In this document: positions 1 through 37,825 of the stretch, piece after piece | Layout of the letters: each line of letters opens with the position of its first letter | Position numbering within the stretch: position 1 is the stretch's first letter | DNA from: Verrucomicrobiota bacterium | Lineage (GTDB): Bacteria > Verrucomicrobiota > Verrucomicrobiia > Chthoniobacterales > UBA10450 | Length of the DNA stretch: 37,825 nucleotides | Assembly (NCBI GenBank): GCA_003218975.1 | Contig: QHPD01000011.1 | Span: 1-37,825 of the forward strand | Reading direction: 5' to 3' | Translations under genes and position numbers: made by a program | Notes under the pieces: generated by a model | Told to the model about the DNA's origin: nothing | The model's input: only the letters and a program-made list of their open reading frames with translations | The model's database searches: none

Positions 1-1
1 A

Positions 2-589
2 ACTTTGAGCGATTCGCCCGCGCCCGGTGGCGGTTCCGTGGCGGCGTTAATGGGCGCGTTGGGCGCGTCGTTAGGCGGTATGGTCGCGAATCTTTCCGCC
101 GGCAAACGCGGGTGGGATGACAGGCTCGAATATTTCAGTGATTGGGCGGTCCAGGCACAACAACTGAAAGACGAATTGCTCGCGTTGGTTGATGAAGACA
201 CGGCCGCTTTCAACAAAGTGATGGACGCATTCGCGTTGCCAAAAGAATCTGCGAAAGAGAAGGCAGCGAGTTCAACCGCAGTCGAGCAGGCCACAAAATA
301 TGCAGCGGAGGTTCCACTGAAAGTAATGGAGACTGCATCGAAGTCCTATCAACTTCTTTCCCAGATGGCTGAAAAAGGAAACCCCGCTTCCATTTCAGAC
401 GTCGGCGTGGGCGCGCTCGCAACGCGCGCTTGCATCGAAGGAGCAGCGCTGAATGTACGCATCAATCTAGGTCAGTTGAAAGATGAAAAGTTCAGATCGG
501 CGCTACTTGAAAAAGTTCAGAAGGTCAGCTCCGATTCCAAGGCGCAGTTCAGCAAGATCACTGAAGTAGTGGAGAGCAAACTTAGGTAG
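2..589 (+). CDS. Formiminotransferase-cyclodeaminase C-terminal domain protein (methenyl-THF cyclohydrolase-like), 5' end outside the window
   Basis: The protein belongs to the FTCD_C family, which in histidine breakdown converts formimino-THF to methenyl-THF with release of ammonia; single-domain members may instead act as methenyl-THF cyclohydrolases. The hallmark glycine-rich segment [20 protein letters not shown] lies at the very beginning, followed by an all-helical body of about 190 residues. In family members this motif comes roughly 10-20 residues after the start, and the frame is open back to base 2, so the true start is probably just outside the window. The only start codon in view is a TTG at base 5. 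The next gene on the same strand is hutI, which makes a histidine-utilisation role likely. Confidence 0.85.
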
Positions 590-631
590 GGCGCGACCGC
601 CGCGCACGCCGCCGCGTTCGGCGAAAAGTTT

Positions 632-656
632 GCGACGGTCGGAGACCGCCGCTACA
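632..656. repeat. REP-like hairpin, family A copy 1
   Basis: GCGACGGTC (632-640) and GACCGCCGC (644-652) form a 9-bp stem with one mismatch around a GGA loop, followed by TACAG. Read on the minus strand it begins CTGTAGCGGCGGTC, the same opening as four other intergenic copies in the window. It lies immediately upstream of the hutI ribosome binding site. Confidence 0.6.
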
Positions 657-669
657 GAAGGAGCTGTTT

Positions 670-1908
670 ATGAGCGCGCTGGCTGTTCTTCACGCATCGC
701 AATTGGTCACGCTGGCCGGTCCAAAGCGGCCGCGCGTTGGTCGTGAGATGTCGGAACTCGCTATTCTTCCTGATGGCGGAATGCTGATCCGCGATGGGAA
801 GATCGATAGCGTTGGAACTACCAACCAGATCAAGGTGAGCGTAGCCGACGCGGAGATTGTCGATGCGGGCGGGCGCGTCGTGCTTCCCGGATTTGTTGAC
901 GCCCACACGCATTTGGTTTTTGCGGGAAATCGGCTCGACGATTTTGAGCGGCGTGCACGTGGTGAAACTTACCAGCAGATCGCGAGAGCCGGCGGCGGCA
1001 TTTGGTCAACCGTGGAAAAAACTCGCGCGGCCGGCAACGCTGAGCTTCTCGCGCAAGCAAAGAAACATGCGGACTGGTTTCTGCACTGCGGCACGACTAC
1101 CGTCGAAGCTAAATCTGGCTACGGATTGACGCTTGATGACGAGCTGAAGATTTTGCGCGTGATGCGCCAGCTAAATCAGGAGACGCCGCTGGAAATTGAG
1201 CCGACGTTTCTTGGCGCGCACGCTGTGCCGCGCGAGATGGCTGCTGATGATTATGTCGATCTTGTGGCCGACGAAATGCTTCCGCGGGTGGCGCAAGAAA
1301 AGCTGGCCGAGTTTTGTGATGTATTTTGCGAGCGCGGTTACTTCGAGATTGAGCAATCGCGCAAGATTCTGAGCGCGGCCAAAAGGCTTGGATTGAAATT
1401 GCGCGGTCACGTTGATCAGCTTTCCAACTGCGGTGGCGCGAAATTGATGGCGGAGTTGGGCGCAACGACGGCGGATCACTTGGAGAAGACCGACGAGGTC
1501 GGTATTGTGGCGTTGAAATCCGCGAAGGTGCAACCGGTTCTCCTGCCGGGTTCCGTTTACACGCTTGCGTTGACATCGTACCCGCGCGCGCGGGAGATGA
1601 TTGAGAGTGGGCTTGCGGCTGTGCTCGCGACAGATTTCAACCCCGGTTCGTCGCCGACCCCAAGTATGTCGATGATTTTGTCGCTCGCCTGCACGCACAT
1701 GAAAATGTCGCCCGCAGAAGCCATCACAGCAGCGACAATTAATGCGGCCTACAGTCTCAATCGTGGAAACAAGATCGGTTCGCTTGAGCAAGGCAAGCTT
1801 GCCAACTTTGCAATCTTTGATTGCGAAGACTATCGGGAACTGGCCTACTGGTTCGGAATTCCGCAAACGCATTCAGTTTATGTGGGCGGCGAACGCGTGA
1901 ATGCGTAG
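670..1908 (+). CDS. hutI: Imidazolonepropionase
   Basis: The enzyme hydrolyses 4-imidazolone-5-propanoate to N-formimino-L-glutamate, the third step of histidine degradation in the cytoplasm. At 412 residues it has normal family length. Visible amidohydrolase signatures are the metal-binding [12 protein letters not shown] (residues 77-88), [23 protein letters not shown] and the late aspartate in [11 protein letters not shown]. The ATG at 670 is preceded at good distance by AAGGAG (658-663), one of the few clear Shine-Dalgarno sequences in the window. The preceding cyclodeaminase-like gene fits the same pathway and the two are probably co-transcribed across an 80-bp gap that carries a REP-like hairpin. 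Confidence 0.96.
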
Positions 1909-1936
1909 CGTACGGCCGTCATGCTCTACCAGTTTT

Positions 1937-1962
1937 GCGGCGCTCACATAGCGCCGCTACAG
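1937..1962. repeat. REP-like hairpin, family A copy 2
   Basis: GCGGCGCT (1937-1944) and AGCGCCGC (1950-1957) form a perfect 8-bp stem around a 5-nt loop, followed by TACAG. It fills the short gap between hutI and tig and ends 8 bp before the tig start codon. There is no T-run, so I do not call it a terminator. Confidence 0.65.
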
Positions 1963-1970
1963 TAATTCGC

Positions 1971-3308
1971 ATGAAGGTTCAGGTGGAAAGGCAGCCAGGC
2001 TTCGTGTCGAAGCTGCAGATTGAACTGCCGCCCGATGAAGTATCGAAGGAGTGGGAGATGATCGCGAACAGCTTCGCGCGATTCGCCAAAATTCCGGGCT
2101 ATCGGCCGGGGAAGGCTCCACGGGCCGTGATCGACAAAAGATTTCGCAAAGAAATTCAGGAGGAGCTAACCAAAAAACTCGTCTCGAAAAGCTATCACCA
2201 AGCAGTCGAACAAGAGCAATTGCGTGTCGCTTCGCTGACCAACATTGAAGACATTCAGTTTGGCGAAGATAAGTCGATGCGGTTTCGCGCAACGGTGGTG
2301 ACGACGCCGGAATTCGAACTGCCAGATTACATGAACATCCCAGTGCAATTGCCGGACACAAAAGTTTCCGATGCCGAAGTCGAAGCGGCTTTGGAGCGCC
2401 TGCGGGATCAGTCGGCTGACTTTGTGAATGTGCCGGGGCGAGGACTGCAAACGGGCGATTTTGCAGTGCTTGATTTCGAGGGTTCGGTGGATGGGAAGCC
2501 GATTAGCGAAATTGCGCCACAGGTCAGCAAGAATTTGCAGGGCGGCAGAAAATTCTGGCTGCATCTGGCGCCTGAGAATTTTCTGCCGAAATTTTGCGAG
2601 CAATTGGTTGGACAAAATCGCGACAAAACGCGGCTCGTGATCGTCAATTTCCCAGACGACTTCGCGGTAAAAGAATTGGCAGGGAAAAAAGCGGATTACG
2701 CCGTTACGTTACGCGAGACTAAGGAGAAGCTATTACCGCCAGTTGACGACGCGCTTGCGGCCAAAGTGGCTCCGGGGAAGACGATTGTCGATCTTCGGCA
2801 CATGATCGAGCACGATATCGAGCACGCGAAGAAACATGATGTCGAGCGGGCGAAGGAATCGGAGATCGTGAAATATTTGCACGAGCGGACCCAATTCGAG
2901 CTACCGCCAGCGCTACTGCAAAATGAAACGCGGCGCGCTCTGGCCGAATTAGTGCAACGCAATCGCGAGCGCGGCGTCACGGATGACATGTTAAAGGAAA
3001 AAGAAAAAGAGCTGATCGACGGCGCGGCGAACCTGGCGGCGCACCGGTTGAAAACGAATTTCATCCTGCATCGGATCGCTGAGCGCGAAAAAATTCAAGT
3101 CACGAAGGAAGATGTCGACCTTCGAATCAGGCAGGAGGCGGCGCGTTACGACATTTCGCCGGACAAAATGCGCAAGGAACTGCAACAACAGGATGCCTTA
3201 AATGACGTCGCCGAACAGATTCTGCTCGGCAAGACTCTTGATTTCCTAAAGGCGAATGTTAGCGTCGAACAGATAGAAAAGCCTACTGGCGTGGAAGAAG
3301 AATCATGA
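1971..3308 (+). CDS. tig: Trigger factor, ribosome-associated chaperone and peptidyl-prolyl isomerase
   Basis: The product is 445 residues. The N-terminal ribosome-binding domain carries GYRPGKAP (residues 43-50), the counterpart of the GFRxGKxP signature that docks on ribosomal protein uL23. An FKBP-like middle domain lies at roughly 155-245 and a long helical, charged C-terminal domain follows. The frame is open further upstream, to 1821 inside hutI, but homology begins at [10 protein letters not shown], so the ATG at 1971 is chosen. The stop overlaps the clpP start as ATGA, implying translational coupling. The tig-clpP-clpX order is widely conserved in bacteria and links folding of nascent chains with proteolysis. 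Confidence 0.96.
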
Positions 3309-4009
3309 GCGTGTCCAATGAAAATTTATCGCAGTCGGTGCTGATCCCGATGGTGGTGGAGCAGACTGGCCGCGGCGAGCGCAGCTACGATATTTATTCG
3401 CGGCTGCTGAAGGACCGGATCGTTTTCATCGGAACGCCCATGGACGATCACATTGCCAATTTGGTCATCGCCCAATTGTTGTTCCTCCAGATGGAAGATT
3501 CGAAGAAGGACATCAACATTTATATCAATTCGCCGGGCGGGTCGGTGACCGCTGGACTCGCAGTTTACGATACGATGCAGTTCCTCACATGCGATGTGAC
3601 GACCTACTGCCTCGGAATGGCTGCGAGCATGGCCGCAGTTTTGCTGTGCGCCGGCACAAAGGGCAAGCGGTTCGCGCTTCCGAATTCCGACATCATGATC
3701 CATCAGGTTTCCGGCGGCGCTCAAGGCGCGGCAAGCGATGTCGAGCGGCAGGTCGATTACATGTTCAAGCTGAAGAAGCGCCTCATTAAAATCATCGCCC
3801 AACACACTGGCAAATCTGAGGAACAGGTACGACTCGATTCGGATCGTGATTATTACATGTCGGCAGAAGAGGCGAAAGCGTACGGACTTGTCGATGAAGT
3901 GATCAAGTCTCGCAAGGAAGTGAAGCTGCTCGACGGCGCGACACCGCCGTCTGGGAATCGATCGGTGGAAGTGGCTGAGGCCGCTTTGCCGCGGAAGGCG
4001 GCAGGATAA
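3305..4009 (+). CDS. clpP: ATP-dependent Clp protease proteolytic subunit
   Basis: ClpP is the serine peptidase barrel that degrades proteins unfolded by ClpX. All three catalytic residues can be seen: Ser108 in GMAASMA, His133 in MIHQVSGG and Asp182 in the [10 protein letters not shown] segment. At 234 residues it is a little longer than the usual 195-210 because of a C-terminal tail rich in Ala, Pro and basic residues after about 205. The ATG overlaps the tig stop by four bases. A single clpP copy sits with its partner clpX 26 bp downstream. Confidence 0.97.
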
Positions 4010-4035
4010 CAGCTCCTTATTCTGACACCAAACAT

Positions 4036-5316
4036 ATGGCCCGCGCTTCCAACCTCACCATGTGCTCGTTTTGTGGCAAGAGCCATGCCGAGGTGCGCAA
4101 GTTAATTGCCGGGCCCGGCGTTTATATCTGCGACAACTGCATCAATGTTTGCAAGAGCATCCTGGATAAGGAACTCAGCGAGGACGCGCGGCGTCAGTCC
4201 TCCAACATTCGCGTGCCGAAACCGGCAGAGATCCGGCGTTTGCTCGATCAATATGTGATCGGGCAGGACACCGCCAAAAAAACGCTATCGGTGGCGGTGC
4301 ACAATCATTACAAGCGCGTGCTGCAAACTTCAGCGCCCGTCGATCCCTCCCCAGTATTTCAGCCCGATCCCCTCGCGGATATCGAGATTGAGAAGAGCAA
4401 CATTTTGCTCATCGGGCCGACTGGTTCCGGAAAGACTCTACTCGCCAAAACATTGGCCAAGATCCTCGATGTCCCATTCTGCATTGCGGACGCGACCACA
4501 TTGACCGAAGCGGGCTATGTTGGCGAAGACGTCGAGAACATCATTCTGCGGTTGCTACAGAATGCTGATTACGATGTAAAACGCGCGGAGATCGGCATCG
4601 TTTACATCGACGAAATCGACAAGATCGGGCGCAAAACCGATAACGTCAGCATCACGCGCGATGTCTCCGGCGAAGGCGTCCAACAGGCGCTCTTGAAGAT
4701 TTTGGAAGGGAGCACGTGCAACGTTCCGCCGCAGGGAGGCCGCAAACATCCGCACCAGGAGTACATCCAGGTAAACACCGAGAAAATTCTGTTTATTTGC
4801 GGCGGCGCGTTCATCGGGCTCGATAAAATTATCCAAAAACGCATCGGCCAAAAAGTGATGGGCTTTGGCAGTCCGACCCTCGAAGTCGAAGAAGCGTTGC
4901 GAAGGGAAGCCGTGCGCCATGTGGAACCGGAAGACTTGCTCGCTTTTGGAATGATTCCTGAATTTATCGGGCGGTTGCCGGTTGTGAGCTCGCTCGATGC
5001 GCTTACCAAGGAAGAAATGGTGGCGATATTGACCGAGACGAAAAACGCGATGGTCAAGCAGTACACGAAACTCTTCTCGATGGAAGGCGTGCGGTTGACG
5101 GTCACGAAAGACGCGCTGCGCGCGCTTGCCGCGCAAGCCGTCACGAAGGGGACAGGTGCACGGGCGTTGCGTTCGATGCTTGAGCGGATCATGCTCGACA
5201 TCATGTACGATGTCCCGAGCCGCGAAGACATCGCTGAAGTCACGATCAATCGCGCGGTCGTGGAAGGCAAAAAGCTCCCGCTAATTCGCAAAAAACAGGA
5301 CAAAGACGCGGCGTGA
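4036..5316 (+). CDS. clpX: ATP-dependent Clp protease ATP-binding subunit ClpX
   Basis: This is an AAA+ unfoldase that recognises substrates, threads them into ClpP and uses ATP. Of 426 residues, the N-terminal zinc-binding domain has Cys10, Cys13, Cys32 and Cys35. Walker A is GPTGSGKT (127-134) and Walker B is IDEID (191-195). The [16 protein letters not shown] segment and the C-terminal small domain with the sensor-2 region GTGARALRS are present. It is transcribed with tig and clpP. No strong ribosome binding site precedes the ATG. Confidence 0.97.
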
Positions 5317-5466
5317 TTTGGCGGAAAACGCCGAATGCCCCAACATCGAACGCCCAAGATCAAATTACAGTCGGCTTGTGCTTGCGCCGTTTGTCGAGAT
5401 TGGGAAATCTGACTTCGGCGTTGGACGTTGTGCACTCAGCGTTCGACGTTTGCTTGTTGATCTTCC
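5317..5466. repeat. Low-complexity intergenic repeat with GGCGTTGGACGTTG-type units
   Basis: The 150-bp gap between clpX and cinA contains related units CGGCGTTGGACGTTG and CAGCGTTCGACGTT (about 5417-5451). Nearby is a stretch (5340-5356) that reads as NAPTSNAQ in one frame. Peptides of this NVQR/TSNAQ type are typical by-products of dispersed repeats in Verrucomicrobiota genomes, as I remember them. No coding potential is apparent beyond that. Confidence 0.4.
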
Positions 5467-6702
5467 ATGCAGGTCGCTCTCATCAATACTGGCACGGAGT
5501 TATTGCTCGGGGACGTGCACGATGCGCACCTTGCGTTCATCGCCCGCGAGATCTTCCCATTGGGTTTGCGCATTGATGAGCGGCGCACGGTTCCCGACGG
5601 CCAGGCGATTCGCCACGCTCTGGGCGAATTATTTTCGAGCTGTGAAATCCTATTTGTGACTGGCGGGCTCGGGCCCACAAGCGACGACATCACACGTGAC
5701 ATCGTTGCGGATTTGCTCGGGCTGGAATTGCGCCAGGACCCGCAACTCTTGGCATCGCTGCGGCAAAGACTGGAGGCACGCGGAATTAAATGGACTTCGA
5801 GCATTGCTAGGCAGGCTGATGTTCCCGTCGGCGCGCAGGTTCTCCCAAACGAAAATGGGAGTGCGTCCGGATTGTATTTGAAACCAAATGTCAATCCGCG
5901 GCTTGCCTCGCCACATCTCTTTGTCTTGCCGGGGCCCCCTCGCGAACTTCAGCCAATGTTTCGCGCGTCGGTGATTCCGATCTTGCGATCGATCGCGCAA
6001 ACGCCGGCGGGGATCGAGCGGCGGCTCTACAGGATCGCGGGCATGGGTGAATCTACGGTCGAGGAAACGATCGGTGAAAAAGTTCTCGCCATTCCAGGGA
6101 TCGAGCTCGGTTATTGTGCGCGTCCCGGAGAAGTCGATGTTCGAATCATCGGGGAATCTGAACCGGTTGCGCGCGCAGACGGGATTATTAAAGCGGCCCT
6201 AGGATTGTCGATCTTTTCCGTGAGCGACGAACCTCTTGAGGAAGTAATCGTAAAGCTCCTGGCCAACAGAAATGTGACACTTGCGATCGTCGAGTCGTGT
6301 ACGGGTGGGCTGCTCGCGCATCGTATCACAAATGTGCCGGGCGCCTCCAACGTTTTCGTTGCTGGCTATGTTTGTTATGCCAATCAGGCCAAGATCGATA
6401 TGTTGAATGTCGATCCAGAGTTAATCGTGAAGCATGGCGCTGTCAGCGAACCGGTCGCGTGCATGATGGCTGACCGCGCAAAGAGACATGCAAGATCGAC
6501 ATATGCCCTTGCCACGACTGGGATCGCCGGACCCACCGGCGGTTCGGCGGATAAGCCAGTAGGAACGGTTTACATTGCGCTCGCGACCGCAAATGAAACT
6601 ACGGGGAAGAGGTTATTTTTTCCCAGCGATCGCGAAACATTTAAGCAACTTGCTGCACAAGCTGCGTTTGATTTGTTGCGGCGAAAACTGATCGGAGGTT
6701 AG
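5467..6702 (+). CDS. cinA: CinA family protein (MoCF_biosynth domain plus nicotinamide-nucleotide amidase domain)
   Basis: The 411-residue product has the two-domain architecture of CinA. The N-terminal molybdopterin-binding-like domain (about 1-170) begins INTGTELLLGDVHD and contains GGLGPTSDDITRD. The C-terminal amidase domain (about 255-411) contains VESCTGGLLAHRIT and the catalytic-region motif TTGIAGPTGG followed by KPVGTVYIAL. Known CinA proteins deamidate nicotinamide mononucleotide in pyridine-nucleotide recycling and some hydrolyse ADP-ribose. The stop overlaps the stop of the convergent L,D-transpeptidase gene by four bases. Confidence 0.95.
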   Translation: MQVALINTGTELLLGDVHDAHLAFIAREIFPLGLRIDERRTVPDGQAIRHALGELFSSCEILFVTGGLGPTSDDITRDIVADLLGLELRQDPQLLASLRQRLEARGIKWTSSIARQADVPVGAQVLPNENGSASGLYLKPNVNPRLASPHLFVLPGPPRELQPMFRASVIPILRSIAQTPAGIERRLYRIAGMGESTVEETIGEKVLAIPGIELGYCARPGEVDVRIIGESEPVARADGIIKAALGLSIFSVSDEPLEEVIVKLLANRNVTLAIVESCTGGLLAHRITNVPGASNVFVAGYVCYANQAKIDMLNVDPELIVKHGAVSEPVACMMADRAKRHARSTYALATTGIAGPTGGSADKPVGTVYIALATANETTGKRLFFPSDRETFKQLAAQAAFDLLRRKLIGG

Positions 6703-7313
6703 TAATCGCCTACGTCGACTGGCGTGCCGACTTTTACATTGTCGTAAAATAATTTCGCGCCGTCGGCCGATTCGCGGATACAGCCATGCGAAGCGGGGTA
6801 GCCGGGCAAAATTCCGACGTGCATGCCCACGCCCTCTTCGGTCAAACGCAAGAACCATTTCATCGGCGCGCCGGCGAAGTGCGTGCCGCTCGGAGCCGAA
6901 TCGATGTGGGCACTGACCCCGGCGCGCACTACACGGCCCGAAGTATCCACAAAGTCGCCATACAGATTGGAATGGTGGTTCGGGTCTTTCTCAAGCACGC
7001 GCACGTGGCCCGTGGGCGACTCGTGTCCGCGTCTGCCAGACGAGATTGGACCATCAGCCACGATTTGATCGTCCATCATGAGGTAAGCCCGCTGCTTTGG
7101 AATTGAAACGACGATATGCGTGTTATCCGGCGTCGCCTGTTTGAGTAAAGATTGATTCACCTTCAATGGGTCCTGTTTGCGAATGAACTCCGACGCTTTG
7201 CGGATTGGTTGCGGCGTCGGCCTCGGTCCAAAGAGCCGTATCTGGCCGCTGATCGAACAGCTAAGAACAGCCAGCAAAAGCGTGAAAAGCAATACGGGAA
7301 ATTTTTGCCGCAT
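6699..7313 (-). CDS. L,D-transpeptidase (YkuD domain), exported
   Basis: L,D-transpeptidases make 3-3 crosslinks in peptidoglycan or attach proteins to it in the periplasm. The YkuD signature with His165 (GMHVG), then SHGCIR with His176 and the nucleophile Cys178, is intact. Residues 1-19 form a signal peptide ending VLSC, which may be a non-ideal lipobox. The catalytic domain spans about residues 65-204. The gene starts 4 bp after the unknown secreted-protein gene upstream, so the two probably form an operon. It ends tail to tail with cinA, overlapping by four bases. Confidence 0.9.
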   Translation of the reverse strand: MRQKFPVLLFTLLLAVLSCSISGQIRLFGPRPTPQPIRKASEFIRKQDPLKVNQSLLKQATPDNTHIVVSIPKQRAYLMMDDQIVADGPISSGRRGHESPTGHVRVLEKDPNHHSNLYGDFVDTSGRVVRAGVSAHIDSAPSGTHFAGAPMKWFLRLTEEGVGMHVGILPGYPASHGCIRESADGAKLFYDNVKVGTPVDVGDY

Positions 7314-7317
7314 AAAG

Positions 7318-8148
7318 TCAGTCGCGATTGTAGCTGCGGACCCGGTTAAGCCAACCTGGTAACCATCGTGCTTCGCCGCGTTCGGGGGGGGAGTTCGCGA
7401 CTCTGCGCTTTAGCACTACGACAGCTGCGCGCGAAAATTCTTTCACCGCGTCATCTTCATCGGCGGGCATTTGCTCGAGGACTTGAAGCAAGCCCCATCC
7501 CTGCCCTTGATAACGCTCAGTGTGCAAGACGCCTTCACCCTTGAAGTTCACGTAATCGACCAGAGCGTAACAGCCCTGTGGCGTTCTCGTCATGCGCTCG
7601 AATTGCTGCTCGACGTTCGCGCGATCTGCAGGCTCAGCTTCGGCGAGCATTTTTGAAAGTGCATTTTGCAAGCGTGCGATCAAAAATTCCGCCTGAACGT
7701 CAACCGTACCGGCGAGAAACTGCCGCAGCTGTTTCATCTCCGGTGAATATTGGGCCCGAAGAAATTCCTGGCGCGAATTCCACGGGCAGGCCCGTTCGCC
7801 CGCGCCCAGAAGTAACGTTGGCAATTTAACGCCACGAACTGTCATAAAGCTCACCAGTTTAGGAAAACTCTCCTCGAATGGACCGCGCTGTCCTTTCGGA
7901 TACCAGATGAAGTGGCCAATGCCGAGCGACGCGAAATTTTCGCCTTCATTCCACGCGGTCAACCCTGTGATAGTTCCATTGCATTCGTTTTGCCAGATTC
8001 TTTTTCCGATTTTGATTGCTTCGTTGCGTGAGAGAGTAACGCCCGGAAGCGTTGGCGTCCCAGCCGCAAAGGAAGCAAGGACGATAAGCGAACCGATGCA
8101 GCGAATTCGATAGTTTCGTTGTTTTCTTGACGACGAATGTTTATCCAT
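7318..8148 (-). CDS. Conserved secreted protein of unknown function, possibly lysozyme-like
   Basis: I do not recognise a named family. The 276-residue product has a basic N-terminus and a hydrophobic signal or anchor segment at about residues 17-31. After it comes a conserved-looking core around ECNGTITGLTAWNEGE and SLGIGHFIWYPKG, which resembles the Glu/Gly-His arrangement of lysozyme-like hydrolases. A second patch contains YVNFKGEGVL and GQGWGLLQVLE. The operon with an L,D-transpeptidase suggests a cell-wall role, but that is inference. The start is the first ATG after the divergent FKBP gene; the two starts are only 59 bp apart and share a promoter region. Confidence 0.7.
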   Translation of the reverse strand: MDKHSSSRKQRNYRIRCIGSLIVLASFAAGTPTLPGVTLSRNEAIKIGKRIWQNECNGTITGLTAWNEGENFASLGIGHFIWYPKGQRGPFEESFPKLVSFMTVRGVKLPTLLLGAGERACPWNSRQEFLRAQYSPEMKQLRQFLAGTVDVQAEFLIARLQNALSKMLAEAEPADRANVEQQFERMTRTPQGCYALVDYVNFKGEGVLHTERYQGQGWGLLQVLEQMPADEDDAVKEFSRAAVVVLKRRVANSPPERGEARWLPGWLNRVRSYNRD

Positions 8149-8207
8149 TAGCCTGCAGATCTCCGCGCTTAGGTTTAAAGCCTTATCGCAATTAAAAACC
8201 TACTTCT

Positions 8208-8942
8208 ATGAAATATTTTGTTGCCACTTTTGCGGCGCTCGCGCTGGCCTTGCCGGTTGTCGCGCAAGAAAAAACAGAGCTTAAAGATCAAAAAGACAAG
8301 TCCAGCTACGCTATCGGCCTTAACATTGGCATGAATTTCAGCCGACAAAAGGTCGCGCTCAATGCCGACGCATTTGCCGCGGGGCTGAAGGATGGACTTG
8401 CAGGCAAGCGGCAGATGACGGAGGCAGAAGTACGAGATACAATGGCGACGTTTCAAAAAGATCTGGAAGCTAAACAAAAAGCGGCGGCAGAAAACAACGC
8501 AAAAGACGGCGAAAAATTCCTAGCCGAAAACAAGAAGAAAGAAGGGGTAAAAACTACACCCAGCGGTCTGCAATACAAAGTCATCAAGGAAGGGACTGGC
8601 CCACAGCCGAAAGCGACCGATATCGTAACGGCCAATTATCGCGGCACGCTGATTGACGGCACCGAGTTCGACAGTTCATACAAACGTGGTGAGCCCGCAA
8701 CGTTTCCGTTAAATGGGGTGATCAAAGGATGGACGGAAGGGGTTCAACTGATGAAAGTCGGGTCAAAATATCAGTTGTTCATCCCATCGAACCTCGCCTA
8801 TGGCGATCGCGCTGTCGGTCCTGATATCACTCCCAATTCGACTTTGATTTTTGAAGTGGAACTGTTAGGCGCCAAACCGCCGGAAGCAGCTACCAGCCCT
8901 GCGGCACAAGCGCCCCCGGCATCGCCATCGCCGAGGAAGTAA
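8208..8942 (+). CDS. FKBP-type peptidyl-prolyl cis-trans isomerase, exported (FkpA/Mip type)
   Basis: The protein accelerates proline isomerisation during folding of exported proteins. Residues 1-19 are a signal peptide ending PVVAQ. Residues 25-105 form the helical N-terminal dimerisation domain typical of Mip/FkpA (KSSYAIGLNIG, FAAGLKDGLAG). The FKBP domain spans about 111-222 with TPSGLQYKVIKEGTG, NYRGTLIDGTEFDSS, VIKGWTEG and IPSNLAYGDR. A Pro/Ala/Ser-rich tail follows. It is transcribed divergently from the secreted-protein and L,D-transpeptidase pair. Confidence 0.94.
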   Translation: MKYFVATFAALALALPVVAQEKTELKDQKDKSSYAIGLNIGMNFSRQKVALNADAFAAGLKDGLAGKRQMTEAEVRDTMATFQKDLEAKQKAAAENNAKDGEKFLAENKKKEGVKTTPSGLQYKVIKEGTGPQPKATDIVTANYRGTLIDGTEFDSSYKRGEPATFPLNGVIKGWTEGVQLMKVGSKYQLFIPSNLAYGDRAVGPDITPNSTLIFEVELLGAKPPEAATSPAAQAPPASPSPRK

Positions 8943-8982
8943 CCGTCCGTAACGTTTTCGGCCGAGCGCTTGGACCACCCGC

Positions 8983-9342
8983 TCAACGGGCCGCGGCTGT
9001 TTCCCATCGGATCAGCGGCGCGTCACCCCAAAGATCTTCAAGGCTGTAGAACGCGCGTTTGTCCCGATGAAAAACGTGGAGGACGACCTGCAAATAATCT
9101 AATACGATCCATTGGCTGGCTGGAAAGCCGTCAATCGCCACCGGACGAGCCGCATGGTCCTCTCGGAGCCGCGTTTCAACTTCGTTCGCAATCGCTTTCA
9201 ACTGCGGCTCAGACGTGGCCGAGCAAATCACGAAGAAATCTGTAAACGTGGAGATTGTGCGCAAATCCAAAATGACGATGTCCTCCGCCTTTTTGTTCGA
9301 CGCGAGTTCTGCGCAGGTTTTTGCTAAGGTTTCTGGCGTTAT
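8983..9342 (-). CDS. rsfS: Ribosomal silencing factor RsfS, apparent ATA start
   Basis: RsfS binds ribosomal protein uL14 on the large subunit and blocks subunit joining during starvation. The 119-residue reading runs TPETLAKTCAELASNKKAED, IVILDLRTISTFTDFFVI, the CSATSEPQLKAIANEVE segment and FPASQWIVLDYLQVVLHVFH, covering the whole domain. No ATG, GTG or TTG lies near the expected N-terminus; the nearest upstream ATG (9564) would overlap nadD by 226 bp. The best candidate is ATA at 9342-9340, which overlaps the nadD stop in the geometry of an ATGA junction (reads ATAA) and has GGGAG 8 bases upstream. The sequence could carry a point mutation or an error here. nadD-rsfS is a common pair. Confidence 0.85.
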   Translation of the reverse strand: MTPETLAKTCAELASNKKAEDIVILDLRTISTFTDFFVICSATSEPQLKAIANEVETRLREDHAARPVAIDGFPASQWIVLDYLQVVLHVFHRDKRAFYSLEDLWGDAPLIRWETAAAR

Positions 9343-9902
9343 TTCACTTGCTCCCGGTAGAGTTTTTCGCGCCGAATGATTTCCTCGACTGCCTGCGGTA
9401 CGAAATAGCGAATCGATTGCCCGGAGGCAACTCTCTTTCTGATTTCCGTGGCAGAAATGTCGATCCTGCGATGCAGCGTGGGATAATCGTGTTTGGTTCC
9501 CGCGCCAGTGCGATCCAAAACTACAAAGCGAACCGCTTGTTCCAATTCCTCGAAGCGATGCCACTTTCTTAGTGTTGGAATATTGTCTTCGCCGATTAGG
9601 TAATACAATTCGGCGTCCGCTTCTTGGCGTTGAATATCTTCGACTGTGTCAATCGTGTAAGAAGGAGGCGGCCGGCGCAGTTCAAAATCGTTTACTATAA
9701 ATCCGGCTTCACCTTCGATGGCAGCTCGCAACATCGACAATCGCGCCTCCGCGGCTGCAGCTGGCGAGCCTTTGAAGGGCGAAACCGCTGCCGGAACGAA
9801 GATAATCTTGTCCAATCGGAACGTCTCGCCGGCTTCGCGTGCGAGAATTAAATGCCCATGATGGGTGGGGTCGAACGTGCCGCCGTAAATGCCGATTTTC
9901 AT
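9339..9902 (-). CDS. nadD: Nicotinate-nucleotide adenylyltransferase
   Basis: NadD joins nicotinate mononucleotide and ATP to form deamido-NAD in cytoplasmic NAD synthesis. At 187 residues it has normal length. The nucleotidyltransferase signature GGTFDPTHHGHL is at residues 8-19, and the late ISATEIRKRVASG motif, equivalent to the ISSTxIR signature, is intact. It starts right next to a palindromic repeat (9905-9968) and is followed by rsfS with a four-base overlap. Confidence 0.96.
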   Translation of the reverse strand: MKIGIYGGTFDPTHHGHLILAREAGETFRLDKIIFVPAAVSPFKGSPAAAAEARLSMLRAAIEGEAGFIVNDFELRRPPPSYTIDTVEDIQRQEADAELYYLIGEDNIPTLRKWHRFEELEQAVRFVVLDRTGAGTKHDYPTLHRRIDISATEIRKRVASGQSIRYFVPQAVEEIIRREKLYREQVK

Positions 9903-9904
9903 AC

Positions 9905-9968
9905 TGGCGTAAGGCCGAAACTTGCGCTTGCGCTGTTGTCGGCGCGCAAGTTAGAAACTTGCGCCACA
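9905..9968. repeat. Palindromic intergenic repeat, family B copy 1
   Basis: The element begins TGGCGTAAGGCCGAAACTTG and ends TTAGAAACTTGCGCCACA. The two ends are imperfect reverse complements, and the arrangement is shared with the copy at 17295-17343. It lies between the divergent nadD and the glycosidase gene. Confidence 0.55.
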
Positions 9969-10014
9969 AATTTATTTTCGTCGCGCAACATCGACACCTA
10001 AGTTCCGGCAACGT

Positions 10015-11115
10015 ATGAAGACTAATTCCTTGGGTCAACTGATCCTGACCGGTGTCCCAGGCAAAGAACTCGATGAAGAGACTGCGAAATTGTTTCGGCG
10101 CGTCCAGCCCGGCGGATTTATTTTGTTCGGGCGCAACATCGAAAGTCCCGGTCAACTGCACAGGTTGATCGATGACCTGCGGAGCTTGAGCGAAGTTGAG
10201 CCGATTATCGCCGTCGACCAGGAAGGTGGCCGCGTCTCGCGATTGCGCGTGATTGGCAATGAACCGCCGAACGCGAAGCAATTGCGCGATAAAGACGATG
10301 TCAATCTTGTACGGCGCCACGGGGACATCACAGGACGGTTGCTCCGGCTTTTCGGCTTCAACCTCGACCTCTGCCCGGTGCTCGACATTTCGTTCGACGA
10401 TGGCGCCGATAATTCGTTACGCGGTCGGTGTTATGGGAAGACGGTTGAACAAGTGGTACGCAACGCAGCTGCATTCAATGAAGCGATGAGAGGGCAGGGG
10501 ATCGCAAGTTGCGGCAAACATTTTCCCGGTTATTCGGCCGCCGGGTTCGATGCGCATTACCAACTGCCCAGAATTGATCGCACGCGCGAACAGCTCGATC
10601 GGCATGAGTTGGCCGTGTTTCGCGAATTTGTCCACGAGGTGGACAGTATGATGATCTGTCACGGCTGGTATCCGTGTTTCGAGCCGAAGAAAACACCGGC
10701 CACATTGTCGCCGCGGATCATCACGGATCTGTTGCGCAACGAATTGGATTTCGATGGTCTCGTCATGACTGACGATCTGGATATGGGTGCGATTCTCACC
10801 GGATACCGCCTGGAAGACGCAATTCGTCTAACCATTGCGGCTGGAAATGATCTCGTCATGATTTGCCATCGCGTCCCTGAGATCGAGAATGTGCGGCGGA
10901 TTCTAGGGACATTGCCTCGCGATCAAATCGATCGCGCCTTGGCTCAAGTGGCGCGCTTCAAGGAAAGGCTGACACCACCTGACGAATTCTCCGAAACTGC
11001 TTTTCGCAAGATCGACAATGAAATCTGGGACCTGCGCGTCGCCGTTCTCGGCGAAGAACGCGCAGCTAACCGCAACGTTGAAGACGGCAAACGCTCGCCC
11101 GTTGAGCATTATTAA
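10015..11115 (+). CDS. nagZ: Glycoside hydrolase family 3, beta-N-acetylhexosaminidase (NagZ-like)
   Basis: NagZ enzymes remove N-acetylglucosamine from muropeptides during cell-wall recycling. Of 366 residues, the TIM-barrel signatures are IIAVDQEGGRVSRLR (64-78), KHFPG (168-172), the acid/base dyad region Asp179-Ala-His181 in FDAHYQLP, and VMTDDLDMGAI with the likely nucleophile Asp253. The His of the usual KHFPGHGDT is Tyr here (KHFPGYSAAG), but the catalytic Asp-x-His is kept. No signal peptide is seen, so it is probably cytoplasmic. A beta-lactamase-fold lipoprotein gene starts 9 bp after its stop. Confidence 0.92.
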   Translation: MKTNSLGQLILTGVPGKELDEETAKLFRRVQPGGFILFGRNIESPGQLHRLIDDLRSLSEVEPIIAVDQEGGRVSRLRVIGNEPPNAKQLRDKDDVNLVRRHGDITGRLLRLFGFNLDLCPVLDISFDDGADNSLRGRCYGKTVEQVVRNAAAFNEAMRGQGIASCGKHFPGYSAAGFDAHYQLPRIDRTREQLDRHELAVFREFVHEVDSMMICHGWYPCFEPKKTPATLSPRIITDLLRNELDFDGLVMTDDLDMGAILTGYRLEDAIRLTIAAGNDLVMICHRVPEIENVRRILGTLPRDQIDRALAQVARFKERLTPPDEFSETAFRKIDNEIWDLRVAVLGEERAANRNVEDGKRSPVEHY

Positions 11116-11124
11116 TCATCTTCG

Positions 11125-12288
11125 ATGTTTCGGAGTCAGTCTGCGGCGAAGGTATTGAAAATTGTCGGAGCGGGCTTTCTCGCGGCAATTCTTTGTTCAT
11201 GCAGCGGTGCTTCGTCATCTAAACACAAGATCGCGCAAATTCTTCTGCAGTACCACAGGGATGGCAGGTTCTCCGGATCTGCGCTGCTCGGATACGGTAA
11301 CACAATTGTTTATGAAGGAGCATTTGGTTTGGCCGACGAGACATGGAAAATCGCCAATACTCCGACGACCCGGTTTCAAATCGGTTCGCTCACAAAGCAG
11401 TTCACCGCCGCTTTGATCTTGGAGCTTGCGCAGCAAAGTCGCATCGATCTTGACGCTACTCTTTCGGCATACCTTCCCAATTATCGAAGGGATGTGGCTG
11501 ACACTGTCACAATCCGCCAGTTGCTTGGACATTCGGCCGGCGTTCCGGATTTCGTCCGACGACCTGACATCATGCAGATTGTGCAGCAACCGGCCACACC
11601 TAAAGAGGTTGTTAGCAAGTACTGCAGCGACTCGCTTGAATTCGCTCCCGGCACGCAGTTCAAGTACAGCAACTGCGGCTACTTGATTTTAGGTGCGCTC
11701 TACGAGCAGGTAACCGGCGAGATCTACGCAGATGGACTTGGGCGGTTGACCGCTCGCGCGGGCCTAACGGATACAGGCATCGGCGGTCCGCGCGCGATTG
11801 TGCCTCGGTTGGCAACAGCGTACGTCGTCGAAAACGGTCAGCCAATAAAGGCGCCATACATCGACTGGTCGATCGCATTTTCTTCTGGTGGCGTGTACTC
11901 CACCGTGCGAGATCTCTGGCGATGGCGCAAAGAGCTGGTTGCTGGGCGAGTCTTCGGCGTCGGAGCGGCGAAAGAGTTGTTTGCGATTCGACCGTTTGGC
12001 TACTCGTTCGGTTGGCACGTTGGCCGAACTAGTCAGGAGCAACTTCGGACTTTTCTGACGAGCGACTACGACGCACAACCGACAACCAATACCGGCAACT
12101 TGTTGCTTGCGTCACACTCAGGCGACCTCCCCGGCTTTCATAGCTGTATGACCATGTTTCTCGACAACACTTGGACCGTTATCCTGCTCGACAATCACGA
12201 CAGTAAGTCGCTTCCCAACCTCGCTGCAGAAATCATCAATGCGGTCTTAACGCCAACACCGGAAGCGCGTAGCACGATTGGTCCCTGA
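11125..12288 (+). CDS. Serine hydrolase of the beta-lactamase/class C (DD-peptidase-like) family, lipoprotein
   Basis: Visible active-site motifs are SxxK at Ser88-Lys91 (GSLTKQF), YSN at Tyr181-Asn183 and HSG in the segment ASHSGDLPGF. The N-terminus has a hydrophobic stretch (10-24) followed by LCSCSG, consistent with a lipoprotein signal. Family members include class C beta-lactamases, D,D-peptidases and esterases, and the substrate cannot be read from sequence. Its position 9 bp downstream of nagZ suggests co-transcription and a cell-wall role. Length (387 residues) is normal for the family. Confidence 0.88.
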   Translation: MFRSQSAAKVLKIVGAGFLAAILCSCSGASSSKHKIAQILLQYHRDGRFSGSALLGYGNTIVYEGAFGLADETWKIANTPTTRFQIGSLTKQFTAALILELAQQSRIDLDATLSAYLPNYRRDVADTVTIRQLLGHSAGVPDFVRRPDIMQIVQQPATPKEVVSKYCSDSLEFAPGTQFKYSNCGYLILGALYEQVTGEIYADGLGRLTARAGLTDTGIGGPRAIVPRLATAYVVENGQPIKAPYIDWSIAFSSGGVYSTVRDLWRWRKELVAGRVFGVGAAKELFAIRPFGYSFGWHVGRTSQEQLRTFLTSDYDAQPTTNTGNLLLASHSGDLPGFHSCMTMFLDNTWTVILLDNHDSKSLPNLAAEIINAVLTPTPEARSTIGP

Positions 12289-12556
12289 GTCGCGCTTGGA
12301 GCGGAAATAGTCGCACTGCGATGTGCCGGAGAAAAGGCAGCTCAAAGACGGGAAAACGCTCGCCAGTGGCGATGTTCCGATCTAGATAGCCCACGCCCGC
12401 GCGTTAGCCGGGCGCAAGTGTAGATCGGTACTTGACGTGCGCCGACGCTGCGCTCCGTGTGCCAGATTGAACTACACTGTCTTGACCGCTCCGGCGACTC
12501 CAGACTATTCTCCGCTCTCGTCGGTCGTCCAGAATAGCCGGCCGCGTACCCTTACA
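12289..12556. other. Intergenic stretch without a recognised feature
   Basis: This 268-bp gap precedes the OPT transporter gene. The transporter frame stays open through part of it (from 12437), but that extension is rich in Arg and Cys and lacks transporter homology. No terminator or repeat matching the other families was seen. Confidence 0.4.
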
Positions 12557-14590
12557 ATGCAAACCAGCGGTACCGAGAGTGGCATCGTGAACGCCAACCA
12601 ACAAATGCGCGAGAGTACGCGCGCCGAACTTACCGTCCGCGGCTTGATCATAGGGGTCGCCATCACGCTTGTGTTCACTGCCGCCAACGTGTACTTCGGT
12701 CTCAAGGCCGGTCTCACCTTTTCGACGTCGATTCCCGCGGCGGTCATTTCCATGGCAATCCTGCGGGGTTTTCGCGATGCGACCGTTCAGGAAAACAACA
12801 TCGTGCAGACCGTTGCGTCCGCGGCAGGCACGCTGTCGTCGATTATTTTCGTGTTGCCCGGATTGATCATGATTGGCTGGTGGACTGGCTTTCCATTCTG
12901 GATCTCTTTCGCGATCTGCGCGTTGGGCGGCATTCTGGGCGTGATGTACTCAATCCCGCTTCGCCGGGCTCTGGTGACTACTTCGGACCTGCCATACCCC
13001 GAAGGTGTCGCGTGCGCCGAGGTGCTGAAGGTCGGCAGTAGCGGAGATGCCGCGCATGCGTCAGATATTGAGCATGGTCGCGCAGGTCTGCTCGCAGTGT
13101 TGTGGGGATCGATCGTGTCGGCGTTGTTTGCGGTGATCGTAGCCACGCAATTATTCGCCTCAGATGTGGCGCAGACCTTTCGAATCGGCAGGCGGGGTGC
13201 AGTAAGCGGCTATGATTTCTCGCTTTCCTTCGCGCTGCTCGCTATCGGGCACCTGGTTGGCCTCTCAGTTGGAATTGCCATGCTTATAGGCACACTGATT
13301 GGATGGGGCTGGGGCGTGCCGCACTACTCATCACTCGCGCAGGACGTCAGCACGGCTGCGGCTGCACTCGCGCAAAACACTTGGAGCCATAAAGTGCGTT
13401 TTGTCGGAGCGGGCGCGATCGGTGTGTCGGCGATTTGGACGCTTCTGAAGCTCGTTAAGCCAGTTGCCAGGGGCCTCTCTGGCGCAATGGCCGCCTCTCG
13501 CGCACGCAAAGCGGGCAAGGCAGACACGCTGCCAATTACCGAGCGCGACATTCCGATCGGCATTGTCGGACTCGTCACGTTGGTCTGCATGCTACCGATC
13601 GGCTGGCTGCTCGGGTATTTCGGCAACACCAGCGGTCTTGGCGCACATGTCGTAACGCTCACCATCGGCGGCGTGACCTACGTGGTGTTGATGAGTTTCT
13701 TCGTCTCGGCCGTCTGCGGTTACATGGCAGGCTTGATCGGCTCGTCCAACAGCCCGTTGTCTGGCATTGGCATTTTGGTGGTGATCGGCGCTGCGTTACT
13801 TCTCGTGTTCGGCGTAAAACCGTATGTATCACCGGAGGCGGGCAAGTCTCTGATGGCCTTCGCGCTTTTTACCACCGCGGTGATCTTCAACGTTGCGGCG
13901 ATTGCGAACAATAACCTGCAGGATCTCAAGACCGGCCAGTTAGTCGATGCCACGCCATGGAAGCAGCAGGTGGCGCTGGTGATCGGCGTAGTTGCGGGCG
14001 CGTTCGTGATTCCGCCGGTGCTGGATCTGGTGAATCATGCCTACGGTTTCGTCGGTGCACCGGGTGCCGAGCTGCGCCCTTCGCCACTCCCCGCACCTCA
14101 GGCGGGCCTGATCTCGTCGCTGGCGCAAGGCGTCATCGCCGCCGATATCGATTGGAGTCTGATTCGGACAGGCGGATTTATCGGCGGCTGCATTATCCTG
14201 CTGGATGAGATTCTCGCGCGCACGACGCGACACATGCGCGTTCCCCCGTTGGCCGTGGGTCTGGGGATCTATCTTCCCACGCAGAGCACTCTCATGATCG
14301 TGGTCGGAGCCATCGCCGGCTGGTTCTTCGACAAGCGAGCCGACCGCAGTGCCAGGCCTGAGGCGACGAAGCAGCTTGGCGTGCTACTCGCGTCAGGCCT
14401 GATCGTCGGCGAGAGCGTGATCGGCGTGGTGCTCTCTGCGATCGTCGTGTTCTCTGGCGTATCTGCACCGCTGGCGCTGGTCGGGCCGGGCTTTGGAACG
14501 GCCGCAAAGATTATCGGTGGCATCGCCTTCGGCGCCACCGCGGCGGTGCTGTATCGTTGGATCTGGCGGCTTGGCAAAGGCAAGCCGTGA
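12557..14590 (+). CDS. OPT family (oligopeptide/metal-chelate) transporter
   Basis: The 677-residue product is a polytopic inner-membrane protein with about 14 or more hydrophobic segments. The N-terminal part, TVRGLIIGVAITLVFTAANV followed by YFGLKAGLTF and SIPAAVISMAILRGF, is the typical opening of the bacterial OPT family, and a second family-like stretch is GNTSGLGAHVVTLTIGGVTY. OPT transporters import oligopeptides or metal-chelating peptides; the cargo here is unknown. The ATG at 12557 is chosen because homology begins a few residues after it. It appears to be a single-gene unit. Confidence 0.92.
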   Translation: MQTSGTESGIVNANQQMRESTRAELTVRGLIIGVAITLVFTAANVYFGLKAGLTFSTSIPAAVISMAILRGFRDATVQENNIVQTVASAAGTLSSIIFVLPGLIMIGWWTGFPFWISFAICALGGILGVMYSIPLRRALVTTSDLPYPEGVACAEVLKVGSSGDAAHASDIEHGRAGLLAVLWGSIVSALFAVIVATQLFASDVAQTFRIGRRGAVSGYDFSLSFALLAIGHLVGLSVGIAMLIGTLIGWGWGVPHYSSLAQDVSTAAAALAQNTWSHKVRFVGAGAIGVSAIWTLLKLVKPVARGLSGAMAASRARKAGKADTLPITERDIPIGIVGLVTLVCMLPIGWLLGYFGNTSGLGAHVVTLTIGGVTYVVLMSFFVSAVCGYMAGLIGSSNSPLSGIGILVVIGAALLLVFGVKPYVSPEAGKSLMAFALFTTAVIFNVAAIANNNLQDLKTGQLVDATPWKQQVALVIGVVAGAFVIPPVLDLVNHAYGFVGAPGAELRPSPLPAPQAGLISSLAQGVIAADIDWSLIRTGGFIGGCIILLDEILARTTRHMRVPPLAVGLGIYLPTQSTLMIVVGAIAGWFFDKRADRSARPEATKQLGVLLASGLIVGESVIGVVLSAIVVFSGVSAPLALVGPGFGTAAKIIGGIAFGATAAVLYRWIWRLGKGKP

Positions 14591-14678
14591 AGCGCGGTAA
14601 AGCGCAAAGTATCATGAGTGGAACCAGTGGCGTCACAGCAATTGACGCGCCTCCGGCGAATTAATACGTTGAGCGCGC

Positions 14679-15383
14679 GTGCATCCGGAATTGGAACAAC
14701 TGCTCGTCCTCCAAGATCGACAACAAAAGATCAAACAGATTCAAACTGAGATTAAGACGCTGCCGTTGCAACGCAATGACCTCGAATCGCAACTGGCCGC
14801 GAGCGCTGCGGGAGTTGAGGCGCTAAAGCAAAAGAGACGACAGGTCGAAATGGATCGCAAGAAATTGGAGCTTGATGTAGGCACGCGCGCCGAGACCATC
14901 TCACGTCTTAAGACCCAGCAGTATCAAACCCGCAAAAATGACGAGTTTCAGGCGATCGGTCACGAGATTGAGCGGTACGAAAATGAAATCCGCAGGCTTG
15001 AGGATGAAGAGCTGGAAGTGATGCTCGAGGCCGACAAGCTCAAAGCCGAAATCGAAGCAGCCGAGATAACAGCCAAGGCAACGAAAGAATCAATTTCGCG
15101 CCAGTTGAACGATCTGGAAACGAAATCAGAAACTCTGGAAAGCCGGCAAGAGGAACTGGCGAAGGAGCGAGAGGCGCTCGCCAGCAAAATCGATGGTGAT
15201 TTACTTAATCGGTTCGAACGTCTTTTCGACAGCAAAGGCGATGCAGCCGTCGTCGCCATTGAACACGGGGTTTGCACGGGCTGCCACATGAAAGTGACGA
15301 CTGCTACTGCGTCACGCGTCAAGGCCGGAAAAGAGATCGTAAGCTGCGAAAATTGCGGTCGGATCTTATACGATGCGGTTTAA
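14679..15383 (+). CDS. C4-type zinc-ribbon coiled-coil protein (CT398/CdsZ-like, formerly DUF164)
   Basis: Residues 1-180 are predicted long coiled coil (LEQLLVLQDRQQKIKQIQ and many Glu/Lys/Gln heptads). The C-terminus is a zinc ribbon with CTGC and CENC pairs about 28 residues apart, ending GRILYD. The family has a hairpin-plus-zinc-ribbon fold; the chlamydial member binds secretion-apparatus and sigma-54 proteins, and most others are uncharacterised. The start appears to be GTG at 14679, since no ATG precedes the conserved HPELEQLL. It converges on ychF. Confidence 0.85.
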   Translation: MHPELEQLLVLQDRQQKIKQIQTEIKTLPLQRNDLESQLAASAAGVEALKQKRRQVEMDRKKLELDVGTRAETISRLKTQQYQTRKNDEFQAIGHEIERYENEIRRLEDEELEVMLEADKLKAEIEAAEITAKATKESISRQLNDLETKSETLESRQEELAKEREALASKIDGDLLNRFERLFDSKGDAAVVAIEHGVCTGCHMKVTTATASRVKAGKEIVSCENCGRILYDAV

Positions 15384-15444
15384 TGAGGGAGGGACCTCAG
15401 TGTCGCGACAATTGCGGCGCTGATACCGCTCCCACATTCCTGGC
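15384..15444. repeat. Repeat fragment in a convergent intergenic gap
   Basis: The 61-bp gap contains GAGGGAGGGACCTCAGTGTC, which resembles the interior of the MITE-like element at 24096-24229 (GGAGGGACGACCTCCGTGTC). It is followed by the palindrome TGTCGCGACA. It may be a decayed partial copy. No T-run terminator is visible. Confidence 0.35.
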
Positions 15445-16569
15445 CTACACATTAAACCGGAAGAAGATCACATCGCCGTCGCGGACTTCGTAATCTTTTC
15501 CCTCCAGCCGCAGTTTTCCGGCCTCACGCGCCTTGGCAAATGAACCCGCTGCGAACAGATCGTCGTAGTGGATGGTTTCCGCCGCAATGAAACCGCGCTC
15601 GAAGTCCGAATGAATTGCACCTGCTGCGGTGAGCGCTTTTTCGCCCGCATGAATTGTCCACGCTCGCGTCTCCTTTTCCCCGGTGGTAAAGAAGGTACGC
15701 AAGCCGAGGAGGTGATAGACCGCGTGAATGAGCGCGTGCACACCGCTGTCCTCTACGCCGAGGTCCCGCAGATACTCCAGCGCCTCCTGTTCGCTGAGAT
15801 CGACAAGTTCGCTCTCGATCTGCGCGCTAATCACGACGGCTTCAGTGGCGAAATGATGTCGCGCATAATTTTGAACAAGATCGGCATCTCGTGAAGCTAG
15901 ATTTGACGAATCGGCCTTCGAAATCGCCGCCAGTTCGGACTCGGCGACATTGCAAGCAAAAATCGTTGGCTTTGAAGTGAGCAGGAAGAGGCCCCGCGCG
16001 ATTGCCTTTTCTTCCGGAGTCAATTCCGCGATGATCGCTGGCTTTCCCGCGTCGAGATGCGCCAGTAATTTTTCGATGATTGCATTTTCGATCTTTGCCG
16101 CTTTGTCGCCAGCGTGCAGTTGTTTCTGTAACCGGTCACGTCGTTTCTGCAAAGATGCCAAGTCTGCGATCGCAAGCTCGGTATTAACGACTTCGATATC
16201 GCGAATCGGGTCGATCGTCGCGCTCACGTGATGGACGTCGCTGTTCTCGAAACAACGCACCACCTGCACGATCGCGTCCACTTCGCGAATGTGATGAAGA
16301 AACTGATTGCCCAAGCCCTCGCCCGCGCTCGCGCCTTTGACCAGACCGGCGATATCGACGAACTCAATCGTCGTCGGCACGATTTTCTTAGAACGCGAGA
16401 TCGCCGCGATTTTTTCTAGGCGCGGATCAGGCACGGTGAACACGCCTACGTTGGGATCAATGGTGCAAAACGGATAATTATCGGCAGGCGCTTTATGCGT
16501 GCGGGTGACGGCATTAAAAAGGGTCGATTTGCCTACGTTCGGCAGCCCGACAATTCCAGCGCTGAGCAT
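15445..16569 (-). CDS. ychF: Redox-regulated ATPase/GTPase YchF (Obg family)
   Basis: YchF is a universally conserved ribosome-binding P-loop NTPase that prefers ATP. Walker A is GLPNVGKST (residues 8-16), G3 is DIAGLVKGASAGEGLGNQFL and the C-terminal TGS domain occupies about the last 85 residues (RAWTIHAGEKALTAAGAIHS, with the ERGFIAAETI motif). At 374 residues it has normal length. The gene is transcribed toward the zinc-ribbon gene, and a family A repeat follows 8 bp beyond its start codon. Confidence 0.97.
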   Translation of the reverse strand: MLSAGIVGLPNVGKSTLFNAVTRTHKAPADNYPFCTIDPNVGVFTVPDPRLEKIAAISRSKKIVPTTIEFVDIAGLVKGASAGEGLGNQFLHHIREVDAIVQVVRCFENSDVHHVSATIDPIRDIEVVNTELAIADLASLQKRRDRLQKQLHAGDKAAKIENAIIEKLLAHLDAGKPAIIAELTPEEKAIARGLFLLTSKPTIFACNVAESELAAISKADSSNLASRDADLVQNYARHHFATEAVVISAQIESELVDLSEQEALEYLRDLGVEDSGVHALIHAVYHLLGLRTFFTTGEKETRAWTIHAGEKALTAAGAIHSDFERGFIAAETIHYDDLFAAGSFAKAREAGKLRLEGKDYEVRDGDVIFFRFNV

Positions 16570-16576
16570 CTTTCTT

Positions 16577-16595
16577 CTGTAGCGGCGCTCTGTGA
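16577..16595. repeat. REP-like repeat, family A copy 3 (half element)
   Basis: CTGTAGCGGCGCTCTGTGA is the opening half of family A without the matching second stem arm. It lies just upstream of ychF. Confidence 0.5.
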
Positions 16596-16675
16596 CTATC
16601 GCAAAATCTCCTCCAAAAATATTTCGCCGAACCGATGGCCATATTGCCGCAATTGGTAAATAGTTTCTTCTCGAT

Positions 16676-16749
16676 CGGGCTGTAGTTCAGCTTGGTAGAA
16701 CGCTTGAATGGGGTTCAAGAGGTCGTGGGTTCAAATCCCGCCAGCCCGA
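16676..16749 (+). tRNA. tRNA-Pro (anticodon GGG)
   Basis: The acceptor stem CGGGCTG (16676-16682) pairs with CAGCCCG (16742-16748), followed by discriminator A. The anticodon arm is CTTGA-ATGGGGT-TCAAG, giving anticodon GGG in the ATGGGGT loop typical of this isoacceptor. The T arm is GTGGG-TTCAAAT-CCCGC. No CCA is encoded. All arms fold without mismatches that matter. Confidence 0.95.
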
Positions 16750-16791
16750 GGGTTCTTGTTAACAGAACGGGTCACGAGATTTCTTGACCGA

Positions 16792-17262
16792 ATGATTAAA
16801 GCGCCGACAACCGGAATCGCGATTGCCGCTCTAATCTGTTACACTGCCGTTTCGCTTTTCGCCGAGGATCGCGCGCAAGCCCATGCGTTAAAGCTAAACC
16901 GCACTGCGTTTCAGCACGCGCAAGAACTCATCAGTGCGGGGCGCTTCATCCCGGACGGCAAAGGAGCGTGGAGCGAACATCGACCTTCAGCAGATGAAGA
17001 AAATACATTCATCCGCCTGAATGGATTTGCTGAATATGCAAAATGGCATCTTGGGATCGACGAGCGATACCCTGAGAACACAAAGCGGAGATATAAATTC
17101 CCGTACGGCGATTTCAAGGATGTTCATCGCTGCGGTCTGCTCGCCGCGCGAAGCAGAGCTATTCAATACAGATATTACGACATTGAAGATGCAGCAGGCC
17201 GGCTAATCGAAATGAGTAGCCGGAAAAGAGAACAAGCCGCTGCACCACTTCCAAATCCATAA
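16792..17262 (+). CDS. Small secreted protein of unknown function
   Basis: I recognise no named function. The 156-residue product has a signal peptide (about residues 6-24, ending SLFAED) and a compact conserved-looking core: GFAEYAKWHLGID, then RYKFPYGDFKDVHRCGLLA and DIEDAAGRLIEM. The frame is open back into tRNA-Pro (to 16708), but that part only translates the tRNA, so the ATG at 16792 is used. It is followed by a composite repeat region. Confidence 0.75.
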   Translation: MIKAPTTGIAIAALICYTAVSLFAEDRAQAHALKLNRTAFQHAQELISAGRFIPDGKGAWSEHRPSADEENTFIRLNGFAEYAKWHLGIDERYPENTKRRYKFPYGDFKDVHRCGLLAARSRAIQYRYYDIEDAAGRLIEMSSRKREQAAAPLPNP

Positions 17263-17263
17263 G

Positions 17264-17375
17264 CTGTAGCGGCAGTCTGTGATCACCGATAATATGGCGT
17301 AAGTTTGTGACTTGCGTCCCGCAACTCGCAAAGTTGCGCCACATGGATTCGGCGCTCATCGAGCGCCGCTGCAGT
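17264..17375. repeat. Composite palindromic repeat block (family A, family B, inverted family A)
   Basis: The 112-bp gap between two convergent genes is filled by repeats. A family A opening CTGTAGCGGCAGTCTGTGA lies at 17264-17282. A family B palindrome, TGGCGTAAGTTTGTGACTTG to AAGTTGCGCCACA, lies at 17295-17343. An inverted family A hairpin follows, GGCGCTC-ATC-GAGCGCC (17351-17367) ending GCTGCAG. This is a BIME-like arrangement of two inverted REPs around another palindrome. Confidence 0.65.
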
Positions 17376-18233
17376 CTAGCCATTCCATGCGCTCAAAAAA
17401 GCATCGATTAATTCGGGTAGCTCGCCGCTGTAACCGCCTTCGAGAATCGCGGCCGTCGGGATGTCGATCCTGCGCAACCATTCTCCGAACTTGGCGAAAT
17501 CTTCCTTTTCGAGCGTCATCTGTACCAACGGGTCGCCGGAGTAAGCATCGAACCCCGCGGAAACGAGAAGCAGACCGGGATTAAACTTCAGAAGTTTTTG
17601 TAGAGCGCGTTCGGCAACGTCGACATGTTGAGCGCGAGGCGTATACGGCGCTACGGGATAATTTGCTATGTTCGCAAAAGATTTTGCGCCGGTTCCCGGA
17701 TATGCTGGGAATTGATGGATCGACGCAAACGCGATTTGCGGGTTCTGCGCGACAATAGCTTCCGTGCCGTTGCCATGATGCGCGTCAAAATCCCAGATTG
17801 CGACACGTTCGGCGCGATTTGCTAACGCATCGAGCGCCGTGATGGCAATATTGCTGAAGTAACAAAATCCCATTGCGCGATCCCGCGTAGCGTGATGCCC
17901 CGGTGGCCGCATCAGACTGAAGGCGCGTTCGCCGCGCAAGGTCGCGCGCGCTGCCTCGATCGCCGCGCCGGCAGAGTGTCGCCCATACGTGTCGATCTTC
18001 GGATAAAGTGGCGTATCAAGATCGAAATCTTCGCGCGCACTGGCGACGTGTTCGATATGTTGGCGGGAATGCGCCCGCAACAATTCACCATCAGTCGCCG
18101 CACGCGGTTCATGCCATTCCCAATCAGGATGCCGATCTTTTAGTAAAGGAGCGGTGCGGGCGATGCGCTCCGACCGTTCCGGGTGTTCAGGAGCTGCATA
18201 TTCAAGACAACGCTGATCATGAAAGATGATCAT
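17376..18233 (-). CDS. Histone deacetylase family (acetylpolyamine/acetoin-type amidohydrolase)
   Basis: The family comprises zinc-dependent deacetylases that in bacteria act on acetylated polyamines, proteins or related amides. The 285-residue product starts MIIFHDQRCLEYAAPEHPER, the usual N-terminal signature. It has RPPGHHA with the catalytic His pair, GFCYFSNIAI, the metal-binding WDFDAHHGNGTE and the C-terminal LVSAGFDAYSGDPL and EGGYS motifs, all intact. The ATG at 18233 is preferred over an upstream ATG at 18281. That start overlaps the stop of a small upstream ORF as ATGA. The natural substrate cannot be told. Confidence 0.93.
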   Translation of the reverse strand: MIIFHDQRCLEYAAPEHPERSERIARTAPLLKDRHPDWEWHEPRAATDGELLRAHSRQHIEHVASAREDFDLDTPLYPKIDTYGRHSAGAAIEAARATLRGERAFSLMRPPGHHATRDRAMGFCYFSNIAITALDALANRAERVAIWDFDAHHGNGTEAIVAQNPQIAFASIHQFPAYPGTGAKSFANIANYPVAPYTPRAQHVDVAERALQKLLKFNPGLLLVSAGFDAYSGDPLVQMTLEKEDFAKFGEWLRRIDIPTAAILEGGYSGELPELIDAFLSAWNG

Positions 18234-18466
18234 CGACGTTTGTAGTCGAAGTGCATCCAGAAAATCGCGGCTACGGCGCAAATCAAAAGCCGTGTTACCG
18301 GCTGGTGCTTGTCGCGGAAGCGGAAATTATGCGTTGGGAGGATTGGCGCGTCCGATCGTCTGGTAATCGCAAAACTAGAATACCAGCCCCTAACGTAACG
18401 CGCGGCGCCTCTAGTTATCTCACCACATAATGGCCGTGAATCCAGACCCTTCGGCCGTAGCGCCAT
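18230..18466 (-). CDS. Possible small membrane protein ORF coupled to the deacetylase gene
   Basis: A 78-codon frame ends in TGA that overlaps the deacetylase ATG as ATGA. Its C-terminal part (RLLICAVAAIFWMHFDYKRR) looks like one transmembrane helix followed by a basic tail. Its only ATG (18466) lies inside the end of the YXWGXW lipoprotein gene, so the start is doubtful and the ORF may be chance. Confidence 0.25.
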   Translation of the reverse strand: MALRPKGLDSRPLCGEITRGAARYVRGWYSSFAITRRSDAPILPTHNFRFRDKHQPVTRLLICAVAAIFWMHFDYKRR

Positions 18467-18717
18467 GCCCAGTGTCCGGGTCGCCAGACATAGTAGCTGC
18501 GTCCGACGTAATAGCCGGGGCCCCGAGTATAATAGGGCCGATCGCCAATCTCGACCGTGACTGAGCCTGGGTATCCTCCATAATACGGTCCGGCTCCGTA
18601 ATACGGTCCGGGACCGCCGTAGTAGCCTGGGGAGGCACTATAATAGCCTTCACAGCCTACCACACCGAGTGCGACAGAAACTAAAACGAGCCGCAGAATA
18701 AACGATTTCATTTTCAT
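18415..18717 (-). CDS. Small Gly/Tyr-rich lipoprotein with YXWGXW-type repeat
   Basis: The 100-residue product has a lipoprotein signal (MKMKSFILRLVLVSVALG then VVGC), a Gly/Tyr/Pro-rich linker (PGYYGGPGPYYGAGPYYGG) and a C-terminal tryptophan-rich segment, YYVWRPGHWAWRYGRRVWIH. That segment resembles the YXWGXW (WxxGxW) repeat found in many outer-membrane-associated proteins. The function of that domain is not established. The ATG at 18717 is chosen because the upstream extension (to 18954) has no signal-like features. A second in-frame ATG at 18711 is also possible. Confidence 0.8.
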   Translation of the reverse strand: MKMKSFILRLVLVSVALGVVGCEGYYSASPGYYGGPGPYYGAGPYYGGYPGSVTVEIGDRPYYTRGPGYYVGRSYYVWRPGHWAWRYGRRVWIHGHYVVR

Positions 18718-19106
18718 ATAGTTATATTCGGATTCGATAGAGGATTTACGCGTCCGGGTGTCGTCAGCGCGGAGATTTCGGCCGTCGGGCGCGACACTTA
18801 TGCTGGTCGCTCTGCCATCATGAAACCAGCGGCCGCTCAGGCCTGACGCAAAACCAAAGGCCGGTTGATAGCCAGCAGCCGCAACAGCTTGAAATGCTTC
18901 GCCCGATGAAGCCAGCGTAACCGGATTCGCCTCCTGTAGAGACGTTGCATTCACCAGTACATCCGACCACGTTTAAGAAGACCGAAAGCAGAAAGCAGAA
19001 CGGCAGCGTCCATTTCGCTCCGGCGGCGGTTCCATTCTTCGTCAGACAATCAACAAGATTCGTTTTCGTAGGATCATTTACGGAAGCCGCCATGCGCGTG
19101 TGCTTT
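18718..19106. other. Intergenic stretch, no convincing gene
   Basis: These 389 bp lie between gdhA (which ends at 19107 on the minus strand) and the lipoprotein. Frames cross the region on both strands, but they are either antisense to gdhA or compositionally odd (Cys- and Ser-rich). A short direct repeat GAAAGCAGAAAGCAGAACG is present near 18983-19001. No terminator with a T-run was seen for gdhA. Confidence 0.4.
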
Positions 19107-21375
<2,269 letters not shown>

Positions 21376-21570
21376 ATGAAAAAATCGATCATTCTCATTC
21401 CTGCGCTTTTGATGCTCGGCTTGATGCTGGTGTCTTGCTCAAGCGAACCCCAGACGACCACGACCACAACGCGTCAAACCACTGTCACGTCGGCGCCTCC
21501 GCTTTTGATGGCAAAAACGCATACGCGTCCCCTCTCTGGTCAGCCAGCGATGGACGCAGGCAGTTACTAA
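21376..21570 (+). CDS. Small Thr-rich lipoprotein of unknown function
   Basis: The 64-residue product starts MKKSIILIPALLMLGLML, followed by VSCSS, a standard signal-peptidase-II lipobox. A threonine-rich linker (PQTTTTTTRQTTVTSAPP) and a short polar tail come next. Nothing indicates a specific function; it resembles small entericidin-like or spacer lipoproteins only in general design. The frame is open further upstream, but the lipoprotein signal fixes the start. A strong terminator follows 90 bp downstream. Confidence 0.7.
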   Translation: MKKSIILIPALLMLGLMLVSCSSEPQTTTTTTRQTTVTSAPPLLMAKTHTRPLSGQPAMDAGSY

Positions 21571-21660
21571 GCGCGAGGCAGCTATTCACTGCCGAATCGC
21601 CGATTGCTTAGAGATCTGACGACCGTAGAAGAAACTGTTCTCTCCTAGAAGGGGATTTTG

Positions 21661-21690
21661 AAGGGGACGCGATGAGTCCCCTTATTTTTA
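21661..21690 (+). terminator. Rho-independent terminator after the small lipoprotein
   Basis: AAGGGGAC (21661-21668) pairs perfectly with GTCCCCTT (21676-21683) around a 7-nt loop, followed by ATTTTTA. This is the clearest intrinsic terminator in the window. Confidence 0.85.
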
Positions 21691-21712
21691 TTGCCCGCGC
21701 GGCTGCACGGCT

Positions 21713-22278
21713 CTAGGATGCCGTGGGTTCTTTGAGGCGTCCGAGTATCACTCCGTAGCTCGGGGTTTTCGAATCGCTGAATAGTTGAACCTCGGCAAGA
21801 AGGAGTCGCCGCTTCGTATCTTCGTGGATCTCGATACGATGAAGCAGCCCGGGGTAGTTTCGTATCGAATCCGTGAGGGTGCCCACCCAGCGACCAATGT
21901 CGTCTTCCTCCCCGAGAATAGAGGGAATGACGGGAGATGGACCCTCAAGGCGACGAAGGTCTCCGAGTGCATGTTACGCGACCGGAGTTTGCGGAGCAAG
22001 CGAACCGCGCGCATGGGACCACGTAAGACCTGAAATTCGAACGCCGATGTGATCTGCCGACACCTGGCACATGACGCAGCCGGAAGAACGGCGTTTCCAT
22101 GGAGTCCGAACGGAACGATGTGCTCCCTAGTGAGATTATCGGTTCCGGAACAGTAAATGCAGTGGCCGACGGGCGGATAGCTGAGCTTGGCCAGGTCGCC
22201 GATCCCTTCGAGCGAGCCCTGTAAGACCTCCGACGATAGAGGTGACGCGACCTGTTGGAAGGTGGAACCCATCAGCAC
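21713..22278 (-). pseudogene. HNH-nuclease-like gene, apparently frameshifted
   Basis: The frame starting at 22278 (GTG) or 22272 (ATG) encodes an HNH-type zinc/nuclease core: CIYCSGTDNLTREHIVPFGL, then LPAASCARC. That frame continues to a stop at 21748, but after about residue 100 its composition is odd. A different frame, open from 21973 to the stop at 21713, reads like a genuine C-terminal domain: EEDDIGRWVGTLTDSIRNY, then LAEVQLFSDSKTPSYGVILG. The simplest reading is one gene of about 185 residues with a frameshift near 21960. Two overlapping genes, or a sequencing error, remain possible. The HNH part could be a nuclease of a mobile or restriction-like locus; this is not demonstrated. Confidence 0.55.
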
Positions 22279-22528
22279 GGTTCACGGTGACACTGGTGTG
22301 GATTTTCGGCGGTGTGGGGGTGTCGCTCACACTTCCGACCATATCATGATCGAGCTTTGTCCACCATTTTTGTCCACGCGGTGAATTCAAAACTGGATTA
22401 CGTGGGATACCTAAAGGAAGCATGTGATTTTTGCTCGTAAATGACCCCGAAGATGCCCGACGAAAATAAAAAGGAGTTGATAAATACGTCACTGATATTA
22501 CCATCACATCAATTACCGTTACTGAAGA
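22279..22528. other. Intergenic stretch between divergent genes
   Basis: This 250-bp gap separates the HNH-like gene and the HTH gene, which diverge from here, so it should hold both promoters. It becomes AT-rich toward the HTH gene (about 22460-22525). An AAGGAG at 22471-22476 is too far from the HTH start (50 bp) to serve it. No repeat of the families described was found. Confidence 0.35.
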
Positions 22529-23017
22529 ATGTCAGAAATAGCCTCATCGACGTTCGCCTTACAAGCTCCACCGGCTGATCGTGCCGCCGCGCGCGAAGAG
22601 GCTCGGCGCCAGCTGAAAAAGATGAGTGACGCAATGGTGCAGGAGAAAGGTCTTCTGAACCATGCGCAGGCGGCGTTGCTACTCGATGTGAGTACGAAGA
22701 GGGTGGGCGAATTGGTTCGGCTTGGGAAGCTGACCGATTTCATCTTTCTGGGACGCAAGTACGTTTCGATGAAGGAAGTTGACGAGCGGAGCAAGCAAGA
22801 GCTGAAGGCCGGCCGTCCACGGCGCGGGATTGGGAAGCTGGCCACTGCGAGTCTCAAAGCAGCTGTGAAGACCGATAGCGTACAAGCGTCGCCTGGCGGG
22901 TATGCGGGATCGTATTTCAAGAAACAACGCGAAGAGGCGAATGAGAGGCGGCGAAGAGAATTCCAGAAGAAATGGCGCGCAGTCATAGAGGCGAGAAGAA
23001 ATGAACGAAAGAGCTGA
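22529..23017 (+). CDS. Helix-turn-helix DNA-binding protein, orphan
   Basis: The 162-residue product has an HTH segment at about residues 42-85: LLNHAQAALLLDVSTKRVGE followed by LVRLGKLTDFIFLGRKYVSM. This is the layout of MerR/excisionase-type domains, in which the helix pair is followed by a basic beta hairpin. The flanks are Ala- and charge-rich and the C-terminus is a basic helical tail (EANERRRREFQKKWRAVIE). It may be an excisionase-like or regulatory remnant of a mobile element, given the HNH-like gene on one side and tRNA fragments on the other. No integrase is nearby. Confidence 0.65.
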   Translation: MSEIASSTFALQAPPADRAAAREEARRQLKKMSDAMVQEKGLLNHAQAALLLDVSTKRVGELVRLGKLTDFIFLGRKYVSMKEVDERSKQELKAGRPRRGIGKLATASLKAAVKTDSVQASPGGYAGSYFKKQREEANERRRREFQKKWRAVIEARRNERKS

Positions 23018-23077
23018 TGCTGACGTGGAGGTCTGTCATGAATCTGTCAAGAACACGGCACATTAATGCTTTTACCA

Positions 23078-23110
23078 TGGTGCGCGATGCAGGGTTCAAA
23101 CCTGCGACCT
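23078..23110 (-). repeat. tRNA 3'-end fragment with CCA (inverted)
   Basis: Read on the minus strand it gives AGGTC, then GCAGG-TTTGAAC-CCTGC (T arm), ATCGCGC (acceptor 3' strand), A and CCA. The acceptor strand and discriminator are identical to those of tRNA-Val at 23201-23272, but the T stem differs and the T loop has T in place of the invariant C56. No 5' half is found upstream, so this is a fragment, not a gene. Confidence 0.6.
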
Positions 23111-23200
23111 GTCGCCGCGGCGACCGCTGAAGAAATCTCCCGCTGGCGATGCGCCAGCCTTGTAATTTCCAATTCCTAGTTTCTAATTGCTATCTTCAAC
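23111..23200. repeat. Hairpin-rich spacer before tRNA-Val
   Basis: It contains the perfect palindrome GTCGCCGCGGCGAC (23111-23124) and the hairpin GCTGGCG-ATG-CGCCAGC (23142-23158). The hairpin has the same design as the one inserted in valS (29445-29461). An AT-rich stretch of AATTTCC/AATTCC/TTTCTAATT type follows. Confidence 0.5.
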
Positions 23201-23272
23201 GCGCGATTAGCTCAGTGGTAGAGCACTTGCTTCACACGCAAGGGGTCAGAGGTTCGAAACCTCTATCGCGCA
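23201..23272 (+). tRNA. tRNA-Val (anticodon CAC)
   Basis: The acceptor GCGCGAT (23201-23207) pairs with ATCGCGC (23265-23271), with discriminator A at 23272. The anticodon arm CTTGC-TTCACAC-GCAAG gives CAC. The T arm is AGAGG-TTCGAAA-CCTCT. The D arm GCTCAGTGGTAGAGC is standard. No CCA is encoded. The GIY-YIG gene starts 16 bp after it. Confidence 0.96.
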
Positions 23273-23288
23273 TTTCCCACCCTGCTGA

Positions 23289-23525
23289 ATGTTCTACACA
23301 TACGTGCTGAAATGCGCTGATGACCGGTTGTACATTGGCTGGGCAGCTGACCTCCGGAAACGACTCGTGCAGCACCGTGCAGGCCGAGTACCTGCAACTG
23401 CGCATCGACGGCCAGTCAGGCTGGAGTACTACGAGACGTGTCGTTCCGAGCTAAAGGCGCGACTGCGCGAGAAACAGCTTAAGACCGGATTCGGGCGGGC
23501 GTATCTGAAACGGCGTCTGGAATAG
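23289..23525 (+). CDS. Small GIY-YIG nuclease-domain protein (YhbQ/UPF0213-like)
   Basis: The 78-residue product is a single GIY-YIG domain. YTYVL (3-7) and LYIGWAADLRKRLVQH carry the two name-giving strands and the conserved Arg, and the C-terminal REKQLKTGFGRAYL is the usual end of the fold. Small members of this superfamily cleave DNA in repair or as homing-type enzymes, but their biological role is largely unknown. The start is 16 bp downstream of tRNA-Val, and a second tRNA-3'-end-like sequence follows the gene. This placement suggests a tRNA-associated mobile gene. Confidence 0.85.
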   Translation: MFYTYVLKCADDRLYIGWAADLRKRLVQHRAGRVPATAHRRPVRLEYYETCRSELKARLREKQLKTGFGRAYLKRRLE

Positions 23526-23540
23526 GAGTCGCTCCGCGCC

Positions 23541-23592
23541 CGCAACGCTTCGCGTAGCGATGCGGGCGGGGGTTCGATACCAGCATCGCGCA
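23541..23592 (+). repeat. Hairpin plus tRNA 3'-end mimic downstream of the GIY-YIG gene
   Basis: CGCAACGCT (23541-23549) and AGCGATGCG (23556-23564) form a 9-bp stem with one mismatch. It is followed by GGGGTTCGATACCAG and then CATCGCGCA. The latter matches the T loop and acceptor end of tRNA-Val in about 19 of 24 positions, with ATCGCGCA identical. Its last 10 bases (GCATCGCGCA, 23583-23592) are the exact reverse complement of 23081-23090. Confidence 0.55.
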
Positions 23593-23642
23593 CGTCTCTC
23601 CGCCGCGCTTGCCCTGCACGGCGTGGCGTTCTATTTAGAGAC

Positions 23643-24095
23643 ATGTCCGAACACAAAATCACTCTCACCTGGAAACGCGGCGATAAGCCGTTCGAATATC
23701 AGAAATACTCACGCGATCATACTTGGAATTTTGACGGAAGACATGAAATGGAAGCATCGGCTGCGCCGGCGTATCTGGGCAATCCAAAATTGATCGATCC
23801 GGAGGAGGCATTTGTGGCATCGCTCTCGAGCTGTCACATGCTCACGTTCCTGGCTATCGCATGCAAAAAGAAGTTCGTACTCGATGAATATGTCGATGAA
23901 GCGGTCGGTCTGATGGAGAAAAATGCCGAGGGCAGATTTGCCATTACCCGCGTGATTCTAAGGCAGCGCCTCAAATTCTCCGGCGATAAACAACCGACCG
24001 CACAAGAGATCGAGGAAATGAATCATGCCGCGCATGAGCAATGCTTCATCGCCAACTCGGTCAAGACTGAGGTCAAAGTCGAGACACAGAGCTAG
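23643..24095 (+). CDS. OsmC family protein (peroxide-reducing type)
   Basis: OsmC/Ohr proteins reduce organic hydroperoxides with two active-site cysteines. The 150-residue product has Cys in SLSSCHMLTFLA and Cys in HEQCFIANSVKT, the two expected positions, and the usual opening TWKRGDKPFEYQKYSRDHTW. It belongs to the YhfA/OsmC side of the family rather than to Ohr, by general pattern. The stop codon is directly followed by the MITE-like element. Confidence 0.9.
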   Translation: MSEHKITLTWKRGDKPFEYQKYSRDHTWNFDGRHEMEASAAPAYLGNPKLIDPEEAFVASLSSCHMLTFLAIACKKKFVLDEYVDEAVGLMEKNAEGRFAITRVILRQRLKFSGDKQPTAQEIEEMNHAAHEQCFIANSVKTEVKVETQS

Positions 24096-24229
24096 CCACA
24101 GATTTCCACGGATAAACACGGATGGAGGGACGACCTCCGTGTCGTTCTGGTTCCTTGAACAGGGACGCGACGGAGCGCATCCCTCCAAGTCTGTGGTTTG
24201 AATCCGTGTCAATCTGTGTTCATCTGTGG
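24096..24229. mobile_element. MITE-like element with 28-bp imperfect terminal inverted repeats
   Basis: The left end is CCACAGATTTCCACGGATAA followed by ACACGGAT; the right end read in reverse is CCACAGATGAACACAGATTG followed by ACACGGAT, 22 of 28 matching. A second inner pair, GGAGGGA and TCCCTCC, lies inside. It starts at the first base after the OsmC-family stop and ends 8 bp before the glyQS ATG, so it supplies most of that gene's leader. It encodes no protein. Confidence 0.65.
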
Positions 24230-24237
24230 CGAAAATA

Positions 24238-25599
24238 ATGAGCACGCCCTCGGATTCACAGCGCATGGAGAAGATAGTTAGCTTGTGTAAGCGGCGCGGC
24301 TTCATTTTCCAGTCGAGCGAAATTTATGGGGGTCTCAACGGCCTTTGGGATTACGGACCGCTCGGTGTCGAATTAAAGCGCAACCTGAAGAATTACTGGT
24401 GGCGGGTGATGGTGCACGAACGCGACGACGTTGTGGGCATGGATGGCTCGATTTTGATGAACCGCGCCGTCTGGAAAGCGAGCGGCCACGAAGAGACATT
24501 CAGCGATCCGATGGTGGATTGTCGATCCTGCAAGGCGCGCTTGCGCGCTGACCAGGTGATCGATAAAAAAGGCGTGCGACAATGTCCAAATTGTGGGGGC
24601 AAAGATTTAACCGAGCCGCGCGCGTTCAACTTGATGTTCAAGACCTACGTGGGCGCGACCGAAGACGAATCGTCGATGACTTATCTTCGCCCGGAAACGG
24701 CTCAGGCCATTTTTGTGCAGTTCAAAACCGTTCTGGAAGTGTCGCGCAAGAAATTGCCATTCGGCATAGCGCAAGTCGGCAAAGCGTTTCGGAACGAGAT
24801 TAATCCGCGTAATTTCACGTTTCGCTCGCGCGAGTTCGAGCAGATGGAGCTGGAATATTTTTGCCGGGCAGAGGAGGGGATGCGGTTGCTCGATTACTGG
24901 CTGAAGGAGCGGCTGAAGTTCTACGAAAGAATTGGCATCTCGCGCGGGAAACTCCACGTGCGGGAAGTTCCCGAGGAAGAGCGCGCTTTTTATTCGAAGG
25001 CGAATTACGACATCGAATACGATTTTCCGTTTGGCCTTCAGGAACTGGAAGGCGTCGCTTATCGCACGGATTACGATTTGTCACAGCATCAGAAGGCCAG
25101 CGGCAAGTCGCTTGAGTATTTCGATGAAGAGACGAAACAGAAATTTATTCCACACGTAGTCGAACCGAGCGCAGGCGTGGATCGCACCGTGCTGGCGCTG
25201 ATCTGCGAGGCCTATGCTGAAGACCAAGCGCCGGATGAAAAAGGAAAAATGGAAACGCGTGTCGTCTTGCGTTTTCATCCACGGATGGCTCCGATTAAAT
25301 GCGGCATATTTCCGCTGTTGAAAAACAACGCGCAGCTGGTGGAGAAAGCAAAAGAAATTGTCGATCTTTTACGACCGCACATGTACGTTTTCTACGACGA
25401 GAGCGGCGCGATCGGGCGTCGTTATCGCCGTCAGGACGAAATCGGCACGCCCTTCGGTGTAACTGTCGATTTTGAAACTCTCGGCGAAAAAGACGCGACG
25501 CTGCGAAACACAGTGACGTTGCGCGACCGTGACAGCATGAAGCAACGCCGCGTGGCGATCGGCGAGCTGGCCGGCACATTATTGGCGGACATCACATGA
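24238..25599 (+). CDS. glyQS: Glycyl-tRNA synthetase, dimeric (alpha2) type
   Basis: This class II enzyme charges tRNA-Gly. The 453-residue product begins with EKIVSLCKRRGFIFQSSEIY then GGLNGLWDYGPLG, the signature of the single-chain type. It has a zinc-binding insertion with CRSC and CPNC pairs, motif 2 in KAFRNEINPRNFTFRSREFEQ and motif 3 near SAGVDRTVLALI. The C-terminal anticodon-binding domain starts at about residue 345. The frame is open to a GTG at 24226 inside the repeat, but homology starts after the ATG at 24238. Confidence 0.96.
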   Translation: MSTPSDSQRMEKIVSLCKRRGFIFQSSEIYGGLNGLWDYGPLGVELKRNLKNYWWRVMVHERDDVVGMDGSILMNRAVWKASGHEETFSDPMVDCRSCKARLRADQVIDKKGVRQCPNCGGKDLTEPRAFNLMFKTYVGATEDESSMTYLRPETAQAIFVQFKTVLEVSRKKLPFGIAQVGKAFRNEINPRNFTFRSREFEQMELEYFCRAEEGMRLLDYWLKERLKFYERIGISRGKLHVREVPEEERAFYSKANYDIEYDFPFGLQELEGVAYRTDYDLSQHQKASGKSLEYFDEETKQKFIPHVVEPSAGVDRTVLALICEAYAEDQAPDEKGKMETRVVLRFHPRMAPIKCGIFPLLKNNAQLVEKAKEIVDLLRPHMYVFYDESGAIGRRYRRQDEIGTPFGVTVDFETLGEKDATLRNTVTLRDRDSMKQRRVAIGELAGTLLADIT

Positions 25600-25680
25600 A
25601 CGTTTTGAAATTGCGGCAACCTTCAGTCGCGAGCCGCAGCGAAAGTCACCGGCAGAAACATATATATTCAACCAGCGTCT

Positions 25681-26829
25681 ATGGCTGAATATGTGAAACA
25701 GCCGATTGCGGGGCCGGAAGCTTTTCGACAGACCGGCGTCGCGGCAGTGCAATCCCAAGCGGCGCTCCTACTGTTGCTCGGCCGACAATTGCGCGGCGAC
25801 GACCAAGTTCTCGCCGCGCGCGCCGTCGCCGACATGCCTAGGTTTGTCGAAGCAGTGCCGCCCGATGACCTCGCGCAATTTCCCGTCCCACAACTGCGGC
25901 CTTCGGTCGATCGCGTCGGTGTCGCGCTGGTTAAGACACGTCTCGCGGAGCGATACGGATGGACAATTGTGCGGCGCACCCCAATTCCGCAGGCAGAACT
26001 CTCCGAGACATTGGGGGATCTCGCACAGACACTTTTCGAGAGATCTGATGCCATTACTGCCGCGCAATTGATGGAAGCTTCGCTGCGCAGCGCCGATGAA
26101 CTGACGCGGGTTGCTGCGGCCGCAGCTTACTTTGAGCTGAGCACGCGTCCGAGGCGCCTGATCAACATCTTGCTACGCGGCACGCGCAGCGCCGATGTCC
26201 TGGTGCGCGACGTCGCGGCGACCGCCTTGGCTGGGGTTGCGCCGGAACACGCGCGTCTGCGCCGGATGACTCGGGCCCAGGTTGCACGCTCCGCAGGTGA
26301 AGCAAGCCGCAGCGCGTTACTGGTTCATGGCACATTTGCACGCGGGCACGAATGGTGGCAGCCGGGCGGAAGCTTCCACAGCTATTTGATAACCAGCGTG
26401 CGTCCGGATTTGTACAGCGACCGGGATCGTTTCGATTGGTCCGGCGGCTACAGCGACGCTGCGCGGGACCTCGGCGCTCGCGATCTGCGAACTTGGGCGG
26501 AACGACACAATCTGCTTGGGCTCGATCTGTTCGGCCACAGCCATGGCGCCAACGTGATCATGCAATCTACAAAGTTCGGGTTAAGAGCTGGCGCGCTCGT
26601 GCTACTGAGCTGTCCGGTGCACGTACCCAAATACCTGCCCGATTTTACGCGCACAACAAAAGTCGTATCAATCCGTGTACATCTCGATTTGGTTATTCTC
26701 GCCGATCGCGGTGGCCAACGTTTTCGGCATCCGCAAATCAATGAAAACGTGCTTCCGATTTGGTTCGATCACGGTGCGTCGCACAACCCGCAGGTCTGGC
26801 GGGATCACAATGTGCCCGATATGCTCTAA
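25681..26829 (+). CDS. Alpha/beta hydrolase with an N-terminal helical (HEAT-like) region
   Basis: Residues 1-200 are Ala/Leu/Arg-rich helices with HEAT-like periodicity (ELTRVAAAAAYFELSTRPRR). Residues 210-382 form an alpha/beta hydrolase with an oxyanion-type ALLVHGTFARG (212-222) and the nucleophile elbow GHSHG (285-289; Ser287). His364 or His368 near the end is a candidate catalytic base. The elbow and fold are close to those of lipase/esterase-type enzymes; the substrate is unknown. The next gene, 9 bp downstream, encodes another HEAT-like protein, so the two probably act together. Confidence 0.75.
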   Translation: MAEYVKQPIAGPEAFRQTGVAAVQSQAALLLLLGRQLRGDDQVLAARAVADMPRFVEAVPPDDLAQFPVPQLRPSVDRVGVALVKTRLAERYGWTIVRRTPIPQAELSETLGDLAQTLFERSDAITAAQLMEASLRSADELTRVAAAAAYFELSTRPRRLINILLRGTRSADVLVRDVAATALAGVAPEHARLRRMTRAQVARSAGEASRSALLVHGTFARGHEWWQPGGSFHSYLITSVRPDLYSDRDRFDWSGGYSDAARDLGARDLRTWAERHNLLGLDLFGHSHGANVIMQSTKFGLRAGALVLLSCPVHVPKYLPDFTRTTKVVSIRVHLDLVILADRGGQRFRHPQINENVLPIWFDHGASHNPQVWRDHNVPDML

Positions 26830-26838
26830 AGTGAAGTT

Positions 26839-27213
26839 GTGTTAATTGTTGCCATGGATGTTGCCGGAGCGGTCCGTGTTTACGGCTACAACGCGTTATG
26901 GCGCGCCACTGGAGCACGCCGCGCGGGGCGTGCTTTGATTAACGCGCTCGGCGCGCCTGACGAGGAACTTCAAGTGCTGGCCGGAATATTTCTTGTCCGC
27001 GGTGCTGACAAGGCGGAGCCGCTGCTCGAAGAAGCGTTGGCGCGCCGAAAGCATCTCCCGGAGGTCATCACAATACTCGCTGACATCGGAAATCCAAAAT
27101 ACAAGCCGGAGTTCCGCCGTCTTGCCGACGATGCCGACCCGGCAGTCGCCGACGCTGCCCGTGACGCCCTGCGTGTGCTTGAGGCACGGCAGGAGGCGCC
27201 CGCCAGCAGTTAA
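26839..27213 (+). CDS. Small HEAT-repeat-like protein
   Basis: The 124-residue product is composed of helical pairs typical of HEAT or PBS-lyase repeats: APDEELQVLAGIFLVRGADK, then LPEVITILADIGNPKYKPEF and DADPAVADAARDALRVLEA. The apparent start is GTG at 26839; an ATG at 26854 is an alternative. It lies 9 bp after the alpha/beta hydrolase and was probably once part of, or works with, that protein's HEAT-like region. No enzyme motif is visible. Confidence 0.7.
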   Translation: MLIVAMDVAGAVRVYGYNALWRATGARRAGRALINALGAPDEELQVLAGIFLVRGADKAEPLLEEALARRKHLPEVITILADIGNPKYKPEFRRLADDADPAVADAARDALRVLEARQEAPASS

Positions 27214-27243
27214 TCTCCTGGCCCGGAATCGCACCGGAACACG

Positions 27244-28071
27244 TTAGCGAGCCGCTATGGGCGCGCTGTGTAGCACTTCGCGGAGTTGCACGTTACCAAT
27301 CTCTAACCGTAGCGCCCGGCGTGCAACGCTAAGGAAAATGTCCGGTGCGTCAGTCAACGCGATGTCCAGCCCGGCCGAATTCCCGGCCGGCGCGCTCAAA
27401 TGTGATTGAACCAGAAGTTTTTTCACCGCCATTGCACAATTGCGGGCTGAATCGACGAGGCTCACCGTTTTTGGAAGCGCACGAGAAATGGCGTGCACCA
27501 GCAATGGATAATGCGTGCATCCAAGCACCAGAGTATCAATTCCCTGGTGGACGAGTGGTCCAAGGTATCGTGCGATAACGCGATCTGTTAATTCATCGTC
27601 CAGCCAGCCTTCCTCAATCAGAGGAACCAGCAACGGGCTTGCGCACACCGAGACGCGAACCTGCGGATTCAGCGCGCGCAATTCGCGTTCGTATGCTCCG
27701 CTTTTAATCGTTGCGCGCGTCCCGATCACTCCGACGTGACCGTTTCGCGTAGTGGCGAGGGCTGCGCGCGCACCAGGCCGAATAACGCCAATGACCGGCA
27801 CGGGCAGATGTTTTTCCAGTTTTGCCAAGGCGACCGAAGAAGCAGTGTTGCAGGCGACAACAACCGTTTTTGCATTTTCCTCCATCAACATTTCAGCAAT
27901 CTCGAGGCTATAGCGTTCTACTGTGCTGGCGCTTTTTCCGCCGTAGGGAACGCGTGCCGTGTCGCCGAGATAGAATATTTTTTCGCCAGGCAAGAGATCG
28001 CGCAGCGCCTTCACGACGGTGAGACCGCCAATGCCGGAATCGAAGACGCCGATTGGTCGCGGATCGCTCAT
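27244..28071 (-). CDS. murI: Glutamate racemase
   Basis: MurI supplies D-glutamate for peptidoglycan. The 275-residue product has the opening PIGVFDSGIGGLTVVKALRD, VPYGGKS, and the two catalytic-cysteine motifs VACNTASS and GCTHYPLL. Length is normal. It converges with the HEAT-like gene and starts 30 bp before a large inverted repeat that lies in front of the divergent valS. Confidence 0.96.
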   Translation of the reverse strand: MSDPRPIGVFDSGIGGLTVVKALRDLLPGEKIFYLGDTARVPYGGKSASTVERYSLEIAEMLMEENAKTVVVACNTASSVALAKLEKHLPVPVIGVIRPGARAALATTRNGHVGVIGTRATIKSGAYERELRALNPQVRVSVCASPLLVPLIEEGWLDDELTDRVIARYLGPLVHQGIDTLVLGCTHYPLLVHAISRALPKTVSLVDSARNCAMAVKKLLVQSHLSAPAGNSAGLDIALTDAPDIFLSVARRALRLEIGNVQLREVLHSAPIAAR

Positions 28072-28100
28072 TCAGCGGGAAAAGTGGCGGTGCAATTAGA

Positions 28101-28156
28101 GTAGCGCAAGCCTCTGGCTTGCGTTTGTTACGGTTCGCAAGCCAGGCATGCGCTAC
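28101..28156. repeat. Imperfect inverted repeat in front of valS
   Basis: GTAGCGCAAGCCTCTGGCTT plus GCG (28101-28123) and CGCAAGCCAGGCATGCGCTA plus C (28136-28156) are reverse complements apart from one substitution and a 2-base indel, around a 12-bp loop. Each arm also holds a small inverted pair (CGCAAGCC/GGCTTGCG). It lies between the divergent starts of murI and valS and is a REP-type element with no coding role. The open frame through it into valS reads AQASGLRLLRFASQACATF. Confidence 0.65.
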
Positions 28157-28166
28157 TTTTATCATA

Positions 28167-30857
28167 ATGGCTGAACTCCCAAAGAGGTACGATCCGAAAG
28201 CAGTTGAACCGAAGTGGTATCAGCGGTGGATCGACAATCACGATTTCGTTGCGAATCCGCGCTCGTCGAAGCTGGCCTTCTCGATCGTGATGCCGCCGCC
28301 CAATATCACCGGTGTGCTCACCCTCGGCCACGTGCTGAACGACACCATTCAGGACATTCTCGCGCGTCGCGCGCGGATGCAGGGATTCAAAGTGCTCTGG
28401 CTACCAGGGACGGATCATGCCGGTATCGCTACGCAATCAGCAGTCGAAAAATGGCTGCAGAAAAATGAAGGCGTGACCCGGCGAGATTTGGGACGCGAGG
28501 AGTTTCTGCGCCGGGTGCGCGAATGGCAAGATAAACACGGAGGGATCATCATTGAGCAACTCAAGCGCCTTGGCTTTTCATGCGATTGGTCGCGCCAGCG
28601 GTATACGCTCGATGATGCCTATGCTCGGGCTGTCCAAAAAGTTTTTGTCGATCTTTATCGCAAGGGCCTGATCTACCGCGGACGTCGCATGATCAACTGG
28701 GACCCGGCGGCGCAAACTGCGCTCTCGGACGAGGAGGTCATTTCCAAGCGGCAGAAGGGAAGTCTCTACTACGTTCGCTATGAAATCGTGGAAGAGCCCG
28801 GGCGTTTCTTGGAAGTCGCAACGACGCGGCCGGAAACAATCATGGCCGATACAGCGATGGCGTTTCATCCAGGCGACAAGCGTTATGTCAATCTTCTGGG
28901 CAAACACGCGTGGCGCCCGCTCGCTCGCGAGAAAATCCCCATCATCGCCGACGAAGCAATCGATCCCAAGTTCGGTACCGGTGTTTTAAAGGTTACGCCC
29001 GCACACGACGCACTCGACTTCGAAATCGGCGAGCGCCATAACCTGCCGATGGTCGATGTTCTGCATCCTGATGGGCGAATCAATTGCCCAGCGATTCCGG
29101 AGTTGGATGGGCTTGACCGATTCGAAGCGCGTAAAAAGGCAGCCAAGATATTAGAAGAGAAGGGCTTACTTTTGAAAGAGATGCCTTATGAAAACAACGT
29201 CGGCTTCAGCGATCGGAGCGATGTGCCAATCGAGCCCCGCATCAGCGAGCAGTGGTTCCTGCGTTATCCGAAGACGAAAGAAGCGCTCGCCGTAGTGCAC
29301 GATCATCTCATTCGCTTCTTTCCCGCGCATTTGGAAAAAGTTTACGTGCAATGGCTGGAGAACATTCGCGACTGGTGCATCAGCCGGCAGGTCTGGTGGG
29401 GACACCGCATCCCGGCCTGGTACCGGAATTCCCAATCTGTAGATGCAGGCGTGTCGCCTGCAAAAGCAAAGGGCGCAGCTGGCACGGCTGCCACGACAGA
29501 ACAGGAAAATGTTCGCGTTCAGATCGGGTCGCCCGGCGAGGGATGGACGCAGGACCCAGACACGCTCGACACATGGTTTTCGTCATGGCTCTGGGCTTAT
29601 GAAACGATGGATGATCAGACCCGCGCGAAGTTTTATCCGACCAGCGTTCTCGTGACGGCGCCGGATATTATTTTCTTCTGGGTGGCTCGAATGATCATCG
29701 CCGGGCTTGAGTTCAAGCCTGGGAAATCCGAAAGCGATAAAGACAACATTCCATTTCGCCACGTTTATTTCACAGGGCTGATTCGCGACAAGCAGGGCCG
29801 CAAAATGTCGAAGTCGTTAGGCAATTCGCCCGATCCGCTTGAGTTGATCGATAAATATGGCGCCGACGGCTTGCGATTCGGTCTGATGCGCATCGCGCCG
29901 AGCGGCCAGGACATTCGCTACGACGAAAAACAAATCGAAGAAGGTCGCAATTTTGTGACCAAGCTTTGGAATGTCGCGCGCTTACGACAAATGCACGGGT
30001 CAAGTCCCGCCGAGCCGCAGATTGATTACAGGCAACTGTCGATCTACGCGAAGGAGGTCCTTGCCCGATTAAACGAAACGATCGACGCGATCGACGCAGC
30101 GTATCGCGACTATCAATTTAACGCAGTCGCCCAGAGGCTTTACGATTTCGTCTGGAGCGATTATTGCGATTGGTTTGTTGAAGCAGCGAAAACGGAAATT
30201 TTTAGCGACGACGAGGCACGAGAGAAATCCGCGCTGGCGGTGATGGATTTCGTTCTATCGGCGGCGCTTCGGTTATTGCATCCTTTCATGCCGCACATCA
30301 CCGAGGAACTCTGGTCGTTGCTCGGCTTCGGGAGAGATTCGATTCAATTTGCTCCACTGCCAAAGCGGGTGGCGCTGGACGATGTCGATCTTGCAAACAA
30401 GAGGAAACTGGTCGCGGCGATTTATGAGACGGTGCGGGCCGGCCGGAACCTGCGCGCGGAAGCCAAAATTCCGTCGAACCAGAAAGCGCAATTCATCTTG
30501 CGCGCGGACAAAGAGGAAATCATGCGCGAGACGCCAACGATGGCCCGATTACTCAATTCCGAGGAATTGAGATTAGACCGACGATACAAGCCGGAACCGG
30601 GCGTTCCGGTGGCGCTGACTCCGCTGGGCGAACTTTTTCTCGCTATTGGCGGCGCGGACAAAGCAGCTGAGCGCGAACGGCTCGACAAGGAAATCTCAAA
30701 AATTGAGAACCAGCTGCGAACAGTGGAGGACAAATTGAAGAACACATCATTCGTCAATCGCGCTCCCGCGGCCGTTGTAGAAGAGCATCGGCAACGTCTA
30801 AAAGATCTTAGCGCGCAACTGGCGAAGTTGAGGAAGGCGAGGGAAGGCCTGAATTAA
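28167..30857 (+). CDS. valS: Valyl-tRNA synthetase with an in-frame repeat insertion
   Basis: This class I enzyme charges tRNA-Val. The 896-residue product has MPPPNITG at 42-49, the HIGH-type motif as TLGH (52-55; the usual first His is Thr), GTDHAGIATQ, the CP1 editing domain with TTRPETIMADTA, and WWGHRIPAWY and DTLDTWFSS in the zinc-knuckle region. KMSKS is at about 546-550. The C-terminal coiled coil with ERERLDKEISKIENQLRTVE is present. The ATG at 28167 is chosen because the frame upstream reads the repeat. At about residues 425-448 a segment (SVDAGVSPAKAKGAAGTAAT) interrupts the normally short linker. The stop overlaps the convergent methyltransferase gene by 50 bp. Confidence 0.96.
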   Translation: MAELPKRYDPKAVEPKWYQRWIDNHDFVANPRSSKLAFSIVMPPPNITGVLTLGHVLNDTIQDILARRARMQGFKVLWLPGTDHAGIATQSAVEKWLQKNEGVTRRDLGREEFLRRVREWQDKHGGIIIEQLKRLGFSCDWSRQRYTLDDAYARAVQKVFVDLYRKGLIYRGRRMINWDPAAQTALSDEEVISKRQKGSLYYVRYEIVEEPGRFLEVATTRPETIMADTAMAFHPGDKRYVNLLGKHAWRPLAREKIPIIADEAIDPKFGTGVLKVTPAHDALDFEIGERHNLPMVDVLHPDGRINCPAIPELDGLDRFEARKKAAKILEEKGLLLKEMPYENNVGFSDRSDVPIEPRISEQWFLRYPKTKEALAVVHDHLIRFFPAHLEKVYVQWLENIRDWCISRQVWWGHRIPAWYRNSQSVDAGVSPAKAKGAAGTAATTEQENVRVQIGSPGEGWTQDPDTLDTWFSSWLWAYETMDDQTRAKFYPTSVLVTAPDIIFFWVARMIIAGLEFKPGKSESDKDNIPFRHVYFTGLIRDKQGRKMSKSLGNSPDPLELIDKYGADGLRFGLMRIAPSGQDIRYDEKQIEEGRNFVTKLWNVARLRQMHGSSPAEPQIDYRQLSIYAKEVLARLNETIDAIDAAYRDYQFNAVAQRLYDFVWSDYCDWFVEAAKTEIFSDDEAREKSALAVMDFVLSAALRLLHPFMPHITEELWSLLGFGRDSIQFAPLPKRVALDDVDLANKRKLVAAIYETVRAGRNLRAEAKIPSNQKAQFILRADKEEIMRETPTMARLLNSEELRLDRRYKPEPGVPVALTPLGELFLAIGGADKAAERERLDKEISKIENQLRTVEDKLKNTSFVNRAPAAVVEEHRQRLKDLSAQLAKLRKAREGLN
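29442..29493. repeat. Palindromic repeat embedded in frame in valS
   Basis: GCAGGCG-TGT-CGCCTGC (29445-29461) is a perfect hairpin. A second one, TGGCA-CGGC-TGCCA (29480-29493), follows at once. The insert keeps the reading frame and adds roughly 20-25 residues between the two conserved blocks RIPAWY and DTLDTWFSS. Confidence 0.55.
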
Positions 30858-31581
30858 AAATTACTTTATGCCGGTCGATTTTTGCGCCGCGCTTTTGGAA
30901 GAACTCTTTTAGCTCGGGTGTGTAGAACGTTCCGCCGTATTCCTGGTTTAATTCGAGCCAGACGCGACCTCGCGGCGCCAGATGTTTGGCAAGATCGTCG
31001 AGGAAAAATTCCCACTCCGGCACGCCCCACACATCGGGTTGTTTATGCCTATTGAAGCAGATCAGGAACGCAGTGATGAGATCGAATTTTCCCAGGTCGG
31101 GCAGGGGATCGAACGCTTTGATCGTCCGGATCACGCGACGCACCCCGAGCAGCCGGGTAATATCTCTAAACATGGGGAGTTGATCCAGATCGAGCCCGAG
31201 CCCTTCGTGGCCAAGCAGTTGAGCGATGTAGAGAAAATATCCCGCGCCGCAACCAAGATCGAGAATGCGTTTCGGTCGCGCCAGATCGAGCTCGATCACG
31301 CGAATCCGGCGGATGTTGATATTGATCCATCGTTCGAGATCAAGAAATTTGGGCCAGTCAGCGCTGGGACCCTTGACGGCGTACCGCTTGCGAATTTGCT
31401 CGAAACCCTGGCGGTCGATCGTTTCGATCACTCGCTTCGTCGCGAGGGGAAAACGGTTCACCTGAAGAAGCCTGAGCGTGTGCCTTCTGGCGCTGGCCAG
31501 AGTTCGGCCATCCACAAGTTTCTTAAGTTTATGGGGAAGTTTTTTGACTCTATGGCGAACTCGCACCGGACGATAGACCAC
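30808..31581 (-). CDS. Class I SAM-dependent methyltransferase
   Basis: The 257-residue product has motif I RILDLGCGAGYFLYIAQLLG (105-124), followed by the acidic GLDLDQLP, and later FDLITAF and LAPRGRVWLELN in the positions of motifs II and III. The substrate is unknown. The N-terminus is strongly basic (VRHRVKKLPHKLKKLVDGR), which could suit binding of a nucleic acid or an acidic surface. The start is a GTG at 31581, 44 bp from the divergent cstA. The 3' end overlaps the valS stop region by 50 bp in the opposite orientation. Confidence 0.85.
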   Translation of the reverse strand: MVYRPVRVRHRVKKLPHKLKKLVDGRTLASARRHTLRLLQVNRFPLATKRVIETIDRQGFEQIRKRYAVKGPSADWPKFLDLERWININIRRIRVIELDLARPKRILDLGCGAGYFLYIAQLLGHEGLGLDLDQLPMFRDITRLLGVRRVIRTIKAFDPLPDLGKFDLITAFLICFNRHKQPDVWGVPEWEFFLDDLAKHLAPRGRVWLELNQEYGGTFYTPELKEFFQKRGAKIDRHKVIFNSGLPSPSSTSPVAR

Positions 31582-31625
31582 AGCTTGTGGCGGAGCGCAA
31601 CAATTTCAACTAAACTGCAAATGAC

Positions 31626-33671
31626 ATGAGTTGGTGGAAAAAGCTGCTCTGGGTTGGCATCTCCGCGCTGGGCGTATGGGCGATGGCAGTCCTGGCGCTC
31701 TCCCGCGGCGAACAAATCAGCGCGTTCTGGATTGTTCTGGCTGGATTTTGCGCGTTGTCCATTAGCTATCGCTTCTACAGCAAATGGCTGGCAGCAAAGG
31801 TGCTCGTGCTTAATGAGGAGCGCGCCACACCGGCAGTCCTGCAAAATGACAGTAAAGATTATGTGCCAACGAATCGCTGGATGGTTTTCGGCCATCACTT
31901 TGCGGCAATTGCCGGACCCGGGCCATTGGTCGGTCCGGTGTTGGCGGCGCAGTTTGGGTTTCTGCCCGGCACTCTCTGGATCCTGATTGGTGCAACGCTC
32001 GGCGGCGGCGTGCACGATATGATTGTTCTCTTCGCCTCGATCAGGCGTGGCGGGAAAACGCTCGGTCAAATGGTGAAGGAAGAAATCGGGCGGGGCGTAG
32101 GTTTGCTTGCGCTCATCAGCGTGCTGGCGATCATGATCATCTTGCTTGCGGTGCTTGCGCTGGTGGTCGTTCAGGCCCTCGCGCAAAGTCCCTGGGGCGT
32201 TTTCACCATCGCTGTGACCATCCCGCTGGCGTTGATCATGGGAATCGCGTTGCGCACAGGGAAAGTAAGCGTCGTCGCCGTCACGATTTTCGGGTTGCTG
32301 GGCCTAGCATTCGGCGTATGGGGCGGACAATTTCTGGCGCATTTTCCCGCGATTGAAGCCTGGTTCCGTCACGACCAAAAATGGCTGGCGTGGGCCATCA
32401 TGCTCTATGGGCTGGCTGCGTCGGTTCTGCCTGTGTGGATGTTGCTCACCCCGCGCGATTATCTCAGCACGTTTTTGAAGCTTGGCACGGTCGCCATGCT
32501 CGCGGCGGCCGTGGTACTAATCAACCCGACATTGCAAATGCCCGCGATTACAAAATTCATCGACGGCACCGGCCTTGTCTTTGCGGGTCCAGTATTCCCC
32601 TTTGTCTGCATCACCATCGCTTGCGGCGCGGTCTCAGGGTTTCATTCCCTGATCGCTTCGGGCACCACGCCGAAGATGATAAGACGCGAATCGCGAATCC
32701 GGAATATCGGCTACGGCGCGATGGTGACCGAGATGCTGGTCGCGTTGATGGCGATGATCGCCGCGTGCGTGCTGCAACCGGGCCAATACTTTGCGATCAA
32801 CACCAAGGGTACTCCCACGGAAGTCGTCGCAAGAGTTTCCGCCGCCGGGTTTCCCGTGACGGAGAAAGAAATGCAGACGCTTGCAACGAATCTGGGTGAA
32901 TCGACGATGTTCAACCGCGCGGGTGGCGCTCCGACTTTCGCTGTCGGCATGGCACACATGTTTGCGCGAGTCTCCGCCAAGCCCACCGCGCTCGCGCTGT
33001 GGTATCACTTCGCCATCATGTTTGAGGCGTTATTCATCCTCACGACGATCGACGCCGGCACACGCGTAGGACGGTTTTTGCTTCAGGATTTCCTGGGCAA
33101 CGTGTGGCGTCCGCTCGGTAACACGCGTTCGTGGAGCGCGAATTTTTTCTCAAGTGTGTTACTGGTCGGAGCGTGGGGTTGGTTTTTATATGAAGGCGTG
33201 ATTGATCCGCTTGGTGGCATCAACTCGCTTTGGCCACTGTTCGGGCTAGCCAATCAATTGCTGTCGGTCGTGGCGCTTTGTCTCGGCACAACTCTTCTTA
33301 TCAAAATGCACGAGGCGAAATATCTCTTTGTCACGCTTGTGCCGCTTTGCTTCATGTGCGCCGTCACCTTCTCGGCCGGTTATCTGAAAGTTTTCTCGCC
33401 CGATCCGCGGCTTGGATTCTTGAGTGGCGCGCGATCACTTTTGGGCGAGGCAGGCGGGTTGGCCGATTCAACCAAGGCCGCTGAGTTTGCGCGGCAAGCA
33501 AACGTGTGGCGCTTCGATGCGCTGGTTGCTGTTTTCTTTCTGGTGCTCGTCCTGTTGATCGTGCTCAGCTCTGCAAGACAGTGGTGGCAAATGCTGCGCG
33601 GAACCAAACGCGTCGTTTTGCACGAGAGCGAATTCGTGCCGATCACCGCGGCGCAACTGGCAGAGTTCTAG
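31626..33671 (+). CDS. cstA: Carbon starvation protein A (peptide/pyruvate transporter family)
   Basis: The 681-residue inner-membrane protein has 16 or more hydrophobic segments. The family-typical N-terminal region is YVPTNRWMVFGHHFAAIAGP followed by GPLVGPVLAAQFGFLPG and GATLGGGVHDMIVL. CstA and its relatives import peptides under carbon starvation, and the close relative BtsT imports pyruvate. Later blocks include CGAVSGFHSLIASGTTPKM and TTIDAGTRVGRFLLQD, which are well kept. The ATG at 31626 is the first in frame. It is a single-gene unit. Confidence 0.95.
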   Translation: MSWWKKLLWVGISALGVWAMAVLALSRGEQISAFWIVLAGFCALSISYRFYSKWLAAKVLVLNEERATPAVLQNDSKDYVPTNRWMVFGHHFAAIAGPGPLVGPVLAAQFGFLPGTLWILIGATLGGGVHDMIVLFASIRRGGKTLGQMVKEEIGRGVGLLALISVLAIMIILLAVLALVVVQALAQSPWGVFTIAVTIPLALIMGIALRTGKVSVVAVTIFGLLGLAFGVWGGQFLAHFPAIEAWFRHDQKWLAWAIMLYGLAASVLPVWMLLTPRDYLSTFLKLGTVAMLAAAVVLINPTLQMPAITKFIDGTGLVFAGPVFPFVCITIACGAVSGFHSLIASGTTPKMIRRESRIRNIGYGAMVTEMLVALMAMIAACVLQPGQYFAINTKGTPTEVVARVSAAGFPVTEKEMQTLATNLGESTMFNRAGGAPTFAVGMAHMFARVSAKPTALALWYHFAIMFEALFILTTIDAGTRVGRFLLQDFLGNVWRPLGNTRSWSANFFSSVLLVGAWGWFLYEGVIDPLGGINSLWPLFGLANQLLSVVALCLGTTLLIKMHEAKYLFVTLVPLCFMCAVTFSAGYLKVFSPDPRLGFLSGARSLLGEAGGLADSTKAAEFARQANVWRFDALVAVFFLVLVLLIVLSSARQWWQMLRGTKRVVLHESEFVPITAAQLAEF

Positions 33672-33802
33672 CCGGAAAATTCCCGGCGCGCCATCTGGCT
33701 GCGTGTTTCGGAGCAAAAGTGGCTGTTTCGAAAGCGTTCGGCACCGGGATCGGCAAAGCGATGGGTTGGCGCCAACATCGACACCCGTAAAAAGCCGAGC
33801 GG

Positions 33803-33822
33803 CGAGACGTTTCTCGTTTTTT
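33803..33822 (+). terminator. Possible intrinsic terminator downstream of cstA
   Basis: CGAGA (33803-33807) pairs with TCTCG (33812-33816) around CGTT and is followed by six T. The stem is short and lies 130 bp after the cstA stop, so this is only a candidate. The rest of 33672-33964 (about 290 bp) holds no recognised gene. Confidence 0.4.
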
Positions 33823-33964
33823 CGGGACCAGCCGAAGCATTCGCCGCAAAGCGATGCGTAGCTTCGGCCCTGATCACGCTCAGCCATACTGAACACCACG
33901 CGGTCGCCTGCGTCGTTCTCGAGCTGCGTCATTGGAGAGATTGATATATTCATGAGGATTTGAA

Positions 33965-35244
33965 TCAGCCAGGATGATGATGCGTAGGACTCTGTGGCGC
34001 TGACGGCACCGCTCGCACTTCGATTCCGTCACGGCGCAGATCATCTGCGGCCGCAAGGCTGGCAACTGTTCCCTCCGGATGTTTGTACCAGCCGGGGTCT
34101 TCGTAACTCGTGATCCCTTCGCGCACTTTGAGTAAAGTCAGCAGCCCGCTCATATCGATCACATCGAATGGGCCAGGCGCTCCAACCATCGGAAGACTGT
34201 TGCGCGGCACCTTCATGTGCATCTCCGCCATCTCGCCCATGCCATTTATTCCCATTGTCATATAACCGGGCAGCAAGCGAACGTGCGCGATTGACCCACT
34301 CCGACGAGCACGGTCGTCTCAACCTGCTGCGCCGACTCAGGAATCTGACCGCCGTCTGTCTCCGTCACACGGAACTGGTAGCCGTGCAGGTGAATCGGAT
34401 GATGCTCCATCACCGCGACGCTGGCGATGCGAATGCGAACGCGATCGCCCAGCTTTGCCACCATCGGTTCCGTGGCAGGAAAAATCTTCGCGTTAAAAGT
34501 GAAGACATTGAAGTCTGTCATCTCGTTCGGATTCGGCCGTGATGTGCCAGTGTCGAGTCGCCACTCGTTGAGCATGAACGCGAAATCCCGGTCAGGACGC
34601 TCGGTTTTGGGTCTGCGCGGATGAATGATGAACAGTCCCATGGTGCCGAGTGCCATCTGCGTCATCTCATCGCTATGTGAGTGATACATGTGCGTCCCGT
34701 GCTGACGCAGCGTGAACTCGTAGCGAAACGTCTCGCCCGGCTGGATATTCTTCTGCGTCAACCCGGCGACACCATCCATTCCGTTAGGCAACAGAATCCC
34801 GTGCCAATGAACGCTTGTGGCCTCGGGAAGATTGTTTGTCACATAAATCCGCACTCGATCGCCTTCAACTGCCTCAATCGTTGGGCCGTGCACATGGCCG
34901 TTGAAGCCCCAGCATTTTGCGCTCATGCCGGGCGCGAACTCATGATCGACTTCCTCGGCAACGAGGTGATACACCTTCGCACCATCGATAACTTTCCACG
35001 GCAACGAAATGTTGTTAGGTGTAATGACCGGCGTGTAATCCCTGCCCGCTTCGCCAGGCGGCAACGTCGGCTTCGGATCGACGCGCTCGATCAGCGGTTT
35101 ATTCCTGTTCGCTGCCGCGGTCGTTTCGCGTGGCTTGTTAGGCTCGCGTGTTTTTACTTCCTGGGCAGAGCCGAGTTTTTGCAAAACCGCCGCGCTGCCC
35201 GCGAGCGCGCCTGCGCTAGTGAGAAACTTGCGTCGAGTAATCAT
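33965..35244 (-). pseudogene. Multicopper oxidase, TAT-exported, broken by a deletion at the C-terminal copper site
   Basis: The first frame (35244 to 34258) encodes 328 residues. It has a twin-arginine signal (MITRRKFLTSAGALAG) and the copper-ligand motifs VHWHG (145-149), MYHSHSDEM (187-194) and HPIHLHG (282-288). It ends abruptly in ACCPVI right after VGVGQSRTF. The last block expected in this family, with HCHxxHH and Met ligands, is absent. A second frame (34276 to 33965, stop) carries the normal C-terminus, LLPGYMTMGINGMGEMAEMH, then the GPFDVIDMSGLLTLLKVREG and EDPGWYKHPEGTVA segments. About 45-50 codons, including the T1/T3 copper ligands, and the frame are lost between. It should have no oxidase activity. 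Confidence 0.8.
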
Positions 35245-35245
35245 A

Positions 35246-36634
35246 TTATTGACCTGATTCTTTTCCTTCCTTTTGCAGTGAAATGAACTTTCCACTCAAA
35301 CTGCCACCGACTGCCTTCTCCAGTTCTGCCCGCGCGACCCAATAATCACGCAACGCTTCGACAGATTCCGCGCCGGTTTTCACTTCTTCCTGCTTCGCTT
35401 GCAGGAGTTGAAATGGGCCGATCTGCATCGCGTTGTACTCAAGCTGCGATTCTTCGGTCACCCGTGTGCGAGTCGGCAGCGCGGTGGATTTGAAATATTC
35501 AACCTGTCGTCGCGAGAGCAGCATCTTGTCGCGTGCCGCGCGCACATCGGAACGAATGTCCGCCGCGAGCGCGAGATAACGTTGCTCACTCTGACGCAGC
35601 TTGGCGCTAGAGCGCGCAACCGCCGCCTGACCTTGATTGAAGATTGGGATCGGCACGTTCACACTTGGGCCAATCGAGTGAACGCTGCCCTCAATCTCGT
35701 GCTCGTAATGCCCACCGAACTCCGCGCCCTGCAAAATCGCTTCCGCTCGGGCGATGCCACGCGCGCGCGCCTCGGCGATGAATTGTTGGCGGGCAGCGGC
35801 AAGATCAAGCCGCTGCTGGATCGCACGCGACTCAAGTTGCGCTGTAGAAACCTCGCTGCCTGGCAATTCAGACAACCGCGGTGCAACGATCCAATTTGTC
35901 TGCGTTCCAAACGCTCCCATCAGCTTGTTCAATTTTTCGCGGCTCTGCACCGCATTCGCCTGCGCTCTGGCTAACTCGATTTTTGCCTGCGCGTGGTTCG
36001 CTTGCTCGCTGGCAAGATCGAGATCTCTAAGATTTCCAGCTTCGTGCATTTTCAGCGCGATCCCGGCAGAGCGTTCCGTCGCGTCGGCCACCGTCTTCCT
36101 GAGATCGACAAGTTGCTGATCGCCCTGATGTTGGTAAAACGCCGCGCGTACATCAGCCGCAGCGCTGAGAATTTCATGGCCAACGCGAAGCTTGGCCGCT
36201 TCGAATTGCGCGGCGGCGATACGCTTGCGCAGCGGCAAGAGCAAAATGTCGATGAATTCCTTTAGCAAATCCGCTTCCAGCGCTTGTCCGGGAAATCGCC
36301 GCTCGAAGGTGAAGATGGGATTTCTGAGCAGGCCGGCTTCAACCAAATCTGCCTGGGCGATGCCGAGTTCCTCGTAGGTCGCCTGCAAATTGTGATTGTT
36401 GAGTAGAGCGACCTGTACCGCCGAGTCCGCTGTCAATGGATGACGCAGAAGTGAAGCAACTGCGGCTTGCGCCTGGATATCTTCGGCACTGCCTCGATTC
36501 CATTGCACTCGCTTGCCTGTGCGGAGATGTACCGTGTTCGCGAGCTCTCGAAACGCAGGGTTTGGATCGACATGCGCGCACCCAGCTAATACACCGGCGC
36601 CTAAAAGGAGACCGAAGTTTCTAATGGTGTTCAT
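35246..36634 (-). CDS. Outer-membrane efflux lipoprotein, TolC/CusC family
   Basis: The protein forms the outer-membrane channel of a tripartite heavy-metal efflux pump. The 462-residue product has a lipobox (GVLAGC) and two repeated OEP domains, each with long helices (HNLQATYEELGIAQADLVEA, QANHAQAKIELARAQANAVQ) and the interdomain linker NVPIPIFNQGQAAVARSSAK. The ATG at 36634 is chosen since the codons before it are chance. The stop is one base from the multicopper oxidase ATG, and its start overlaps the stop of the metal-binding lipoprotein gene by 14 bases. No CusA- or CusB-like gene is in the window. Confidence 0.9.
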   Translation of the reverse strand: MNTIRNFGLLLGAGVLAGCAHVDPNPAFRELANTVHLRTGKRVQWNRGSAEDIQAQAAVASLLRHPLTADSAVQVALLNNHNLQATYEELGIAQADLVEAGLLRNPIFTFERRFPGQALEADLLKEFIDILLLPLRKRIAAAQFEAAKLRVGHEILSAAADVRAAFYQHQGDQQLVDLRKTVADATERSAGIALKMHEAGNLRDLDLASEQANHAQAKIELARAQANAVQSREKLNKLMGAFGTQTNWIVAPRLSELPGSEVSTAQLESRAIQQRLDLAAARQQFIAEARARGIARAEAILQGAEFGGHYEHEIEGSVHSIGPSVNVPIPIFNQGQAAVARSSAKLRQSEQRYLALAADIRSDVRAARDKMLLSRRQVEYFKSTALPTRTRVTEESQLEYNAMQIGPFQLLQAKQEEVKTGAESVEALRDYWVARAELEKAVGGSLSGKFISLQKEGKESGQ

Positions 36635-37226
36635 GTGGTTCTTCTTTCTTCGGTACAAGCGTCATGCCGCAGATCGGACATTTGCCCGGTTTGTCGGACT
36701 GGACCTGCGGATGCATCGGGCATGTGTAAATGGTCGCGCCCGGTTTCATTTCGTCCGACTTCTGTTTCATCGCGTCGGAAGTTTTCTTCATCTCGTCAGA
36801 CGTTTTCTTCATCTCATCGGCGAGAGCTTTCTTTTCTGGCTGAGCAACCGCGCCGTGCTGCATCCCTTCGTGGGCTTGCGTCTCGCCGCCTTGTTTTATT
36901 TGGCTCGGCTGTTCCATCTTCATGCCCTCGTGTTGCATCCCTTGCATACCGCCGTGTTGCATGCCGGGCATGTTGTTCATGTCGTGCTCCATTTTTTCTG
37001 CGCTTTCGGCATAAGCCTCCGTCGCGCTCAATTGCTTCTCTATCTCGAACGTCGTTTCATCACCGGCTAGGAGATTGCGCGGTGTTTTAGCCGGTGCGCG
37101 CACTTGCGGATCGGCCGGACTGCCCGGTGGCAGTGGCGGAGGATTTGTCGCGCAGGCCGACAAAAATCCGGCGGCGCAGATTGAAAAAGCAACGCAGCCA
37201 ATCATCTGGTTACGGTTTGCGCTCAT
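36621..37226 (-). CDS. Met/His-rich lipoprotein with heavy-metal-binding domain
   Basis: The lipoprotein signal ends FLSAC (Cys25 from the ATG at 37226). A Met/His-rich region (MQHGGMQGMQHEGMKMEQ) and a heptad-like charged repeat (DEMKKTSDEMKKTSDAMKQK) follow. The C-terminal heavy-metal-binding domain is YTCPMHPQVQSDKPGKCPIC followed by GMTLVP, with the paired CPMHP and CPICGM motifs common in copper-efflux partners. It probably holds or chaperones Cu(I) in the envelope. ATGs at 37244 and 37205 are alternatives. It overlaps both neighbours by a few bases, so translation is likely coupled. Confidence 0.8.
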   Translation of the reverse strand: MSANRNQMIGCVAFSICAAGFLSACATNPPPLPPGSPADPQVRAPAKTPRNLLAGDETTFEIEKQLSATEAYAESAEKMEHDMNNMPGMQHGGMQGMQHEGMKMEQPSQIKQGGETQAHEGMQHGAVAQPEKKALADEMKKTSDEMKKTSDAMKQKSDEMKPGATIYTCPMHPQVQSDKPGKCPICGMTLVPKKEEPHEHH

Positions 37227-37825
37227 CGTGCTGAGGCTCGTCATGTTTGTGCTGAGTTGGCGAAGGGCCCGGACTTCCACTGACGCTCGGGGACGCGCTC
37301 GCTCCGCCCGCGGCTTCAAGCTGTTTGCGGCTCGCTTCGAGTTGCTTTCGGCTGGCTTCCAGTTGCAGCCGGCTAGCTTCTAATTGCTTTCGCTCCTGCT
37401 CACTCTTCGCTTCTTCCGGTTTAGGCTGCGTCTCTTCATGCCCAGCATGCTCCATCTGCGGTTGCACTGACGCTGCTGGTTTCTGCTCGGTCGCGTGCTC
37501 ATGCGTTTCAGCTCCGTGCTGCTCTTCTTCATGATGATGTTCTGCCATACGCAGCGGCGGTGGCGCTTCGAAACGGAATTCTCTGTGTCGAACGTGGCCC
37601 CCGGCGTACGCGACGTAGCCGCCAGCGCCGAGAGTGACAGCGCTCAATACGAGTGTGCCTACCGTGATCGCGAACGATGTACGCGGCCATTTCAAGACTG
37701 CTCCAACTCCAATGGCTGCTACGCCGGCTAAAACGTAAAAGAGCCAGATCATTTCCTCCCCGCGCGCCATATGCTCATCGAGCCATTGCTCGCCGGCCGG
37801 GTCGGACATTGATTTGACGCGATCG
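37210..37825 (-). CDS. His-rich membrane protein of the metal cluster (DUF2231-like), 5' end cut by the window
   Basis: The frame is open to the window edge; the ATG at 37809 is probably internal. The visible part has three hydrophobic segments (WLFYVLAGVAAIGVGAVL; FAITVGTLVLSAVTLGAGGY) ending in GGHVRHREFRFE, the pattern of a small membrane protein family seen with metal-efflux genes. A cytoplasmic or periplasmic tail follows with His-rich EHHHEEEQHGAETHEH, four KQLEASR heptads and a final HKHDEPQHDE. It likely senses, binds or concentrates metal, but this is inference from the neighbours. Confidence 0.6.
   Translation of the reverse strand, partial: DRVKSMSDPAGEQWLDEHMARGEEMIWLFYVLAGVAAIGVGAVLKWPRTSFAITVGTLVLSAVTLGAGGYVAYAGGHVRHREFRFEAPPPLRMAEHHHEEEQHGAETHEHATEQKPAASVQPQMEHAGHEETQPKPEEAKSEQERKQLEASRLQLEASRKQLEASRKQLEAAGGASASPSVSGSPGPSPTQHKHDEPQHDERKP
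37315..37398. repeat. Four tandem 21-bp coding repeats
   Basis: Four imperfect units of 21 bp starting TTCAAGCTG, TTCGAGTTG, TTCCAGTTG and TTCTAATTG (37315, 37336, 37357, 37378) encode the (K/L)QLEASR heptads of the His-rich membrane protein. The unit number may vary between strains. Confidence 0.7.

Follow-up and report, generated by a model that had tools for sequence, protein, structure and literature searches.

Why does a very small nuclease gene lie between a complete tRNA gene and what looks like a second copy of the same tRNA's 3' end? The question is raised by the genome of a soil bacterium of the Verrucomicrobiota (Chthoniobacterales; UBA10450; GCA_003218975.1), one member of a large genus of draft genomes; every genome in the analysis is a draft, and many are metagenome-assembled (MAGs). 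In the window, by which we mean the whole 37,825-nt stretch of contig QHPD01000011.1 that was analysed, an intact tRNA-Val(CAC) gene (23201..23272, forward strand; found by ARAGORN, and by Rfam RF00005 with 71 bits) is followed after a gap of 16 bp by a gene on the same strand for a 78-amino-acid GIY-YIG nuclease (23289..23525; PF01541, E=2e-12). About 40 bp beyond that gene comes a second tRNA 3' end, made up of T-loop and 3' acceptor strand (GGTTCGATACCAGCATCGCGCA, 23571..23592, forward strand). Directly before it stands a hairpin that we class as type A (GCCCGCAACGCTTCGCGTAGCGATGCGGGC, 23538..23567, with arms extending to 23534-23571, forward strand; DNA fold -12.7 kcal/mol). The GGTTCGATACCAGCATCGCGCA copy is in register with the 3' end of the intact tRNA, and the repeat spacing is exactly 320 bp. 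A first-pass annotation had described the tRNA, the nuclease gene and the downstream T-loop/acceptor copy, and its coordinates are borne out by ARAGORN, Rfam, PF01541 and the repeat at 320 bp. The hairpin, and a GTCGCCGCGGCGAC palindrome upstream of the tRNA, are additions to that annotation.

The answer begins with relatives in which the same site is unoccupied. We located the tRNA-Val(CAC) site in 20 genomes of the genus: 14 have a bare tRNA, with neither an ORF nor a duplicated end, two have an ORF-less 93-bp unit, and four have the nuclease gene, which is broken in one of them (L218). The OsmC-like gene (23643..24095, forward strand; PF02566), which is also the neighbour in relatives, serves as the right-hand landmark of the empty site. 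Three empty genomes share the window's orientation, and their tRNA ends 51-53 bp short of OsmC; the window has 370 bp between its intact tRNA and this gene, and 50 bp between the displaced 3' end and the gene. Between gdhA and OsmC, two groups of the genus carry the tRNA-Val(CAC) gene in opposite orientations (window 19110-25596; L204-L253). In the other orientation, bare tRNAs are mostly found 33-58 bp before gdhA (about 810-830 bp from it at the empty sites L227 and L236), and at an occupied site (L249) the distal 3' end is 42 bp before gdhA. Where 3'-end copies exist, the last of them is 42-52 bp from the next gene, compared with 33-58 bp for the bare tRNA in most empty sites. Because the distal end, unlike the intact tRNA, keeps the empty-site distance to the next gene, we conclude that the added DNA separates the intact tRNA from the original 3' end. 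The net insertion relative to empty sites is 320 bp (23273..23592, forward strand) and consists of spacer, ORF, hairpin and displaced tRNA 3' end. The GIY-YIG gene is the sole gene found within it, and insert sizes of 317-322 bp recur at the tRNA-Val(CAC) locus in relatives.

The displaced end matches the tRNA-Val(CAC) of an empty relative (L215) with 0/22 mismatches. The flank that follows it shares 41/51 positions with the L215 flank; the one that follows the intact tRNA shares 32/61. Empty-site comparison had been proposed in the first-pass annotation as a check on its reading, and it found no downstream tRNA-end copy in the 14 empty-site relatives; the two gene-less relatives that do have a tRNA-end copy carry a different, 93-bp unit with its own hairpin. 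The right border of the element falls within the T arm, a placement that is not exact to the base. This empty-site proof comes from one locus, tRNA-Val(CAC); in a second comparison, for a tRNA-Met element, the tRNA was not syntenic in relatives.

If the displaced end is the original one, where does the 3' end of the working tRNA come from? The 3' half of the intact tRNA (about 23242-23272, forward strand) differs at 1/31 positions from tRNA-Val(GAC) of the same genome and at 6-7/31 from the CAC-type genes of relatives. The tRNA is therefore a chimera of a CAC-type 5' half and a GAC-type 3' half, the latter either supplied by the element or converted. A related nuclease gene is present at tRNA-Val(GAC) in L033/L229, which makes a move of the element from GAC to CAC plausible; ordinary gene conversion between tRNA-Val genes could also have produced the chimeric T arm.

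A native end left downstream and a foreign end in use have a known counterpart. In fungal mitochondria, mORFs (Allomyces atp6; Glomus atp6, atp9, cox2 and nad3) bring a foreign gene end with them and leave the native end downstream (PMC3630166). Like the window element, they place an endonuclease ORF near the 3' end of a gene and keep the host gene whole, as a hybrid, but their targets are protein genes and their enzymes are of LAGLIDADG or GIY-YIG type (PMC3630166). The window element, in contrast, is 320 bp long, targets a tRNA gene in a bacterial chromosome and has a hairpin adjoining the displaced end. At the tRNA-Val(CAC) locus, the one compared in this way, we find the mORF combination of a native displaced end (0/22) and a foreign functional end (1/31).

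We consider it likely that the insert is a tRNA-homing, mORF-like GIY-YIG element of about 320 bp, made up of a spacer, the nuclease gene and a hairpin specific to that nuclease, with its insertion point in the T arm of tRNA-Val. The nuclease would cut an unoccupied tRNA gene, and repair of the break would copy the element over from an occupied one, with tRNA sequence as the homology. The copied segment would bring a tRNA 3' half, so that the host's 5' half and the imported 3' half together form a working, chimeric tRNA, and the host's own 3' end would be pushed downstream, behind the hairpin. At the occupied site the element would avoid cutting itself. We infer that the nuclease drives the mobility. 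By itself, a plain homing model accounts neither for the hairpin nor for the uncut intact tRNA beside the element.

Upstream of the tRNA, on the reverse strand, lies a further tRNA-derived piece (23078..23128). It is an ORF-less unit that consists of the end of a D arm, GTCGCCGCGGCGAC in place of the anticodon arm, and a tRNA-Val 3' end; the 3' end, with CCA, occupies 23078-23108, about 92 bp upstream of tRNA-Val(CAC), and the palindrome, directly beside it, 23111-23124. The first-pass annotation had correctly recognized both the inverted 3' end and an exact 10-bp inverted repeat between the outer tRNA pieces, and took these pieces to bracket the element. That part of its reading fails. A similar unit lies upstream of the tRNA in L205, L206 and L218, and L205 and L206 have no nuclease gene; the 10-bp repeat is therefore shared tRNA sequence, and we reject it as the ends of the element. 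ORF-less units of 93 bp with the same build, ending in a tRNA-Val 3' end and with GTCGCCGCGGCGAC standing in for the anticodon arm, also occur: two in tandem in L006 (2796-2981, a locus identical with L178 of G029) and one each in L232 and L247. In the genome group that includes the window, the ORF-less unit keeps its place with respect to gdhA and OsmC but the tRNA is inverted, as if the tRNA had been turned round after the unit arose. Elsewhere in the window's own genome, an orphan tRNA-Pro 3' end has GTCGCCGCGGCGAC in place of its anticodon arm (G000:C150:4130-4143, L261), on a contig with none of the five GIY-YIG genes found in that genome.

Looking beyond this locus, we assembled a set of 210 different GIY-YIG loci, drawn from relatives and from a single scan of GTDB genomes. 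Of these, 59 (32/71 + 27/139) have a tRNA or tmRNA on the same strand at most 25 bp away, and opposite-strand tRNA or tmRNA neighbours within 250 bp number three. This is in line with the first-pass expectation that small GIY-YIG genes recur at tRNAs; a lack of tRNA association among homologues had been named there as grounds for refutation. By a rough binomial estimate that ignores relatedness, the same-strand association has a probability below 1e-60, so these nuclease genes neighbour tRNAs more often than chance allows. Controls confirm the duplicated tRNA piece: the tRNA's own copy beyond the ORF scores at least 40 in 35/88 loci, but control sequence taken 300-570 bp away does so in 0/88 and a tRNA of a different isotype in 2/88. 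Two layouts occur. Verrucomicrobial loci have the tRNA ahead of the ORF, and it is the 3' part of the tRNA that is displaced. Most Patescibacterial loci are the mirror image, with a complete tRNA after the ORF and the 5' part displaced. Copies extend to the tRNA 3' end in 36/37 cases of the tRNA-first layout, and a clear displaced copy is absent in 22/38 loci where the tRNA follows the ORF. Hence the first-pass proposal of a minimal element that inserts at tRNA 3' ends and rebuilds the end stands as regards the whole tRNA, the displaced original end and the recurrence, but not as regards the 3' end as the general site, since Patescibacteria displace the 5' end. Large GIY-YIG subfamilies without any tRNA neighbour exist as well, and the association is thus not general to small GIY-YIG genes.

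Several further observations concern the range of these loci. In the scan collection, tmRNA genes adjoin small GIY-YIG genes at L016 (85 bp), L027 (93 bp) and L039, which suggests tmRNA as a further target. Elements at Ala, Ser and Gly tRNAs have 88-212 bp between tRNA and nuclease gene (L184, L185, L191, L202, L114, L141, L082, L132 and L148), and at the Ala loci this gap contains further repeats. L008, labelled Acidobacteria, is similar to the Verrucomicrobial loci, perhaps through misbinning.

SegB, a freestanding phage homing endonuclease of the GIY-YIG family, likewise stands next to genes for many tRNA isotypes, and it cuts within tRNA genes (PMC13096335). The window element would have a SegB-like target. 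In our own reading the SegB site motif, RAWTSGAAC, resembles the T loop. SegB is a phage gene, unlike the window element, and the available part of the report mentions no hairpin at a displaced tRNA end (PMC13096335). The likeness is one of description: the 78-amino-acid window protein itself matches UPF0213-type chains (1ywl, 1zg2).

What, then, is the role of the hairpin? We sorted the palindromes into four types by pattern matching. The palindrome interrupts the displaced tRNA piece at the D arm in most Patescibacteria, at the anticodon arm in Asn, Met, Lys and Pro elements, and at the T arm for Val. On a nuclease tree of 82 rows and 78 columns, in which many forks are unresolved, hairpin type changes 4 times, compared with at least 18 times in 200 label shuffles. 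The tRNA isotype changes 36 times over all loci (shuffles, at least 54). Among the scan-collection loci it is near random (26 changes; shuffles 24 minimum, 28 mean), and among Verrucomicrobial relatives it is clade-specific (11 changes; shuffles at least 23), which may in part be plain vertical descent. Hairpin type is also retained at a different tRNA: L176, of the Lys clade at tRNA-Met, has type C, and L159, of the Met clade at tRNA-Asn, has type D. Type-A hairpins lie beside relatives of the window nuclease in both Verrucomicrobia and Patescibacteria. Because hairpin type follows the nuclease lineage and not the tRNA, the hairpin belongs to the element and not to the tRNA.

This raises an alternative in which the element moves by its palindrome, as the mobile end, and the GIY-YIG protein would serve it as cognate nicking or resolving enzyme; tRNA genes would be favoured targets on account of their folding into hairpins or of short motifs in common with other targets. 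The analogy is with RAYT proteins, tyrosine HUH transposases that are paired with REP palindromes. As in REP/RAYT, the palindromes here are lineage-specific, paired with a nuclease and also dispersed without the gene; unlike it, the window element has a GIY-YIG enzyme and a tRNA gene as its main site. Rickettsia palindromic elements, likened here by description, are also short palindromes inserted into functional genes; we know of no nuclease associated with them. In favour of a hairpin-based element is the tracking of nuclease lineage across different tRNAs in L176 and L159. Moreover, type-A hairpins interrupt tRNAs without any ORF (L271, L278) and are dispersed away from tRNAs at up to 10 per genome (the reversed pattern, 0); in L010, L037 and L104 one such hairpin sits within the loop of a second. 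However, few flanks of dispersed copies pair to form a stem, and a general preference for hairpin loops is accordingly unsupported. Nor does presence of the gene separate genomes with dispersed hairpins: they occur in 5/6 genomes with the nuclease gene and 49/72 without it, among 78 Patescibacterial genomes and as approximate counts, the query being 80% identical to the L014 protein. The hypothesis is also unneeded for the empty-site structure. We therefore regard a hairpin-based element as unlikely, though the strongest of the alternatives, and retain the tRNA-homing element as the preferred reading.

The nuclease itself clearly belongs to the GIY-YIG superfamily (PF01541, 47.6 bits against a cut-off of 22.6), and its PDB matches are the UPF0213 chains 1ywl and 1zg2 (E=7e-5 and 5e-4). 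Its nearest named relatives by sequence are from Verrucomicrobia MAGs; the closest phage matches, with Listeria and Microcystis phage among them, are 37-56% identical. With dN 0.10 and dS 1.13 against L006, the coding sequence is, by this measure, under purifying selection, which fits a protein still selected for activity, whether by the host or by the element. Could the gene instead have been domesticated, transcribed with the tRNA and serving the host, with the tRNA pieces as old duplication scars? The low dN/dS agrees with this, as does a position on the same strand a few bases from the tRNA. But the gene is absent from the locus in 14/20 genus genomes, broken copies exist (L218/L055, L033), and the target tRNA is nearly random on the tree for the scan loci. 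Domestication thus seems improbable.

Still weaker is the notion that the insert is what remains of, or a satellite to, an integrase-type island that attached at the tRNA 3' end and carried the nuclease as cargo. Integration of that kind usually leaves a duplicated tRNA 3' end behind, but the insert is only 320 bp, wholly accounted for and of a recurrent size, and, as first noted, the ORFs scanned around it in the window include no integrase. The mirror-image displacement of 5' ends in Patescibacteria is also not the usual integrase pattern, and we consider this origin very improbable. A group I intron in the tRNA gene is rejected, as the complete tRNA lies upstream of the insert and no intron family in Rfam matches.

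It is tempting to go beyond the window. We suggest, tentatively and with more doubt than we attach to the tRNA-homing element itself, that these loci may represent an undescribed class of bacterial mobile elements, in which small GIY-YIG nucleases, each paired with a palindrome specific to its lineage, would invade tRNA genes across many isotypes and probably tmRNA as well. The class would occur in two layouts, one the mirror image of the other, and would span at least Verrucomicrobia and Patescibacteria, with transfer between these two phyla. Our searches of the openly readable journal literature turned up nothing on elements of this kind in bacterial chromosomes.

If this is true, few self-spreading elements in bacteria would be smaller, and these elements would account for part of the many small GIY-YIG genes, without an assigned role, of soil Verrucomicrobia and Patescibacteria. 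They would also offer a model, open to testing, in which a selfish nuclease survives in an essential gene by rebuilding that gene, and the model predicts that chimeric tRNAs are scars of past invasions.
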